Source: Arenicella chitinivorans (GTDB taxonomy: Bacteria; Pseudomonadota; Gammaproteobacteria; Arenicellales; Arenicellaceae). From it: a DNA stretch of 64,000 nt. The translations under genes and the position numbers were made by a program. The stretch is from NCBI RefSeq assembly GCF_014651515.1, contig NZ_BMXA01000001.1, positions 1,054,001 through 1,118,000 of the forward strand, written 5' to 3'. Positions within the stretch are counted from its first letter, which is position 1, and the number at the start of each line of letters is the position of its first letter. Of the stretch, positions 1-64,000 are shown piece after piece. The notes beneath the pieces are model-generated. The model saw only the letters and a list, made by a program, of their open reading frames with translations. It did no database searches and was not told where the DNA came from.

Positions 1-707
1 TTTTTCGAAGCGGCGGTGGCTATTTACGTCCGTGGTCTTATTTAAACCCAAGAAAAGTCCGAGCCACGTTGATCTGAAGTTTTGCATGACAATCTGTTCC
101 CTCCCGGCGTTGAACCCTCATTGCTGACTTTCCCGAGTGCGAGTTTGCCAATTATCTGATATTTAGTTCCAAATCGATGGCGTGCGTGGCTGGTTCGGAG
201 AATTCTAACCAACCAAGCAATGAGCTCAATACTGATAAGCTCCGCAAACGTGACTCGTGTCGACGCCATTGGCTTCTGCGGCAGAAAAAATTTGGTAGAC
301 TTTTCTAAGCCAAGTTAGGTTGACAGGGTTTGCCATACTGTCCGTAACGCGCTCGGGACTGTGACGAAAATAGGAAGTCGTACATGGGCACTCGACAAAC
401 TTTGTATCCCAAGTCTTCGAACTCAAACACGGCGTTCATGCCGTCAGTAAACATGCGGGTTTGGCAGCTAAAACCAGCGGATATCGATTCCGCCGCAATT
501 CGGACTCGCGTGTGCCGACAAGGTCTGATAATGTACGGTTAATTGGGTTTAAGCAGGTCATTCGTGTACGACATCCGTCGATCGCAAAGGCCGGTAGGGT
601 AGAACTCTAGTTTTATTAGACCATGTGTCAGGTGGGCTGGACTCCAGCTTGTGTTCTATACTGATAAATGGGTCAGGAAAAACTAAGGGAAGTTATTAGG
701 GGGTAGT
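1..707. other. Region without a convincing gene
   Basis: No reading frame longer than about 75 codons is present, and the two short minus-strand frames here (42-269 and 226-426) have no family resemblance and no clear ribosome-binding site. The first 45 bases read in frame on the plus strand as a short hydrophobic tail ending in TAA at 43-45, which could be the end of a gene entering from the left, but this is too short to support. A TATACT hexamer at 657-662 could be a -10 element for the gene starting at 708; no good -35 is seen. Confidence 0.5.
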
Positions 708-962
708 ATGTCGATAAAAATCAATCTAAAAGACATTCAGCTGGCGCAGTTGAATCCGGAATGTGTGTTACTTATCAATCGTTTCATACGCGCTTTGAAA
801 GCGCACGATGGTACGGCATTAAAAATTCAGGAAAAGGACATTCTGATGCAAATATCTGAACAAGCGAAGCGCACGGACGACGACGAGCTAGCTAAAATGT
901 ACAAAGAGCTAAAAGAAAAGATTCTCGTCTGCGTGCACGCTGATTTGGCAGCCAAACGCTGA
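708..962 (+). CDS. Small hypothetical protein (84 aa)
   Basis: I do not recognise this family. The ATG is preceded by a G-rich ribosome-binding site (GGGGG at about 700-704), which supports translation. The product is soluble, charged and probably all-helical, with no signal peptide, membrane segment or cysteine cluster; its middle is rich in Lys, Asp and Glu. It is transcribed alone and converges on the end of the glycan operon, whose last stop codon lies only 13 bases beyond. Nothing in the context fixes a role. Confidence 0.6.
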   Translation: MSIKINLKDIQLAQLNPECVLLINRFIRALKAHDGTALKIQEKDILMQISEQAKRTDDDELAKMYKELKEKILVCVHADLAAKR

Positions 963-975
963 GCTCGGGTGCAGC

Positions 976-2142
976 TTAAACCTTGAACCGGCGCCAGAAT
1001 GCTATGCCGGTGGTGATCAGTAGTACGAGATAGAATAGGGTAAAGGGCCAGTCCGCCGTAATTTTCCTTAGTACATTGATCAGTAATTGACGTTTTCCAG
1101 CACGTTGTTGCTTATTAGTCTGGATCTTCGTTGTTGCGGGCGATGATTTAAACTGGGCCAACTGTGTTTTGCTTATCGCCTTCACGTTTTGAATTCGCCA
1201 ATGATTGTTCGACGCTTCTGGTAGAAAGTCGAGTCGAACTCGCTCGATAATATGGTCGGCTGGCTGTTCTTCGCTCAGGAATCGCAATGGGATTACTAAG
1301 TTATATTGCTCTGATACGTCAGCTTTGATTCGAACCATGGTGCTGGCGTCGGCGCGAAAACCATGACGTTCGGTGGCGTAGAACAACTGGAAGTCAAGAT
1401 AGTCGCTGGCGGCTGGTTGAGTGCGAGACAAGGTGACCGTTATACCGCCTAAGTTCTCGGTGGACAGATCGATCACCGGAGAAGTGACAAACGGGTCCAA
1501 ACCGGTGACACTCAGTCCGTTGATATCTCCGTCCATATCGTGCAGCTGCCAGTTTGTCAAAGGCAGAGCAAGCCCATCGTCAGGCACCTTTGTCACACCA
1601 TTGTAGATGCGCGTCGGCTGTACTGAGGGATTGTCAGTTGGTGTGGAATGGACTACTTTTGGGTGCGATAACACCGCCACAGAGCACGTGTTGCAACGTT
1701 CAAAATCTAGGCGAAATTTCGATGATGGTGGTCTTTTATCGGGTAGTGGCACGACCAACCAGGTAGCGGGCTGGGTAAACTCAGACCTCGGCACGTGCAT
1801 CCTGATTCGATAGCGCGGGTCAAACTCCATTTTGTCAGACTGGGTTTGCGGTCCAGGTGAGTTGGCGCTGAAAAACAATTCAAGGGGCACCGAGTTCAGG
1901 TTAGGCGGCAAATCCTCAAGTCGTAGGTTGAGCAAGAGAAAATGACCGTTCTGATCGGCTTCGAAAGGTGTAAATGTGATATACGGGTCCGGGCCAGTGA
2001 CTCGCAATACAGAACCTTCACGGATGAAATCATGTATTTCGGTCTCAGGCAAACTCAGTGCATGCGTGGCTCCGAAGACTGCGTGTATCGCCAGGCTTGT
2101 CGCAATTAGTCCACGCGTGAGGCATCGTGGCAAGCGCGTCAT
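976..2142 (-). CDS. Hypothetical exported, C-terminally anchored protein with two similar halves
   Basis: Last gene of the glycan operon; its ATG overlaps the stop of the upstream GT-C gene by four bases (ATGA), so the two are translationally coupled. The 388-aa product has an N-terminal signal peptide (hydrophobic stretch about residues 10-28, probable cleavage after ATHA), a long extracytoplasmic part and one C-terminal membrane helix (about 365-383) followed by basic residues RRFKV. The extracytoplasmic part appears to contain two related beta-rich units, one beginning VTGPDPYITF and the other VTGLDPFVTS, each ending in an RLDF motif. No catalytic motif is visible. Coupling to a membrane glycosyltransferase suggests an accessory role in displaying or recognising a surface glycan; that is inference. 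Confidence 0.7.
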   Translation of the reverse strand: MTRLPRCLTRGLIATSLAIHAVFGATHALSLPETEIHDFIREGSVLRVTGPDPYITFTPFEADQNGHFLLLNLRLEDLPPNLNSVPLELFFSANSPGPQTQSDKMEFDPRYRIRMHVPRSEFTQPATWLVVPLPDKRPPSSKFRLDFERCNTCSVAVLSHPKVVHSTPTDNPSVQPTRIYNGVTKVPDDGLALPLTNWQLHDMDGDINGLSVTGLDPFVTSPVIDLSTENLGGITVTLSRTQPAASDYLDFQLFYATERHGFRADASTMVRIKADVSEQYNLVIPLRFLSEEQPADHIIERVRLDFLPEASNNHWRIQNVKAISKTQLAQFKSSPATTKIQTNKQQRAGKRQLLINVLRKITADWPFTLFYLVLLITTGIAFWRRFKV

Positions 2143-3419
2143 TGCTCAATCCTCATTTTGGGCTGGAGAACACGGTAGGCAAAAAATCCCATGACGACCA
2201 AGAACAGCGCGCGCATAATCTGGATAGCTTGGTGTAAGTCAAGCCCTCGAGGAGCAATGTGCTGGTTATACCAGGCCGGGAAATAACCTAAGCCAATAAA
2301 GTCGGTCGACAGCGGCGCCGCGAGGAACAGAGTGAAAACCCCATTATCCGTCTTCAAGAGCCACAGGACGACCCAGGTGATGCTAAAGACGATGAAAGGG
2401 AGTACGACTCGCTTTTGGTGCTGAATGCAAAGAATTGGGAAAAGCGTTAACCAAGCGGCATAGTGCACGCTATGCACATTGAAGCCGAAATAGATGAATA
2501 ATGCGACGGCGCAACTAATAACAAATCGCTCGGTATGTGGACGATCGCCAATCTCCCAAGCATAGATAGCCAAACTGGCCAACCCAATGATCACCGGGTA
2601 GAACCAGTAGTAGCCTAACGACAAAAGCTTGTTGAATGCGTCGTTCGAATGGGTTGCTGTCGGGTCGACGAACAGGCTTAGATCACCACCTAATTTCGGT
2701 AGCAACCAAGTAGGCAGCATTAGAATAAGGGTAATGGTGAAACTGGCCAGAGTCACCACCAGAACGTTACGCTGCCAAGCGTCTCTGAAATCAATCAGTG
2801 CTAAAAGAAAAAACGGTGCAAACAATAAATTAATCTCGCGGCAGTGCAGCGAGAGGGCGAACAAAATGCAAGCACTTAGGCGCTGATCGCGCTTTAATTG
2901 TAAGGCAGTGGCCGCCAGAAAAAACAGGCTGATGACTTCGAAACGGCCAAAAATATACGTCGCAAACAAGGTGACTGGGTTAAAGAGCCATAACAACACC
3001 GCAATCTTCCGGTGTGTTGGGTTGTCGACATATTTCCAGATTACAGCAAATACCCCAATATCGAAAATGAAGTAAGGCAGCTTAAAAATAAATAGGTAAC
3101 GGAATACTTGAGGGTCGTTTAGAAAGAACCCGTAGTCGGTCAAACTCGCAACGGAACTCGTGGGGTCTGGAAGGTCGAACACAGCGGGCGGCGCATCCAC
3201 GAACAACTTGGACACCCAAGCGAACAACATCTCGATGTAATACACCACGGGGCGATGCGCATTATCAAAATACAAACCTTGCTCGAGCACATAGTAAACG
3301 CGGCGGTACTCTGAAAATAAATCTACATGTGCAAAGAAGGGCATCAACAGTAAGCGAATGAGTACTGCACAGCCTAAAGCCAAGAGTACGAACTGTCGAT
3401 TGTTGAGTGGTCTTTGCAC
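2139..3419 (-). CDS. GT-C-like integral membrane glycosyltransferase
   Basis: A 426-aa polytopic protein with about ten hydrophobic segments and the general layout of GT-C enzymes, which take sugars from polyprenyl-phosphate donors on the outer face of the inner membrane. The first large loop carries acidic HVDLFSEYRR, the position where GT-C enzymes hold the catalytic aspartate; a second conserved-looking stretch is IFGRFEVISLFF. Family assignment rests on topology and these motifs, so the sugar and acceptor are unknown. It follows the PhyH-type gene by 32 bases and overlaps the next gene by four. It is probably the membrane step for the same glycan as the cytoplasmic GT2 protein encoded upstream. 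Confidence 0.7.
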   Translation of the reverse strand: MQRPLNNRQFVLLALGCAVLIRLLLMPFFAHVDLFSEYRRVYYVLEQGLYFDNAHRPVVYYIEMLFAWVSKLFVDAPPAVFDLPDPTSSVASLTDYGFFLNDPQVFRYLFIFKLPYFIFDIGVFAVIWKYVDNPTHRKIAVLLWLFNPVTLFATYIFGRFEVISLFFLAATALQLKRDQRLSACILFALSLHCREINLLFAPFFLLALIDFRDAWQRNVLVVTLASFTITLILMLPTWLLPKLGGDLSLFVDPTATHSNDAFNKLLSLGYYWFYPVIIGLASLAIYAWEIGDRPHTERFVISCAVALFIYFGFNVHSVHYAAWLTLFPILCIQHQKRVVLPFIVFSITWVVLWLLKTDNGVFTLFLAAPLSTDFIGLGYFPAWYNQHIAPRGLDLHQAIQIMRALFLVVMGFFAYRVLQPKMRIEQ

Positions 3420-3451
3420 CAGTTGATTCCGCCGTCTTCGTGTGCTCGTCG

Positions 3452-4303
3452 TTAGCCTAATAGCCGTTGTAGCCAGTTTTTAGCCTTGAATGGATAGTCG
3501 ACTGTCTGGGCTGCACGGTCCATGTAACCCCCATGTTCGCACACTTTGGGTGGTGTTAGGTCGGGAAAATCTTCATTGGTGAAATAGTGCGTCACCAACG
3601 ATTTTCGAGTCATCGTTGGGTCCGCAATCTTGCTACCACCGTGGAACAGCTGTGAGTGCCAGATCAATACATCACCCTTGTTGGCGAACAATGTGGCAGG
3701 TTTCAAGTCACGTTGTTTAATCTCGCCATACACATAGTCCCGAAACTGAGGCATCTCGTCATCCACGATGATGGTTGACCCATTTGAGAAACGATAAGGC
3801 GGGATTTTGTGGCTGCCAGGGTAGTAGCTCAGTGGGCCGTTGTCCGGGGTTGTGTCTTCCAAAGCAATCCAGGACGCTACCATCTTATTTGGCGTCGGAG
3901 AGGGCATATAGAACGTGTCGAAGTGGTAGTCTTGTTGCGAGCCAAATTCGAAGTTAAGAGTGTTGCAGACCATCGGCGTGCCTTGCAGTAACGCTTGTAG
4001 TATGGGCGCGAGATCTTGGCCGATAATGAGTTGTCGGATATCCGCTTGACTCAAATACAAGTCATTGAGTTTGTAGGGCTTAGACCGCGCTGATATAGGC
4101 GCGTCAGCAAAGTAGACCCGTCGCTCATCCGGTGATTCAACGAAGATGTCGATCACGTATTCAGCCCCCAGTTTGCGCCGTTGTTTCCAAAGGTGATCGA
4201 TAAGCGCATTGATTTGATTGATGCGCTCGGTGCTATAAAACCTCTTGAGCAGCAGATAACCGTCTTTATCCCAGTCTTGCCGTTGTTGTTCTGATAACGT
4301 CAT
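3452..4303 (-). CDS. Phytanoyl-CoA dioxygenase (PhyH) family oxygenase
   Basis: A 283-aa Fe(II)/2-oxoglutarate-dependent oxygenase. The metal triad is readable: HFD (H-x-D) in the QDYHFDTFYM stretch and the distal histidine in QLFHGG, followed by an arginine in TRKSL that can bind 2-oxoglutarate. WxALEDTTPDNGPLSYYPGSHK is the typical PhyH core. Members hydroxylate varied small molecules and lipids, and some occur in polysaccharide clusters. Here it starts nine bases after the end of the giant glycosyltransferase gene and is followed by the GT-C gene, so it very likely modifies a sugar or lipid part of the same surface glycan. The substrate cannot be told from sequence. Confidence 0.85.
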   Translation of the reverse strand: MTLSEQQRQDWDKDGYLLLKRFYSTERINQINALIDHLWKQRRKLGAEYVIDIFVESPDERRVYFADAPISARSKPYKLNDLYLSQADIRQLIIGQDLAPILQALLQGTPMVCNTLNFEFGSQQDYHFDTFYMPSPTPNKMVASWIALEDTTPDNGPLSYYPGSHKIPPYRFSNGSTIIVDDEMPQFRDYVYGEIKQRDLKPATLFANKGDVLIWHSQLFHGGSKIADPTMTRKSLVTHYFTNEDFPDLTPPKVCEHGGYMDRAAQTVDYPFKAKNWLQRLLG

Positions 4304-4312
4304 TGCTGTCGC

Positions 4313-7300
4313 TTAATCTTTAAACTTGAGTGAAAAGCGTTCATTTTTAAGGCTGAGATTAGGATTGTAATACGGGTCGCCATGACTTAGGAAGTCGGCC
4401 CAACGCGTTAGAAAGTGGCCTTGCTCTGTCATCAAGCGCTGGATCTTCTCTTCGGTATCTTCATAGCCGCGACTTACTGACTCATGGTGCGTCGCTTTAG
4501 CATGCGGTGTGAACAGGTTGTAGTAACCGGCGTCAAGTAGTTTGAGACACAGATCGATGTCGTTATAGGCAACCGCCAGATTTTCTTCGTCTAAGCCGCC
4601 AACAGCGTCGTACTTAGACTTTTTAACCATCATCATTGCGCCGGTGACGGCACTGACGTTATAGACCATGTGCAAGCGTCCATGGTAGCCGATGTGGTGA
4701 TCTGGAAAAAACTTGTGTGGATGTCCTGCTGCACCAACCATTCCGGCAACCACGCCAGCGTGTTGAATCCGGCCGTCTGGATACAGGAGTTTACAGCCAA
4801 CGGCCCCGATCTCATCACGTTGAGCGTGCTCAAGCATGCGCTCGATCCAGTCTGAGGTGAGAATCTCAATGTCATTGTTGAGTAAAACGATATAGTCTCC
4901 GCGTGCCTGTTCAACACCATAATTGCAGATCGCCGAGAAATTGAATGGAATATTCTTCTCAACGAACCTCACGCGTTCATCCGCGTCGGTGAATGCCGCC
5001 ATTCGCTCCAGCGTTCGTGGCTCAGTACTGTTGTTGCTAACACCAATGATTTCAAAATTTTGATAACTGCTGCGATTTAAAATTGAGTTTAAGCAGCTAT
5101 CAAGCAATTCGGGCTTGTCTTTAAATGGCACCACAATACTGACCAAGGGCTCGCCTTTGATCTCACGGTGTACACGATACGAACCTTTAAGCGTGCCGAA
5201 TTCAACACGGACTCCGTCTTCGTTTTTCTGCAGTATGTCTTCGATGGCCTTGCGGCCGGCTTCCCATGCGTACGACTTGGCATCGTATACGACTGCCGTG
5301 GAACCTGGGATTTTGCGCCAATGGTACAAAATTTTTGGAATGTGTATGACGCGCTCAGTTGCGTAGGCCGCACGCAGAATGATGTCGTGATCTTGGGAGC
5401 CATCGAGTCCCTCACGGAACCCCCCAATTTCATCGGCAATCGCTTTCTTGATGACCGTGAAATGACAAATATAATTATTAGTCTGCAACAGGTCCGGTGA
5501 GTAGTCTGGTTTAAAGTAGGGCTCTAAGCGGTTGCCCTGCATATCCATTTTGTCTTCATCGCTGTAAATCAAGCCAGCGTCTGGGTGCTGATTAATGACT
5601 TTCGCGTTTTCATACAATGCGTCAATACTGATCTCGTCGTCGTGATCCAACAAGGCAATGTAATCGCCGGTTGCCATGGCGAGTGCGTCGTTGGTGGTGA
5701 CTGAGATGCCTTGATTAACCTCATTTAGCTGGATGCAGATGCGTTCATCCTGCAGTGCTTCATGCTGGAGAATCTGCTTCAGATACGTTTTGGGCGAGCA
5801 ATCGTCAACCAAACACAATTGCCAGTGTGGATAAATCTGCCTGCGGACCGACTCGATCATTGGCAGTAGGTATTCGGGGTCAGTGTTATAGATCGGCACT
5901 AAGATGGAGAATACCGGTTTGTAAGGCAGGGCTTCGATTTCGGTCTTCGCTGAGTCGATTTCAGCCGCACTCATGGTGTTTTCCTGCACCCAAAGACCGT
6001 AGTCTTCAGTATTCTGCCCGATCAGCTCGCCTTTCGGCAGAGGTGATGGTGGTGGCGTAGACTCTGCTACCTCAACAACGGGTTGCTCGATCACCGTCGG
6101 TTTGCCGGTGAGCCGGTTTAACCAGCGGCGAGCTATGCGCTTTGCGCGGGTTGAAGGCCGCATTAATAAATAGCCGTGAAGCTCGTCGTTACGCACATGT
6201 TGCGCGTGCAAACGGGCCTTCAGATGGTCTATTTCACCTTGCATTCGGGCCCGGGTGCGCTTAACCTGGCGTTCCTCTTGCTGGTACATCTGTGTGAGGT
6301 CCTCACGATGTCCGAGCAAGTCCTCGATGCGTTGCGCCTGATACTCGATATCCGCTCGATACTGATTAAGACGGTGGCTTTGTCCGATAAGCGCGGCATT
6401 TTGCTGTCCCACTGCTTGACTCAATGTGGATACGACGCTGCTGTAGTTCGCATCCCACACCCATTCAATATCGAGCTTTAGTGTAGCAGCGCTGTCAATA
6501 TGGTCGATTTTGCCGACATCAATTGCGAGATTTGGATCTGAGTTGAGTGCTACCAGCACCTCATCGACCTCGCGTAAATTGTTGAGCTGGACTGTGTCAG
6601 GCCATGGGTCTGTTGCTTTCAGTTGATAAAGCGTCTTGGCGTCCGCGTCCACAATATCCAGAGAATGCAGTTTAAAACAACCACCTTCAGCCATCGGATC
6701 GATGCGCAGAACTGGGTTGCTGGGAGTGTAGGTTGTGAGCGGAATTGCCAGTGATTGGACTTGCTCGCTGAGTTTGCTCCAATGCGCACTTCGAGAGTTG
6801 GCTTCTTGCATCTCACCTTGGTGGTTGCCCCATACAACATCGATTTGCAGATCGTCGCTAGCTGCGGTGGTGTCATTCGTGAATCCTTGCAGCAAGGCCT
6901 TCGCGACAGAATTAGCTCGAAAGTGTGTGTCAATCTCGGCCTGGATACGTTCTTCCAGCGCGACATAGGGTTGCAGGTCATCGATCTGATTTGCCTGCGG
7001 CAAGTACCGCACAACAAACGCGCCAATAGAATGAATATCATTGCGTTCACAATATGGACCGAGTAAGGATTTGTTCTCGAATGCAAACCAAAATAGTGCG
7101 CGGAATAGCACGAAACCTTTGTCAAACGGGGCAGTGACTTCCCATTCCGTATCAATTGGGTGCAATGCGCGCGCTCCACGTGCATTTAAAACTAGGTTAA
7201 ATGGCAGTAGGTCATAGGCGGTTTTGCTGAATTGATCGGTTTTTTCAAGTTCCGCGAGCCAATCCGAATACTCATCCACTAATGATTCGAATTTGCGGTG

Positions 7301-8494
7301 GTTTGACTCCAGTAGGGCTTGCAGCCATTCGTCGATGAGGAGTTTGCCTTTCAGAAACGGCTGGGGCGCCAAATTTTGCTTGAGCAGGTCAGCTGGCGTC
7401 GGTTTCAAGTCCGGATAGACATTGATTTTGTGAACCTTGGTGGCTGCGCGTCGTCGATAGGTTAAGCTGCGCCACTCGGGCTTGCGGCCCGTGCCTGGAA
7501 AATGGCTGAAATCGTTATCGTACAGCTGCCGCGTGTGTTGAGTGCTGGATCCGCAGATAACTAAGTAGCGGTTTGCTAAGTCGGTCAAGTTTTGTTTTCT
7601 ATTTACCAAACTCTTGAACAACAAATACTCATTGATGTTGCCGTGTGGTATCGCACCGAGTCGGTAAAAATGATTCAGCGCATTGACGCTTGAGGTGAGG
7701 TAGTCTTCGGAAAACAGGTTTTTACAGCTCTTTCCAAGTGAGAAACCCGCATGTACGTCGACAGCAGCTAAGCCGGCAGAGAGTGCGTGCTTACGGAGTT
7801 CCTTACGGCTTAGTTCTACCACCGTTTCGGCGCTTCGAGCATGTTGATATAAGTCGATGAACGCCAGGTCATCGTTGCTGAGCTGGGACTCTGGTGTGAA
7901 CCAGCGACTGATTCGGTCCCGATTTAGTGCATTAATAACTAAGCAACCGTGCACGGTCAGCGCCTGACGTAATTTTGTCAAAAGGGCGTCAAATTCTGCT
8001 TGTTCAAGTTTTAACGCCTCCAATTGACCAATCACGATGAGGTCATAATGGTTTTTCGGGAACTCGAGTTTCGATGGGTGTTCCGAGATATGGGTGATGT
8101 TGTGTTTGTTAGCGCAGCGTCTCACACTGAGTCGCGCCAAGTCCGGATCAAGTTTTATTGCATCTAACTGTCCTACCTTATCGGCAAGGTAGTGAGCGAC
8201 GCCACCAACATCTTCGGATAGATCGAGTGCCTGGTGAGTTTTCGAAAAATCAAATGCTTGTAGAAACGCAAACTGACTTATGGAAAGTGTGTCGCGCAGC
8301 TCCGGCGTGTTAAGCGCAGCGGCGATATCTACGGAAAAAAGTGATTTGTCATCAACCTGATCAAATACCTCGCTTACTGCAATCTGGATATAATTAGAGA
8401 GGCGTGAGTCACGAAACAGTGCCTCTTGGTTTTGATAGATTCCGTTTTTCAATCCCAAATGAGGATTAAGTTGGAGTAGCTTTGATTCTTGCAT
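4313..8494 (-). CDS. Giant multidomain protein: methyltransferase-like region plus two GT2 glycosyltransferases
   Basis: First gene of the operon, 1393 aa. Residues about 80-250 resemble a class I methyltransferase (a motif-I-like LDLSEDVGGVAHYLA stretch, then HYDLIVIG), though the glycine motif is degenerate. A middle region of about 400 residues has no assignment I can make. A coiled coil follows (about 690-770), then a basic patch, then two GT-A family 2 domains. The first, from about 855, has SILVPIYN and LLDHDDE; the second, from about 1115, has SIVVPFKDK, LLNNDIE and a late HHESVSRG. Tandem GT2 proteins of this kind usually build repeating O-antigen or capsule segments in the cytoplasm. 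No Shine-Dalgarno sequence is evident before the ATG. Confidence 0.85.
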   Translation of the reverse strand: MQESKLLQLNPHLGLKNGIYQNQEALFRDSRLSNYIQIAVSEVFDQVDDKSLFSVDIAAALNTPELRDTLSISQFAFLQAFDFSKTHQALDLSEDVGGVAHYLADKVGQLDAIKLDPDLARLSVRRCANKHNITHISEHPSKLEFPKNHYDLIVIGQLEALKLEQAEFDALLTKLRQALTVHGCLVINALNRDRISRWFTPESQLSNDDLAFIDLYQHARSAETVVELSRKELRKHALSAGLAAVDVHAGFSLGKSCKNLFSEDYLTSSVNALNHFYRLGAIPHGNINEYLLFKSLVNRKQNLTDLANRYLVICGSSTQHTRQLYDNDFSHFPGTGRKPEWRSLTYRRRAATKVHKINVYPDLKPTPADLLKQNLAPQPFLKGKLLIDEWLQALLESNHRKFESLVDEYSDWLAELEKTDQFSKTAYDLLPFNLVLNARGARALHPIDTEWEVTAPFDKGFVLFRALFWFAFENKSLLGPYCERNDIHSIGAFVVRYLPQANQIDDLQPYVALEERIQAEIDTHFRANSVAKALLQGFTNDTTAASDDLQIDVVWGNHQGEMQEANSRSAHWSKLSEQVQSLAIPLTTYTPSNPVLRIDPMAEGGCFKLHSLDIVDADAKTLYQLKATDPWPDTVQLNNLREVDEVLVALNSDPNLAIDVGKIDHIDSAATLKLDIEWVWDANYSSVVSTLSQAVGQQNAALIGQSHRLNQYRADIEYQAQRIEDLLGHREDLTQMYQQEERQVKRTRARMQGEIDHLKARLHAQHVRNDELHGYLLMRPSTRAKRIARRWLNRLTGKPTVIEQPVVEVAESTPPPSPLPKGELIGQNTEDYGLWVQENTMSAAEIDSAKTEIEALPYKPVFSILVPIYNTDPEYLLPMIESVRRQIYPHWQLCLVDDCSPKTYLKQILQHEALQDERICIQLNEVNQGISVTTNDALAMATGDYIALLDHDDEISIDALYENAKVINQHPDAGLIYSDEDKMDMQGNRLEPYFKPDYSPDLLQTNNYICHFTVIKKAIADEIGGFREGLDGSQDHDIILRAAYATERVIHIPKILYHWRKIPGSTAVVYDAKSYAWEAGRKAIEDILQKNEDGVRVEFGTLKGSYRVHREIKGEPLVSIVVPFKDKPELLDSCLNSILNRSSYQNFEIIGVSNNSTEPRTLERMAAFTDADERVRFVEKNIPFNFSAICNYGVEQARGDYIVLLNNDIEILTSDWIERMLEHAQRDEIGAVGCKLLYPDGRIQHAGVVAGMVGAAGHPHKFFPDHHIGYHGRLHMVYNVSAVTGAMMMVKKSKYDAVGGLDEENLAVAYNDIDLCLKLLDAGYYNLFTPHAKATHHESVSRGYEDTEEKIQRLMTEQGHFLTRWADFLSHGDPYYNPNLSLKNERFSLKFKD

Positions 8495-9021
8495 TGATGT
8501 CGGTAAACAGTATTGTCGAGCATTCGTATTGCTCGTTTAGTACAGCGCACCTCCTACAAAAAAGGGGAGTCTCTGCGCTATAAATCAAAGGCCGGAATAT
8601 ACCACGGTTGCCACTGTATTATTGCTTCAGATAGTTGATTTTGCCTTGCCAGATCACCCTTCAGCGTTGCGGATATGGCGTGATTTTTTGGCAACCGGTT
8701 GTATAGCTTGCGCGATAGTGCTGTGCTGTTTCCTAAAAAGTGTTGTCTTTATTGGCTTTGGCGGCGTTTTTATGTCAGTTGCAGGGCTAATTCTGGATGC
8801 GGTTTTGGCACCGACGAGGCAAAATATAATACAGTTAGTTGGCCTAATAACAAAATAATATGCTTATGCATACGTATTCATTTGAGATTTTGCGTGACTG
8901 TATTTTTTTGACTCGGCTTTTAGTCATATTTACCGTATAAAACATTTATACAAGATGTCTAGGACAGTTTGGTGGGACAAACGACTCTTTAATCCTAGGC
9001 TCTCACTCCAAGGGGAAACAA
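8495..9021. other. AT-rich intergenic region between divergent transcription units
   Basis: This 527-base stretch must hold the promoter of the leftward glycan operon and that of the rightward gene at 9022. An interrupted hairpin lies close to the operon start: GCGCA at 8545-8549 pairs with TGCGC at 8574-8578, and CTCC at 8551-8554 with GGAG at 8566-8569. About 8820-8960 is very AT-rich, with TATAAA at 8936-8941, but no -35/-10 pair has good spacing. A 78-codon TTG frame at 8622-8858 is hydrophobic but unsupported. Confidence 0.45.
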
Positions 9022-9351
9022 GTGAAATTAACACAGCAGATCACGAACTTATTGTTCGAGCTCAGCGAGCTCGAGTGCAGAGAACACACACGCTACTTGA
9101 TCGGCGACGGTGTGACTCTTCGCAACAACCTGATTAAGTTGTTCGATAAAACAGAGCTAGAATCAGCGCGTGAAATAATCCGCGAAATTCTGCAGCAAGC
9201 GGGCGATCCATGGCTTGATCTTGATAAGTTGCCGGTTGCACCAAATATGACCTTGTTCGATGCGCAGTCGATTGATGCTCAAAACGATGACTTCTTGCTG
9301 ACAGAAGAAGAGTTTCTTGAGTTGATACCCGCCAACGGTCATTTCCATTAA
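9022..9351 (+). CDS. Small hypothetical protein (109 aa), GTG start
   Basis: Starts with GTG and is preceded at good spacing by AAGGGG (9010-9015), which decides the start. The acidic soluble product has a helical N-terminal half (about residues 1-60) and an Asp/Glu-rich C-terminal tail; there is no signal peptide or membrane segment. I do not recognise the family. A strong candidate Rho-independent terminator follows at 9449-9492, so this is probably a single-gene transcript. Confidence 0.65.
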   Translation: MKLTQQITNLLFELSELECREHTRYLIGDGVTLRNNLIKLFDKTELESAREIIREILQQAGDPWLDLDKLPVAPNMTLFDAQSIDAQNDDFLLTEEEFLELIPANGHFH

Positions 9352-9397
9352 ATTAGTTGGATAAAATTACACCAACCCATAAAACACACATTCCGAA

Positions 9398-9413
9398 CTC
9401 TGCATCCGCAGAG
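9398..9413. other. Short perfect hairpin downstream of the 109-aa gene
   Basis: CTCTGC (9398-9403) and GCAGAG (9408-9413) form a six-pair stem with a four-base loop in the 3' untranslated part, before the stronger terminator at 9449. There is no T-run after it. Confidence 0.3.
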
Positions 9414-9448
9414 ATCTAACAGGCTAACCTAGTGATCTGAGGGGGTCC

Positions 9449-9492
9449 TCTGGCGCTGTGGGCTGGAGTTCGCCTGCAGCGCCAGATTTTTT
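9449..9492 (+). terminator. Rho-independent terminator after the 109-aa gene
   Basis: Perfect ten-base arms (TCTGGCGCTG at 9449-9458, CAGCGCCAGA at 9477-9486) followed directly by six T residues (9487-9492). The 18-base loop is longer than usual but contains a further short GGC/GCC pairing. Orientation of the T-run fits plus-strand termination. Confidence 0.75.
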
Positions 9493-9525
9493 AAATTTAT
9501 CTGGCGACTGCGTTCCATTACTAAG

Positions 9526-9888
9526 CTATCGGTCGACCCGCAATGACATGGAGTTCTCCCCGCTGGCATGCGGGTTAGGGCTGACTGGTGTGTAGGTCTG
9601 CTTGGCTGGCACGTTCGTCCGTGCTTCTCGCTCACCGACAGTATGCATTGTGCCGGCCGCAATGTGTCGGTTTACTTCAGCTAAAAGTGCCTTGTGAAGT
9701 TTGATAACTTCCGGATGCTGAGTGAGTTTGTGCGTGTTGTGCACGTGTTTGAACACATTCATTGAACTGATTTTGATAACCAAGCCTGTGTGTTTACGCA
9801 TGGTTTGCGCATATTTGGAGAGCAACACGAGCACCTTTGCAGGCAGTACCGATGCGCTGACCTGATCCAGCTGTTCTAACTTTTCCAT
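9526..9888 (-). CDS. Hypothetical protein (120 aa)
   Basis: The ATG is preceded on the minus strand by AAGGAG at good spacing, the best argument that this is a gene. Residues 1-90 look helical and basic with several histidines (KHVHNTHKLTQH); the last 30 residues are low in structure and rich in Pro, Ser and Asn. There is no signal peptide, membrane helix or known motif. It converges on the terminator of the preceding plus-strand gene. I do not recognise it. Confidence 0.5.
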   Translation of the reverse strand: MEKLEQLDQVSASVLPAKVLVLLSKYAQTMRKHTGLVIKISSMNVFKHVHNTHKLTQHPEVIKLHKALLAEVNRHIAAGTMHTVGEREARTNVPAKQTYTPVSPNPHASGENSMSLRVDR

Positions 9889-10261
9889 TCTAGCTCCTTA
9901 ATTCTCGACTTTTCGGTGTGTAGGACACCAACGACCAAGTTCAGAGACTTCATGTCTGATAAGAAGACCACTCAGTCCCAACCAATACCGCTATCTAACG
10001 CAACACTAAGCAACTACTCGGTCTTAATGGAGACGCGGATAAGGGGTTATTCGGTACCCCCTCGGTTGTTGGATTCTGTGTTGAACTATCTCCTGCAGCC
10101 CAGAACCAAACAACATATCGTACTCAATATCGGATGGCGATAATCTAGCAAAGAACAGGGCACTCAGCTAGCAAATCAGTGTAAAAATTGGTCTAAAAGT
10201 CGTAAATTAGCGACATTTTTATGAATTTTGACCCGGATTAGTCAATTAAGTGCCCACATGG
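9889..10261. other. Intergenic region, possibly holding a 63-codon ORF
   Basis: Contains the promoter side of the 120-aa gene and the region beyond the lpd stop codon. A plus-strand frame from ATG 9952 to 10143 could encode 63 residues with no recognisable feature and no clear ribosome-binding site; I do not call it as a gene. No obvious terminator for the pyruvate dehydrogenase operon is visible. Confidence 0.4.
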
Positions 10262-12004
10262 CTATTTTTTCTTCGGGATGTACAAGTCCGTGATGGTGCC
10301 TTCGTAAGCTTCTGCAGCCATCGCAACCGTTTCTGATAAGGTTGGGTGGGGATGTATTGTGAGCCCAATATCACTGGCATCTGAGCCCATTTCTATCGCC
10401 AGCGCAACTTCGGCGATGAGATCGCCTGCGTTGGTGCCGACAATGCCGCCGCCAAGAACGCGATGGGTTTTCGGGTCGAATAAAAGCTTGGTTTTGCCTT
10501 CGGTTCGGTCGTTACCTATTGCGCGTCCGGAGGCTGCCCAAGGAAAGACACCGGTTTCATACTCAACACCTTGTTCCTTGGCTTGAGTCTCGGTCAGGCC
10601 AACCCAAGCGATTTCGGGGTCGGTGTATGCCACGGAGGGAATTACCGACGCTTCAAACCCGCTTTTTTCGCCCGCACACACTTCGGCTGCGACCTTAGCT
10701 TCATGCGTCGCTTTGTGCGCCAGCATTGGTTGGCCGACGATATCACCGATAGCAAATATGTGCGCCACGTTGGTTTGCATCTGATTGTTGACAGCAATGA
10801 AGCCACGCTCGTCGACTTCAACTCCTGCTTTGTCGGCATCAATCAAGTCCCCGTTAGGCCGCCTACCTGTCGCCACCAGGACATAGTCAAAAAGTTGTGC
10901 TTCTGGGGCGTTGCCGTTCCCCGCAGCGGCGAATTTGACACTGATGCCGCCTTTAAGTGGTCGGATACTTTCTACTTTTGTATTCGTAAGAATTTCCTTG
11001 ACCTGAGACTTAAGTCGCTTTTGTAGCGGGGCTACTAGGTCTTTGTCGGCGCCCGGAATAATCTGCGGCATAAACTCCACAATGGTGACCTCGGTACCGA
11101 GTTCACTGTAGACGGTCGCCATTTCGAGCCCAATAATCCCACCGCCAACAATCAGCATGGTTTTGGGGATTTCTTTTAACGCGAGCGCGCCGGTCGAGTC
11201 AATCACGCGTGGATCATCGGTTTCAAAGATCGGAAAGACCGTCACCCGTGATCCGGCGGCAATTATCGCCTTGTCAAATGAGAGGGAAGATGTGCCGTTC
11301 TCGCTTTCGATGCTGAGCGAGTTGCTCGACGTGAATTTGGCATAGCCTTGCACCACATTGACCTTGCGAGCCTTCGCCATGCCAGCGAGTCCACCGGTTA
11401 ATTTGCCGATAACTGATTCTTTAAAGTGTCGAAGTTTGTCGACATCAATTTTCGGCTTCCCGAAGGAAATACCATGCTGAGCCATGGCGCGTGCTTCAGA
11501 GATAACAGCTGCAGAATGCAGCAAGGCCTTGGATGGAATACAGCCGACATTGAGGCATACGCCGCCAAGGTCAGGGTATTTTTCAATCAATGTCACGTTC
11601 AGGCCGAGGTCTGCAGCTCGGAATGCCGCAGTGTAACCACCGGGTCCGGAGCCGATAACCACCAGGTCGGCATGGTCATCTGCGTTTTTCGAATCAGCGC
11701 TGGCTGCCGGTGCTGGCGTTTCCGATGCAGTCGCCGCCTCGGTCTCCTGACTGGATTCCGCAGCAGTTATTTCGAGCTTGGCGATCAGGTCACCGGGGTT
11801 AACGTTTTGGCCAACCGAGACTAACAGCTCAACGATTTTGCCAGTCTTTGGAGAGGGTACGTCCATAGACGCTTTGTCACTTTCCAACGTGATTAGGGCA
11901 TCTTCTTGGTCGACACCGTCACCAGCCTTTACCAATACTTCAATAATTTCAACGTCGCTGGCCCCGCCTAAGTCTGGGACGGTGATATCTATAATCTGTG
12001 TCAT
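10262..12004 (-). CDS. lpdA: Dihydrolipoyl dehydrogenase (E3) with N-terminal lipoyl domain
   Basis: E3 of pyruvate dehydrogenase, reoxidising dihydrolipoamide on E2 with FAD and NAD+. Residues 1-80 form a lipoyl domain with the standard ESDKASMDVPS motif (lipoyl Lys44); an Ala/Glu-rich linker follows. The flavoprotein begins at about 112 (VVIGSGPGGYTAA for FAD), has the redox pair C150/C155 in GGVCLNVGCIPS, an NAD-binding GGGIIGLE, and the catalytic His553/Glu558 in HPHPTLSE. At 580 aa it is about 105 longer than E. coli Lpd, the excess being the lipoyl domain, a layout known from several beta- and gammaproteobacteria. It starts ten bases after the end of aceF and closes the aceE-aceF-lpdA operon. 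Confidence 0.96.
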   Translation of the reverse strand: MTQIIDITVPDLGGASDVEIIEVLVKAGDGVDQEDALITLESDKASMDVPSPKTGKIVELLVSVGQNVNPGDLIAKLEITAAESSQETEAATASETPAPAASADSKNADDHADLVVIGSGPGGYTAAFRAADLGLNVTLIEKYPDLGGVCLNVGCIPSKALLHSAAVISEARAMAQHGISFGKPKIDVDKLRHFKESVIGKLTGGLAGMAKARKVNVVQGYAKFTSSNSLSIESENGTSSLSFDKAIIAAGSRVTVFPIFETDDPRVIDSTGALALKEIPKTMLIVGGGIIGLEMATVYSELGTEVTIVEFMPQIIPGADKDLVAPLQKRLKSQVKEILTNTKVESIRPLKGGISVKFAAAGNGNAPEAQLFDYVLVATGRRPNGDLIDADKAGVEVDERGFIAVNNQMQTNVAHIFAIGDIVGQPMLAHKATHEAKVAAEVCAGEKSGFEASVIPSVAYTDPEIAWVGLTETQAKEQGVEYETGVFPWAASGRAIGNDRTEGKTKLLFDPKTHRVLGGGIVGTNAGDLIAEVALAIEMGSDASDIGLTIHPHPTLSETVAMAAEAYEGTITDLYIPKKK

Positions 12005-12014
12005 GTGTTTACCC

Positions 12015-14189
12015 CTATACCGTCAAGCGACGCACGTCTTCCAATACTTTGGCAATGTGGTGTGTAAATCGCGCCGCCTCTGCGCCATCAATCACGCGGT
12101 GATCGTAAGACAAACTCAACGGCAGCATGGTGCCAGGTACAAACTCACTGCCGTTCCATACGGGCTTAATACTGCTGCGTGATACCCCTAGAATGGCCAC
12201 CTCGGGCGCGTTAACGATTGGCGTAAAACCGGTTCCACCAATGCCGCCGAGGCTGGAAATTGTGAAACAGGCACCACTCATGTCATTCATCGTGAGTTTT
12301 TTGTCACGTGCCTTCTTCGCTAATTCACCCATTTCACGCGCGATTTCTGCCACGGATTTTTTGTCGGCATCTTTTACCACCGGCACCACCAGGCCGTTCG
12401 GTGTGTCTACGGCAATACCAATGTTGAAATATTTCTTGAGGATCAGGTTTTCCCCGCCAGGTTCCAACGAACTATTGAATTGCGGGTATTCCTGCATGGC
12501 ATTCACCACAGCCTTAACGATGAACGCCAACGGTGAAAGCTTGATGTCCTTGCCTTGCTTGGCGTACTCGCCGTTCAATTGTTTGCGGAATGACTCGAGA
12601 TCACTAATATCCGACTCGTCATTATGTGTGACATGCGGGACATTGACCCAGGAGCGGTGAAGATTCTCGGCAGTCAGACGCTTAATTTTATTCAGTGGTT
12701 GCAGCTCGATTTCACCGAACTTGCTGAAGTCCTGTGCTGGAATAGGTGGAATACCAGAACCTGAAGTGGTTGCATTCGCGGCGCCGGATTGCAGTGAGGA
12801 TTTGACGTACGCTTTTACGTCGTCCTTGGTGACCCGCTGTTTGCGCCCCGTGCCGGTGACCTTGCTTAAATCAACGCCTAGTTCCCGCGCAAAACGGCGG
12901 ATAGACGGCGACGCGTGAGATTGTCCGGCAGGCGCGTTAGGTTTGCCCATGCTGGTTGGTACAGGCTTGGCTGGCGCGACATTTTGCTCGCTAACCGGTT
13001 TGGTCGCCGGCGCGCTTGCTTTCGCAGTAGCAGTTTCGTCAGCGGCTTTTGGTGCACTGCTTGCTTCGTTGGCTTGGCTCTCAATCACGGCGATGACAAC
13101 GCCTTCGCTCACTTCATCGCCAATAGCGACACTGATCGATTGGATGATGCCTGCCACTGAGCTCGGTACATCCATGCTGGCTTTGTCACTCTCCAGTGTG
13201 ATCAACGATTCTTCGAGTGCGACTTGTTGGCCTGCTTCAACAAGAATTTCCACGACTTTGGCGGAATCCCCGCCGATATCTGGTATTTTGACTTCGACTT
13301 TACTGACCCCGCTACTGTTGGAGACCGGCGAAGGCTCTGCTGCAGTTGGCTGCTTTTCAGCGGTGGTTGCTGACTGCGTTGTTTCCTCGGGTGGCTCGCT
13401 TGCTGACGGTGTATTTGACTCTAAGGTCAGAATGGCTACGCCCTGATTGACATCCTGATCGATGCTGACGCTGACCGATTTGACGACACCTGCGTGCGTA
13501 CTCGGCACGTCCATGCTGGCTTTGTCGCTCTCCAGCGTGACCAAAGGGTCGTCGACAGCGATTTGGTCACCGACCTGCACCAGAATTTCAACGACTTTGG
13601 CACTATCAGCACCAATATCAGGAACGGATATTTCGATGGTCTCGCTGTTAGACATAGATTCACTCACTGTAGGTTTACTGGTCACGACAGGTTGCGTGAC
13701 GTCGGGTTGACTTACGGTTTCAATTTTTGCGTTCGGGCCATCGACGACTTGGTCCAAGACGACTTCTTGCAGTGGCTCGCCAGAGAGGTCTAATGACTGC
13801 TGTGCCTGGCGTTTCGCGTTACTGCCTCGACCCGGTGGAGCAGGGCGTTGGCTATTCACTGGCTGCGCTGGTGCACTGGCTGGCACAGCTGTGTTGCTGG
13901 CGTCCGGCTCAGCGTCTCGAGCGGGTTTTTGCGCCGTTCGCTCCTTAACCTCGGTCTCAAGCAGCAGTAGAGGCGTGCTCAGCGTGATGTTTTCCTGCTC
14001 CGTTGCGATAATCTCCACAATTCGGCCATCGCGAGTCGAAGGCAGGTCAATTTCACGATTCCCACTTTTTACCCGAAACAGGGTCTGCCCCTGTTTTATT
14101 CGGTCCCCTTCGTGGCACTCGATAGAAAGTATTTTGGCTTGCCGATACGCACTCGATTCGGGTGCAGTCAGTTCGACGTATTTGATCAT
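12015..14189 (-). CDS. aceF: Dihydrolipoamide acetyltransferase (E2) with an extra degenerate lipoyl-like domain
   Basis: E2 of pyruvate dehydrogenase, 724 aa. Two normal lipoyl domains carry Lys223 and Lys336 in ESDKASMDVPS motifs. An E1/E3-binding domain lies at about 424-462 and the catalytic domain at about 490-724, with active-site SYDHRVIDG (His697, Asp701). Residues 1-80 form a further lipoyl-like domain whose hairpin reads KSGNREIDLPS: the lysine position holds Asn44, so it cannot carry lipoate. Met179 begins MSNSETIEISVPDIG, a typical E2 N-terminus, with a weak GTGAG ahead of it, so a shorter product starting at 13655 is possible. It lies between aceE (about 70 bases upstream) and lpdA (ten bases downstream). 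Confidence 0.95.
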   Translation of the reverse strand: MIKYVELTAPESSAYRQAKILSIECHEGDRIKQGQTLFRVKSGNREIDLPSTRDGRIVEIIATEQENITLSTPLLLLETEVKERTAQKPARDAEPDASNTAVPASAPAQPVNSQRPAPPGRGSNAKRQAQQSLDLSGEPLQEVVLDQVVDGPNAKIETVSQPDVTQPVVTSKPTVSESMSNSETIEISVPDIGADSAKVVEILVQVGDQIAVDDPLVTLESDKASMDVPSTHAGVVKSVSVSIDQDVNQGVAILTLESNTPSASEPPEETTQSATTAEKQPTAAEPSPVSNSSGVSKVEVKIPDIGGDSAKVVEILVEAGQQVALEESLITLESDKASMDVPSSVAGIIQSISVAIGDEVSEGVVIAVIESQANEASSAPKAADETATAKASAPATKPVSEQNVAPAKPVPTSMGKPNAPAGQSHASPSIRRFARELGVDLSKVTGTGRKQRVTKDDVKAYVKSSLQSGAANATTSGSGIPPIPAQDFSKFGEIELQPLNKIKRLTAENLHRSWVNVPHVTHNDESDISDLESFRKQLNGEYAKQGKDIKLSPLAFIVKAVVNAMQEYPQFNSSLEPGGENLILKKYFNIGIAVDTPNGLVVPVVKDADKKSVAEIAREMGELAKKARDKKLTMNDMSGACFTISSLGGIGGTGFTPIVNAPEVAILGVSRSSIKPVWNGSEFVPGTMLPLSLSYDHRVIDGAEAARFTHHIAKVLEDVRRLTV

Positions 14190-14259
14190 GTCTTAATTTC
14201 CGGTGGCTAGTAGTCAGATGCCCCGCTGAAGAAATATCGTACGCGCATCGCGTGCGTTT

Positions 14260-16935
14260 CTACAGGGTGTCTGGAGATGCTTTATCCGGGTCAATATTAA
14301 ACTGTTTGATCGCTTTCTTCACCACGTCTGCATCGATACTGCCGTCTTCGAATAAGGCAGATAACGCAGCCACAATGATGTAGTTACTGTTGACTTCAAA
14401 GTGCGCTCGAAGTTGCTTGCGGTCATCACTGCGACCGAATCCGTCTGTACCCAGTACGACATAACGCGAGGGCACAAATTCTCGGATCGAGTCAGCGTAT
14501 ACTTTCATGTAATCGGTGGCGGCGATAACCGGGCCATTTTGGTCCTGCAAACACTGTTCTACATAACTTATTTTTGGTTTGGCCGATGGGTGCAACATAT
14601 TCCAGCGCTGTACTTCCAAGCCCTCGCGTCGTAGTTGGTTCATGCTAGTCGCACTCCATACGTTGGCCGCGACACCAAACTCAGCTTCTAGAATTTCAGC
14701 CGCTTGTACGCACTCGTTCAAAATCGTGCCCGAGCCCATTAGCTGCACAGTCGGCGTCTGCCCATCGTCTTTCTTGCTTTTGCTCAATTGGTACAAGCCT
14801 TTGAGGATGCCATCTTCGACGCCTTTTGGCATGGCAGGATGCACATAGTTTTCGTTCATCACTGTTAGGTAGTAGAACACGTTCTCTTGTTCGGCATACA
14901 TGCGACGCAAACCATCTTGGATAATAACGGCCAGCTCGTAGGCATAGGTTGGGTCATACGAAATGCAATTTGGAATCGTGGAAGCTTGCAGGTGCGAATG
15001 ACCATCCTGGTGTTGCAGACCCTCACCGGCCAGGGTAGTGCGACCAGCCGTCCCACCAACCAAGAACCCGCGCGCTTGCATGTCTCCAGCGGCCCAGGCG
15101 AGGTCGCCGATGCGTTGGAATCCGAACATTGAATAGTAAATGTAGAACGGAATCATGGGTAGCTCGTTGGTCGAGTACGACGTAGCCGCAGCGATCCAAG
15201 AAGACATTGCACCAGCTTCGTTAATGCCTTCTTCCAAAACCTGACCTTTTTTATCTTCCCGGTAGTACATCAGTTGGTCTGAGTCTTCTGGTTCGTAAAG
15301 CTGACCTTCGGACGCGTAGATGCCCAGCTGGCGGAACAAGCCTTCCATGCCGAAGGTGCGAGCTTCGTCGGGTACGATTGGCACCACACGGTCTTTGAGG
15401 TTTTTGTCTCGGACCAGCGAAGACAGGATGCGCACGAAAGCCATGGTTGAGGAAATTTCACGGTCGCCGGTGGATTCCAGCATTTTGCTAAAGGCGTCCA
15501 GCGAGGGTACTTCGAGTTTGTTAGACGAGTTGGGGCGTGCCGGCAGGTAGCCACCTAAGGCTTGGCGGCGTGCGTGTAGATACTTGATTTCCGGTGATTC
15601 GGGATCCGGCTTAATGTACTCGACGTTTTCCAATTGCTCATCGGACACTGGAATTTTAAACCGGTTGCGGAACACTCTCAGTGACTCCACGTCCATTTTC
15701 TTTTGTTGGTGCGATGTGTTTTGACCTTGACCGGACGCGCCCATACCAAGGCCCTTAACCGTCTTGGCAAGAATCACCGTTGGCTGGCCGGAATGTTTTA
15801 CTGCAGCACGGTAAGCGGCATACACTTTGTCAGTATCGTGACCGCCGCGCGACATTAACTCAAGGTCTTCGTCACTCATGTGGGCCACCATGGCTTTAAG
15901 TTCAGGCGAGTTCCAGAATTTTTCGCGAATGTACGCGCCGCCCTTGGCTTTGAAGGCCTGATATTCGCCATCAACGCATTCTTGCATGCGCTTTTGTAGG
16001 ATGCCGGCATGGTCTTTCTCTAATAGAATGTCCCACTGCGAGCCCCAGATTACTTTGATCACATTCCAGCCGGCACCGCGGAACTCTGATTCCAGTTCCT
16101 GGATGATCTTGCCGTTACCACGAACCGGGCCGTCTAAGCGTTGCAGGTTGCAGTTAATGACGAAGATTAAATTGTCGAGTTTTTCACGACCTGCCAGCCC
16201 TAAAGCGCCGCGCGACTCAGGTTCATCCATCTCGCCGTCGCCGAGAAACGCCCAGACTTTGCGGTTTTCTGACTTAATCAGTTCGCGGTTTTCCAGATAA
16301 CGTTGAAAGCGGGCCTGGTAAATAGCCATGATCGGCCCAAGCCCCATAGATACGGTTGGAAACTGCCAGAATTCGGGCATCAGCCATGGGTGTGGATAGG
16401 ACGACAAGCCATTGCCTCCAACTTCCTGGCGAAAATTATCTAACTGCTCTTCGGTTAAACGTCCTTCCATAAAGGCACGGGCATACATTCCGGGGGCTGA
16501 GTGGCCTTGGTAGTAGATCATATCGCCGCCATGTTCTTCAGAGCGCGCGCGCCAGAAATGATTGAAGCCAATCTCATACAACACAGCAGCGGACGCGTAA
16601 CTCGCGATATGACCACCGTATTCGGTGCTCACCTTGTTGGCGCGCAGTACCATTGCCGCTGCATTCCAGCGAATCATTGAGCGAATTTTGAATTCTAATT
16701 GACGATCCGCAGGCAGCGCTGGTTGATCCTCAACTGGAATAGTATTGATGTAAGGTGTATTCAAACCATAGGGCAATTGTGCGCCGGCTTGACGAGCAGT
16801 ATTGGTTAGTTCTTTCAGCAGAAACCGTGCGCGTTCTGACCCGTCAGCTTTAATCACACTTTCCAGCGCTTCGATCCATTCCTGGGTCTCTTGTGCATCG
16901 ATATCGACTTGGGGAGAGGGTAAATCTTTGCTCAT
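14260..16935 (-). CDS. aceE: Pyruvate dehydrogenase E1, homodimeric type
   Basis: Thiamine-diphosphate-dependent decarboxylase that reductively acetylates the lipoyl groups of E2. At 891 aa it matches the family (E. coli 887). The thiamine motif GDGEMDEPES at about residue 233, closing near INCNLQ, is clear. Other familiar stretches are YYQGHSAPGMYARAF, SYPHPWLMPEFW and AKTVKGLGMG. First gene of aceE-aceF-lpdA; no pdhR-like regulator lies next to it. The 396-base leader region upstream holds a palindrome at 17021-17039 that could be an operator. Lipoyl synthase is encoded nearby in the same direction, which fits the three functional lipoyl domains of this complex. Confidence 0.97.
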   Translation of the reverse strand: MSKDLPSPQVDIDAQETQEWIEALESVIKADGSERARFLLKELTNTARQAGAQLPYGLNTPYINTIPVEDQPALPADRQLEFKIRSMIRWNAAAMVLRANKVSTEYGGHIASYASAAVLYEIGFNHFWRARSEEHGGDMIYYQGHSAPGMYARAFMEGRLTEEQLDNFRQEVGGNGLSSYPHPWLMPEFWQFPTVSMGLGPIMAIYQARFQRYLENRELIKSENRKVWAFLGDGEMDEPESRGALGLAGREKLDNLIFVINCNLQRLDGPVRGNGKIIQELESEFRGAGWNVIKVIWGSQWDILLEKDHAGILQKRMQECVDGEYQAFKAKGGAYIREKFWNSPELKAMVAHMSDEDLELMSRGGHDTDKVYAAYRAAVKHSGQPTVILAKTVKGLGMGASGQGQNTSHQQKKMDVESLRVFRNRFKIPVSDEQLENVEYIKPDPESPEIKYLHARRQALGGYLPARPNSSNKLEVPSLDAFSKMLESTGDREISSTMAFVRILSSLVRDKNLKDRVVPIVPDEARTFGMEGLFRQLGIYASEGQLYEPEDSDQLMYYREDKKGQVLEEGINEAGAMSSWIAAATSYSTNELPMIPFYIYYSMFGFQRIGDLAWAAGDMQARGFLVGGTAGRTTLAGEGLQHQDGHSHLQASTIPNCISYDPTYAYELAVIIQDGLRRMYAEQENVFYYLTVMNENYVHPAMPKGVEDGILKGLYQLSKSKKDDGQTPTVQLMGSGTILNECVQAAEILEAEFGVAANVWSATSMNQLRREGLEVQRWNMLHPSAKPKISYVEQCLQDQNGPVIAATDYMKVYADSIREFVPSRYVVLGTDGFGRSDDRKQLRAHFEVNSNYIIVAALSALFEDGSIDADVVKKAIKQFNIDPDKASPDTL

Positions 16936-17020
16936 AGTGTTTTGACCTGTATAGCAACAACCTATCGTTGGTTGGTTTGTACCTTTATTTGCGGCGTGAA
17001 TAATACCTATAGATATGCGA

Positions 17021-17039
17021 AATGTAAATAAATTACATT
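17021..17039. promoter_or_regulatory. Perfect palindrome upstream of aceE, candidate operator
   Basis: AATGTAA (17021-17027) and TTACATT (17033-17039) are perfect inverted copies around ATAAA, 86 bases before the aceE start. The left flank extends to GAAATGTAA, reminiscent of half a Zur box, but the right half matches that consensus poorly. The AT-rich stem makes a terminator unlikely. The regulator is unknown. Confidence 0.35.
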
Positions 17040-17196
17040 AATTGCGCTCAGCTTTAACGCGAATGACGGTCGCAAACCCTTGAGTGACCAGCTTGGCGAG
17101 CGGGCGCTCAATGACCTTTGTACGAGCAGATTTCAGCTTAGGAATGCTGAATAGAGTTAGATTGTCATTCCTTCGTATGACCGGGAGCAGAGCCAT
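17038..17196 (-). CDS. Possible small ORF (52 aa)
   Basis: An open frame from ATG (17196) to TAA (17038) encodes 52 residues with a basic, protein-like composition (ending VIRVKAERN). There is no good ribosome-binding site and no known family. Its stop codon overlaps the palindrome described at 17021-17039. It may be chance, or the remains of a longer gene. Confidence 0.2.
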   Translation of the reverse strand: MALLPVIRRNDNLTLFSIPKLKSARTKVIERPLAKLVTQGFATVIRVKAERN

Positions 17197-17261
17197 ATCC
17201 AAAAGGGCATTTGTATCAAATCACAGATAGGGTAGCACTTCCGTGAAAATATTACATGTTA

Positions 17262-17289
17262 CCCATCGCAACCAACTGGTTGCGATGGG
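17262..17289 (-). terminator. Long perfect hairpin behind the malic enzyme gene
   Basis: Thirteen-base perfect arms (17262-17274 and 17277-17289) with a two-base AC spacer, 43 bases beyond the maeB stop on the minus strand. There is no proper T-run after it (TAACATGTAATATTTTC), so it may stop transcription only in part or protect the 3' end. It could also be a REP-like element. Confidence 0.5.
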
Positions 17290-17331
17290 GTAGGGCAAGG
17301 CGAGCATCCCGATGCGCCGTAGCCAATGGGG

Positions 17332-19515
17332 CTATTTGACGCTGGCGGTTACCAGGCTGGTCAAATTCACGATGCCACGTGGTGTGGTGGTTTTGGTTAT
17401 TGGGTGAATAGGTAGATCGGTGCCCAACAAAATTGGTCCGACCGAAATACCGTTTGCCATCGATTTGAGTACGGTGTAAGTAATGTTAGCGGCGTCAAGG
17501 TTCGGCATGATCAATAAGTTTGCGTTATCACTCAGCGTGCTCTTGCCTGACTTCTCTCTGGTTGTCGCGTTAAGCGCGGTCGCGCCCTTCATTTCGCCAT
17601 CGACCTCAAGTTCCGGTGCGAGTTCAGCCAGCAATTGTTTAGTGCGCGCCATTTTTTTAGATGACTCTGTCACGTGGCTTCCAAAACTCGAATGTGACAA
17701 TAATGCGACTCGTGGTGTCATTCCGAACCGGCGTACTTCCTGGGCCGCCAAAACCGTGATGTTGGCGAGTTCTTCTGCGCTTGGGTTCTCGTGGATACTG
17801 GTGTCGGCAATAAAGACCGTTCCGGTGTCCAATAACAACAGATGCATCACCGCCATATGGTCATCGCCCGTCGTGGTGCCGATGCAGCGTTCAATCGCGC
17901 CAATTTGTTCGTGTAGTTTAGCGCCTGGCCCCGTTAGCGCAGCGTGTGCTGTGCCATTTTCGATCAATACACAGGCGTATTTAACACGATCTTCCTCCGT
18001 GGTGCCGCGTGGCGCGATGACTTCGTAATCACGATTGAGCTGCAGTCTCAATCCCAATTTTTCGATATTGGTATGAATCGTTTGTACATCACCAAGCAGT
18101 ACCGGGCGCGCGTAGCTCTGATCCACAACGTCTTGCACTGCACGTAGCACGCGTTCGTTTTCACCATCGGTATACAATACTTTGTGCGTGATATTCTGTG
18201 CCTTTTCGAAGATCGGGCGCATGACGTTGCCGGTTCGGTATACCAGCGGTTCCAGGCTCGCGCGGTAAGTTTCAATATCTTCGAATGGGCGAGTGGCAAC
18301 ACCACTGTCAATCGCGGCTTGAGCCACCGCCGGAGCAATGGTGGTGATCAGGCGCGGGTCGAACGGTTTGGGTAAGATGTAGCCGGCGCCAAACAGCATC
18401 GATTCATTCTGATAATAACTGGCAACAATTTCATTGCTTTCAGAGTGAGCGAGTTCTGCCAAGGCATTTACGCAGGCGATTTTCATGGCCTGATTGATAG
18501 TGGTCGCACCAACGTCTAATGCGCCGCGAAACAAAAATGGAAAGCACAGAACATTATTGACCTGGTTCGGGTAATCCGAACGACCGGTGGCCATCACCGC
18601 GTCGGGGCGATGTTCGTAGACGAGTTCAGGGCGAACCTCTGGGTCGGGGTTTGACATCGCCAAAATCAACGGTTTGTCCGCCATGCTTTTGAGCATGTCG
18701 ACGCTCACCAAGTTGGGTTGCGAGACGCCAAGGAATACGTCGCAATTGAGCATGGCATCTTCCAGTGTGCGAGCCGTGGTTGCGCGGGCAAATTTTTGTT
18801 TTGTAGCGTCCAGGTTCTCGCGCTCTGAGTGAATCACGCCACGACTGTCAAGCATCAGCACATTGTTGATGTCGACGCCGAGATCCAGTAATAGGTTGGT
18901 GCAGGCCATGGCGGCCGCGCCGGCACCTGATACCACCAACTTGACGTCTTCTATATGTTTGCCAACCACTTTCAAGCCGTTGATCACGGCGGCTGCCGAC
19001 ACAATCGCAGTGCCGTGTTGATCGTCATGGAATACCGGAATATTCATGCGTTCGCGCAGCTTTTCTTCAATTTCAAAACACTGTGGTGCTTTGATATCTT
19101 CTAAATTGATCCCACCGAAAGTCGGCTCCAGTGCGGCCACGATGTCACAGAATGCGTCCACATCGGTCTCATTGACTTCGATGTCATACGCATTCACGTC
19201 TGCGAAATTCTTAAATAATATCGCCTTGCCTTCCATCACCGGTTTGGATGCTAGGGCACCAATATTTCCGAGTCCCAGAACCGCAGTCCCGTTGGTAACA
19301 ACGCCTACCAAATTGCTGCGCGATGTATAGTCAGCCGCGGCCAATGGGTTTTTTTCAATTTCCTTACAGGGTTCCGCCACGCCAGGCGAGTAGGCGAGTG
19401 CCAGGTCACGTTGGTTCGACAGGGGCTTGGTGGCCTGGACGCGGATTTTTCCGGCGCTAGGCGTGCGGTGATAGTGAAGTGCGGCGTCGCGCAAATTGTC
19501 GCTACTGGTGGTCAT
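17332..19515 (-). CDS. maeB: NADP-type malic enzyme with C-terminal phosphotransacetylase domain
   Basis: Oxidative decarboxylation of malate to pyruvate, feeding the pyruvate dehydrogenase block. The malic enzyme half carries [11 protein letters not shown], the metal/substrate stretch [15 protein letters not shown] and the nucleotide-binding [11 protein letters not shown]. The C-terminal half, about 320 residues, is the phosphotransacetylase-like domain usual in MaeB, normally regulatory and not catalytic. I start at ATG 19515 ([17 protein letters not shown], 727 aa). A frame 21 codons longer exists, but its ATG lies inside the hairpin that terminates lipA, so it is unlikely to be used. E. 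coli MaeB is 759 aa, so the length fits. Confidence 0.93.
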
Positions 19516-19566
19516 AATCTCATTCTTGCTGGACAGTCTGTTACGTTGGAGTGTATTGAAATCAAT

Positions 19567-19589
19567 ACAGGCCGACATAGTCGGCCTGT
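19567..19589 (-). terminator. Terminator hairpin between lipA and maeB
   Basis: Perfect ten-base arms ACAGGCCGAC (19567-19576) and GTCGGCCTGT (19580-19589) with a three-base loop, followed on the minus strand by the T-rich ATTGATTTCAATA. It lies 22 bases behind the lipA stop and separates lipA from maeB. Confidence 0.65.
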
Positions 19590-19611
19590 GAATGGTGATT
19601 GTTAATCGTAT

Positions 19612-20601
19612 TTATGCCTGCTCATCGGACGCCGCATGCGCTTGCACATCCGCATGATACGAGGATCGAACTAAGGGACCCGAGGCCACGTGACGAAAAC
19701 CCAGAGCCTCACCATAGTCACGGAGTTCATCAAACTCGTCTGGGTGCACATAACGTTCGACTGGTAGATGGCTCAAGCTGGGCTGCAAATATTGACCGAG
19801 AGTGATCATGTCGCAATCGTGTGCTTTGAGGTCACGTAAAACGGCTTTGACTTGATCCATTGTCTCGCCGATGCCCAGCATCAAACCGGATTTAGTGTAT
19901 ACCTTTGGTTGTGCTGCTTTGAATCGCTTGATCAGGTCAAGTGACCATTGATAATCTGAGCCGGGACGCACCTTGCGATAAAAATCCGGGATCGTCTCCA
20001 GATTGTGGTTGAACACATCGGGTGGATTGTTCGCCATCAATTCAATCGCAATGTCCATACGTCCCCGAAAGTCGGGCACTAAAATCTCAATCTGCGTGGT
20101 TGGGTTGAGCTTACGAACTTCCTCGATGCACGCTACGAAATGGCCCGCGCCACCGTCGCGTAAATCGTCGCGATCAACCGAGGTGATTACCACGTAGCGT
20201 AGGCCCATGGCTCTGATGGTTTCGGCCAAGTGTTTTGGTTCATCTTGGTCTAGCGCCAGTGGTCGGCCATGTGCCACATCGCAGAATGGGCAGCGGCGGG
20301 TACAAATGTCTCCCATGATCATAAATGTCGCCGTACCACGACTAAAACATTCGTTCAGATTGGGGCAGGAGGCTTCCTCACACACAGTGTGTAATTTATT
20401 TTCACGTAATGTGTTTTTCAGTTCCTGAACTTTGTTGCCGTTTTGCAGGCGGATGCGAATCCACTCAGGCTTTCGCAACGGGTTCTTGGTCTGTTCAATC
20501 TTGACGGGAATCCGCGCCATCTTCTCAGCACCGCGGAGTTTTTCACCCGGAACCACCGGCTTAATTTTCGGGCGCGTGCTTTTAACAGTTGTGTCGGACA
20601 T
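19612..20601 (-). CDS. lipA: Lipoyl synthase
   Basis: Radical SAM enzyme that inserts two sulfurs into octanoyl groups on lipoyl domains. Both iron-sulfur sets are present: the auxiliary cluster C74/C79/C85 ([12 protein letters not shown]) and the radical SAM cluster C100/C104/C107 (CTRRCPFC). Length 329 aa is normal. The partner octanoyltransferase gene lipB, commonly adjacent, is not seen in this window. It is encoded near aceE, aceF and lpdA, whose lipoyl lysines are its substrates. Only 47 bases separate it from the divergent truncated-haemoglobin gene, so the promoters must be very compact. Confidence 0.97.
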
Positions 20602-20648
20602 CGGTTAAACTACGGATGAGTGAACTAGGCGCAGGATTATAACAACTA

Positions 20649-21062
20649 ATGTCTAAAAATGACGTACTTGATCGCACGGATATCGAGGATATTGTGGCTC
20701 GATTCTATGCAGATATGCTGAAAGACCCCATTGTTGGCTTTATTTTTACCGACGTCGCCAAGATCGAGCTCGATCATCATTTGCCGGTCATTGTTAATTT
20801 TTGGATGGATGTCGTGTTCGGCGGTCGGCACTACGATGGCAACCCGCTACGTAAACATCTCGAGCTGCACCAAAAAATTCCGCTTCGCCCCGGGCATTTT
20901 ACGCGCTGGTTGTATTTGTTTGAGCGCGCAGTTGATGCCCAGCATGCCGGCGACAACGCAGACAAAATGAAGCAGCGGGCAGAAATGGTGGCAAAAAGTA
21001 TCTCGGCCGCCATTGTGCAAGGTCGGCGTCGTGATATGCAGCTAGTTCTGCCACGAGATTAA
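20649..21062 (+). CDS. Group III truncated haemoglobin
   Basis: A 137-aa haem protein of the 2-on-2 globin fold. Y20, H43/H44, H74 and W87 fall where group III proteins such as Campylobacter Ctb have B10 Tyr, E7 His, proximal F8 His and G8 Trp, and HFTRWLYLF is the usual group III signature. The N-terminal IVARFYADMLKDPIVGFIF stretch also fits. Members bind O2 and NO and are linked to nitrosative or oxidative stress, or microaerobic life. It is divergent from lipA and convergent with yaaA, so it is probably transcribed alone. Confidence 0.9.
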   Translation: MSKNDVLDRTDIEDIVARFYADMLKDPIVGFIFTDVAKIELDHHLPVIVNFWMDVVFGGRHYDGNPLRKHLELHQKIPLRPGHFTRWLYLFERAVDAQHAGDNADKMKQRAEMVAKSISAAIVQGRRRDMQLVLPRD

Positions 21063-21081
21063 CGCGGCAGAGATTTACTGG

Positions 21082-21855
21082 CTAATCTTGTTTGCGAATA
21101 AACACGGGCGATTTTTCGTCAGAGTGCGATGCACTGTACACGTAGCCATCTACATTGAATTCAAGCAAGGCCTCGGGGCTATCAATGCGATTTTGGAGAA
21201 CCCAAGCTGACATTTGTCCGCGCGCTTTCTTGGCAAAAAAGCTGATGACTTTATAGTCGCCGTTTTTCCAATCTTTGAACACTGGTGTAATGATGTCGGC
21301 GTGTAATTTCTTAGGCTTAACAGATTTAAAGTACTCGTTTGAAGCTAAGTTAACCAATACTTCTGACTTGAGTCGTTGCAGCTGCTGGTTCAAATTATCA
21401 GTGATGGTGTCGCCCCAATATGCGTATAAAGTAGCGCCTTTTTCGTTGACCAGTTTGGTCCCCATTTCAAGGCGATAAGGCTGCATTAAATCGAGAGGGC
21501 GCAAAACGCCGTATAAACCCGATAGAATCCGCAGGTGCTCTTGAGCGTAAAGAAAATCGTCGTCACTGAAATTTTCTACTGCCAATCCGGTGTAAACATC
21601 GCCTTGAAACGCTTCAATCGATTGTTTGGCGTTTTTTATATTGAACGGTCGGCGCCATTGGTGGAAACGCTCCACATTCAGCTCAGCCAGCTTGGGACTA
21701 ATAAGCATTAATTTTTCCAGATCCGCTGGTGAAAACGTAGACAATAGATCCACTAAGGGTTCACTCTGATCCAACATTTCTGGTTGGCTGTGTTTTGAGG
21801 ATTGGGCGGGCGTCTCAAAATCGAGCGTTTTCGCTGGAGAAATTACAATTAGCAT
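21082..21855 (-). CDS. yaaA: Peroxide stress protein YaaA
   Basis: Member of the DUF328/UPF0246 family, recognised by the start MLIVISPAKTLDFE, the LSGLYGVLRPLDLMQPYRLEMGT segment and length 257 (E. coli 258). In E. coli YaaA limits intracellular iron and protects DNA and protein during peroxide stress, and the fold binds DNA. It starts 43 bases after the uvrA stop on the same strand, so the two could be co-transcribed, a sensible link between DNA repair and oxidative damage. Confidence 0.94.
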   Translation of the reverse strand: MLIVISPAKTLDFETPAQSSKHSQPEMLDQSEPLVDLLSTFSPADLEKLMLISPKLAELNVERFHQWRRPFNIKNAKQSIEAFQGDVYTGLAVENFSDDDFLYAQEHLRILSGLYGVLRPLDLMQPYRLEMGTKLVNEKGATLYAYWGDTITDNLNQQLQRLKSEVLVNLASNEYFKSVKPKKLHADIITPVFKDWKNGDYKVISFFAKKARGQMSAWVLQNRIDSPEALLEFNVDGYVYSASHSDEKSPVFIRKQD

Positions 21856-21898
21856 GACAATTCGTCGAAGTTTAAATAGGTCTTAGTTTTGGTTAGTT

Positions 21899-24742
21899 TT
21901 AAGCCGATTTCTTGCTCAAAAATGGGGCTAAGTAATGGCCGGTGTACGAGCCCGACTTTTGCGCGACCTCTTCGGGCGTACCTTCGGCCACAATCGTGCC
22001 ACCACCTTGGCCGCCCTCTGGGCCTAGATCTATGATCCAGTCGGCAGTTTTGATGACATCGAGATTGTGTTCAATCACGACGATGGTGTTGCCGTGATCG
22101 CGCAAAGTATGCAACACATCCAGTAGTTGGCGAATGTCGTGAAAATGCAGGCCGGTAGTCGGTTCGTCCAAGATGTAGAGCGTCTGCCCAGTGTCCCGTT
22201 TGGATAGTTCACGGGCCAATTTGATGCGCTGCGCTTCACCGCCTGAGAGGGTAATAGCGCTTTGGCCAAGCTTAATGTAGCCAAGGCCGACCGACATCAG
22301 TGTCTCAAGCTTCTTATGAATGTTCGGTACCGCGCTGAAAAAATCCACCGCGTCTTCGATCGTCATTTCCAGCACGTCGTGGATATTTTGACCTTTGTAG
22401 CGAATGTCTAGCGTCTCTCGATTGTAACGTTGGCCTTTGCACACGTCGCAGGCCACGTAAATATCGGGTAGAAAGTGCATTTCAACTTTTATCAAACCAT
22501 CGCCCTGGCAGGCCTCGCAACGACCACCTTTGACATTAAAGCTAAAGCGCCCCGGTTTGTAACCTCGTGCGCGTGCTTCCGGTGTGCCAGCAAACAGCTC
22601 CCGTATGGGAGTAAATAACTGTGTGTAGGTCGCCGGATTTGAGCGCGGAGTGCGACCAATTGGACTTTGGTTTATGTCGACGATTTTATCCACCTGATCC
22701 AGACCCGAGATTGATTTGTGTGGTGCCGCTTCAATTCGACTGCGATTGATGGTCTGTGCCGCAGCCGGGTAGAGCGTATTATTGATCAAGGTAGACTTGC
22801 CAGAACCGGAAACACCCGTGACGCAGGTCAACACGCCAATCGGAATCGATACCGACACATTGCGTAAATTATTCCCCGCTGCGCCTTTGATGGTGATCTG
22901 TTTTTTCTTGTCGATCGCATGTCGTTTGGCTGGCACGGTGATGGCCTCTTTGCCGGACAAGTAGCGGCCAGTCAACGATTTTGGATTAGACTTGATTTGT
23001 CCTAGAGTGCCTTGCGCCACAATCTCTCCACCATGCACACCGGCGCCTGGGCCAATATCCACAATAAAATCTGCGTGTTGCATAGCATCTTCATCATGTT
23101 CGACCACAATAACGGTATTGCCGAGGTCGCGCAAATGAGTGAGCGTCGCAATCAGGCGATCATTGTCGCGTTGATGAAGGCCAATCGATGGCTCGTCGAG
23201 CACATACATGACGCCAACCAGGCCAGAACCGATTTGCGAGGCCAGACGGATACGCTGAGCTTCACCTCCTGAGAGCGTTTCTGCAGAGCGGTCCATGCTC
23301 AGGTAATTCAGCCCAACATTGACCAAGAAACCTAATCGATCGTGGATTTCTTTAACAATTTTGTCGGCGATCTCTGCGCGATTTCCGGTTAGCTGGAGGG
23401 CCTCGAAAAAAGCGAGGGCATCGCCAATCGATTGCGTGACAATCTGATTGATGGTGGTGTCATTGATAAAGACATTTCGCGCCTCAAGGCGCAACCGACT
23501 GCCTGAGCAGTCCGGGCAAGTTTGCGAGTTAATGTATTTAGCCAACTCCTCACGCATGCTGTTCGATTCAGTCTCACGATAACGTCGCTCCATATTGGGG
23601 ATGATGCCTTCCCAACTGTGGTGGCGCGTGACACCTTGGCCTTTGTGGCGTAGGTAACTGAATTCGATGGTTTCATCACCGCTACCGTAAAGTAGTTTCT
23701 GCATTTGCTCAGCGCTCAATGAACTCAAGGGTTCATCGACGGAGAAATCATAATGATCGGCCACATTTTGCAGCATGCGGAAATAAAACAAGCTGCGGCG
23801 ATCCCAGCCTTTTATCGCTCCTTGCGACAAGCTCAATTCGGTGTCAAAAATAATCTGCTTAGGGTCAAAATATTGTTTGGTCCCGAGTCCATCGCAGCTA
23901 GAACAAGCGCCGACCGGATTGTTAAATGAGAACAACCTTGGTTCCAGTTCACTCAGGCTGTAACCACAGTGCGGACAGGCATAACGAGAGGAGAATACCA
24001 GTGTCCGCTCATCTTGGTGTTCGTCCGCCAGAACAACCACTTCGGCTACGCCCTCAGCTAATTCCAGAGCCGTCTCAAATGACTCGGCCATACGCTGTTC
24101 GTTGCCTGGCTTGATGATCAGCCTATCAATGATGATATCAATGTCGTGTTTGAAGTTTTTCTTCAGCGCGGGCGGCTCGGCTAAATCGATAACCTGACCA
24201 TCTACGCGCGCGCGAATGTACCCCTGCGCGTGCATGCTTTGTAATAAGTTTAGGAACTCGCCTTTACGATTCCGCACCACGGGAGCGACCAGCATGATTT
24301 TACTGCCTTCTGGCAAAGCCATGGTTTGATCGACCATCTGGCTGATGGTTTGGGCCTCGAGCGTGACCTTGTGGTCTGGGCAGCGAGGATCGCCGACACG
24401 TGCGTAAAGCAGACGCAAATAATCGTAAATTTCGGTAATCGTGCCGACGGTAGAACGCGGATTATGAGAGGTGGCTTTCTGTTCTATCGAAATTGCAGGC
24501 GACAGCCCTTCAATCAGATCGACGTCCGGTTTCTCCATCAACGACAAAAACTGGCGTGCGTAGGCAGACAAGGACTCCACATAACGACGCTGACCCTCGG
24601 CATAGATGGTATCGAAGGCCAAAGAGGACTTACCGGAGCCGGACAGGCCAGTGATGACGATGAGTTTTTCGCGAGGTAGCTCTAAGTCAATACCTTTTAG
24701 GTTATGCGTTCGAGCACCACGAATAGTAATTTTTTCAAGCAC
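21899..24742 (-). CDS. uvrA: Excinuclease ABC subunit A
   Basis: Damage-recognition ATPase of nucleotide excision repair. Length 947 aa is typical (E. coli 940). It has two ABC modules, with Walker [15 protein letters not shown] near the N-terminus and [13 protein letters not shown] in the second half, two LSGGEAQRI signatures and the zinc modules CPHCGYS with CSSCDGLG and CEACQGDG with CDVCKGQ. The divergent intergenic region holds CTGTTAATATAC at about 24873 but no proper right half of a LexA box, so SOS control is not shown by the sequence. The uvrA / MFS / ssb arrangement matches pseudomonads. Confidence 0.97.
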
Positions 24743-24955
24743 GATGTTACTTCTGAATTGGAGCGATTTATGAGGTCGGCGATCCCAGTTTCGCGGATTG
24801 TTGACAGAGGCTCAAATATCAAACCAAGAATCTTTGCCGAACCCGGTTTTGAGTTCCTGCCAGTAGAACAACCTGTTAATATACGTGACCCAATGTCAAA
24901 GCGGAATCTGAATTTGGTCTGCTTTGAGTGATTCCCGCTAAATTCAACCAAAAGT

Positions 24956-26347
24956 TTGCTTGTGACCTCTGATTCTTCTGCTGGCTCGTCCCAGAACCGC
25001 CCTGGATTGAACCCCCTCGAACGTCGATCGATTGCGGCGCTGGCATCGGTATACGGGCTGCGAATGTTCGGTTTGTTCCTTATTTTGCCGGTCCTGGCGA
25101 TTTACGCTGAGCAACTGGACGGTGCCACGCCGTTTTTGATGGGCATTGCCCTTGGCGTTTATGGTATCACTCAGGCATTGTTTCAAATTCCGTTTGGTAT
25201 GCTGTCAGACCGCTTCGGGCGCAAACCGATCATCTTGACCGGTCTGACCATTTTTATGTTCGGTAGCGTGGTGGCTGCGTTGGCAACCTCCATTGAGGGC
25301 GTGATTGTGGGGCGTGCGCTGCAGGGTGCCGGCGCGATCGCTGCGGTGGTGTTAGCGCTAACGAGTGACCTCACTCGCGAAGAACAGCGGACCAAGGCCA
25401 TGGCCTTAATCGGCATGACCATTGGTCTAGCATTTATGTTTGCCTTGATCGTTGCACCCTGGTTGGCGGCCAATATCGGTGTGAAAGGCATGTTTTTACT
25501 TACTGCATTGCTGGCTGGTGCGGCCATGGTTGTGATTGTTAAGGCCGTTCCAACGCCGGTGCAAACCTTCAATCTTGAAGTCCGTGCCGTGCCAAGTAAG
25601 ATGTTTGATTTACTGCGTAATGGGCAACTTATTCGCTTAGATTTAGGCATTTTTATTTTACATTTTGTGTTGACGGCCATGTTTGTTGTGGTGCCCATTA
25701 TTTTGTTGGATCAACTAGGTCTAGAGACACGCCACCATTGGAAAGTCTACGTGCCAGCCTTGCTTGGTTCGGTGGTCTGTATGGTGCCGCTGATCATCTT
25801 ATCGACCCGTAAACAATGGGTCATGCGCGTATTCCTAACCGCGATTTCGATATTGTTGTTTGCGCAATGCTTGCTGATGTGGCGACCACTTGGCGTACTT
25901 GGACTCGGTATTTGTTTATTCTTCTTTTTTTGGGGTTTCAACTTGCTTGAGGCCATGCTGCCGTCATTGGTCTCGCGGGTCGCACCAGCCGCAGGCAAAG
26001 GCTCAGCGATGGGTGTGTACAACACGTTTCAATTTCTCGGTGTCTTCTTTGGTGGCATGCTGGGGGGATTGGTGTATGGCCAGATCGGTGTGACCGCGGT
26101 ATTTGTGTTGTGTGGCATGGCGTTGCTCGCTTGGGCCTGGATCGTGTTTAATGCGCCCATGCCGCAGTTGCTCGATAGCCTAGTCGTTCAAATCCGAACC
26201 GGTGTGCAGCATGCGGATCTTTCCAATGTCCTGGGTGTGCATGAGGTTATCGTCATCCAAGGAGAGAATACGGCATATCTCAAGGTCGATAAAAACCAGC
26301 TCGATTATGCTGCGTTGGATAAATTCTTGGACTCGCCTAGCACTTGA
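24956..26347 (+). CDS. MFS transporter with cytoplasmic C-terminal domain
   Basis: A drug/H+ antiporter-like major facilitator with 12 predicted membrane helices and motif A, GMLSDRFGRKP, between helices 2 and 3. After the last helix (about residue 400) there are about 60 extra residues resembling a small alpha/beta domain (HEVIVIQGENTAYLKVDKNQLDYAALD) without metal-binding cysteines. Neither start codon is ideal: TTG 24956 is used here and GTG 24962 two codons later is equally possible; no strong ribosome-binding site is seen. It lies between divergent uvrA and downstream ssb (72 bases), as in Pseudomonas. The substrate is unknown. Confidence 0.85.
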   Translation: MLVTSDSSAGSSQNRPGLNPLERRSIAALASVYGLRMFGLFLILPVLAIYAEQLDGATPFLMGIALGVYGITQALFQIPFGMLSDRFGRKPIILTGLTIFMFGSVVAALATSIEGVIVGRALQGAGAIAAVVLALTSDLTREEQRTKAMALIGMTIGLAFMFALIVAPWLAANIGVKGMFLLTALLAGAAMVVIVKAVPTPVQTFNLEVRAVPSKMFDLLRNGQLIRLDLGIFILHFVLTAMFVVVPIILLDQLGLETRHHWKVYVPALLGSVVCMVPLIILSTRKQWVMRVFLTAISILLFAQCLLMWRPLGVLGLGICLFFFFWGFNLLEAMLPSLVSRVAPAAGKGSAMGVYNTFQFLGVFFGGMLGGLVYGQIGVTAVFVLCGMALLAWAWIVFNAPMPQLLDSLVVQIRTGVQHADLSNVLGVHEVIVIQGENTAYLKVDKNQLDYAALDKFLDSPST

Positions 26348-26419
26348 GGCGACGCCGCGTTAAAATCGCCCAGCTGAACAAATAAAATTTTTACGCTCAT
26401 ATTACTTAAGGAGTAACTA

Positions 26420-26911
26420 ATGGCACGTGGTATTAACAAAGTAATTATCGTTGGCAACCTGGGCAATGACCCAGAGGTTCGTTATGGCAATAACGGCGCG
26501 GCCATCGCTAACATCAGTGTCGCAACATCGGAAAGTTGGAAAGACAAAAACACAGGTGAGCAAGTAGAAAAAACTGAATGGCACCGGATTGTGATGTTCA
26601 ATCGCTTAGGTGAAATTGCCGGTGAATATCTACGTAAAGGTTCTAAAGTGTACATCGAGGGCAAACTGCAAACGCGCAAGTGGCAGGACCAAAATGGTCA
26701 GGATCGATACACAACTGAGATTGTTGCGAATGAAATGCAAATGCTGGATTCACGCGGCGACAATATGGGACAGGGCGGTGGCGGCGGCTACCAATCTGCA
26801 CCACAACAAAATCGTGGCGGCCAACAAGGTGGTGGTCAAGGCTATAATGCACCGCAACAACAGGCCCCACAACAACCTGCACCGGATTTTGATGACGATA
26901 TTCCGTTCTAG
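26420..26911 (+). CDS. ssb: Single-stranded DNA-binding protein
   Basis: Essential ssDNA-binding protein for replication, recombination and repair. Residues about 1-112 form the OB fold ([20 protein letters not shown]), followed by a Gly/Gln-rich linker and the acidic protein-binding tip DDDIPF. Length 163 aa is normal. A ribosome-binding site (AAGGAG) precedes ATG. The gene ends in a strong terminator, and everything beyond that point up to 39217 is accessory DNA. Confidence 0.98.
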
Positions 26912-26947
26912 AAATCACCTCAATTAAAACTATTATTGAAGTAGCCT

Positions 26948-26976
26948 AAGCCCCTGTTTTTAAGGGGCTTTTTTTT
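26948..26976 (+). terminator. Rho-independent terminator of ssb
   Basis: AAGCCCCT (26948-26955) and AGGGGCTT (26963-26970) form an eight-pair stem around a seven-base loop, ending in a run of eight T residues (26969-26976). It marks the left edge of the accessory island. Confidence 0.95.
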
Positions 26977-27041
26977 GAGCTTGAGGTTTGAAAAAATAGG
27001 TAACCACTGACTGTGAAAAATTGACATTCAGAAAGAGGTGG

Positions 27042-27060
27042 AAACTTGACAAAACTTGAC
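27042..27060 (+). repeat. Two direct copies of AAACTTGAC at the island promoter
   Basis: AAACTTGAC occurs at 27042-27050 and 27052-27060, ten bases (one helical turn) apart, covering the -35 element of the next gene. A further TTGACA lies at 27021-27026. Likely binding sites for the XRE protein encoded just downstream. Confidence 0.5.
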
Positions 27061-27073
27061 TGCTGCATATACT
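27046..27073 (+). promoter_or_regulatory. Promoter of the XRE-ImmA/PIN pair, predicted leaderless
   Basis: TTGACA (27046-27051), 16-base spacer and TATACT (27068-27073) make a near-consensus sigma-70 promoter. The expected start site, about seven bases after the -10, coincides with the ATG at 27080, so the message would be leaderless. The direct repeats overlap the -35, which fits autorepression. Confidence 0.65.
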
Positions 27074-27079
27074 TCTCGC

Positions 27080-28222
27080 ATGCAAAAAAGACTAAATACA
27101 GATAAAGCACAGCAGGCCATCGATATGGCAGGGTTAACCCAAACTGCCGTCGCTGATGCTTTAGGCGTAACCAAAGAAGCCGTTTCCCAGTGGCTTTTGC
27201 ACAAGTCTTTTCCACGCCCCAACAAGCTACTTCAGTTAGGCAAATTGCTGAATCTCTCTTTTGATGATTTAGTCATCAACGAAGATCCGCATGCCCCGAA
27301 AGTGGCATTCCGCAAAATGCGCGGTACCAAAACAAAGGATCACCATATCGAAAAAGCGCAAGAGATTGGCCGCTTTTTGCGTCACCTCGTGCCCTATCTG
27401 CCGTTTGACACCTTTGAAATGCCGCCGGTACTCAAGTCGCCGAGCTGTGATTATGACTATCTTCGAACGGTAACAGTGAAAGTCAGAGAAGATATTAATC
27501 TTGGCCCGATGGAGTGTGTGGATTTCACGCATTTGATTCGCCGCTTCTGCGAACTGCAGGCCGTTGTGGTTCCCGTTATGTGGGGAGCAAAACAGCGTCA
27601 TGAAAATGCGGTGCACATACACCTTCCTGACTCAGGAAGCACCTGGGTTTACCTGAATCTGGATACCAATATTCATGACTTCAAGTTCTGGATGGCACAT
27701 GAGTTGGGGCACTGTCTTTCGCCAAGCCTTGAGGGCGATGATGCTGAAGATTTTGCCGATGCGTTCGCCGCGAGCTTGCTTTACCCTCATGAATTAGCGG
27801 AGCAGGCCTACGAAGTGTTGGTTGAAAAGCCGTCGATTGCTGCAAAGATCAATACGTTAAAGCAGATGGCAGAGCAGCAGGTAATTTCCCCAAATACTAT
27901 CCTTCAGCAAGTTAACAAGTACGCAAAGCGGCTTGATAGAGCTGAAATTAAAATGGGTAATTCCTTTTTTGGTGCAGTAACCAAATTTAACCAGCAATTC
28001 CTAAATCTCAGCGAAGCCCTGTTTGGTGACAATGAGCTGGACGAACACGGCCACCCAAGCGCCCGTGACTACATCGAAAAAGTAGAAGGCGCATTTGAAA
28101 CTCCTTTCTTCGATATGCTTCGAAAATATCTAAAAGAGCGCGATAAAGGGCCAGGTTATGTTCAAACTGTGCTGGATATGCCACTCCTCGATGCACGGAG
28201 TATCCACGCAGAGTTGACCTGA
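27080..28222 (+). CDS. XRE-family regulator fused to ImmA/IrrE metallopeptidase
   Basis: A 380-aa protein. Residues about 8-60 form an XRE/Cro-type helix-turn-helix (LTQTAVADALGVTKEAVSQW). The rest is an ImmA/IrrE-type zinc protease with HELGH at 207-211 and DAEDFADAFAASLLYP after it, the usual third-ligand region. COG2856 proteins with this layout act as regulators or antitoxins that cleave a partner. I start at ATG 27080; a TTG eight codons upstream lies inside the promoter and cannot be on its transcript. The stop overlaps the next start (TGATG), coupling it to the PIN gene. First gene of the island. Confidence 0.88.
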   Translation: MQKRLNTDKAQQAIDMAGLTQTAVADALGVTKEAVSQWLLHKSFPRPNKLLQLGKLLNLSFDDLVINEDPHAPKVAFRKMRGTKTKDHHIEKAQEIGRFLRHLVPYLPFDTFEMPPVLKSPSCDYDYLRTVTVKVREDINLGPMECVDFTHLIRRFCELQAVVVPVMWGAKQRHENAVHIHLPDSGSTWVYLNLDTNIHDFKFWMAHELGHCLSPSLEGDDAEDFADAFAASLLYPHELAEQAYEVLVEKPSIAAKINTLKQMAEQQVISPNTILQQVNKYAKRLDRAEIKMGNSFFGAVTKFNQQFLNLSEALFGDNELDEHGHPSARDYIEKVEGAFETPFFDMLRKYLKERDKGPGYVQTVLDMPLLDARSIHAELT

Positions 28223-28773
28223 TGCCGCAATCGAAAATCCTCGTTGATACCAACGCCTACCTAAGGTTGGCCAAAACCATACGCCCCTTACTGTTTGTGC
28301 CCTTTGGTGACAACGAGTATTGCCTGTACATTCTGCCTGAACTGAATGACGAGCTCGGTACCAGAAAACTGCAAAGTAAGTTCCCATGGGTGGATGACGA
28401 GGAATTCGCCGAGAATCGCAAACACTTCCCCCAAATCGGCAAGAAGCAAAAGAAGTCCATCCAGCAAATCTTCGAATACGTATGGGATCATGTACAAACT
28501 GAATTATCTGGGCCGTCCCGTGTAGATGCCTGGTATATCGCCTATGCATTGGAATTGGGTGTTCCGCTAGTGACGGACGATCAGGATATGACCGAGCTGG
28601 CTAAAGCCTTCGATGCGCAAGTCATGCCAACCTTAGAGCTGCTCAAAATCATGCTGGACTGTGGCCATACAGACATGAAGACCATCAACGGCCTGGTCGA
28701 GTACTGGAAGTACTTTTCAGACATGCCTGCCAACTTCAAGGCCGACTACCAGCGCCTGTTTGGCGATCAATAA
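28222..28773 (+). CDS. PIN-like domain nuclease, probable toxin partner
   Basis: A 183-aa protein with the acidic layout of PIN ribonucleases: Asp9 in VDTNAY, Glu40/Glu44, Asp102 in RVDAWYIAYA and Asp119/Asp120 in LVTDDQDM. PIN proteins paired with a DNA-binding partner are usually toxins that cut RNA. Its ATG shares a base with the upstream stop codon, so it is co-translated with the XRE-ImmA gene, matching a toxin-antitoxin or guard pair. The target is unknown. The order (regulator first, nuclease second) and position at the head of a restriction island suggest an addiction or back-up role; that is inference. Confidence 0.75.
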   Translation: MPQSKILVDTNAYLRLAKTIRPLLFVPFGDNEYCLYILPELNDELGTRKLQSKFPWVDDEEFAENRKHFPQIGKKQKKSIQQIFEYVWDHVQTELSGPSRVDAWYIAYALELGVPLVTDDQDMTELAKAFDAQVMPTLELLKIMLDCGHTDMKTINGLVEYWKYFSDMPANFKADYQRLFGDQ

Positions 28774-28792
28774 GCCTGAAAACCGTTCTTAC

Positions 28793-28820
28793 TTGATCTC
28801 CTTCCCAGATCCTATATATT
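28793..28820 (+). promoter_or_regulatory. Candidate promoter and operator before the HTH gene
   Basis: TTGATC (28793-28798), 16-base spacer, TATATT (28815-28820). An inverted repeat GATCT (28795-28799) / AGATC (28807-28811) lies between and over the elements, where a repressor would block polymerase. A start near 28827 would give a leader of about 44 bases. Confidence 0.4.
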
Positions 28821-28836
28821 GACAGTCTTGTACTTT

Positions 28837-28853
28837 TCCGACACCTCCGACAC
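28837..28853 (+). repeat. Direct repeat TCCGACAC in the HTH gene leader
   Basis: TCCGACAC at 28837-28844 and again at 28846-28853, nine bases apart, just ahead of the HTH start codon. It could be a second operator or a chance duplication. Confidence 0.3.
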
Positions 28854-28870
28854 AGTTGAGAAATCTCGTC

Positions 28871-29095
28871 ATGAGCGACCCCATATTGACCATCAAAGAC
28901 GTGGCCGATTACCTCAAGGTGAATGAACGGACCATATACCGTCTGGCCGCAAGTGGTGAACTACCGGGCTTTAAAGTGGGTAACTCCTGGCGATTCAAAC
29001 AGAGCGAGCTGGAGCAATACATCGCCGCCCAGCACAACCGCGCCGGTGTCTGCGAACTAACTAAATCACCAAGCAGTAAATCAGAAGATAACTAG
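28871..29095 (+). CDS. Small excisionase/MerR-like helix-turn-helix protein
   Basis: A 74-aa DNA-binding protein of the HTH_17 type (LTIKDVADYLKVNERTIYRL, then GFKVGNSWRFKQSELEQYI). Such proteins occur as excisionases, as phage regulators and as small controllers in restriction loci. I use ATG 28871, with GAG at suitable distance; a TTG five codons upstream is possible. The gene lies 12 bases before hsdM and has its own promoter-like region, so it probably heads the restriction operon and may control it. No integrase is present, which argues against a true excisionase. Confidence 0.8.
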   Translation: MSDPILTIKDVADYLKVNERTIYRLAASGELPGFKVGNSWRFKQSELEQYIAAQHNRAGVCELTKSPSSKSEDN

Positions 29096-29107
29096 GAATC
29101 CGGCCCC

Positions 29108-31261
29108 ATGGCACAACTGGAAAACATCGAAGCAATTGAAAAACGCCTGTGGAAATCGGCTGATACCCTACGCGCCAACTCCGAGCTAGCCAGTAACGAA
29201 TACTTTTTGCCGGTGATGGGGCTGATCTTTCTGCGCCATGCCTACAGCCGCTATCTGGCGGTAAAAGACGAGATTGTCGCCACGCTGCCCAGTCGCGGAG
29301 GTAAAACCCGCGAGCTTACAAAAGAAGACTTCTCTAAAAAGAGCGCTATCTATCTAGAGCCCGAAGCGCAGTTTGATTACTTGATTGCCCTGACGGATGC
29401 CGATAATCGCGCCGAAGCCATCATTCATGCCATGGAGTCTATCGAGGCCGACTACACCAATCTTCGCAATCAGCTGCCGAAGCAGGAATACAACAACATT
29501 CCCAACGACGTGTTGGGCATGTTGCTGCGTACGCTAAACCCGGAAGAATTGAAAAAGGCTACGGGCGATATTTTTGGCCGTATTTACGAGTATTTTCTTA
29601 CCCAATTTGCCGATCAGGGCGCGCACGATGGCGGTGAATTTTTTACGCCTGTGTCATTAGTGCAATTATTGGTGAATGTGATTGAACCCGACCACGGCAA
29701 AATATTTGACCCGGCTTGCGGATCTGGAGGCATGTTCGTACAAAGCGCCCACTTTATGGAGCGTCACGCGCAAGATCCGCATGAACTCACCTTTTACGGA
29801 CACGAGAAAAACCGCGTCACCACACGCCTAGCCAAAATGAACCTCGCAGTACATGGCCTTGAAGGTAATGTGGAAGGTGGTGAAGCCGCCATTACCTACT
29901 ATAACGACCCTCACGAAGGCCTGTTCGGCACTGTCGACTATGTAATGGCTAACCCACCCTTTAATGTGGATGAAGTCGACGCCGATAAAATTAAAGGCGA
30001 TAAGCATCGCTTGCCTTTTGGCTTGCCGGGAGTGAATAAAAACAAAAAAGTTAGCAATGCCAACTACCTTTGGATTCAGTACTTTTATAGCTATTTGAAC
30101 GACACGGGCCGGGCGGGATTTGTTATGTCATCCCAGGCTTCCAGCGCCGGGCGGGACGAAGCTAAGGTGCGTGAGCAATTAGTTAAGTCTAGTCATGTGG
30201 ATATCATGGTCGATATTCGCGGCAACTTTTTTTACACACGTTCTGTGCCATGCCAGCTGTGGTTTTTAAATAAAAACAAGCCCGCGCATCTAAAAGACAA
30301 AGTGTTAATGTTGGATGCCCGCAACGTCTACCGCAAAGTCACCCGCAAGATTTACGATTTCAGCCCCGAGCAGCAGCAGAACCTGACCGCCGTGGTCTGG
30401 CTCTACCGTGGCGAAGGCGAGCGTTTTGTTGAATTGATAAAACACTACACCGACAAGTCAATTTTCGAAGCTCGCGATTGCGAAAAGTCTGAAGAATTAG
30501 CCTGCGAGCCGATACCCGACTTTATCACTCAGTTGGGAAAACTTAGCCAAGCCTTTCAACCTTTTATGGACAAGCTGGAGCAAGACGGCACCAGTGTTGA
30601 GCCCTATGTCGACTTCCTCAATGCCAAGGGCTCGGTCGAAGGCGGTTGGTCCGCGTTTCAAATCCTGACCAACGACCTGCAAAAATGGTGGAACGAATAC
30701 GAGTATAACGATGCTGCCAGTCTGCTGGACTTTATCGATAAAGATGTCTGCCTGAAAGACTTGGCCGAACAAAGTCGCAATCTGATTAAAGAAATCGATC
30801 TCGCCTACAAACTGGCAACCCGCGTAATTGAACTGGCCGAAGCCAATAACGCCAAAGACAGCGAACTGTGGGATAACAGCGTACTAAATAGCCGTGGTCA
30901 CGGTTCTAAAAAGGGTAACCTGAAAAAAAGCGCCGATCAGGCCCGCAAGCTCGCCGTAGAGCAACTCAAACAAGTACGCTACTTCTACAAGCAAGCCCAT
31001 TGGTTATTAAGCCGCTTCCCGGAAGGCAAGCTGTGCGATGTAGAAGGCCTGGTCAAACTGGTGGATATTAAAGATATAGAAGCTGCCGACTGGAGCCTGA
31101 CGCCCGGCCGCTATGTGGGTGTGGCGCCGGAAGAAGTGGATGAGGACTTCGATTTTGAAGAAACCTTGCACGATATTCATATTGAGCTCCAAGGCTTAAA
31201 TACCGAAGCCACAGAGTTAGCTGAAAAAATTGCCCGGAACTTCGAGGAGTTGGGGGTATGA
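29108..31261 (+). CDS. hsdM: Type I restriction-modification methyltransferase subunit
   Basis: N6-adenine methyltransferase subunit. Residues about 8-130 form the HsdM N-terminal helical domain. The SAM motif is DPACGSGG at 201-208 and the catalytic motif NPPF at 282-285. At 717 aa it is well above EcoKI HsdM (529), with a long segment of about 200 residues between MLDARNVYRKVTRK and the usual C-terminal end SLTPGRYVGV...FDFEE. That segment is helical and may be extra partner-binding surface. The four-base overlap with hsdS (ATGA) is standard for this operon type. Confidence 0.96.
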   Translation: MAQLENIEAIEKRLWKSADTLRANSELASNEYFLPVMGLIFLRHAYSRYLAVKDEIVATLPSRGGKTRELTKEDFSKKSAIYLEPEAQFDYLIALTDADNRAEAIIHAMESIEADYTNLRNQLPKQEYNNIPNDVLGMLLRTLNPEELKKATGDIFGRIYEYFLTQFADQGAHDGGEFFTPVSLVQLLVNVIEPDHGKIFDPACGSGGMFVQSAHFMERHAQDPHELTFYGHEKNRVTTRLAKMNLAVHGLEGNVEGGEAAITYYNDPHEGLFGTVDYVMANPPFNVDEVDADKIKGDKHRLPFGLPGVNKNKKVSNANYLWIQYFYSYLNDTGRAGFVMSSQASSAGRDEAKVREQLVKSSHVDIMVDIRGNFFYTRSVPCQLWFLNKNKPAHLKDKVLMLDARNVYRKVTRKIYDFSPEQQQNLTAVVWLYRGEGERFVELIKHYTDKSIFEARDCEKSEELACEPIPDFITQLGKLSQAFQPFMDKLEQDGTSVEPYVDFLNAKGSVEGGWSAFQILTNDLQKWWNEYEYNDAASLLDFIDKDVCLKDLAEQSRNLIKEIDLAYKLATRVIELAEANNAKDSELWDNSVLNSRGHGSKKGNLKKSADQARKLAVEQLKQVRYFYKQAHWLLSRFPEGKLCDVEGLVKLVDIKDIEAADWSLTPGRYVGVAPEEVDEDFDFEETLHDIHIELQGLNTEATELAEKIARNFEELGV

Positions 31262-32463
31262 GTTGGTCTGAAATGTCACTAGATCAGCTAGGGTTTGTAT
31301 CCAGAGGTCGATCTAGGCACAGGCCAAGAGATGCCGCTCATTTGTATGGTGGTCAGTATCCGTTTGTGCAGACAGGAGATGTGAAGCACGCTGGGCTGTA
31401 TCTAACAGATTACTCCCAAACTTACAGTGAAGAAGGCCTTGCACAAAGTAAGTTATGGCCGGTTGGTACTCTGTGTATAACGATTGCCGCAAATATTGCG
31501 GATACATCCATTCTTGCTATCGATGCTTGTTTTCCTGATAGCGTAATAGGGTTTATTCCTTATCCAGAGAAAGCAGACGCCCGTTTTATAAAATACCTTT
31601 TTGATGCTGTATTGAAGTTACAGTATCGGCAATTCACACAGGGAGCGGCGCAGGATAATCTGAGTCAAGCAAAGCTGCTGGCATTGAAATTCTTGGTGCC
31701 AGACGACGTAACGGAGCAGACGAGAATTGCCGACTTTATCGCGACCTACGACGACCTCATCGAAAACAACCGCCGCCGCATTCAGTTGCTGGAAGAATCC
31801 GCTCGCCTGCTGTATCAGGAATGGTTTGTTCACCTGCGCTTCCCCGGCCATGAGCAAGTTAAGATTATCGATGGTGTGCCGGAGGGGTGGGAGCCGACTC
31901 TCGTGCCAGATGTGATTGACGTTAATCCGAGAACCCCTGTCGAAAAAGGTAAAGAGATTTGGTATGTGCCCATGTCATCACTCTCCGAAACAGCGATGAC
32001 AGCTAACACGGCTGATTTTGAGAGGCGAACCAAACACACCAACGTTAAATTCAAAAAGAATGACGTCTTGTTAGCCCGGATTACTCCATGTTTGGAGAAC
32101 GGTAAAACAGGCTATGCCTATTTCCTTGCTGAAGATGAAGTGGCTTGTGGGTCTACAGAGTTCATCGTATTAAGAGGAAATCGAGTACCTTCGGAATTTG
32201 TCTACTGTTTAGCTCGATCTTATCCGTTTCGAGAGAACGCAATTAAAAGCATGACGGGTTCATCTGGTCGCCAGAGAGTCCAGAATTCTTGCTTTGACAA
32301 ATATGCTGTTCCCTTGCCCCCAAAGAGCATTTTGGATGAATTCGTACAGGTAGTTCAGAACAACTTCGATCAGGTTCGAAATTTAATGGCACAGAATGCC
32401 AAGCTAGCCCAAGCCCGCGACCTGCTGCTACCCAAACTTATGAGCGGCGAGCTGACTGTCTAA
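31258..32463 (+). CDS. hsdS: Type I restriction-modification specificity subunit
   Basis: DNA-recognition subunit, 401 aa, with two target-recognition domains. The first covers about residues 1-155 (PFVQTGDVKHAG), followed by the central conserved helix (TRIADFIATYDDLIENNRRRIQLLEESARLLYQEWF broken into its recognisable parts). The second begins about 200 (GVPEGWEP) and closes with a C-terminal helix ending LLLPKLMSGELTV. The two domains differ in sequence, so the target should be bipartite and asymmetric; it cannot be read from sequence. Translationally coupled to hsdM. The helicase-PRTase gene starts 14 bases after its stop. Confidence 0.94.
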   Translation: MSWSEMSLDQLGFVSRGRSRHRPRDAAHLYGGQYPFVQTGDVKHAGLYLTDYSQTYSEEGLAQSKLWPVGTLCITIAANIADTSILAIDACFPDSVIGFIPYPEKADARFIKYLFDAVLKLQYRQFTQGAAQDNLSQAKLLALKFLVPDDVTEQTRIADFIATYDDLIENNRRRIQLLEESARLLYQEWFVHLRFPGHEQVKIIDGVPEGWEPTLVPDVIDVNPRTPVEKGKEIWYVPMSSLSETAMTANTADFERRTKHTNVKFKKNDVLLARITPCLENGKTGYAYFLAEDEVACGSTEFIVLRGNRVPSEFVYCLARSYPFRENAIKSMTGSSGRQRVQNSCFDKYAVPLPPKSILDEFVQVVQNNFDQVRNLMAQNAKLAQARDLLLPKLMSGELTV

Positions 32464-32477
32464 ATCAAGGAGTGATA

Positions 32478-34574
32478 ATGAACCGTGCCCAAGCCCAACA
32501 ACTACTACAAACCGCGCTAGCCAATCCCGCCGCCGAATTCCGTGATGGCCAGTGGGAGGCGATTGATGCCTTGGTGAATCATCGGCAGAAGCTATTAGTG
32601 GTACAACGTACCGGTTGGGGTAAAAGCTCGGTCTATTTTATCAGCACCAAAATCTTCCGCGACAGAGGTATGGGACCCACCATTATTGTTTCGCCCTTGC
32701 TGGCTTTGATGCGCAATCAGATCGAGTCAGCGCAGCGTTTGGGCATTGTTGCTGCAACCATGAACTCCACCAATCAAAACGATTGGCAGGAGGTGACTCA
32801 ACGGATTTTGAATAATCAAGTCGACTGCTTACTTATTTCCCCTGAGCGATTGGCTAACGACAACTTTATCGAAACAGTCTTACAGCCTATTGCGGATCGT
32901 ATCGCCCTGATGGTGATTGACGAAGCACACTGTATTTCTGACTGGGGTCATGACTTTCGACCCGACTATCGCCGTATCGTGAATATTCTTCGTCAGTTGC
33001 CCGCCAATACACCAGTACTGGGTACTACGGCAACGGCGAATAACCGTGTCGTTGCGGATATTCAAACTCAGCTTGGAAATATTCAAATTCACCGTGGCCC
33101 TTTGACCCGGGAAAGCCTCGCATTACAAACCATGGTGCTGCCAGATCAGGCGTCCCGTTTGGCCTGGTTAGCCCAGGTGATCCCGTCGTTGCGGGGCACG
33201 GGGATTGTTTACACCTTAACAGTGCGTGACGCGGAGCAAGTCGCTGAATGGTTGGTTGCGAATGGCATAGACGCTAAGGCATATCACGGCAGTGTTGAAG
33301 CCGATGGTTTTGAAAACAGCAACGCCTTCCGCCAGCATCTGGAAGAGTTGCTACTCAACAACCAGTTAAAGGTATTGGTGGCCACCACAGCGTTGGGGAT
33401 GGGTTACGACAAACCGGATTTAAGCTTTGTAATCCACTATCAAGCACCGGGTTCTATCGTTGCCTATTACCAACAAGTGGGCCGTGCCGGGCGTGGTATT
33501 GATCACGCAGTTGGCGTATTGATGTCGGGTGTAGAAGATCAGGATATTCATCAGTTTTTCCGCGACTCGGCCTTTCCTTCAGAGGATCACGTGAATGAAA
33601 TTTTGCAGGTTTTGGAAAACAGCGATGGATTGTCACTGCGCAGCATTGAAGAGCAAACAAACTTACGTCACGGTCAGATTGAAAAAGTGCTGAAGCTTCT
33701 GAGTGTGGAAAACCCGGCTCCTGTCATCAAAGACGGCAGCCGCTGGGTTAGAACGCCCGTGCGGTATCAAATGGATCATGCCCGAATTGCACACTTAACC
33801 GGGCAGCGTGTGCAGGAATGGCAGGAGGTTCAGGCGTATCTGAATGATGCTGGCTGCAAAATGACCTTCTTGCGAAGGGCGCTGGACGATCACGATCCTA
33901 CGCCATGCGGTAAATGTTCGTCTTGCTTGGGCCGGCCTGTTATCAATGCACCAGTTGATCCCGCTTTGGCGCATCACGCAGGCACCTTCCTCAAACATGC
34001 GGAAATGGTGATCACTCCAAAAGCACAGGTAGCGGCCAATGCCTTTCTGGAATACGGCTTTCGCGGCAATCTACCCCAACCACTTCGAGCACAGGAGGGC
34101 CGTGTTTTATCCCGCTGGGGTGATGCCGGTTGGGGACGGACGGTTGCCGATAAAAAACATGCAGGGCGTTTCAGTGATGAATTGGTTGAGGCTATGGCGG
34201 AAATGATTCAACAGCGTTGGCAGCCCGACCCTGCTCCTCAGTGGGTGTGCTGCGTGCCGTCGCGAAATCATCCAGAATTGGTGCCGGATTTTGCACGCCG
34301 TCTGGCTGCGCGATTGGGTCTGCCGTTTGTGGATGCGGTTAGCAAAGTCAGAGACAATCAGCCGCAAAAAGGCCAACAGAATCGCTTCCACCAGTGCCGC
34401 AACTTGGATGGTGCGTTTGCGATTGATCAGCCGTTACCTGACACACCGGTTCTGTTGGTGGATGACATAGTGGACTCCGGTTGGACGCTAACGGTGATCG
34501 CAGCACTCTTACAGCAAGCAGGCTGCGGTGTGGTTTACCCCGTCGCGCTGGCTTCATCTTCGGTGAAAGACTAA
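32478..34574 (+). CDS. RecQ-like DNA helicase fused to a ComF-like phosphoribosyltransferase domain
   Basis: A 698-aa protein. The N-terminal two thirds form a superfamily 2 RecQ helicase: Walker A TGWGKSS near residue 45, DEAH at 148-151 in the RecQ signature IDEAHCISDWGHDFRP, GTTATA, TTALGMGYDKPD and QVGRAGRG. A zinc module follows with C460, C477, C480, C483. No HRDC domain follows; about 180 residues later the protein ends in a type I phosphoribosyltransferase domain with the PRPP loop VDDIVDSGWT at 661-670. RecQ proteins normally lack this. AAGGAG five bases before ATG 32478 decides the start. Its stop shares a base with the DprA-like start (TAATG). It lies between hsdS and hsdR, unusual for a type I locus. 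Confidence 0.9.
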   Translation: MNRAQAQQLLQTALANPAAEFRDGQWEAIDALVNHRQKLLVVQRTGWGKSSVYFISTKIFRDRGMGPTIIVSPLLALMRNQIESAQRLGIVAATMNSTNQNDWQEVTQRILNNQVDCLLISPERLANDNFIETVLQPIADRIALMVIDEAHCISDWGHDFRPDYRRIVNILRQLPANTPVLGTTATANNRVVADIQTQLGNIQIHRGPLTRESLALQTMVLPDQASRLAWLAQVIPSLRGTGIVYTLTVRDAEQVAEWLVANGIDAKAYHGSVEADGFENSNAFRQHLEELLLNNQLKVLVATTALGMGYDKPDLSFVIHYQAPGSIVAYYQQVGRAGRGIDHAVGVLMSGVEDQDIHQFFRDSAFPSEDHVNEILQVLENSDGLSLRSIEEQTNLRHGQIEKVLKLLSVENPAPVIKDGSRWVRTPVRYQMDHARIAHLTGQRVQEWQEVQAYLNDAGCKMTFLRRALDDHDPTPCGKCSSCLGRPVINAPVDPALAHHAGTFLKHAEMVITPKAQVAANAFLEYGFRGNLPQPLRAQEGRVLSRWGDAGWGRTVADKKHAGRFSDELVEAMAEMIQQRWQPDPAPQWVCCVPSRNHPELVPDFARRLAARLGLPFVDAVSKVRDNQPQKGQQNRFHQCRNLDGAFAIDQPLPDTPVLLVDDIVDSGWTLTVIAALLQQAGCGVVYPVALASSSVKD

Positions 34575-35962
34575 TGAATGTATCCCGCTTTTCATCAGCT
34601 GATGGCTCTTTACCAGCTGACGGCTCTTTGTCACCCACGGCGCAAGCGACCTTGCTGTTGACCAGTTACTTCTCAAAAGCCAGCAGCGAAAGCGCAAAAC
34701 CGCTGACCAATGCCGAATGGGGGCGGTTTGCCTTGTGGTTAAAGGAGAAATCCACCACACCTGCCGATCTGTTGGTGACCGACCCGAAAGCTTTGCTGCA
34801 GGGCTGGCACGATGCGCGTATCGGTGCGGAGCGAATCATTGAATTGCTGAACCGTGGCCACAGCCTCGCACTGGCCATGGAAAAATGGCAACGGGCTGGC
34901 CTCTGGGTGGTGACCCGTTCTGATCCAGAATATCCAAAACGCTTAAAGCAACGTTTGAAAACAAATTCCCCGCCAGTACTGTTTGGTTGTGGTAACAAAG
35001 CTTTGTTGAATGCCGGAGGTTTGGCGGTTATTGGCTCGCGCAATGCTAGTGAGGCTGATTTGGCTTTTACCGACAAAGTGGGTGTGAAAGCAGCAAAAGA
35101 GGGTATTGCTATTGTCTCAGGTGGTGCTCGTGGTGTCGATGAAACGGCAATGCTGGGTGCTATGAAACAAGGTGGTGTGTTGATCGGCGTGATGGCCGAT
35201 AGCCTGTTAAAAGCAGCGACCAGCAGTAAGTGGCGTAAAGGCTTGATGGATGATCATGCCGTGTTGGTATCGCCTTTTTATCCAGAGGCAGGATTCAGTG
35301 CTGGAAATGCCATGGCCCGCAACAAATACATCTATTGCTTGGCAGACAGCTCTCTGGTGATTCACTCGGGCAAAAAAGGCGGCACGCTAAACGGTGCAGA
35401 AGAAAATCTGAAAAAGGCATGGGTACCGCTGTGGGTTAAGCAGACAACGGACAAAGATGCGGCCAATGCCGATTTGGTCGCCAAAGGTGGCCGTTGGCTG
35501 GAGGCTGATACTGAAGCCTTCAAGATTTCGGAATTAATTTGCAATGAAGGTGGGCGCGCGAGTCAGGTGAAGGAACAAATGGGCGATCTCTTTTCCATGC
35601 CTGCACAGCCTGAGTTGTTTACTGAGACTGAGCCTGGCCCTGAGATTGAACCTGAGCATAAAAAGGAAGCTGTTGAGTCAGAGACCGAAAGTATCGTTAA
35701 CGAAAATCAGGCAAACATTGTTGTAAACTCAGGGAAAACTGCCGAAAGCGACGCTGCCCCATCAGGTCCTATCGATTTTTATCAGCTGTTTACCTCCGAG
35801 CTGCAGCGCTTGGCAGAGAAGCCAGTTACTGTCGAAGAATTAATTGAAAGCACTCAGCTTAATAAATCTCAGTTAACTGAATGGCTGAAACGAGCTGTTG
35901 ATGATGAGCAAGTAAAGAAGATCAATCGCCCTGTACGCTATCAAGTTAAGAACAAGAAATAG
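34574..35962 (+). CDS. DprA/Smf-like Rossmann protein with C-terminal winged helix
   Basis: A 462-aa protein. About 115-345 is a DprA-type nucleotide/ssDNA-binding fold with VIGSRNAS at 152-159, SGGARGVD at 182-189 and a late GGTLNGA. Compared with competence DprA, the usual AH after the GVD motif reads AM, and the RNRIIA segment reads RNKYIY, so it is a divergent branch. About 345-395 is an acidic low-complexity linker, and the last 70 residues look like a winged helix (TVEELIESTQLNKSQLTEWL). I start at ATG 34574, overlapping the helicase stop; a longer frame reaches into the helicase gene. DprA proteins protect ssDNA and load RecA; here the gene is tied to a helicase-PRTase and a restriction system. 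Confidence 0.85.
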   Translation: MNVSRFSSADGSLPADGSLSPTAQATLLLTSYFSKASSESAKPLTNAEWGRFALWLKEKSTTPADLLVTDPKALLQGWHDARIGAERIIELLNRGHSLALAMEKWQRAGLWVVTRSDPEYPKRLKQRLKTNSPPVLFGCGNKALLNAGGLAVIGSRNASEADLAFTDKVGVKAAKEGIAIVSGGARGVDETAMLGAMKQGGVLIGVMADSLLKAATSSKWRKGLMDDHAVLVSPFYPEAGFSAGNAMARNKYIYCLADSSLVIHSGKKGGTLNGAEENLKKAWVPLWVKQTTDKDAANADLVAKGGRWLEADTEAFKISELICNEGGRASQVKEQMGDLFSMPAQPELFTETEPGPEIEPEHKKEAVESETESIVNENQANIVVNSGKTAESDAAPSGPIDFYQLFTSELQRLAEKPVTVEELIESTQLNKSQLTEWLKRAVDDEQVKKINRPVRYQVKNKK

Positions 35963-35974
35963 AGGGAGTTACTC

Positions 35975-38900
35975 ATGGCCATGACAGAAGAAACCCTGGT
36001 TCAGGAAGTCACCGCAGACTACTTGCTGAATCAGTTGCAGTGGGATGAATCTGTTCTTGGCATGTATGAAAAGCTGGGTAAGGAAGGTGATTTAGGTCGG
36101 CTGTCAGAGCAAGAGGTGGTGTTAACCCGCCATTTGGGTGAGAAGCTGGTTGAGCTAAATCCTGGCTTGCCGGATGTCGCCTACCAGGAGGCATTGCGCG
36201 TGGTTTGTGAGATGCCAGCATCCACCAATATTGCTGCCGTGAATAAGGAGAAATATTCTCTTCATAAAAATGGCGTGGAAGTGAGCTTCCACAACGACAA
36301 AGGTGAGCGGGTAAAGAAGCGTCTTCGCCTGTTTGATTTTGATAATTACGAAAATAATCACTTTTTACTGGTCAGAGAGCTTTGGATTAAAGGTGATATT
36401 TATCGGCGCCGGGCAGACCTTGTCGGCTTTGTGAATGGCATTCCGCTGCTGTTTATGGAGGTGAAAAACGTTCACAAGGATATTCGTGCGGCCTATGAGC
36501 AAAATCTTGCCGATTACAAAGACACCGTCCCGCACCTGTTTTATCACAACGCCTTTATTATTTTGGGCAATGGCATTGACGCCAAGATTGGCTCCGTTTC
36601 CAGTAAATTTGAGCATTTCAATGATTGGAAGCGATTGAAAGAGAATGAGCCAGGTGTGGTTGATATGGAGACCTTGCTGAAGGGAACCTGTTCCAAAACT
36701 AACCTTATGGACATCTTTGAAAACTTCACCCTGTTTGACCAGAGCTCTGGCCGCTTGGCGAAAATCGTTGCCCGCAATCACCAATACCTTGGTGTTATCC
36801 GTGCAATTGATGCCGTTGTGAATCGAGGTGAGCGTTTGGGTAAGTTGGGGGTTTTCTGGCACACCCAGGGTTCTGGCAAGTCTTATTCGATTGTATTTTT
36901 CGCCCAGATGGTGCATCGAAAGCTGGGTGGCAACTATACCTTCATGGTTTTGACTGACCGGGAAGACCTGGATTCACAGATTTATAAAACCTTTGCAGGC
37001 TGTGGCTTAGTCGATAACGATAAAGACCCGTGCCGAGCGGGTAGCGGTAAAGACCTCAAAGCACTGATCGGCCAGCAAAAAGCCTTTGTGTTCACCCTCA
37101 TTCAAAAATTTAATGAAAAGGTAGACCCTGAAAAACCTTATTCCGAGCGCGACGACATTATCGTCATCACCGACGAAGCTCACCGCACGCAATATGGCAC
37201 TTTGTCGTTAAACATGCGCAACGCCTTGCCCAATGCCAGTTTTATCGGCTTCACCGGAACGCCATTATTTAAAGATGATGAGATAACCAAGAAGGTTTTT
37301 GGTGATTACATCTCTACCTATGACTTTCAGCGGGCTGTCGAGGATAAGGCGACAGTGCCGTTGTACTACGATGCCCGTGGTGAAGAGTTGGTATTTACCG
37401 ATGAAGATGGCAACGAGCACACGGTTGCCGACCCCAAAGGCATCAATGAGCGCATAGCGGAAAAGCTGGATGAGTTGGAAATTGAGGATGTAGACGTTCA
37501 ACAAAGGTTGGAGCGAGAGCTGAAGCGTGATTATCACATTATCACTGCAACCAGCCGACTGGATCAGATAGCACGTGACTTTGTGACTCATTATGCCAAC
37601 GCTTGGGAAACCGGCAAGGCGATGTTTGTGTGCCTCGACAAGATCACTTGTGTACGGATGCACAAATTGATCAATTTTTACTGGCAACAGGAAATTAAAA
37701 CCAAAGAAAAAGCACTTTTGTCGGCTACGGATGAGCAGGATCTAGCTTGGCGAGAGCGGCAATTGGCGTGGATGAAAGAAACGCTGATGGCGGTTGTGGT
37801 CAGTGAAGAACAAGGTGAAGTCGCCAAGTTCGAAAAATGGGGGCTGGATATCAAGCCTCACCGCCAGTTGCTTAAAGCAGGATTTGAACTGGCTGATGGC
37901 TCTCGACTTGACATGGAAGAAGCCTTTAAATCCAGTGAGCACCCATTCAGAGTGGCTGTCGTGTGTGCCATGTGGTTAACCGGGTTTGATGTGCCAACAC
38001 TTTCCACCCTTTATTTGGACAAGCCGTTGAAGGCGCATACCTTGATGCAAGCCATTGCCAGGGCAAATCGCGTAGCGGAAGGAAAGAACAACGGGCTGAT
38101 AGTGGATTACTGCGGGATACTGAAAAACCTGCGTAAAGCCTTGGCGACCTTCGCCGGTGCTGGCGACGAGGGTCATGGCGGAGGTGAGGGCGAAAATGAA
38201 CCCGCCAAGCCCAATGAAGAGTTGTTGGAAAGCCTGAACGAGTCGATCAGTTTTGTTGCCGAGTTTTTACGAAAGCATGATTTTGAACTAAGCCGGATTA
38301 TTACAGAAACAGGTTTTGCTAAAAATGCAGCGATTGCTCAAGCCAAGGAAATCATCAATCAAAATGACGAAACACGGAAACGTTTCGAGGTAATGGCCAG
38401 AGAGGTGTTCAACAAGTTTAAAGCCTGCATTAACGTGCCTGGCGTTAATGGCTATCGTGATATGCGCGATGCAATCAACGTACTCTATAAGAGTTTGCAG
38501 GCAGATAAAGAGAAAGCCGACATCTCCGATATTATGAAAGAGCTGTACGAAATTGTCGACGCTAGTATCGATACCACACATAAAGTCAAAGAGCCGAAAC
38601 CGGATGGTGATCGAATTTACGATATCAGCAAGATCGATTTTGAACGACTCCGCCAAGAGTTTTCTAGATCAGAGCGAAAGAATACTACAGTGCAATCGCT
38701 CAAGAATGCGGTTGAGAAGAAGCTAGCCCGGCTCATGATGGAGAACCCGTTACGTACTGATTATCAAGAGCACTACGAAAAATTGGTTAAGGAATATAAC
38801 CAGGAAAAGGATCGCGTTGTTATTGAAAAAACTTTTGAGGCACTGTTAAAACTGAATGAAGAGCTTTCTCATGAAGAGAAGCGCGCAATTAGGGAAGGCT

Positions 38901-39217
38901 TGGACGAGGAGTCTTTGGTATTGTTTGATCTCCTTAGTAAGCCGAATTTGCAGCCAAAAGAGATTGCCAAGATCAAACAAGTCGCCACTACGTTGTTGGC
39001 GACGCTAAAGGCAGAGCGGCTGAAAGTTGCGAACTGGCAGCAAAAAGAATCGACGCGTGACGCGGTTAAGCAGCAGATATTCGATTTTCTCTACGATGAA
39101 AGAACAGGGTTGCCCGTTGAGCAATATGAAGAGGATGAGATTTCAGATATCACTGAAAGAGTTTTTCTTCATATTTATAGAGCTTATCCGAAGCTTCCAT
39201 CGCCTATTTATGGTTAG
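35975..39217 (+). CDS. hsdR: Type I restriction endonuclease/translocase subunit
   Basis: Cleavage and translocation subunit, 1080 aa. The PD-(D/E)xK nuclease residues are Asp148, Glu162 and Lys164 (RRADLVG ... FMEVKN). The motor domain has Walker A GSGKS at 299-303 and DEAH at 400-403, with GFTGTP and QAIARANR further on. The C-terminal 300 residues are helical and should dock on the methyltransferase. AGGGAG lies at good distance before the ATG. It follows the DprA-like gene by 12 bases, so all five genes from hsdM form one operon. No frameshift or missing catalytic residue was seen, so the restriction enzyme looks intact. Confidence 0.96.
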   Translation: MAMTEETLVQEVTADYLLNQLQWDESVLGMYEKLGKEGDLGRLSEQEVVLTRHLGEKLVELNPGLPDVAYQEALRVVCEMPASTNIAAVNKEKYSLHKNGVEVSFHNDKGERVKKRLRLFDFDNYENNHFLLVRELWIKGDIYRRRADLVGFVNGIPLLFMEVKNVHKDIRAAYEQNLADYKDTVPHLFYHNAFIILGNGIDAKIGSVSSKFEHFNDWKRLKENEPGVVDMETLLKGTCSKTNLMDIFENFTLFDQSSGRLAKIVARNHQYLGVIRAIDAVVNRGERLGKLGVFWHTQGSGKSYSIVFFAQMVHRKLGGNYTFMVLTDREDLDSQIYKTFAGCGLVDNDKDPCRAGSGKDLKALIGQQKAFVFTLIQKFNEKVDPEKPYSERDDIIVITDEAHRTQYGTLSLNMRNALPNASFIGFTGTPLFKDDEITKKVFGDYISTYDFQRAVEDKATVPLYYDARGEELVFTDEDGNEHTVADPKGINERIAEKLDELEIEDVDVQQRLERELKRDYHIITATSRLDQIARDFVTHYANAWETGKAMFVCLDKITCVRMHKLINFYWQQEIKTKEKALLSATDEQDLAWRERQLAWMKETLMAVVVSEEQGEVAKFEKWGLDIKPHRQLLKAGFELADGSRLDMEEAFKSSEHPFRVAVVCAMWLTGFDVPTLSTLYLDKPLKAHTLMQAIARANRVAEGKNNGLIVDYCGILKNLRKALATFAGAGDEGHGGGEGENEPAKPNEELLESLNESISFVAEFLRKHDFELSRIITETGFAKNAAIAQAKEIINQNDETRKRFEVMAREVFNKFKACINVPGVNGYRDMRDAINVLYKSLQADKEKADISDIMKELYEIVDASIDTTHKVKEPKPDGDRIYDISKIDFERLRQEFSRSERKNTTVQSLKNAVEKKLARLMMENPLRTDYQEHYEKLVKEYNQEKDRVVIEKTFEALLKLNEELSHEEKRAIREGLDEESLVLFDLLSKPNLQPKEIAKIKQVATTLLATLKAERLKVANWQQKESTRDAVKQQIFDFLYDERTGLPVEQYEEDEISDITERVFLHIYRAYPKLPSPIYG

Positions 39218-39362
39218 TATGTTTAATGCACCGAATGAAGTTGAACTAACCTTAGTGTGATTTTGATATTATAGGTTCTTCGTTGTTGGGCTCTAAAAGC
39301 CTCGATGGTGTTTTCACCGTAGAAGCATTTTTATTCTTAAGCATTATTTTTATCTGACTACC

Positions 39363-40148
39363 ATGACCGAATTCAAAACCATCAAACTCGAGATTTCTGA
39401 CCGGATTGCTACCATCACCTTTAATCGTCCAGAGGCCGCCAATGGCTTGAATTTGGCGATGGCCAGCGAGTTTGCCGACGCGGCGATGTTGTGTGACGCG
39501 AACAGCGATGTGAAAGCTATTATTCTGACCGGCAGTGGTCGCTTTTTCTGTGCCGGTGGCGACATTAATGCCATGCAGGCAAGCCCACTCGGGGCCGGGC
39601 CTGGTGTAAAGCAAATCGCGGATCAATTGCATCGTGGCATCAGCACCTTAGCGCGCAGTGCTAAGCCCGTAATCGTGGCCGTGAATGGCACCGCGGCCGG
39701 TGCAGGATTCAGCACGGCGGTGATGGGCGACTTGGTGGTCGCTGCTGAGTCGGCGAAGTTCACCATGGCGTACAGCAATGTTGGTTTAAGTCCAGATGGG
39801 AGTGCCAGTTATTTTCTGCCGCGTTTGATTGGTTTGCGCAAAACCCAGGAGTTGATGTTTACTAATCGTATGTTGACCGCCGAGGAAGCACAGCAATGGG
39901 GATTGATTAATCGTGTGGTACCGGATGCCGAGTTGATGACTGTCGCGAGGGAGTGGGCTGCCTTGTTTGTTGCAGGTTCACAGAGGTCAAATGGCGCGAT
40001 TAAGACTTTGTTGTTGGCGTCGGATGCGAACGGTTTGGAAACGCAAATGGAACTCGAAAGCCAAATGATTGCGCGCAATGCCAGTTCGCCAGACGGTAAG
40101 GAAGGCGTGGCGGCATTTATTGCAAAGCGTAAGCCTGAATTTAGTTAG
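39363..40148 (+). CDS. Enoyl-CoA hydratase/isomerase family protein
   Basis: A 261-aa crotonase-fold protein. The oxyanion-hole segments are readable as GRFFCAGGDINAM and NGTAAGAGFS, and the third conserved block is NVGLSPDGSASYFLPRLIG. The Asp in SPDG with no Glu at the other catalytic position resembles PaaG-type isomerases more than true hydratases; this is a tentative reading. Probably acts in fatty acid or aromatic acyl-CoA degradation in the cytoplasm. It stands alone, immediately right of the defence island, and its stop is one base from the convergent imuB stop. Confidence 0.88.
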   Translation: MTEFKTIKLEISDRIATITFNRPEAANGLNLAMASEFADAAMLCDANSDVKAIILTGSGRFFCAGGDINAMQASPLGAGPGVKQIADQLHRGISTLARSAKPVIVAVNGTAAGAGFSTAVMGDLVVAAESAKFTMAYSNVGLSPDGSASYFLPRLIGLRKTQELMFTNRMLTAEEAQQWGLINRVVPDAELMTVAREWAALFVAGSQRSNGAIKTLLLASDANGLETQMELESQMIARNASSPDGKEGVAAFIAKRKPEFS

Positions 40149-40149
40149 C

Positions 40150-41634
40150 TTAAGCAAACAGGCCGTGCAGATACCATTGGCGATTACTTCGGTCATAAAA
40201 AATCCACACTAAGCGGCCATTGCGTTGCCGGGCAATAAAGTAGTCGCGGCTTTGCAGCTTGGCCCACCAGTGACTGCTGATTCGTTGCGGGCCATGAATA
40301 ATGTTCAAGCTGCCATCTAATAGCGGTTGTTGCGCTTGTTGGCTTAGTCGTTGTGGTTGTTCTAACAGCCACAGCGGTTCGTCTTGCAGTACTTGGTTGG
40401 CGGTGTATTGCGCCCGTGTCTCACGCATACTGGTAGTCTGCAGGGCGCTACGTCGGCCGTTGGCCAGCTCGGGCAGGTGCTCAGATTCCGGTACAACGCG
40501 AAACAGTGCGGTTGGCCCGAGACGGTTGCTGAGCTTATCAAGCAGTTGATTGAGCTGCTCGGTATCCGGTGATGGGTCAAACAGGTCGTCATTAAATAAG
40601 GTGACGGGCACCAATTGTGTACTGCTGAGTTCAATGCTCGAAAAAGATCCGTCAAGCTGTATGCTGGCCAATTTAAGTTGGGTTAGTTGTTCAAATGTTG
40701 CGATGGCCTTGTCTGTTGATGTCAGCAGGTCGCGACTGCTGATGCCAATAGTCACGGTTTTAAGTAACCGATTGTTCTGGTGGTAGAAGCGCCAGGTAAA
40801 ACTGCGGCATACGAGCTGACGTAAGAGTAAAAATTGTGCCAGATCCGTTAACAAACGGGTTAACTGTTGTTCAATCCACTGTAAGTTATGGATTGGCTCG
40901 GCAAAGTCCACGCTGGCGTGAAATGTCTCCGGCGGCGTGACGGCGGTTTGCGGGTCCGGCACCAGCCCCCAAAACTGGTCTAAATAATTCAGTAAGGCTT
41001 TGCCAAACCGAGCACCGAGTTCCGGGCCGGGGATGGTCTGTAAGTCCCCCAAGCTGTCGAAGCCGCAGTTGTGCAGTTTTGTAATGGTCTTATGGTCGAT
41101 ATCGAGATGCTCAATACTGGCACTAACAAGCTCACTGGCAGTGTGACGGCGTAAGCGCGGGTCGGGCGTAAAACTGGCGACGTAGGCTGATTTTGGTGTG
41201 TCAGAAACGCCGTAGGATGCGGTAATCTTAAAGCTGAATAAGTCGTTATTAATTAAGTTATGAATGTGTTCTAAGCTTTTGAATAAGCTTATACTTTTTC
41301 CGATTTCAAGCAGTAGTGTGTGGTCATTGTAAATGCTGACCATGGACGTGAATCGATACGCCCAGTGACTGAGGCGCGTTAGTTTTTCGTCCTCTTTTTC
41401 AGGGGCGCGCTCCAGTATCTCTAAGTCAGCGTTCAGCATCAGGGCATGATTGACGCTCATTCCAGCCTGAATACCCGCGCGTTGAGCTGCGTGATTACAC
41501 TGCCAAATTTGATGTTGCCAACTGATCGCTGCAGCCTGCTCTGCATTCACCGCCACGCCCAAACTGTTGAGCGACAGATGGGTCAAGCGAATACAAAACC
41601 AGGTGTTTCCTGAGTGCGATGAACTGTTGGGCAT
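40150..41634 (-). CDS. imuB: ImuB, Y-family polymerase-like mutagenesis protein
   Basis: A 494-aa protein of the ImuB group, a Y-family fold that acts as scaffold in damage-induced mutagenesis and is not itself a polymerase. The N-terminal block where active Y-family enzymes have the first catalytic Asp reads FCIRLTHLSLN, without the acid, as expected for ImuB. The little-finger-like region and the C-terminal SRDYFIARQRNGRLVWIFYD segment match the family. It starts six bases after imuA with GTGAG as ribosome-binding site. The third partner, DnaE2, is not encoded beside it: the next gene converges from the other strand. Confidence 0.88.
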   Translation of the reverse strand: MPNSSSHSGNTWFCIRLTHLSLNSLGVAVNAEQAAAISWQHQIWQCNHAAQRAGIQAGMSVNHALMLNADLEILERAPEKEDEKLTRLSHWAYRFTSMVSIYNDHTLLLEIGKSISLFKSLEHIHNLINNDLFSFKITASYGVSDTPKSAYVASFTPDPRLRRHTASELVSASIEHLDIDHKTITKLHNCGFDSLGDLQTIPGPELGARFGKALLNYLDQFWGLVPDPQTAVTPPETFHASVDFAEPIHNLQWIEQQLTRLLTDLAQFLLLRQLVCRSFTWRFYHQNNRLLKTVTIGISSRDLLTSTDKAIATFEQLTQLKLASIQLDGSFSSIELSSTQLVPVTLFNDDLFDPSPDTEQLNQLLDKLSNRLGPTALFRVVPESEHLPELANGRRSALQTTSMRETRAQYTANQVLQDEPLWLLEQPQRLSQQAQQPLLDGSLNIIHGPQRISSHWWAKLQSRDYFIARQRNGRLVWIFYDRSNRQWYLHGLFA

Positions 41635-41640
41635 GATAAC

Positions 41641-42468
41641 TCACTGCACGTTTGGTAAGGCAGATAAGGAGGCCAGTACCGTTACGGAGGCTTGCTGCCA
41701 TGACTGATGATGAGTCTCCAATTGGGCGGGTAGTCGTGGTGCCTGAATCCCGTTCTTCTGTGGCAACAGGTGTGCTGGCAGACGTTGCCAGTTCTCGTAA
41801 TGTGGTGGCAGCAATAATGTGCATTGTTGCCCGCCCCAGCCATTGGGTTGTTTCAGGATGTGTAATTTGAGCCTGCTGAAAGAATCTGACTGCAGGCGCA
41901 CACGCAGACCGGCGGCTGAGGATTGTTTAAGACAATCGCTGTGTCGGAATAAAACATGCCAAGTATTGGTGCTTTCGGCCGCTAGCTGCAAGCGCCGTAA
42001 TTCTCGCGTGTTTAAATTATAATTCCCAGTCCAGCAGAAAACGGCGGCACAGCAATCCGCAAGGAGACTCTGCTCCGCAGACCATAGAATGTCCTGAATA
42101 TTGTTGAGCTGTAAAATGGTTAATTGGCTGACGTTGACCTTTGCTTTTTCAAATGCGGGCGCAAAAGGTAGGAAGGGTGGGGCAATCCACATAATGGTTT
42201 GTTGAGGATGGCGCTGTTGTAAGGCGCGCAGGGCGGGCATGAGTAATCGTAATTCCCCCAGTCCGGCTTGCGACAAGCCCAGCTCGGTGATGCTGTTGGT
42301 TGGCCAGCCTTGCCCATGTAATTGCTGGTTGAGTGCGGTAAACCCAGTGTCCAGAGTGCGTGACTGCCTAGTTTGGGGTTTTTGCGTGCCACGCCACAGT
42401 TTGCCGCTGCGCTGAATGGCATTAAGGCTGGGTTTTGAATCAGTTGATTTGCTGTCATGGTTCGGCAT
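41641..42468 (-). CDS. imuA: ImuA, RecA-like mutagenesis protein
   Basis: A RecA-fold partner of ImuB. The segment LDTGFTALNQQLHGQGWPTNSITELGL corresponds to the start of the RecA/SulA-like core, and the family's usual GxGE-type loop appears as GLGELRLL. I use ATG 42468 (275 aa) in place of one 22 codons upstream, because a TATACT -10 element at 42475-42480 puts the transcript start at about 42468. In other bacteria imuA-imuB is induced by LexA; I see no clear LexA box here. Confidence 0.85.
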   Translation of the reverse strand: MPNHDSKSTDSKPSLNAIQRSGKLWRGTQKPQTRQSRTLDTGFTALNQQLHGQGWPTNSITELGLSQAGLGELRLLMPALRALQQRHPQQTIMWIAPPFLPFAPAFEKAKVNVSQLTILQLNNIQDILWSAEQSLLADCCAAVFCWTGNYNLNTRELRRLQLAAESTNTWHVLFRHSDCLKQSSAAGLRVRLQSDSFSRLKLHILKQPNGWGGQQCTLLLPPHYENWQRLPAHLLPQKNGIQAPRLPAQLETHHQSWQQASVTVLASLSALPNVQ

Positions 42469-42474
42469 ACCCAA

Positions 42475-42504
42475 AGTATAGTATGAATAATGTACAAAAT
42501 TCAA
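42475..42504 (-). promoter_or_regulatory. Candidate promoter of imuA-imuB, leaderless
   Basis: On the minus strand TTGAAT (42499-42504), 18-base spacer, TATACT (42475-42480). The predicted transcript start falls on or beside the ATG at 42468. No CTG-N10-CAG LexA box overlaps it. Confidence 0.4.
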
Positions 42505-42616
42505 ATGGCGCAGAAGTTTATTGTACTGCGGCAAGCAAGTCCGCAGAATGGATATTTTAAATTGTTTATAATCAGTAGCTTAAGTTAATTTTTTGAACTG
42601 AAATACAGGGTAGAAA

Positions 42617-42643
42617 CTGGCTAAGCCTGAAACGCTTAGCCAG
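42617..42643 (-). terminator. Terminator behind the CBS-domain gene
   Basis: Perfect ten-base arms CTGGCTAAGC (42617-42626) and GCTTAGCCAG (42634-42643) with a seven-base loop, 29 bases past the CBS gene stop on the minus strand, followed by TTTCTACCC. The T-run is short. Confidence 0.6.
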
Positions 42644-42672
42644 ATCGAAAGAGCGTGAGTCGAACAGAGAAA

Positions 42673-43083
42673 TTATTCGGTGTCAGTAGCAAAGTCCTTA
42701 ACGCCGCGCAGGAGTTGGCGGCAAGTGACTTGACCAATCAACATGCCGTCATCTTGTATCACCGGTCGGCGACGATGTTTGTGCAGCATCATGTCGGTGG
42801 CAACATCCACGATATTATCACTTAACTTGACTGAAATGACTTCACGCGTCATGTATTCCGAGACCTTGCCAACCGGGCTTTTATTGTACGTGGCGCCAAG
42901 AATCGCGCGCAGGCAATCGAGTTCGGAGAGAATGCCAACCAAGTAGCCGCCATCATTGACCACACATGCGCCGGACACGCGGTATACCAGCAGTTGATGA
43001 ATGGCCTCAAAAATATCGTCTTCCGGTTTGACCTTTACCGGGTCGGTAGACATGTAATCTTTCATTTCTACAGAACGTAACAT
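42673..43083 (-). CDS. CBS-domain pair protein
   Basis: A 136-aa cytoplasmic protein made only of two CBS motifs. The first is about residues 8-65 (MSTDPVKVKPEDDIFEA, ending LVGILSELDCLRA) and the second about 75-130 (YMTREVISVKLSDNIVDVA, ending LIGQVTCRQLL). Such Bateman modules bind adenosine nucleotides and usually regulate a partner enzyme or transporter; the partner is unknown. AGGAGAG precedes the ATG. It has its own terminator and probably its own promoter in the 260 bases upstream; neighbours imuA and ppsA give no clear functional link. Confidence 0.88.
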   Translation of the reverse strand: MLRSVEMKDYMSTDPVKVKPEDDIFEAIHQLLVYRVSGACVVNDGGYLVGILSELDCLRAILGATYNKSPVGKVSEYMTREVISVKLSDNIVDVATDMMLHKHRRRPVIQDDGMLIGQVTCRQLLRGVKDFATDTE

Positions 43084-43343
43084 TGCTCTCTCCTAACACA
43101 AATTTCAATCACGCACGGAATGCGGTGCGCCACACGCTGACGTTAAGTAGTCTCAAGTTCGCGGCCATCTAAATTGGCTTGGGGCTGCGATGAACCTACA
43201 GTACAAACATACCATAATTTAGAAAAAGCGCTATTGGGACGCACTAATGGCCATATGAGCGTGCCAGCGTCGGAAGAGGGGAATGAAGCGCAAAGCGCCC
43301 GCGTTCGTCCCTGAACACGGTATAAACAAGGCGCTGAGTGTGT

Positions 43344-45728
43344 CTATTTTCCGAGCTTGGCTAGCCGTTCCCAGGTTTCAACCACAGAGTCCGGGTTCAG
43401 CGACACAGAGTCGATACCTTGTTGGAATAGCCACTCAGCTAGGTCTGGGTGATCGCTTGGGCCTTGGCCACAGATGCCGATGTATTTGTTCGCTTTGTTA
43501 CACGCGTCAATGGCCATCGACAGCATTTTCTTAACCGCCGGATTCCGTTCGTCAAACAAATGCGACACAATGCCTGAGTCACGGTCTAGGCCCAAAGTAA
43601 GCTGCGTCATATCGTTTGAGCCAATTGAGAAGCCATCAAAATACTCAAGGAACTCATCCGCCAGTACTGCATTGGCTGGTAGCTCGCACATCATGATGAT
43701 TTTAAGACCATTTTCGCCACGTTTGAGACCATTTTTAGCCAGTAATTCAATGACTTGAGCAGCTTCGTCAGTGGTGCGAACAAATGGGATCATGATCTCA
43801 ATATTAGTCAGACCCATTTCATCTCGTACGTATTTCACGGCCTGACATTCCAGCTCAAAGCAATCCTGCATGCTCGGTGCAATGTAACGTGATGCGCCAC
43901 GAAAGCCCAGCATCGGGTTTTCTTCGTTTGGCTCATAGTCGTGACCACCAACCATGTGCGCGTATTCATTTGATTTGAAGTCCGACAGGCGCACGATGAC
44001 GCGTTTTGGGCTGAATGCGCAGCCGAGGGTTGCGATGCCTTCCGCCAGCTTCTTCACGAAAAAGTCGGTTGGTGAATCGTAGCCAGCCATGTATTCATCG
44101 ATAATGGCTTTAACATCCGCAGACTGACGATCATACTCAATCAGTGCTTTTGGATGCACACCGATCATACGGTTAATAATGAATTCAAGGCGCGCGAGAC
44201 CAATGCCTTCGTGTGGCAGTTGTGCAAACGTGAAGGCGCGATCTGGGTTGCCGACGTTCTGCATGATTTTGAACGGAATCTCCGGCATTTTATCCAGCTC
44301 GGTGACTTGCTCTTCAAACTCAAGTTCGCCAGCATAGATATAGCCGGTGTCGCCTTCAGCGCAAGACACAGTCACTTCAGCGCCATCATCCAACTTTTCA
44401 GTGGCATCGCCACAGCCGACCACTGCTGCAACGCCAAGTTCACGTGCAATAATGGCAGCATGGCAGGTACGACCACCGCGATTGGTGACGATCGCTGCGG
44501 CACGTTTCATGACGGGTTCCCAGTCTGGGTCGGTCATGTCGGTGACTAGGATGTCACCTTCCTGAACGATGTCCATCTGATCAATATTCAGTACTTTACG
44601 TACTTTGCCAGAAGCAATGCGCTGACCAATGGCGCGGCCCTCGGCTAAGATGGCGCTGTGGTCTTTGAGAATGTAATTCACCTTTTTAGTCGCATCCGAT
44701 TGACTGGCCACGGTTTCAGGACGAGCCTGAACGATGTACAGCTGTTGATCATCGCCATCTTTAGCCCATTCGATATCCATCGGACGACCGTAATGCTGTT
44801 CGATGATCAGCGCTTGCCGCGCCAGCGATTCGACGTCGGCGTCGGAGATGGAAAACCGCTGGCGGTCCGTTGAGTCGACGTCCACAGTATTAACCGAACG
44901 CCCAGCGGTGGTGTCATTCGAGTACACCATTTTGATCAGTTTGCTGCCCAGGTTACGGCGTACTACCGCAGGACGCTCGGCACGCAACGTTGGCTTATGC
45001 ACGTAGAATTCGTCAGGGTTCACCGAACCTTGAACGACCGTTTCGCCCAAGCCATACGATGAGGTGACAAACACCACGTCATCAAAGCCCGATTCGGTGT
45101 CCAATGTAAACATGACGCCCGCCGCACCGGTTTCGCTTCGAACCATACGCTGGATACCCGCGGACAGCGCGACATTTTCGTGCGCATAGCCCTGATGCAC
45201 GCGATACGAGATAGCACGATCATTAAACAGCGAGGCGAAGACTTCGTGTACCGCATATTTAACTGCGGCCAAGCCTTCAATATTTAGGAAAGTTTCCTGT
45301 TGACCCGCAAAAGATGCGTCCGGTAAGTCTTCGGCTGTGGCTGACGAGCGTACCGCCACTTTCAAGTTCTCGTTGCCCGCTTGCATTTCGATAAACGCCG
45401 CTTCCAGCGCTTTATCAAATGCGGCAGGGAAGGGGGTTTCGATAATCCAACGGCGAATATCGCTACCTGCTTTAGTTAGATCTTCGATATTGTCGACATC
45501 CAGTGCATCCAAACGCGCATTGATTTTTTTATCCAGGCCATCCGTGGCGAGAAACTCGCGATACGCGTGTGCAGTGGTTGCAAAACCGTTTGGAACGGAG
45601 ACACCAAGTGACGTTAAATTCGCGATCATCTCGCCTAATGAGGCATTCTTGCCCCCGACGCGTTCTACATCGTTTATAGTAAGATGATCGAACGCGATGA
45701 TGTACTCATTAGAGCTGTTCGTGTTCAA
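43344..45728 (-). CDS. ppsA: Phosphoenolpyruvate synthase
   Basis: Converts pyruvate, ATP and water to phosphoenolpyruvate for gluconeogenesis. The N-terminal ATP-grasp part opens with [28 protein letters not shown]; the phosphohistidine is His423 in [15 protein letters not shown]; the C-terminal barrel ends with [12 protein letters not shown] choose TTG 45728, preceded by GGGGA, giving 794 aa against 792 in E. coli and His423 against His421. A frame with ATG 45851 adds 41 residues of unrelated sequence. Divergent from ppsR, whose product switches this enzyme by phosphorylation. Together with malic enzyme and pyruvate dehydrogenase it sets the fate of pyruvate. Confidence 0.95.
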
Positions 45729-45807
45729 TGGAAAATCCCCATCTGGATTGAAAAATTCGTGGAACCAGAGTTTACCACGCGTGATAGCGAGAACAAATCG
45801 TGAACTG

Positions 45808-45820
45808 AATACTGAGTATT
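45808..45820. promoter_or_regulatory. Palindrome between ppsA and ppsR, candidate operator
   Basis: AATACT (45808-45813), central G, AGTATT (45815-45820): a perfect 13-base palindrome midway in the divergent intergenic region, placed to affect either gene. The cognate regulator is unknown, and it could be chance in AT-rich DNA. Confidence 0.25.
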
Positions 45821-45865
45821 GTTCAATCCGTGTCTCGTTGAAATTAAACACCTTGCAAGAGCACT

Positions 45866-46705
45866 ATGAAACGAAAGGTTTTTTTTCTGTCAGACAGCAC
45901 CGGTATGACGGCTGAGAATCTAGGGCGAAGTCTACTGGTACAGTTTCCGCAGATTCAGTTTGAAAGCGTGACTAAACCCTTTGTGGACACACCTGAGAAA
46001 GCGCAACGAATCGCCGCTGAAATTAATAAGGAAGCGCACGAAACGGCGGCCCGCCCGATTGTGATTGACACCATTATTGACCAGGAGGTCAGTAAGGTGA
46101 TTGAAAAGTCGAGCTGCTTTTACATTGATGTATTTTCGACGTTTCTGTCGCCTCTGGAAGCGGAGCTCGGCGTTCGCTCGGCGCACAATGTTGGGCATCC
46201 CGCGATCTTCAAAGAGGATAGCCGCACTGTGGATCAGGCGTACATGCAGCGCATCGACGCAGTGCATTTTGCACTGGCGAATGACGATGGAATGCATCTG
46301 CATCGTTATGCCGAAGCCGACATCATTCTTATCGGTGTATCCCGCACAGGGAAAACGCCGACGAGTGTCTACTTGGGCATGCAATATGGCATTAAGGCGG
46401 CGAACTATCCGTTAATCCCCGACGACCTTGAAACCCGTAAATTACCTGCGGCACTCGCAGATCACCAACGGAAACTATTTGGTCTGACGATTCGCGCTGG
46501 GCGTTTATCGGAAATTCGTCATGAGCGAAAACCGAATAGTCATTATGCCAACTTGCGTACTTGTGTGGATGAAATTCGGCAGGCCGAAACTTTGTATCGC
46601 CAGTATCGTGTGCCATACATTGATACCACCCAGCTGTCGATTGAAGAAATCGCCGCCCGGATGCTGCAACGTGCTGGTATCGAACGACGTGTAGCAAGCT
46701 TATGA
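45866..46705 (+). CDS. ppsR: PEP synthase regulatory protein (bifunctional kinase/phosphorylase)
   Basis: DUF299 family, 279 aa (E. coli PpsR 277). It inactivates PEP synthase by ADP-dependent phosphorylation of a threonine beside the catalytic histidine and reactivates it by phosphate-dependent removal. The P-loop-like GVSRTGKTPTSVYLG is at about residues 153-167, and the start FFLSDSTGMTAENLG is typical. It is divergent from its target gene ppsA and overlaps tadA by four bases (ATGA). Confidence 0.96.
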   Translation: MKRKVFFLSDSTGMTAENLGRSLLVQFPQIQFESVTKPFVDTPEKAQRIAAEINKEAHETAARPIVIDTIIDQEVSKVIEKSSCFYIDVFSTFLSPLEAELGVRSAHNVGHPAIFKEDSRTVDQAYMQRIDAVHFALANDDGMHLHRYAEADIILIGVSRTGKTPTSVYLGMQYGIKAANYPLIPDDLETRKLPAALADHQRKLFGLTIRAGRLSEIRHERKPNSHYANLRTCVDEIRQAETLYRQYRVPYIDTTQLSIEEIAARMLQRAGIERRVASL

Positions 46706-47148
46706 GCGACGAACACTGGATGCGCCGTGCCTTGGCATTGGCACAGCACGCAGAGACTCGCGGTGAAGTGCCTGTTGGCGCGGTGTTAGTTCGTGATGAG
46801 GCGGTGCTCGGAGAGGGCTTTAATCAGCCGATTTCATCACACGACGCGACCGCACACGCGGAGATCATTGCACTGCGTGCTGCCACGCGCGTTAGCGAGA
46901 ACTATCGCTTGCCAGGTTCAACCTTGTATGTAACCTTGGAGCCTTGTGCGATGTGTGCTGGCGCGCTGGTGCATGCGCGCGTCGAACGGGTGGTAATCGC
47001 CGCGCCTGAGCCGCGTGCCGGTGCAGGTGGATCGGTGCTGAATGTGCTCTCCAATCCGCAGCTAAACCATCGTTGCACGGTCGAGTTCGGCTTGTTTGAG
47101 CAGGAAAGCGCCGATTTGCTACGGCAGTTTTTTCGATCTCGACGGTGA
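46702..47148 (+). CDS. tadA: tRNA-specific adenosine deaminase
   Basis: Converts the wobble adenosine of tRNA-Arg(ACG) to inosine. The zinc and catalytic residues are His52 and Glu54 in HAEIIAL and Cys82/Cys85 in PCAMCAGA. Length 148 aa is at the short end of the family because it lacks an N-terminal extension; E. coli TadA is 167 by the annotated start. Translationally coupled to ppsR. A hairpin shared with the convergent HIT gene follows. Confidence 0.95.
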   Translation: MSDEHWMRRALALAQHAETRGEVPVGAVLVRDEAVLGEGFNQPISSHDATAHAEIIALRAATRVSENYRLPGSTLYVTLEPCAMCAGALVHARVERVVIAAPEPRAGAGGSVLNVLSNPQLNHRCTVEFGLFEQESADLLRQFFRSRR

Positions 47149-47155
47149 GTTAGCG

Positions 47156-47186
47156 CAGGCTGCATGTCACCCGGGAGTGCAGCCTG
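47156..47186. terminator. Bidirectional terminator between tadA and the HIT gene
   Basis: Perfect nine-base arms CAGGCTGCA (47156-47164) and TGCAGCCTG (47178-47186) around a 13-base loop containing CCCGGG, in the 58-base gap between convergent genes. There is no strong T-run on either side. Confidence 0.5.
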
Positions 47187-47206
47187 TGGTATTTGAACTC
47201 TAAGGT

Positions 47207-47620
47207 TTATAAAGCGGCACGAATTTTCTCAGCGGAGGCTTCCAAGCTAGCTTGATCGCTGGGTGTTGACGCGTGTGCGCGTGCGGCCAATATCGACCCT
47301 GGAAGAATGTGAAAATGAATGTGCGGCACCGTTTGTCCGGCGGCTTCGCCATTGAGCTGAAACAGCGTAATCCCATCTGCCTGCATGCCTTCTTTTACGG
47401 CATTGGCGATTCGTTTGACCTGCTTAATTAGATTGGCTGCGCCCTGGTCGGATAAATCATGCAAAGTCACGGCTTCTTCCTTTGGAATGACCAGTGTGTG
47501 GCCAGTGGCCTGTGGCATGATGTCCATAAAGGCGAGCGTTTGGTCATCCTCATACACTTTGATACAGGGGATCTCGCCACGCAGGATTTTGGCAAAAATA
47601 TTGTTGCTGTCGTAAGTCAT
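47207..47620 (-). CDS. HIT-family nucleotide hydrolase
   Basis: A small histidine-triad protein. The signature is VPHIHFHILPGS, and the N-terminal NNIFAKILRGEIPCIKVYEDD is typical of Hint-type purine nucleotide phosphoramidases. I prefer ATG 47620 (137 aa), eleven codons inside the longest frame, because it begins with the conserved MTYDSNNIFAKI. Neither start has a strong ribosome-binding site. Probably a general cytoplasmic hydrolase; neighbours give no specific partner. Confidence 0.9.
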   Translation of the reverse strand: MTYDSNNIFAKILRGEIPCIKVYEDDQTLAFMDIMPQATGHTLVIPKEEAVTLHDLSDQGAANLIKQVKRIANAVKEGMQADGITLFQLNGEAAGQTVPHIHFHILPGSILAARAHASTPSDQASLEASAEKIRAAL

Positions 47621-47737
47621 CCGGTTGATACACAGTTGGTTGATAGGGGACAAAACATAGCGAATTCGTTGAGCGGTTTCAATCGCCTTCGAAAAAGACG
47701 ATAATGACGCCTATTCCAAGAGAGATTTTATAAGTTA

Positions 47738-48223
47738 ATGACACAAATCAATCAGCATCGCTCATTGCGTGATGCCTTCGGTCAGTTTGCGACCGGCGTG
47801 ACCGTGGTCACAAGCCGCGGTCAACAGGGTCAGCCAATTGGCTTAACAGCGAACAGTTTTGCCTCTGTCTCGCTGGAGCCGCCCATGGTGTCCTGGTGTA
47901 TCGATAAATCTTCCAATCGATTCGCCGAGTTTGAACGAGCGGATCACTACACGATCAGTGTATTAACTGCGGAGCAGCAAGCTATTTCTAATCTATTTGC
48001 GATGCGTAGTTGGGACGACACGGTGTTTGATGACACAGAGTGGTTTACCGGACCGAATGACGTGCCTCAACTGCCGGATGTGAGCGCCCGCTTCCACTGC
48101 CAGACTACGCACCGTTATGCCGGTGGCGATCATCTGATCATCGTGGGCACGGTACTTGAGTTTGAATCCACTCCTAAAGCCCCATTGCTGTTCTTTCAGG
48201 GTGAGTACAACGCCCTAAAGTAG
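47738..48223 (+). CDS. Flavin reductase-like (FMN-binding) protein
   Basis: A 161-aa member of the HpaC/flavin reductase-like group. The start LRDAFGQFATGVTVVTS and the following GLTANSFASVSLEPPMVSWCI form the flavin-binding core; GDHLIIVGTVLEFE and LLFFQGEYNAL close the domain. Such proteins supply reduced flavin to a monooxygenase or act as FMN-binding oxidoreductases. No partner oxygenase is adjacent, so the role is open. Its end converges on ccmI, 14 bases away. Confidence 0.88.
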   Translation: MTQINQHRSLRDAFGQFATGVTVVTSRGQQGQPIGLTANSFASVSLEPPMVSWCIDKSSNRFAEFERADHYTISVLTAEQQAISNLFAMRSWDDTVFDDTEWFTGPNDVPQLPDVSARFHCQTTHRYAGGDHLIIVGTVLEFESTPKAPLLFFQGEYNALK

Positions 48224-48237
48224 CGGCTTAGTCGCGC

Positions 48238-49452
48238 TTATTCGACGAGTTCAGAAATGGTTAAGTCGATGCGTTCCGCGTGCGTCGTCTGAACGGCTTG
48301 TTCACCCGACTGTAGGTCACCGGACGAGGCTATCGGCTGTCCCGACTTTGAAATCCGAGCCCGTACCACCACATTAGCAAACTTAGATAGTTTGAGCTGT
48401 TCCAGCATTGCATCAGCGTCACTCAAAGTAAGCTCCAGCGGCAAGTCTGAGACACGCAGGCGTTTTACTGCGAGTGGGGCAGGCGGTCCGTTCTGAGCGC
48501 GTGCAATAACAAAAACCAAATCATTGGGTGATACCGAATCCGCCAGAGACGCATCGAGTGAAACCCTCAGTGTAAGCGCTGGTCCATTGTCTGTAACAAC
48601 GTCAGCGGTGACCGATTCTTGGGTACCGAGGCTCTGCGCCATAATGTCTCGCAGCTCCTGTTGTTGTTCCGGCATCCCGTCAAGGCGTTGCAAAAGTTTC
48701 TGCCAATAGACTCGGGCTTGCGATTGGTTGCCTTGCTGCAACGACGCAACGCCAGCCAACCATAAGGCTTGTTGGTTGTCGGCATCCAATTCCAGAGCTC
48801 GTTCAACATAGCGTGCTGCTTCTGGTGTGATTTCACCGTTGGACATCAGGGCGGTCGCATCCGCCAGCGCGGCGTAAGTACTCGCTTGTTCGCCGCCTAA
48901 AGCAAGTACTCTAAGGTAGGCGTCATGAGCTTCACGGTATCGACCGAGTGATAAATAGGTGCGCGAGATCAGCGTCCAGCCTTCAAGGTCATCTGGTGAC
49001 TCCTGTAGACGCTGTTCAATGCCTTCAATCAGTGCATCAATTTCAGCTTGCTCGGGTCGCTCAAATTGCGCCGTTTGTTGGGTCGCATCTGGCGTGCCGA
49101 TCAGCATGTAGACAGCGAAAGCCGCCAACGGAATCGACACTGAGAGCAGTGCAATCAGACCCCGGTTTGAGCCAGTTTGTGAAGGTAAGTCGTCTTCTTG
49201 GCTGGCGTTATCAATATCAATATCATTCGCGAGCGTGGTTTCGATTTCGAGTTTGAGTGCCTCGTAGTCGGTCGCCGAGATGCTGGCATTTTTTAACTGT
49301 TCTTCGAGTTCGGCGATTCGCTCTCGCGCAAAGTGGATGTTCTGAGCCTGTCGCTGATAGGAAATTGACCTACGCGGGCGTAACAACGGCATAAACGCCA
49401 GAAGTAAGGCGGCGAGGGTAATGCCGATGGCGGTGAGAATAAATGCAGTCAT
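48238..49452 (-). CDS. ccmI: Cytochrome c biogenesis protein CcmI
   Basis: Apocytochrome c chaperone, 404 aa, last gene of the ccm operon. An N-terminal membrane helix (about 3-23), a cytoplasmic coiled coil (about 35-70), a second helix (about 98-118), then TPR repeats (about 140-280) and a C-terminal periplasmic domain. This is the standard CcmI layout. It presents the apocytochrome to CcmF/CcmH. The gene starts five bases after the end of ccmH. Confidence 0.9.
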   Translation of the reverse strand: MTAFILTAIGITLAALLLAFMPLLRPRRSISYQRQAQNIHFARERIAELEEQLKNASISATDYEALKLEIETTLANDIDIDNASQEDDLPSQTGSNRGLIALLSVSIPLAAFAVYMLIGTPDATQQTAQFERPEQAEIDALIEGIEQRLQESPDDLEGWTLISRTYLSLGRYREAHDAYLRVLALGGEQASTYAALADATALMSNGEITPEAARYVERALELDADNQQALWLAGVASLQQGNQSQARVYWQKLLQRLDGMPEQQQELRDIMAQSLGTQESVTADVVTDNGPALTLRVSLDASLADSVSPNDLVFVIARAQNGPPAPLAVKRLRVSDLPLELTLSDADAMLEQLKLSKFANVVVRARISKSGQPIASSGDLQSGEQAVQTTHAERIDLTISELVE

Positions 49453-49457
49453 TGCCG

Positions 49458-49958
49458 CTAGTCCCTGCTGGTGTCGTTTAAGTTGGGTGCGTCGCGCAGA
49501 AGGTTACGAACCTTGATTCGTTCTCGATCGTTATCCGAGTGCGCGGGTTTAACCAGTTCGTCCTGCTGGCGTCGTCGAAGGGTCAGAAATACACCAATAA
49601 GTACCACCAGTAAAACCAGAATTGGGCCAAGCCAAATCAGTGCGGTGTAGCTGTTGAATGGCGTGCGATACAGCACGAAATCACCATAACGTTCACGCAT
49701 AAACGTTTTCACTTGGGTATCGGACTTGCCGTCACGAATCATGTCCGCCGCAATCGCACGCAGGTCTTTGGCAAGGTCCGCGTCAGAATCGGCAATATTT
49801 TGATTTTGGCACACCACGCAGCGGAGTTCTTCGATTAGCTGTTTGTACCGCTGCTCCTGTTGCGGGCTGTCAAATTCGATGGCTTCAATCACACCGAATA
49901 CGGCGGGCGTAATGACCATCATGATGCCGGTTAGCAGTGACAGTAATATCCTTTTCAT
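49458..49958 (-). CDS. ccmH: Cytochrome c biogenesis protein CcmH
   Basis: Thiol oxidoreductase that reduces apocytochrome heme-binding cysteines. An N-terminal signal segment, then the LRCVVCQNQNIADSDA motif with redox pair Cys47/Cys50, and one C-terminal membrane helix (about 105-125). At 166 aa it is the short CcmH/CcmL form, with CcmI as a separate protein. The four-base overlap with ccmG shows coupling. Confidence 0.95.
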   Translation of the reverse strand: MKRILLSLLTGIMMVITPAVFGVIEAIEFDSPQQEQRYKQLIEELRCVVCQNQNIADSDADLAKDLRAIAADMIRDGKSDTQVKTFMRERYGDFVLYRTPFNSYTALIWLGPILVLLVVLIGVFLTLRRRQQDELVKPAHSDNDRERIKVRNLLRDAPNLNDTSRD

Positions 49959-50485
49959 TGTGATGCCTCGGTGTAAGTTAATACTGGCATTAGTTCCTGC
50001 TGAATGACGTCTGCGGTTAAGGGGCCGGTGTATTTGTAGACAATCACGCCGTTCTCATCAATCACGAAGGTTTCTGGTACTGCGATAACGCCCCATTCAA
50101 TTCCGACTCGTCCAGACTCATCAAATGGGGAATGGGTGTACGGGTTGCCGCGTTCGTTTAACCATTGCTTGGCTGCGTCCGCTTTGTCTTTGTAGTTGAG
50201 CCCGATGATGGTCGCACCGTTGTTCGCCATAGTGTTGAGTAATGGGTGCTCGTAGCGACATGATACGCACCAGGATGCCCATACGTTGAGAACCCAGCGT
50301 TGCCCTTTTAATTGGTCCGGGTTGAACGTCGTAGCTTGATCATGGAGTAGCGGCAAGGTGAAGTTGGGCGCTGGTTTGGCAATAAGCGTAGACGGTATCG
50401 CACGCGGATTCATGGTTAGCCCAATACCCAACAAAATCGTAATCGCAATGAATATTATGAGTGGAATCAGGAACTTATTTGACAT
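49955..50485 (-). CDS. ccmG: Thiol:disulfide interchange protein CcmG/DsbE
   Basis: Membrane-anchored periplasmic thioredoxin-like protein of cytochrome c maturation. One N-terminal helix (about 5-22), then the thioredoxin fold with active site WCVSC (Cys73/Cys76) and GVIAVPETFVIDENG with the cis-proline. I use ATG 50485 (176 aa), which overlaps the ccmF stop by one base (TAATG); a longer frame reaches 54 codons into ccmF with unrelated sequence. Confidence 0.95.
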   Translation of the reverse strand: MSNKFLIPLIIFIAITILLGIGLTMNPRAIPSTLIAKPAPNFTLPLLHDQATTFNPDQLKGQRWVLNVWASWCVSCRYEHPLLNTMANNGATIIGLNYKDKADAAKQWLNERGNPYTHSPFDESGRVGIEWGVIAVPETFVIDENGVIVYKYTGPLTADVIQQELMPVLTYTEASQ

Positions 50486-52458
50486 TACTTGGTGCTCCCG
50501 GTTATTGCCCCGGCCGTTTGTGTGCGCTTTTTTAATGGGCGACGATAGCGGCGATCCATAGTTGCAACGATGCCGCCAAGGGCCATTAGGAAGCCGCCCA
50601 ACCAGATGCAGGCGACGAATGCGCGAAGGTAGACTCGCACAGTCCACACGCCATCACCCAGATGGTCGCCGAGCGAGATATAAACGTCGCGTTCAAGTGT
50701 GGTGTCAATCGCGGCTTCGGTCATTGGGTTGCCAGAGGTGTAAAACCGTTTTTGTGGTTTCAATTCAAACTGCTGGCCGTCGGGTTGGGTTACATCGAAC
50801 AGACCTTCATTGGCCACGTAGTTTTGTGCTGATACTTTATGCACGCCGTTGAAAGTGAAGGTGAACCCGCCGACTTCATAAGTCTGACCGGGTGCCAGTC
50901 GCAAGTCCTTCTCTACGCTGTAGCTGTTGACGTGCGTCACACCGACGATAAACACGGCGATACCGAAATGGGCGATTGCCATACCCCAGATCGAAGCGGG
51001 TATTTTACCCAATCCAGCCACCAGTGATTTCTGATTCTTTAAGCGCTCGATCAAGCTGTATGCCGCCCAAAGCATAACCCAGATCGCGAGTGCTAAACCG
51101 GCAAACGCGCCGACACTGAAACCGTCAATGCTCAAGGTTGTTGTGATTATTGCGCTAAGTACCGCGCTCAGGGCGACGATTACAACGATTAGGCGTGTAA
51201 AACGACCAATGTCATCGCGTTTCCAGCGACTTATCGAGCCAATGCCAACGATAACCGCTAATGGCACCGTTAGCAGCACGAACCAGAAGTCGAAGTAGGG
51301 TGCCCCGACTGAGATTTTTTTGCCTAGTGCGTCCATGAGGATCGGTGCCAACGTGCCGAGTAACACCATAAATGCGGTAACCACCAGCAGGATGTTATTC
51401 AACAATAGAGCAGTTTCTTTTGACATCATGCTGTAGTGCACGTCGCTGGTGAGCCGATGGGCGCGTAAGGCGTATAGCAGTAGTGAGCCGCCGACGACCA
51501 CCAGCAGAAAGCATAAAATATACAGGCCTCGGGTGGGGTCGGAAGCAAAGGAATGCACAGAGGTTAGAACCCCGGAACGTACTAGGAATGTCCCTAATAA
51601 GCTAAGTGAAAAAGCTAATATTGCCAATAACACGGTCCACGCTTTAAGCGCACCACGTTTCTCAGTTACCGCCAGCGAATGAATCAGTGCGGTGCCGACC
51701 AACCAAGGCATAAACGACGCATTTTCTACTGGGTCCCAGAACCACCAACCGCCCCAACCGAGCTCGTAATATGCCCACCAGCTACCTAACACGATGCCAA
51801 TCGTCAGAAAGAGCCACGCCACGGTAGTCCAAGGTCGTGACCAACGCGCCCAGGCGGTGTCTAACTTGCCGCTTAGCATCGCCGCTATCGCAAAGGCAAA
51901 GACGACTGAAAACCCGACGTAGCCCATGTATAACATCGGGGGATGAATCAAAAATCCTGGGTCTTGCAGTAACGGGTTTAATTCTTGTCCATCTGCTGGT
52001 GCCGGTAACAAACGCTCGAACGGGCTGGATGTGAATAGGGTAAAGCTTATAAAGCCCACATTGATCAACCCCAGCACCGCCAATACGCGGGCAACCATGA
52101 TCACCGGAATGCCGCGGCTGAATCGCGCTACCAAGGCGGTCCAGCTGCTAAGCATGAATATCCACAGTAGAAGCGAGCCTTCATGACCGCCCCACACGCC
52201 CGATAGGCGGTACATCAACGGTTGTTGTAGGTTTGAGGTTTTTGCCACGTAGGCGATCGAAAAGTCGTTTAGATAAAACGCATAGGTTAAGATGCCGTAA
52301 GCGCCAGCGACCAATGCCCATTGCGCGTAAGTGGCTGAACGACTGAAATGCAGCCAGCTGGCATGATTATTGGCGGTGCCGATTAATGGGATGATGCCTT
52401 GTGCAATCGACACGCACATCGCCAAAATAAGACAGTAAGTTCCAAGTTCACCTAGCAT
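50485..52458 (-). CDS. ccmF: Cytochrome c heme lyase subunit CcmF
   Basis: Large integral membrane protein that transfers heme from CcmE to apocytochrome c. At 657 aa it is of normal length (E. coli 647), with about 15 membrane helices. The WWD heme-handling motif is seen as GWGGWWFWDPVENASFMPW, and LSGVWGGHEGSLLLW and the HPPMLYMGYVG segment are family hallmarks. It lies 49 bases after ccmE. Confidence 0.97.
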   Translation of the reverse strand: MLGELGTYCLILAMCVSIAQGIIPLIGTANNHASWLHFSRSATYAQWALVAGAYGILTYAFYLNDFSIAYVAKTSNLQQPLMYRLSGVWGGHEGSLLLWIFMLSSWTALVARFSRGIPVIMVARVLAVLGLINVGFISFTLFTSSPFERLLPAPADGQELNPLLQDPGFLIHPPMLYMGYVGFSVVFAFAIAAMLSGKLDTAWARWSRPWTTVAWLFLTIGIVLGSWWAYYELGWGGWWFWDPVENASFMPWLVGTALIHSLAVTEKRGALKAWTVLLAILAFSLSLLGTFLVRSGVLTSVHSFASDPTRGLYILCFLLVVVGGSLLLYALRAHRLTSDVHYSMMSKETALLLNNILLVVTAFMVLLGTLAPILMDALGKKISVGAPYFDFWFVLLTVPLAVIVGIGSISRWKRDDIGRFTRLIVVIVALSAVLSAIITTTLSIDGFSVGAFAGLALAIWVMLWAAYSLIERLKNQKSLVAGLGKIPASIWGMAIAHFGIAVFIVGVTHVNSYSVEKDLRLAPGQTYEVGGFTFTFNGVHKVSAQNYVANEGLFDVTQPDGQQFELKPQKRFYTSGNPMTEAAIDTTLERDVYISLGDHLGDGVWTVRVYLRAFVACIWLGGFLMALGGIVATMDRRYRRPLKKRTQTAGAITGSTK

Positions 52459-52507
52459 ATTGCTCTCTGTTGTTGGGGGCCTAGCGTTTGATCAGGTTTA
52501 CGTTGAA

Positions 52508-52972
52508 TTAGTATTCAACGGGCCCATCTGCGTTATCACACTTGCTGGCTTGTTGCAGCATGATGGCATCTGCGGCTTCATTGGGCACGTAGTTCTCATC
52601 GTGTTTTGCCAAAACCTGAGATGCAATGAGCACGGAGTCGTTGGTAAACTTACCGACGCTGACGATCGCTTGTCCTTCGCGAAATAGATCCGGCAGCAAC
52701 CCAGTGTACTGCACAACCACATCCGCCACACAATCCGTGATTTTGAATTGTTGTGTAATGCCGTCATCCATGCGCACCAGAGAACCTTTGCGTACCAGTC
52801 CAGCCAACCTGTACGTTTGATTTTGCTCCACGCCTTCAGAGTTGATTTCGGACGGCGTTTTAAAATACTCGAAGCTGGTTTGCATGGCCATAATGGCCAA
52901 AAACGAAGCGAGCGCGACGCCGCCAAGTACGAGCGCGACGACGATTAAACGTTTTTTCTGCGATGGACTCAT
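52508..52972 (-). CDS. ccmE: Heme chaperone CcmE
   Basis: Periplasmic heme carrier with an N-terminal membrane helix (about 9-29) and an OB-fold domain. The covalent heme ligand is His124 in LAKHDENYVP, with Tyr128 as second ligand; E. coli has His130 and Tyr134. Length 154 aa is typical. Between ccmD (26 bases upstream) and ccmF. Confidence 0.96.
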   Translation of the reverse strand: MSPSQKKRLIVVALVLGGVALASFLAIMAMQTSFEYFKTPSEINSEGVEQNQTYRLAGLVRKGSLVRMDDGITQQFKITDCVADVVVQYTGLLPDLFREGQAIVSVGKFTNDSVLIASQVLAKHDENYVPNEAADAIMLQQASKCDNADGPVEY

Positions 52973-52998
52973 GGTATCTGGATTCTGTTTGTATTGCG

Positions 52999-53211
52999 TT
53001 ATGACACGATATTCGCGTTATCGCGGTCGGTAGTAGACTCTGCGTTGTGCCGGGCTTGGCGTTGCGCCTGGCGCGCGACTTGTTTTAGTGTTTGACGCAT
53101 ACGTAATTTAGGCCAAATGATAAACGCGATCACGGTAATCAGTGTGAGTCCCCACGATAACCAGACCTCAAATGCGTAGCCACCCATGGCAAAAAACTCG
53201 GCCCAGTTCAT
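52999..53211 (-). CDS. ccmD: Heme exporter protein CcmD
   Basis: Small membrane protein, 70 aa, with one N-terminal helix (about 13-30) preceded by FFAMGGYAFEVWLSW and followed by a basic tail (RQTLKQVARQAQRQARHN), the usual CcmD pattern. It helps release the CcmC-heme-CcmE complex. Its start overlaps the ccmC stop by four bases. Confidence 0.92.
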   Translation of the reverse strand: MNWAEFFAMGGYAFEVWLSWGLTLITVIAFIIWPKLRMRQTLKQVARQAQRQARHNAESTTDRDNANIVS

Positions 53212-54002
53212 GATCGACCTCGCTCAGCAATCTCTTTGACCCATTGATTGGATTGTTGTTGGCGCAATACCATGGCTCGCATACTGAGAAAGAGTGCATA
53301 GCCGTAGTAGAACATGAAACCCAATGCCATCATAGCGAGCGGAAACAACATAGACGCCGGCATTCTGGGGCCACCTTCGACGAATACCGTAGCGCCTTGG
53401 TGCAGACTGCTCCACCATTCGACGGAGTAATGGATGATGGGCACAATTACCACGCCAACGACCGATAATAGCGCGGCTGCACGTTCCGCTGTTTTACGCT
53501 CCTCAAAGGCATAGTAGGTTGCCATGATTCCGAAGTAAAGGAACAGCAGAATCAGTTCGGAGGTCAGGCGTGCATCCCAAACCCACCAAGTTCCCCAGAT
53601 CGGCTTGCCCCAAATCGATCCAGTTAAAAGTGCCAGTGCGGTAAACGCCGCACCAATCGGTGCGGAACAAATAGTCACAGTGAAGGCCATTTTCATCCGC
53701 CAGATCAAACCAATCGCCCCGGCGACGGCCATCGTGACATAGACAAATAAAGACATCCATGCCACCGGCACATGAACGTAGAGTATTCGAAAGCTGTCAC
53801 CTTGCTGATAATCCGCAGGCGCTACGAACAAGCCAAAGTAGGTGCCGATCAGGGTGAGGATAAGAAATAGACAGCCAAATATGGGGGTTGCAACGTTGCT
53901 GATCTTGTAGAACTCGCGTGGTGATCCGAGTCTATGATAGAACTTCGACACAACGTTCCATGTGGTGCTTAAAAAGGCAAGTTTTGGTATCACAGCAAAC
54001 AT
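53208..54002 (-). CDS. ccmC: Heme exporter protein CcmC
   Basis: Membrane protein with six helices that loads heme on CcmE. The WWD motif appears as GTWWVWDARLTSELILLFL, with flanking histidine regions (VHVPVAWMSLF, SVEWWSSLHQG). I use ATG 54002 (MFAVIPKL, 264 aa), four bases after the ccmB stop; a frame 17 codons longer would overlap ccmB. No clear Shine-Dalgarno sequence, so translation probably depends on coupling. Confidence 0.94.
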   Translation of the reverse strand: MFAVIPKLAFLSTTWNVVSKFYHRLGSPREFYKISNVATPIFGCLFLILTLIGTYFGLFVAPADYQQGDSFRILYVHVPVAWMSLFVYVTMAVAGAIGLIWRMKMAFTVTICSAPIGAAFTALALLTGSIWGKPIWGTWWVWDARLTSELILLFLYFGIMATYYAFEERKTAERAAALLSVVGVVIVPIIHYSVEWWSSLHQGATVFVEGGPRMPASMLFPLAMMALGFMFYYGYALFLSMRAMVLRQQQSNQWVKEIAERGRS

Positions 54003-54006
54003 AAAT

Positions 54007-54672
54007 TTAGTCGATTGTGGCTCGTAGTGCACCGGCGATGGCAAACGGAGCAAGGGTCAGGGCGAGCACCAAAATTGCCGCGAGTGCGTAAAGCTGGCTG
54101 GCAATTGGCAGTCCCTGAGCGGATTGGGTCAGCATGCCTGCGCCAAAGATTAAAATTGGGATATACAACGGTAAAATGATGATTGCAATCAATACACCGC
54201 CACGTCGCAGGGTGACTGTGAGTGCAGCGCCGATAGCACCAATTAAGCTCAGGCTCGGGGTCCCTAGTAACAACCCTGTGAATAATACCCAAATTTGCTC
54301 GCTGGGTATATTGAAAGTCAGACAGAGTACGGGTGAGAATAATGACAATATCAGGCCGGTGCCGCTCCAGTGTGCGAGTATTTTACCCAACATGGCGATG
54401 CTCAGTGAACGTGGATGGATGAGTGATTGCTCTAAGGTACCATCCAAGTAATCGGTGTAAAACATCGTTTCCAAGCTCAGTACCGTCGCGAGGACGGCTG
54501 CCACCCATATCACACCGCCACCAATGCTTTGCAGTAGTCCGTTTTCCGCTGGCAGGCTGAATGGAAAAAGTAGGGCGATGATGATAAAGAAGACCAATGG
54601 CTGGATCAGAGAGCTGGTGTTGCGGAACATCAGGGACCATTCCCGCCCAAAATACAAGAAGAACGTGTGCAT
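54007..54672 (-). CDS. ccmB: Heme exporter protein CcmB
   Basis: Membrane component of the CcmAB transporter, which releases holo-CcmE. It is 221 aa with six helices. Typical segments are SLETMFYTDYLDGTLEQ and LLLGTPSLSLIGAIGAALTVTLRRGGVL. Start overlaps the ccmA stop (TGATG). Confidence 0.96.
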   Translation of the reverse strand: MHTFFLYFGREWSLMFRNTSSLIQPLVFFIIIALLFPFSLPAENGLLQSIGGGVIWVAAVLATVLSLETMFYTDYLDGTLEQSLIHPRSLSIAMLGKILAHWSGTGLILSLFSPVLCLTFNIPSEQIWVLFTGLLLGTPSLSLIGAIGAALTVTLRRGGVLIAIIILPLYIPILIFGAGMLTQSAQGLPIASQLYALAAILVLALTLAPFAIAGALRATID

Positions 54673-55301
54673 CAGTTCAATCGCAGCTCAGAGTGATAGT
54701 CACGCAGCGGACCTTCATTGAGGCTTCGGTGATGTGTCATAACGATCATCTTACCGCCACGTAAATGCTCAACGCAGAGTTGCTCGATAATGGCGCGTCC
54801 ATCGGCATCAATACCCGTAAAAGGTTCGTCGAGAATCCACAGGTTGTACGGCCGCAGCAGTAGGCGCGCAAACGCCAAGCGTCGCCGTTGTCCAAACGAT
54901 AGCTGGGCCGCTGGCACGTCCGCGCAATGAAGAATCCCCATCTTGGCGAGCAGGTCATCGAGTTGCGTCTCATCCGCCTGGCTGTCTAAACGTTGATACC
55001 AGCGTAAATTTTCTATTGCAGTAAACTCACCTTTGAGTGCGTCGCTATGGCCAATAAACGCGCTGTGGCAGAGGTAATCGGCATTTGCGTTGATCGATGA
55101 TCGTGACCACTGGACATCGCCAGTATCTGGTTGTCGGATGCCACACACGATGCGCAGAAGACTAGATTTGCCGCTGCCATTGGCGCCAATCACATGCAAA
55201 CATTGGCCTGGGTGTACTTCGAAGTTGAGTGCTGAAAACAATGCACGCTCACCACGAATACAACTTAAGTTATTGGCGATTAAGGAGATTTCGTGGCTCA
55301 T
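54672..55301 (-). CDS. ccmA: Heme exporter ATP-binding protein CcmA
   Basis: ABC ATPase of the CcmAB complex and first gene of the ccm operon, 209 aa. Walker A GANGSGKSSLLR is near residue 39, the signature reads LSFGQRRRLAFARLL, and Walker B is LWILDEPFTGID. The 141 bases to the divergent PPK2 gene must hold the operon promoter. Presence of the full A-I set indicates system I cytochrome c maturation and c-type cytochrome respiration. Confidence 0.96.
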   Translation of the reverse strand: MSHEISLIANNLSCIRGERALFSALNFEVHPGQCLHVIGANGSGKSSLLRIVCGIRQPDTGDVQWSRSSINANADYLCHSAFIGHSDALKGEFTAIENLRWYQRLDSQADETQLDDLLAKMGILHCADVPAAQLSFGQRRRLAFARLLLRPYNLWILDEPFTGIDADGRAIIEQLCVEHLRGGKMIVMTHHRSLNEGPLRDYHSELRLN

Positions 55302-55442
55302 GGTGAGTCAGTCTAATTAGTTGTGGCCGGGTCTTTGCAAAGCATGGAGTTTACCAATACCATGGTGTACTTGCATGCAAAATTAACTCAAGCGGCGCCT
55401 ACATTGATTCGGGCGTTCTTTAACGACAGAGCAGGACACCAC

Positions 55443-56258
55443 ATGACCATTAATTTTGATCAGTTTCGCTGCACTGGTGGCGATTTTAGCCTCAGCGATA
55501 TGCCGACCGAGTACGACGGTGGAATGAAAAATGACGACCTGAAAGACGCTTGTCGAGAGGTCTGGCAAGAAGTCGATGAATGGCATGAGCGCTTGTACGC
55601 TGAAGGAAAACAGTCGTTGCTCATTGTGTTTCAAGCAATGGATGCCGCCGGTAAAGACAGTTCTATCGGCAAACTTACCTCGGCGCTAAGCGCGCATGGG
55701 TGCTACGTTAAAGCCTTCAAAAAGCCGAGTAAAGTGGAGTTGTCACACGATTTTCTCTGGCGAGTTCATCAGGCAGCACCAAGGGCTGGAGACATCGCTT
55801 TGTTCAACCGTTCGCACTACGAAGACGTTCTGGTGGTTAAGGTACACGGCTGGGCGGACGAGGCAATTATTGATCGCCGCTACAATCATATTAATAACTT
55901 CGAGGGTTTGCTGGCCGATCGCGGAACTCGAGTGATCAAGTTTATGCTAAATATTTCGAAGGACTATCAGCTTAACCGTTTTAAGAACCGGCTTGAGAAT
56001 CCTGAGAAGCACTGGAAGTTTAATCCAGGTGATTTGTACGAGCGCGAGCATTGGAGCCAATACATGTCAGCCTTCGAAGCGGCGATACAACGCTGTGCCA
56101 GTCCAGAAGCGCCGTGGTATGTAGTGCCGGCCGAAAACCGCAAATTCCGGGATCTCATGGTGGCCAGTGTCATTCGCGATACGCTGCGAGATATGAATCC
56201 AGAGTATCCAGCTCCAGAGTTTGACCCTACCAAGTACACGGTCGACTCCATCTCTTAA
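55443..56258 (+). CDS. ppk2: Polyphosphate kinase 2
   Basis: Class I PPK2, which uses polyphosphate to phosphorylate nucleoside diphosphates. Walker A is FQAMDAAGKDSSIGK (Lys71), the lid/Walker B block is FNRSHYEDVLVV, and the end matches the family (APWYVVPAENRKFRDLMVASVI). I start at ATG 55443 (271 aa), with AGGA at suitable distance; a longer TTG-initiated frame from 55323 adds 40 residues of no family likeness. Whether it prefers ADP or GDP cannot be told. The adjacent convergent gene encodes a Sel1 protein. Confidence 0.94.
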   Translation: MTINFDQFRCTGGDFSLSDMPTEYDGGMKNDDLKDACREVWQEVDEWHERLYAEGKQSLLIVFQAMDAAGKDSSIGKLTSALSAHGCYVKAFKKPSKVELSHDFLWRVHQAAPRAGDIALFNRSHYEDVLVVKVHGWADEAIIDRRYNHINNFEGLLADRGTRVIKFMLNISKDYQLNRFKNRLENPEKHWKFNPGDLYEREHWSQYMSAFEAAIQRCASPEAPWYVVPAENRKFRDLMVASVIRDTLRDMNPEYPAPEFDPTKYTVDSIS

Positions 56259-56267
56259 TCTTTTAGC

Positions 56268-56288
56268 GTAGATAATCTTTGTATCTAC
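56268..56288. terminator. Weak hairpin between convergent PPK2 and Sel1 genes
   Basis: GTAGATA (56268-56274) and TATCTAC (56282-56288) form seven AT-rich pairs around a seven-base loop, followed on the plus strand by TTGATTTAATT. Low stem stability keeps confidence low. Confidence 0.3.
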
Positions 56289-56293
56289 TTGAT

Positions 56294-58051
56294 TTAATTG
56301 ACGCCGAGTGCTTCTAAATTGTGCTTGGCAACACTGTCGCCTTGTTTGGCCGCACGCTGAAACCACTCAATGGCCGTTCGCCGACTGTTGGTCACGCCAC
56401 GACCGCGTGCGTACATCATGCCCAGGTTGGTTTGCGCACCCGGGTAACCTTGCTCGGCAGCGAGTCGATACCAGCGCACGGCTTCACTGTAATCGCGTGC
56501 CAGCACCAGCCCATCTTCGTATAAGCTGCCCAAATCAGATTGCGCCCAGGCTCGGCCTTCTTCAGCAAATTTACGAATCGCGGGCAGGGCAGCACGAATT
56601 CGACGGTCTGCTTCTTGGCGATTGGCCGAGAATCCGCGCCCTAAAAAGTGCATATACGCCAAGCGAAACTGTGCGCGAGCCACACCTTTGTCCGCCAGAG
56701 GTTGTAACAACGCCGCTGCGGTCTCGTAGTCCCCTTTGTAGTAGGCATCCAGCCCCTGTTTAAGATACTGTCGATCAAAGTCGGCTTGTTCACTCGCTTG
56801 CAGCGCTGGGGTACGTTCTATGCTTGGGCGATCTGGCGCTTGAAAAGGGGAGTCTAAATCTACTGGATCGGCATTTGATACTGGGTTCGACGCGTCAGTG
56901 TCGTTGCTGGATTGCGCTGATTCTGTGGATTGATTTGCCGTCTCCGCTGGTATACCAGCGATCTGCGTCGTTTCATTGCTCGCCGCATTGAGGGGTATGG
57001 CGTTGGTAATCATTGCTTCGATCAAGGCAATGGAGCTGTGTGTTGGATCAATCACGCTAACTGTGGCCAAGTGCGCGGCGGCGGCCTGGTATTTACCTTC
57101 GATCACCGCCTCATTTGCTTTTGCAATAAATGAATCCGCAATGTCTTGGATGCCTGCTTGAGCCGCCTTATTGTTGGCATCGACGGCCAATGCTTCACGG
57201 AAGAAGTACAGTGCGTTTGCTTGCGCTGGTAAAATCAGATTGTCTTTTTTGAACGCCGCATTCGCTTTGCTCAAGAATGTCTGGACTTTCTTGTCTGCGC
57301 GCCAATCTTCAATCGCCTGAGCGAGATCGGCGTACTGTTCGGCATCCTTATCAATCGCTGCTAACTGCTGCAATGCCTGACGGGCGGGCGCCTCATTATC
57401 TTGTTCCAGTGCATTGAACCCCGATGTTAGAAAGCGATCTTTTAAATCGTCGAGCCCACTCTTTGCCGCGTTATTAGTTGGGTCAATTGCCAGTGCCGCC
57501 AAGTAACTTTGTACCGCATTGCTTGTTTTTGGGACAGTGAGTCGGTTATTGGCGATGTGCTCTTCGGCTTTGGCAATCAAGGCTGATATCTGGCGTTGTT
57601 GCTCTTCCTGACGACGAAACTCTTCAGCTCGGTTTAGGTCGCTTTCACGGGTAAAGTTGGGTTCGTCAGGTAGCACAGTGGCTTCCGCACCGGGAATGGG
57701 TTCGATGCTACTCACCAATTGGTCGCGCATCATGGCTTCGGCCTGCGTCACTTCGCGCGTTGAATCGGTCGCCTTAGGCCAAAAAAATGCCAACAAGATT
57801 ACGGCTACCATACCACCGGCGATCCAATAGCTCAGGCCGATATCAGCAAAGCGATTAAACAGACCAGAGCGTTGCGAACCTGCGACCCCGGTGAGGTCGC
57901 CGCCAATGACCTGTTGCCGTCTTGGTGGCGTATCTAGATCTAGCTTGCCCTGATCCACAGGCCGGGCTTTTCTTCGCTTCGGTTGTTTGGGACCCTTGAG
58001 CGCCGATTCAATTTCAAGTCTGGAAGGTTTTGACGGCATTTTCGTGTTCAT
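56294..58051 (-). CDS. Membrane-anchored TPR/Sel1 repeat protein
   Basis: About 585 aa. A basic N-terminal cytoplasmic part, one membrane helix (YWIAGGMVAVILLAFFW, about residues 73-92), then a long helical periplasmic part. The middle contains TPR-like repeats of the type LAIDPTNNAAKSGLDDLKDRFL repeated in several variants. The C-terminal 150 residues hold at least three Sel1 repeats (AQFRLAYMHFLGRGFS, AQSDLGSLYEDGLVLARD, AQTNLGMMYARGRGVT). Such proteins are scaffolds for protein-protein contacts. I use ATG 58051, fifteen codons inside the longest frame; the choice is weak. No operon partner. Confidence 0.8.
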   Translation of the reverse strand: MNTKMPSKPSRLEIESALKGPKQPKRRKARPVDQGKLDLDTPPRRQQVIGGDLTGVAGSQRSGLFNRFADIGLSYWIAGGMVAVILLAFFWPKATDSTREVTQAEAMMRDQLVSSIEPIPGAEATVLPDEPNFTRESDLNRAEEFRRQEEQQRQISALIAKAEEHIANNRLTVPKTSNAVQSYLAALAIDPTNNAAKSGLDDLKDRFLTSGFNALEQDNEAPARQALQQLAAIDKDAEQYADLAQAIEDWRADKKVQTFLSKANAAFKKDNLILPAQANALYFFREALAVDANNKAAQAGIQDIADSFIAKANEAVIEGKYQAAAAHLATVSVIDPTHSSIALIEAMITNAIPLNAASNETTQIAGIPAETANQSTESAQSSNDTDASNPVSNADPVDLDSPFQAPDRPSIERTPALQASEQADFDRQYLKQGLDAYYKGDYETAAALLQPLADKGVARAQFRLAYMHFLGRGFSANRQEADRRIRAALPAIRKFAEEGRAWAQSDLGSLYEDGLVLARDYSEAVRWYRLAAEQGYPGAQTNLGMMYARGRGVTNSRRTAIEWFQRAAKQGDSVAKHNLEALGVN

Positions 58052-58191
58052 ATGCTGGCCAGTTAAAATAGCAAAATGGATGAGCTGACCAAGCAAATCT
58101 CATCCCTCAGGAACGACCTACTATAGTACCATAAGGTCATGAGATAAATGAATGTAGCTGGACTGCATTCCAAAACGCGTTACAGGGGTTT

Positions 58192-59664
58192 TTGTTGGAT
58201 AGTTTGCATGATTTAGAGGTCTTAATTGACTCTAATCGTCCGTTGATCGTGCTAGAGACGGATCGGGAAGCGCAAGTAATGGAACAGTTACGTCGAATTT
58301 CGCTGAGGTCGAGCAAGGCGTACTTTCAATGGACTGTAACGCAGGGCCTGCTACGACTGGCTGAAGGCTATCAAGCTCAATCGGTAAATCGAGATATAAA
58401 TCAATTGTTTGGTCAGATTTTGAGTACTTCTCAACCCAGCGTCTATGTGTTGGTCGATTTTCATCACTACATCAATGAACCCGTCTCTATCCGATTTATT
58501 AAAGACGTCATGATTTCTTCGCCGCAACATTCGTTGGTGTTTTTGTCGCCCGCGATTTCGATGCCGGCAGAACTGAAATCCCGCGCTGCCCTGATGAGTC
58601 TGCCGGTTCCCAATCGGCAGCAATTACAGTCACTGTTGACCGATCTCGCCAATGAATGGCAATCAGAGCGTGGCGAAAAGCTGAAGTTATCTGAACGCAA
58701 AATTACCGCAGCCTTGCTGGATAGTGTGAACGGACTGCCGCGTCAAGATGCAGAATCAGTGTTGCGCGAAGCCATTTGGAATGATGGTGTATTGGATCGA
58801 CAGGATTTGCTCATGGCGCTGCGTAAAAAGTTCAACGAGTTGAATCGCGGCGGTATTTTGGCATTACGTTTCGAGCATAAGTCTTTGGAAGATATTGCTG
58901 GGTTTACGCAGTTTAAAGAATGGTTGGCGCTTCGCCGCGACGTCTTTTTGGGTAAGGTGAGCCTGCCAGGGCAAGACATACCCAAGGGAGTGTTGCTGCT
59001 TGGTGTGCAGGGTTGTGGCAAAAGTATGGCGGCAAAAGCGGTTGCCAGCGCTTGGAATCTCCCTTTGTTGTATTTGGATTTTGCCGTGCTCTACAATCGA
59101 TTTCACGGTCAAACCGAAGAAAATTTGCGCACAGCACTCGACACTGCTTCAGGTATGAGTCCTTGTGTCTTGTGGTTGGACGAAATTGAGAAAGGCCTTT
59201 CTGCGGTATCAAACTCCGACGATACTTCGCGTCGCCTGTTAGGGACCTTTTTAAACTGGTTATCCGAGAATACGGATCGTGTGTTTGTGGTAGCCACGGC
59301 GAACGATGTATCGGCGCTGCCGCCCGAGCTACTACGCAAAGGGCGTTTCGACGAAGTGTTTTTTGTTGACCTACCGGATTTTTCGGAGCGTGTTCAGGTT
59401 CTTAAGCTACACCTAACGCTTCGCGAGCAGGATGCTCAATCGTTTGACACCGACGCGCTGGCGGAGGCAACGGCGGGCTTTTCAGGTGCAGAGCTTGAGC
59501 AGTTGGTGGTGTCGGCGATGTATCAGAGTTACGCGCAATCAGCCTCCATGGACACGGCGATGCTGTTGGCCTTGGCGGCGAGCACTAGGCCACTCTCTGT
59601 GTTGATGGCAGAGCACGTTGAGGGGCTGAGAAACTGGGCCGCGGATCGTGCGACACCGGTTTAA
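58192..59664 (+). CDS. AAA+ ATPase of the Ycf46/CbxX-like type
   Basis: A 490-aa cytoplasmic AAA+ ATPase. The N-terminal 230 residues have a degenerate ATPase-like layout typical of Ycf46-type proteins. The active module has Walker A GVQGCGKSMAAKA (about 270-277), Walker B CVLWLDEIEKG and the sensor/arginine-finger region VVATANDVSALPPELLRKGRFDEV. Bacterial relatives are annotated Ycf46; their role is poorly known, with links to carbon uptake in cyanobacteria. Start codons are TTG at 58192 or TTG at 58195; the second is better spaced from GGGG (58085-region equivalent at 58185-58188). It converges on the lipoprotein gene one base away. Confidence 0.85.
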   Translation: MLDSLHDLEVLIDSNRPLIVLETDREAQVMEQLRRISLRSSKAYFQWTVTQGLLRLAEGYQAQSVNRDINQLFGQILSTSQPSVYVLVDFHHYINEPVSIRFIKDVMISSPQHSLVFLSPAISMPAELKSRAALMSLPVPNRQQLQSLLTDLANEWQSERGEKLKLSERKITAALLDSVNGLPRQDAESVLREAIWNDGVLDRQDLLMALRKKFNELNRGGILALRFEHKSLEDIAGFTQFKEWLALRRDVFLGKVSLPGQDIPKGVLLLGVQGCGKSMAAKAVASAWNLPLLYLDFAVLYNRFHGQTEENLRTALDTASGMSPCVLWLDEIEKGLSAVSNSDDTSRRLLGTFLNWLSENTDRVFVVATANDVSALPPELLRKGRFDEVFFVDLPDFSERVQVLKLHLTLREQDAQSFDTDALAEATAGFSGAELEQLVVSAMYQSYAQSASMDTAMLLALAASTRPLSVLMAEHVEGLRNWAADRATPV

Positions 59665-59665
59665 C

Positions 59666-60340
59666 CTAATCAGCTTTGACGAAGCCCTTCATGCGATTGA
59701 TCGACTCGATTTCGTACCATCCCTCTTGCTTCGCGACTACATAAATTCCGGTTCCGGGTTCCAAGCGGGCTAACTTAGCCGAGTACGGATTGGGTTTGGC
59801 GAACACCTGGTATTCGCGTTCTATAATAATCAGTTGCGCACCCTTGGAGAGTGGGGCGGTACCTCGCAGCTGGTTGGCGATGGATTTTGGCGCCGGTTTC
59901 TCTTCGCGTTCGAAGTTAGCCAAGCTAAGTTCGGATTCCTCAGTGAGGTGGTGTAGGTTCAGCTCCGACAAATGTCCGTTTGCGCTCCATAAATCTCGGT
60001 CAGTCTCAAATTGACGAATCGCTTGGGCAGAACGCGGTCCCCACTGGCCATCCACACGACCGATGTTATAGCCTAGTTTTTTCAATGCGGTTTGGGCGAA
60101 TCGGATCAAAGTACGCGGTGCGGCTCTAATCGGCGTAGCGCTAAATATCTCCGGCTTGATCTCCGGTTCGACCACGGGTGGCGGTGCTTCCACAGGTAGG
60201 GCTTTACGGCCTGTCTCACAACCGCTAAGGACTACCAACACAGCGACCACGAACGCGTAGCGTGATCGTTGCCGCAGGTGTATCGGGGGGGCTGACACGT
60301 CATCAAGGCACGGATTACTGTTCTGGGGCGTAGAATTCAT
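59666..60340 (-). CDS. Lipoprotein with peptidoglycan-binding and SH3 domains
   Basis: An outer-envelope lipoprotein: a membrane segment ends in the lipobox VLSGC, followed by a proline-rich linker, a PG_binding_1 domain (FAQTALKKLGYNIGRVDGQWG ... AIRQFE, shown in parts) and a C-terminal bacterial SH3 domain (SKGAQLIIIEREYQVFA ... GIYVVAKQEGWYEI). It probably attaches to the cell wall. The start is uncertain: ATG 60340 is used here, giving a rather long n-region; GTG 60298 would give a standard lipoprotein signal, but neither has a good ribosome-binding site. Unlinked to the cobalamin genes that follow. Confidence 0.75.
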   Translation of the reverse strand: MNSTPQNSNPCLDDVSAPPIHLRQRSRYAFVVAVLVVLSGCETGRKALPVEAPPPVVEPEIKPEIFSATPIRAAPRTLIRFAQTALKKLGYNIGRVDGQWGPRSAQAIRQFETDRDLWSANGHLSELNLHHLTEESELSLANFEREEKPAPKSIANQLRGTAPLSKGAQLIIIEREYQVFAKPNPYSAKLARLEPGTGIYVVAKQEGWYEIESINRMKGFVKAD

Positions 60341-60516
60341 ACAGCTATTATTATCGTTTGTTGTATTGCCTAAGTTCTGACCGTATAGCAACTGGCGAAG
60401 CAGCACAGCGTGCAGCCGCAATAAGCGTCAGATTTTATCCTACCCATAGAGAGTTATAGCGCATTTACAGTGAAGATAAAAGTTTGACAAACTTCGGCAT
60501 TTTGAAATTGGATAGG

Positions 60517-61086
60517 TTACAAAATTTTCAACGTCGGTTTTAGCGCCGTATCTCCGTGTGAGAACTGCACAATCCCTCCGTAGGGGATTTCGAACTCGAA
60601 CATCCGTTCGATTGGCCAGTCAAATTCAAAGGCATGGATTATTCGAATAACACCAGCGTGAGTGATCACCGCGGTGTGGCCGTTGATGCCTCGGTGTATC
60701 GCGCAGATATGCTGCCAACTATGCAGCACACGCTGTTGCATTGATTTGAGGGCTTCGCCGTTCGGTGGTGCGTACTCGAACACATTATTGGCCCAACGAT
60801 CCAGTGCGTCACGCGAAAGCGTATCCCAGGCTTGCATTTCCCAATCCCCGAAATCAAGCTCGCATAAGCCGGCCATTTGCCGGATCGGCGTACTCGCTAA
60901 TCGGTGTGCCAGGATATTGCAGCGACGCAAAGGGCTGCTGAAAACGAGGTCAATCTGATTTGGTAATCGACGTCGCACATTTTCCATTTCTTGCTCGGCG
61001 GTGGCCGACAAACATAGGTCTGTTCGACCATAACAGATACCCGGTTTGATCGCCGGTGTGGTGTGCCGAACGAGATACAGACTCAT
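60517..61086 (-). CDS. cobC: Alpha-ribazole phosphatase-like histidine phosphatase
   Basis: Histidine phosphatase of the CobC group, 189 aa, which removes phosphate from alpha-ribazole phosphate or the adenosylcobalamin 5'-phosphate. The catalytic block is LVRHTTP (Arg7, His8), a conserved acid is in CELDFGDWEMQ, and the second histidine is in ITHAGVIR. Four-base overlap with cobS supports the cobalamin role. Last gene of the cluster. Confidence 0.88.
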   Translation of the reverse strand: MSLYLVRHTTPAIKPGICYGRTDLCLSATAEQEMENVRRRLPNQIDLVFSSPLRRCNILAHRLASTPIRQMAGLCELDFGDWEMQAWDTLSRDALDRWANNVFEYAPPNGEALKSMQQRVLHSWQHICAIHRGINGHTAVITHAGVIRIIHAFEFDWPIERMFEFEIPYGGIVQFSHGDTALKPTLKIL

Positions 61087-61886
61087 GTCGCGGGTACCAT
61101 CAGGATCAACACACCCAGATAAAACCCGAGTTCGGAAACCTGTTGAACGGCGCCTAGAACATCGCCGGTATACCCTTGAATTCGTTGCTCACTCAAGGCC
61201 TCGACCCGCCAAGCGCCGAGCACGGCCAGTCCCAAAGCGCCGAGTGTAAGGTAAAATTGTGTAGTGGCAAGCATCGCTAATGGCGTGGCCCCCAAGGCCA
61301 AGCACAGCACTTTATCTCGCTGTGTAACGGCATCGCGTACCACGGGTTCAGATTTGCTGGCGTCCAGCGTCGAGGCATAGTTCAATCGCCAGCTAGTTCG
61401 AATAGCCAGACTTCTGCTAAATGCATGTGCGGCAATATACATCAAGGTGAACAGCCAGACTGAATGGGTCTGGGCAACCGCTACCAACGCAAGGCACTTC
61501 AGAAGCAGGACTACGAATAATCCACACACACCGTAGGTGCCGAGTCGACTGTCCTTCATGATGGTCAGTGCTTTGCCTCGTGAAACATGGCCACCAAAGG
61601 CGTCGCAGGAATCGGCCAGGCCGTCTTCATGCAGGGCGCCGGTTAGCAAAATCGTGGCGGCCATCGAGAGCACGACGGCAATGGGAATGTTATTCAGTAG
61701 TGTATCTGAGAGTGCGAATACCAATGCTCCAAGGGCACCAACGAATCCACCGACCAGTGGCATAAAAGGGCGAAACTGTTGATGTGACTCAGGTGTAAGT
61801 CGGTCGAACCAAGTCAGCCTGAGTCGCGTGGCGAACATGAATGCGGCCAGAATACGTTGCCAATCGGGGGGCGAGTTCAAGGTCAT
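61083..61886 (-). CDS. cobS: Adenosylcobinamide-GDP ribazoletransferase
   Basis: Cobalamin synthase, joining adenosylcobinamide-GDP with alpha-ribazole(-phosphate) in the membrane. 267 aa with about six helices; the acidic motif GALHEDGLADSCDAFGG is diagnostic. Its start shares a base with the upstream stop (TAATG), and its stop overlaps the phosphatase start. Confidence 0.95.
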   Translation of the reverse strand: MTLNSPPDWQRILAAFMFATRLRLTWFDRLTPESHQQFRPFMPLVGGFVGALGALVFALSDTLLNNIPIAVVLSMAATILLTGALHEDGLADSCDAFGGHVSRGKALTIMKDSRLGTYGVCGLFVVLLLKCLALVAVAQTHSVWLFTLMYIAAHAFSRSLAIRTSWRLNYASTLDASKSEPVVRDAVTQRDKVLCLALGATPLAMLATTQFYLTLGALGLAVLGAWRVEALSEQRIQGYTGDVLGAVQQVSELGFYLGVLILMVPAT

Positions 61887-62797
61887 TATAGTTCGGATGG
61901 TGTGCGTGCCGCATCCAGCTGTTTGCAGATCGTATTAATACCCAGAAGAATTCGAACCGTGTGACGCTGTATATGATCCGGGTCCACGAAGAACAAGTGG
62001 TCATTTTGCACCGCGTTGATGCTTGGCCAAGCGTACCATTCATCGAGCCAGTCAGGGCGTGCGCTTGACATACCGCTGGCGATAATTGCATCGGGGTTAC
62101 GCTCCAGAATCGACTCAATATTGATCACTGGGGCGATCACTGCTTCGTCTGCATAAATATTGACCCCACCACACAGCGCGATCGCGTCGCTGATGATGTG
62201 TGTTCCGTTGATTGTTTGCAACGGGTCATTCCATACCTGATAAAAGGTTTTTAGCGTCGGTTTTGATTTATATTGTTCTTCTATCTCTTTGATACTAATT
62301 AGAAAATTCTCCGCAACTCTAGCCGCCTCTGCGGTAGTGCCGCTGAGCACACCAATGTCCTTGATGGAGTGTGCCACATCCGCCAGTGTGTCTGGTTGAT
62401 CAATGTAAACGGGGTACCCTAAAGCCTGAAGTTGCTGAATGCTGGCAGTTGAATTCCCCGACTCCCAGCTGATAATTAAATCGGGCTGTAGTTCAATTAT
62501 TTTTTCCACATTGATGCTGGCGTAACCGCCAACCAGAGGCAAGTCAGTCACTGCAGCAGGGTAGTCGCTGTAGGACACGACACCAATCAATTTGTTGCCA
62601 GCACCAGCGGAATAGATATTTTCGGTAATATGCGGCGCAAGCGAGACAATTCGCTCAGCTGGTTTCTTCAGCGTGACAGTCGCGCCACTAAAGTCCACCA
62701 CACTGACGCTGGTGTCGGATGCGATCTGCTTGGTAGTCTGTGTTTCCTGCTGACAGGCAACGAGAAGTAGCAGGCTAAATACAATTAATCGACGCAT
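61886..62797 (-). CDS. btuF: Corrinoid-binding lipoprotein, BtuF-like
   Basis: Periplasmic substrate-binding protein of the vitamin B12 class, 303 aa. A lipoprotein signal ends in LLLVACQQ. The family core is seen as RIVSLAPHITENIYSAG, ELQPDLIISWESGN, and a C-terminal WPSINAVQNDHLFFVDPD. It could bind corrinoids for salvage or, less likely, iron-siderophore. No BtuC or BtuD is in this window. Its presence among assembly genes implies that imported cobinamide is remade into cobalamin here. Confidence 0.85.
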   Translation of the reverse strand: MRRLIVFSLLLLVACQQETQTTKQIASDTSVSVVDFSGATVTLKKPAERIVSLAPHITENIYSAGAGNKLIGVVSYSDYPAAVTDLPLVGGYASINVEKIIELQPDLIISWESGNSTASIQQLQALGYPVYIDQPDTLADVAHSIKDIGVLSGTTAEAARVAENFLISIKEIEEQYKSKPTLKTFYQVWNDPLQTINGTHIISDAIALCGGVNIYADEAVIAPVINIESILERNPDAIIASGMSSARPDWLDEWYAWPSINAVQNDHLFFVDPDHIQRHTVRILLGINTICKQLDAARTPSEL

Positions 62798-62813
62798 TGG
62801 GAAATCTCTCGAA

Positions 62814-63851
62814 TTACTGGCTCACACCAGCTTGTTGGAAGGTCGCCATGCCGTTATGCAGGCGTAATGCATTTTGAATCACCGGAACAGCCATTGCGGC
62901 ACCGCTGCCTTCACCGAGTCGCATTTCCAACGACAGTATTGGCACTGCGTCCATCGCCGATAAAGCAAGCTGGTGAGCGGGTTCTGCGGACTGATGGCTA
63001 AACATTAACCAAGGTCGAGTACTCGGGTTGAGTCTCACCGCGACGAGTGCTGCAGCCGTGGTGATAAAGCCGTCGACTAGCACGGGAATGCCGCGCTGCG
63101 CGCTTTGAATATACGCGCCGACCAGGGCTGCAATTTCAAATCCCCCAACACAGCGTAGCACATCGAGCGCGCCACGAATGTTGGGCTTATGATGCTCAAT
63201 CGCTCTCCCAATTAGGTCTTGTTTATGTGTTATGCCTTCGTGCTGCAGTCCGGTGCCGGGACCAACAGTCACGCCGCTGGGCTGGTTTAGCAGCAAGCTC
63301 AAAATCGCCGATGCGGCGCTGGTGTTGCCGATACCCATTTCACCACCAATAAATAGTTGGCTGTTACAGATCTGCTGGGCACCAAGTGCGAGTGCTGCAT
63401 GGCATTGGAGTTCCGTCATGGCTGGTTCAAACGAAAAATCTTGTGTGCCCTGCGCGATGGGCTTGTTGACCAGTGTTGGCGCATCGGCCAATGCGGTGGC
63501 AACACCGCAATTGACGACGTGGAATTCAGCATTGAGGTGTCTGGACAGGACACTGATGGCGGCACCACCAGCCAGAAAGTTCTGCACCATTTGCGCGGTG
63601 ACCGCCGGAGGAAACGCAGAGACGCCTTGCTGAGCGATGCCGTGGTCGGCAGCGAACACGCTAATTTGTACCCGTTCACATTCAGGACTAAGAGTGGATT
63701 GCCAGCCACAAAACTCAATGGCGATTTGTTCCAATCGTCCCAGCGAACCAGGGGGTTTCGTGAGTGTGTCTTGGTGTGAGCGACCCTGGTCGACCCAGTG
63801 TTGTTCTATCGTGGGGCAGTCAGTGTAAAACCAGTCGGCGTGTGTGTTCAT
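62814..63851 (-). CDS. cobT: Nicotinate-nucleotide:dimethylbenzimidazole phosphoribosyltransferase
   Basis: Makes alpha-ribazole phosphate, the lower-ligand nucleotide of cobalamin. 345 aa; the catalytic Glu314 lies in LEMRLGEGSGAAMAV, where Salmonella CobT has Glu317. Other typical segments are KPPGSLGRLE, FAADHGIAQQGVSAFP and GGEMGIGNTSAASA. A 16-base gap separates it from the next upstream gene, and btuF follows after 16 bases. Confidence 0.97.
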   Translation of the reverse strand: MNTHADWFYTDCPTIEQHWVDQGRSHQDTLTKPPGSLGRLEQIAIEFCGWQSTLSPECERVQISVFAADHGIAQQGVSAFPPAVTAQMVQNFLAGGAAISVLSRHLNAEFHVVNCGVATALADAPTLVNKPIAQGTQDFSFEPAMTELQCHAALALGAQQICNSQLFIGGEMGIGNTSAASAILSLLLNQPSGVTVGPGTGLQHEGITHKQDLIGRAIEHHKPNIRGALDVLRCVGGFEIAALVGAYIQSAQRGIPVLVDGFITTAAALVAVRLNPSTRPWLMFSHQSAEPAHQLALSAMDAVPILSLEMRLGEGSGAAMAVPVIQNALRLHNGMATFQQAGVSQ

Positions 63852-63867
63852 GTGGTAGCGGGTTCGT

Positions 63868-64000
63868 TCAGTCTAATTGTTGGTTTAGCACATTATCGAG
63901 CGCGCTTTTGAGGCGTGCCCGTGCCGGTCCGGCCAATCCTAACCGTAGCCAGGGTGCCGGTTCTTGCGGCGTGTTTATGCGGGTCCAGATTTTTTGCTGG
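63868..64000 (-). CDS. Threonine-phosphate decarboxylase-like protein, C-terminal end only
   Basis: The last 43 codons of a gene that continues beyond the window, ending in TGA at 63868-63870. The fragment reads KIWTRINTPQEPAPWLRLGL and then GPARARLKSALDNVL, which fits the C-terminal end of CobD/CobC-type class I aminotransferases (they close with a similar R-x-G-L-P-G stretch). These make aminopropanol phosphate for the nucleotide loop. Position upstream of cobT in the same direction agrees. Catalytic residues are outside the window. Confidence 0.65.
   Translation of the reverse strand, partial: QQKIWTRINTPQEPAPWLRLGLAGPARARLKSALDNVLNQQLD

Follow-up and report, generated by a model that had tools for sequence, protein, structure and literature searches.

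The genetics of the helicase-phosphoribosyltransferase (PRTase) protein RqlH and its partner RqlI have been described for the pair of Escherichia coli F11 (PMC4670107). RqlH without RqlI caused SOS induction, filamentation, and mutation, and both growth inhibition and SOS induction were lost upon deletion of the PRTase domain, D663A substitution, or a four-residue change around D663, with modest effects on viable counts persisting in the point mutants at D663. The PRTase domain alone was nontoxic, and toxicity required other parts of RqlH, while K49A and D148A altered the phenotype in a complex manner, so that helicase mutants were not simply inactive. Coimmunoprecipitation of RqlH with RqlI, which restrains it, was abolished when the PRTase was removed, and deletion of rqlI at the native locus impaired growth and caused DNA stress under low oxygen in an rqlH-dependent manner (PMC4670107). 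As to defense, protection by an E. coli PsyrTA was undetectable under the conditions tested, and the expressing strain grew poorly (PMC12409345).

Such gene sets have already been linked to ComFA/ComFC/DprA and to ShosTA (PMC5512222, PMC9122126). ShosT reportedly acts as both a PRTase and a pyrophosphatase, perturbs purine metabolism, and is triggered by T7 Gp0.7 (PMC12593503). PsyrTA is described as underrepresented in defense islands and as colocalizing with other systems when it is inside them (PMC10924106). In a published type I island of E. coli, darTG2, which modifies single-stranded DNA, lies between hsdS and hsdR, and this gap has been suggested as a site for defense modules (PMC12255303).

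Here, we analyzed a window of 64,000 nucleotides, by which we mean the whole stretch studied, from Arenicella chitinivorans (contig NZ_BMXA01000001.1). A sequence-only reading of this DNA had described a helicase-PRTase fusion; the same architecture is already published as RqlH/PsyrT and hence is not new. That reading did not include the DprA-like downstream partner, the toxin-antitoxin nature of the pair, and the surrounding type I operon, all of which are identified below.

Helicase Core and Zinc Region of PsyrT

The psyrT (rqlH) gene occupies positions 32478 to 34574 on the plus strand and encodes 698 amino acids; an alternative GTG at 32472 is still within the open frame. The protein consists of a RecQ-like helicase (approximately residues 19 to 355), a RecQ C-terminal and zinc region (to approximately residue 484), and a ComF-type PRTase (approximately residues 500 to 698), and the PADLOC PsyrT model matched residues 2 to 698 with 1062 bits. 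The helicase core claimed previously was confirmed by the NCBIfam RecQ-family model (residues 19 to 355; 246.5 bits against a cutoff of 219.8) and by the Pfam families DEAD (86.2 bits) and Helicase_C (53.9 bits), both above their cutoffs. For conservation analysis, we used 87 distinct PsyrT proteins, including that of the window, that reach the C terminus and have a partner gene nearby, drawn from the nearest relatives and from further loci of genomes and plasmids. The Walker A lysine K49 and the DEAH aspartate D148 were found in all 87 of these aligned proteins.

The proposal of a four-cysteine zinc module held in part: C460, C477, C480, and C483 are zinc-type cysteines at the claimed positions, but Pfam RecQ_Zn_bind reached only 17.9 bits, under its cutoff of 25. 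Each of these cysteines was present in 84 of the 87 paired proteins, and all four were absent from the other three (L094, L098, and L100). Since these three retain the PRTase, the zinc module is dispensable for the helicase-PRTase architecture. We also observed that PsyrT of the window shares less than 60% identity with those of L089, L049, and L050 over most of residues 255 to 529, with stretches of 96 to 100% identity on both sides. Thus, psyrT looks mosaic at the sequence level, as if a segment covering the second helicase lobe, the RecQ C-terminal region, and the zinc region had been exchanged in a manner resembling the recognition domains of hsdS. DNA identity between the window and the E. 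coli island was 93% for hsdR and 87% for psyrA.

Both the housekeeping RecQ equivalog and the DpdF equivalog of the dpd system match the helicase part of PsyrT, so we considered whether the gene is merely a standalone RecQ or a DpdF-type helicase. Their scores (279 bits against a cutoff of 640.2 and 138.7 bits against 550, respectively) fall well under the cutoffs, in contrast to the 1062 bits of the PsyrT model, and HRDC gave no match among the seven Pfam families reported up to an E value of 1. Besides, another RecQ-like gene exists in the same genome (C3:242289-243290), matching the helicase part of the PsyrT model with 304.6 bits. Both candidates were rejected, and this explanation is hardly credible.

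PRTase Domain and Predicted Fold

In accordance with the claim that a PRTase replaces HRDC at the C terminus, Pfam Pribosyltran matched residues 605 to 686 with 30.6 bits (cutoff, 26.3). The PRPP loop reads VDDIVDSGWT at residues 661 to 670 (positions 34458 to 34487, plus strand) and is intact, as had been noted. Within it, D662, D663, S667, W669, and T670 were invariant in all 87 paired proteins, and position 668 varied (G in 72, R in 8, and A in 7). Conservation of the key loop residues in homologues thus did not refute the sequence-only reading. The same invariance was found for P594 and S595 of the PPi loop and for Q630, N635, N642, D644, and G645 of the flexible loop, both loops being named by analogy with ComFC. 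Because the pocket residues are invariant throughout the paired set, the PRTase match and the PRPP loop are not due to chance.

An AlphaFold2 model of residues 440 to 698, built from 59 aligned sequences (pLDDT, 88.5), was compared with solved structures, a check that the sequence-only reading had proposed. The C terminus was predicted to adopt a PRTase fold, which likewise did not refute that reading, with ComF (7p0h; Z, 14.8; root mean square deviation [rmsd], 3.7; 168 residues) as the best match, followed by ShosT (8zvd, Z 11.4, rmsd 3.5, 159 residues; 8zvc, Z 11.1, rmsd 3.7, 164 residues) and adenine PRTases (Z of about 10.7). Orotate PRTases (Z of 9.9 and below) were outscored by all of these and were rejected as the nearest fold. 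The ComF protein of the same genome also aligned with the PRTase region, an N...AF and a DD pattern being common to both. The ComF family model TIGR00201 gave 22.2 bits on whole PsyrT, not reaching its cutoff of 233.55, yet ComF is the nearest fold.

The reaction of this PRTase is putative and unproven. The suggested coupling of unwinding to a nucleotide reaction fits the reported RqlH genetics (PMC4670107), but the reaction half of that suggestion has the same putative status. The closest mechanistic precedent is ShosT, ShosTA likewise combining a PRTase toxin with a DprA-like antitoxin whose folds match the PsyrT PRTase and PsyrA, respectively. ShosT differs in apparently having no RecQ helicase, as judged from its 412-residue chain and the description consulted (PMC9122126). 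The ShosT reaction may not transfer to PsyrT, given that the modeled fold matches ShosT less well than ComF.

The closeness to ComF favors another explanation, in which PsyrT is a DNA repair or DNA uptake helicase, its PRTase serves solely as a sensor of PRPP or a nucleotide, and the toxicity is an artifact of an unbalanced pair. PurR, too, binds PRPP. ComFC binds PRPP and nucleotides and interacts with DprA and, in Streptococcus pneumoniae, with ComFA (PMC9005727). The ComFA/ComFC/DprA set of natural transformation shares with the present locus the combination of a helicase with a ComF-type PRTase and a DprA partner, a link drawn in published work (PMC4670107, PMC5512222). The present locus differs from ComFA/ComFC/DprA in its RecQ-type helicase, the fusion of the PRTase, and the defense island setting. 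Against a pure sensor, the deletion of rqlI at its native locus was harmful through rqlH (PMC4670107), so the toxicity does not arise from overexpression alone, and the pair here shares its island with restriction genes. Even with the solitary actinobacterial relatives described below, which speak for it, we regard the sensor explanation as quite unlikely.

The DprA-Like Partner PsyrA

The ATG of psyrA (rqlI; positions 34574 to 35962, plus strand) overlaps the psyrT stop codon by one base. Its product is a DprA-like (SLOG/Rossmann) protein with a C-terminal winged helix, and it scored 575 bits with the PADLOC PsyrA profile versus 96 bits with ShosA, a further difference from ShosTA. The structure model (pLDDT, 81.5; the linker spanning model residues 325 to 396 is of low confidence) matched DprA best (3maj; Z, 26.8; rmsd, 3.4; 282 residues) and then ShosA (8zva; Z, 24.3; rmsd, 3.5; 273 residues), after which came Moco carriers and LOG-type proteins, and its last 60 residues matched a winged helix (5j6x; Z, 9.4; rmsd, 1.2; 60 residues). 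The arrangement is stable among relatives: PsyrA was encoded downstream of psyrT in 77 of the best 80 loci out of 282 stretches encoding PsyrT relatives, and in the remaining 3 the contig stops in psyrT or right at its end. In 88 of 91 paired loci, the PsyrA match started no more than about 52 nucleotides after the psyrT stop.

On the basis of these sequence matches, the helicase-PRTase and its DprA-like partner are the known toxin-antitoxin pair PsyrTA, also named RqlHI. The pair shares with that of E. coli F11 the gene order, full-length profile matches, and even the numbering of K49, D148, and D663. It differs in its context, since in F11 the two genes reportedly form an operon of their own, apart from the neighbors (PMC4670107), whereas here the pair is nested in the order hsdM-hsdS-psyrTA-hsdR.

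The model of PsyrA also bears on a DarTG-like explanation, in which the helicase exposes DNA bases for phosphoribosylation by the PRTase, and PsyrA either takes the modification off or directs its repair. The published model, in which the PRTase alters a nucleotide in DNA and RqlI resolves it (PMC4670107), the position of darTG2 between hsdS and hsdR in the E. coli island (PMC12255303), and the resemblance of PsyrA to LOG-family phosphoribohydrolases (9us2, Z 13.8, rmsd 3.3, 164 residues; 7w2i, Z 13.6, rmsd 3.0, 150 residues) are all in its favor. However, DprA is a far better match to PsyrA than LOG (Z of 26.8 versus about 14), a DNA adduct is not reported in the portions of the RqlHI literature consulted, and the reported activity of ShosT is on the nucleotide pool (PMC12593503). 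We therefore assign this explanation a low probability. A LOG protein was not found in the same genome at an E value of 1e-10.

The Host Restriction Operon and Its Island

All three components of a type I restriction-modification system surround psyrTA on the plus strand: hsdM (positions 29108 to 31261; modification subunit, 717 amino acids), hsdS (31258 to 32463; specificity subunit), and hsdR (35975 to 39217; restriction subunit), so that hsdM-hsdS-psyrT-psyrA-hsdR form a tightly spaced operon. Upstream, on the same strand, are a gene for a 74-amino-acid HTH_17 protein (28871 to 29095) and a pair of genes encoding an HTH protein with weak similarity to M78 peptidases (27080 to 28222; frame open from a TTG at 27056; best PADLOC match RmrA, 47 bits) and an adjoining PIN-like protein (28222 to 28773; Pfam PIN under its cutoff), the latter occurring with the island in relatives. 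The HTH and PIN-like genes at 27080 to 28773 might constitute a second toxin-antitoxin pair. The minus-strand gene pair beside the island (40150 to 42534) we take by eye to be imuB/imuA-like mutagenesis genes.

The set of HTH, PIN, hsdM, hsdS, psyrT, psyrA, and hsdR genes was complete in 12 of the best 80 loci, 9 of which also contained the small HTH gene; in one of the 12 (L028), the hsdR match spans only 577 amino acids. The organization resembles the RptR-HsdMS-DarTG2-HsdR (RRDM) island of enteropathogenic E. coli (PMC12255303) in that a toxin-antitoxin pair separates hsdS from hsdR and a small HTH gene precedes the operon, the difference being darTG2 there and psyrTA here. The 74-amino-acid HTH_17 gene occupies the position of rptR, a likeness of position only. 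To qualify as RptR regulated, a complete type I system should be preceded by an RptR homologue and two or more 6-bp sites; here, the four RptR site types were represented by one TATATA only within 100 bp upstream of this gene. This speaks against such regulation, as promoters with a single site in the RptR work were without any complete type I system (PMC12255303).

PsyrT was absent at an E value of 1e-110 from all 17 same-genus genomes scanned. The island is flanked here by ssb and an enoyl-CoA hydratase gene, and because these two genes adjoin each other in two of the seven same-genus loci examined, the island looks like an insertion. Direct repeats marking the island ends were not found, and scans for promoters and terminators gave values close to those of shuffled sequence (10 versus 13.1 and 19 versus 13.9).

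Nesting in Methylation-Based Defense Operons

We defined nesting as the presence of components of one host system on both sides of psyrTA and on the same strand. Among the 77 paired loci from the best 80 of 282, of which 55 have at least 2.5 kb on both sides, 17 were nested: 13 in type I systems (hsdS before and hsdR after), 2 in BREX (brxC before and pglX after; L062 and L063), and 2 in Hma (hmaB before and hmaC after; L061 and L068). One-sided neighbors were BrxL before the pair (L057), a type IIG enzyme (L066) or type III methylases (L070 and L072) after it, and type I R subunits (L022, L056, and L073), and many of the 77 loci had other or unassigned neighbors. Fragments of hsdM, hsdS, hsdR, or hmaB lie beside psyrTA in seven loci (L012, L018, L019, L020, L025, L034, and L078) and may be scars of past nesting. 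Outside the best 80, an Acinetobacter plasmid (L118) carries pglX-psyrTA-DUF262-pglZ; recQ, dprA, and duf262 genes, not called PsyrTA, appear in Acinetobacter baumannii BREX regions according to a figure legend (PMC10117892).

As a control, we viewed nine paired loci with wider flanks, some on short contigs, whose genomes had been sampled across the phylum or from relatives. None of the nine had a type I, BREX, or Hma relative, and 2 of 10 neighboring ORFs tested matched defense families (AbiLi-like and RT-protease-like). Because none of these more evenly drawn loci was nested and the best 80 are the nearest relatives, nesting is a trait of the branch around the window rather than one demonstrated for the whole family. 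In the open-access PsyrTA literature consulted in part, including PMC12839542, we found no description of psyrTA nesting, which is a weak negative.

In 16 other hsdR relatives (L135 to L150; 39 to 70% identity; 369 genomes), the gene before hsdR was varied and often toxin-like: hsdS was directly before hsdR in 4, and elsewhere a RhuM/Fic, Fic, PIN, AAA-DUF4143, or HATPase_c_4 protein was encoded there or the gene was unassigned, with no psyrA before hsdR within the up to 1.5 kb viewed. This variety is in line with the proposal that defense modules occupy the gap between hsdS and hsdR (PMC12255303).

Distribution and Relatives without a Partner

The genome scan yielded the 282 stretches mentioned above, with the best 80 loci representing the nearest part of the family. 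At an E value of 1e-110, the PsyrT model matched 17 of 299 genomes over the phylum, and 10 of the matches, including that of this genome, span the model nearly to its end. At the DNA level, 54 of 5426 E. coli genomes contained psyrTA with a coverage of at least 80%, and 53 of 5426 contained hsdR, one island copy being on a plasmid typed as conjugative. Among phages, 24 records matched, none with 80% coverage of the full-length query.

The RqlH of Mycobacterium smegmatis is without a partner, and in our set 20 of 112 loci had no partner match nearby, none by profile, several of them ending inside or right after psyrT. From these, we analyzed the nine in which the PRTase region could be aligned and the contig continues past psyrT, leaving out L075, which has the region but whose contig ends at the gene. 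D662 and D663 were both kept in seven of the nine, and the set of Q630, N642, D662, D663, and G or A at 668 was complete in none of them, versus 79 of the 87 paired proteins. The direction of this pocket loss fits a toxin role for the paired proteins, but it is too weak to conclude from, since the nine include five actinobacterial proteins and two more from a single genus, and eight paired proteins have R668. Two partnerless relatives (L097 and L099) keep most of the pocket, and their genomes contain a single, lower-scoring DprA-type match elsewhere. Of the actinobacterial RqlH proteins without a nearby partner (L091, L093, L113 to L116, and L119), five keep D663 and are without W589, Q630, and N642; in two Rhodococcus RqlH proteins, the C terminus does not align to the PRTase. 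The annotated actinobacterial relatives are solitary and lie beside ordinary metabolic genes, the observation that favors the sensor explanation.

Proposed Role of the Pair

Taken together as one joint reading, it is quite probable that the gene encodes the toxin PsyrT of a PsyrTA pair set in a type I operon and that the pair serves abortive defense, acting on PRPP or nucleotides near DNA, with PRPP-dependent damage to nucleotides or DNA by the PRTase. The helicase would bring the PRTase to DNA, and in healthy cells PsyrA would keep the PRTase inactive. Its release would follow phage infection or the entry of foreign DNA, and the released PRTase might then use PRPP to harm DNA or the pool of nucleotides, in the way described for ShosT. 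Placed between hsdS and hsdR, psyrTA would act as a second line behind restriction and possibly be coexpressed with it. Points against this reading are the existence of partnerless relatives, R668 in 8 of the 87 paired proteins, the weaker fold match to ShosT than to ComF, the nontoxicity of the isolated PRTase domain and the complex phenotypes of helicase mutants (PMC4670107), and the lack of protection and the poor growth in the conditions reported for E. coli PsyrTA (PMC12409345).

A more far-reaching possibility is that psyrTA is an interchangeable guard cassette, repeatedly placed inside methylation-based defense operons (type I restriction, BREX, and Hma) in one branch, which fires when the host system is lost or is blocked by a phage, its PRTase hitting DNA or nucleotides at the helicase and its DprA-like partner reversing or repairing the effect. 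We consider this unlikely, having lowered an already small initial estimate slightly because none of the nine control loci was nested.

The helicase-PRTase fusion by itself changes little, as it is already known. The useful part is the nesting, which points to a coupling between methylation-based immunity and one or more branches of PsyrTA and makes toxin release upon inhibition of restriction or BREX directly testable. Furthermore, with its compact gene pair in a defined operon, the locus is suited to testing the PRTase activity.
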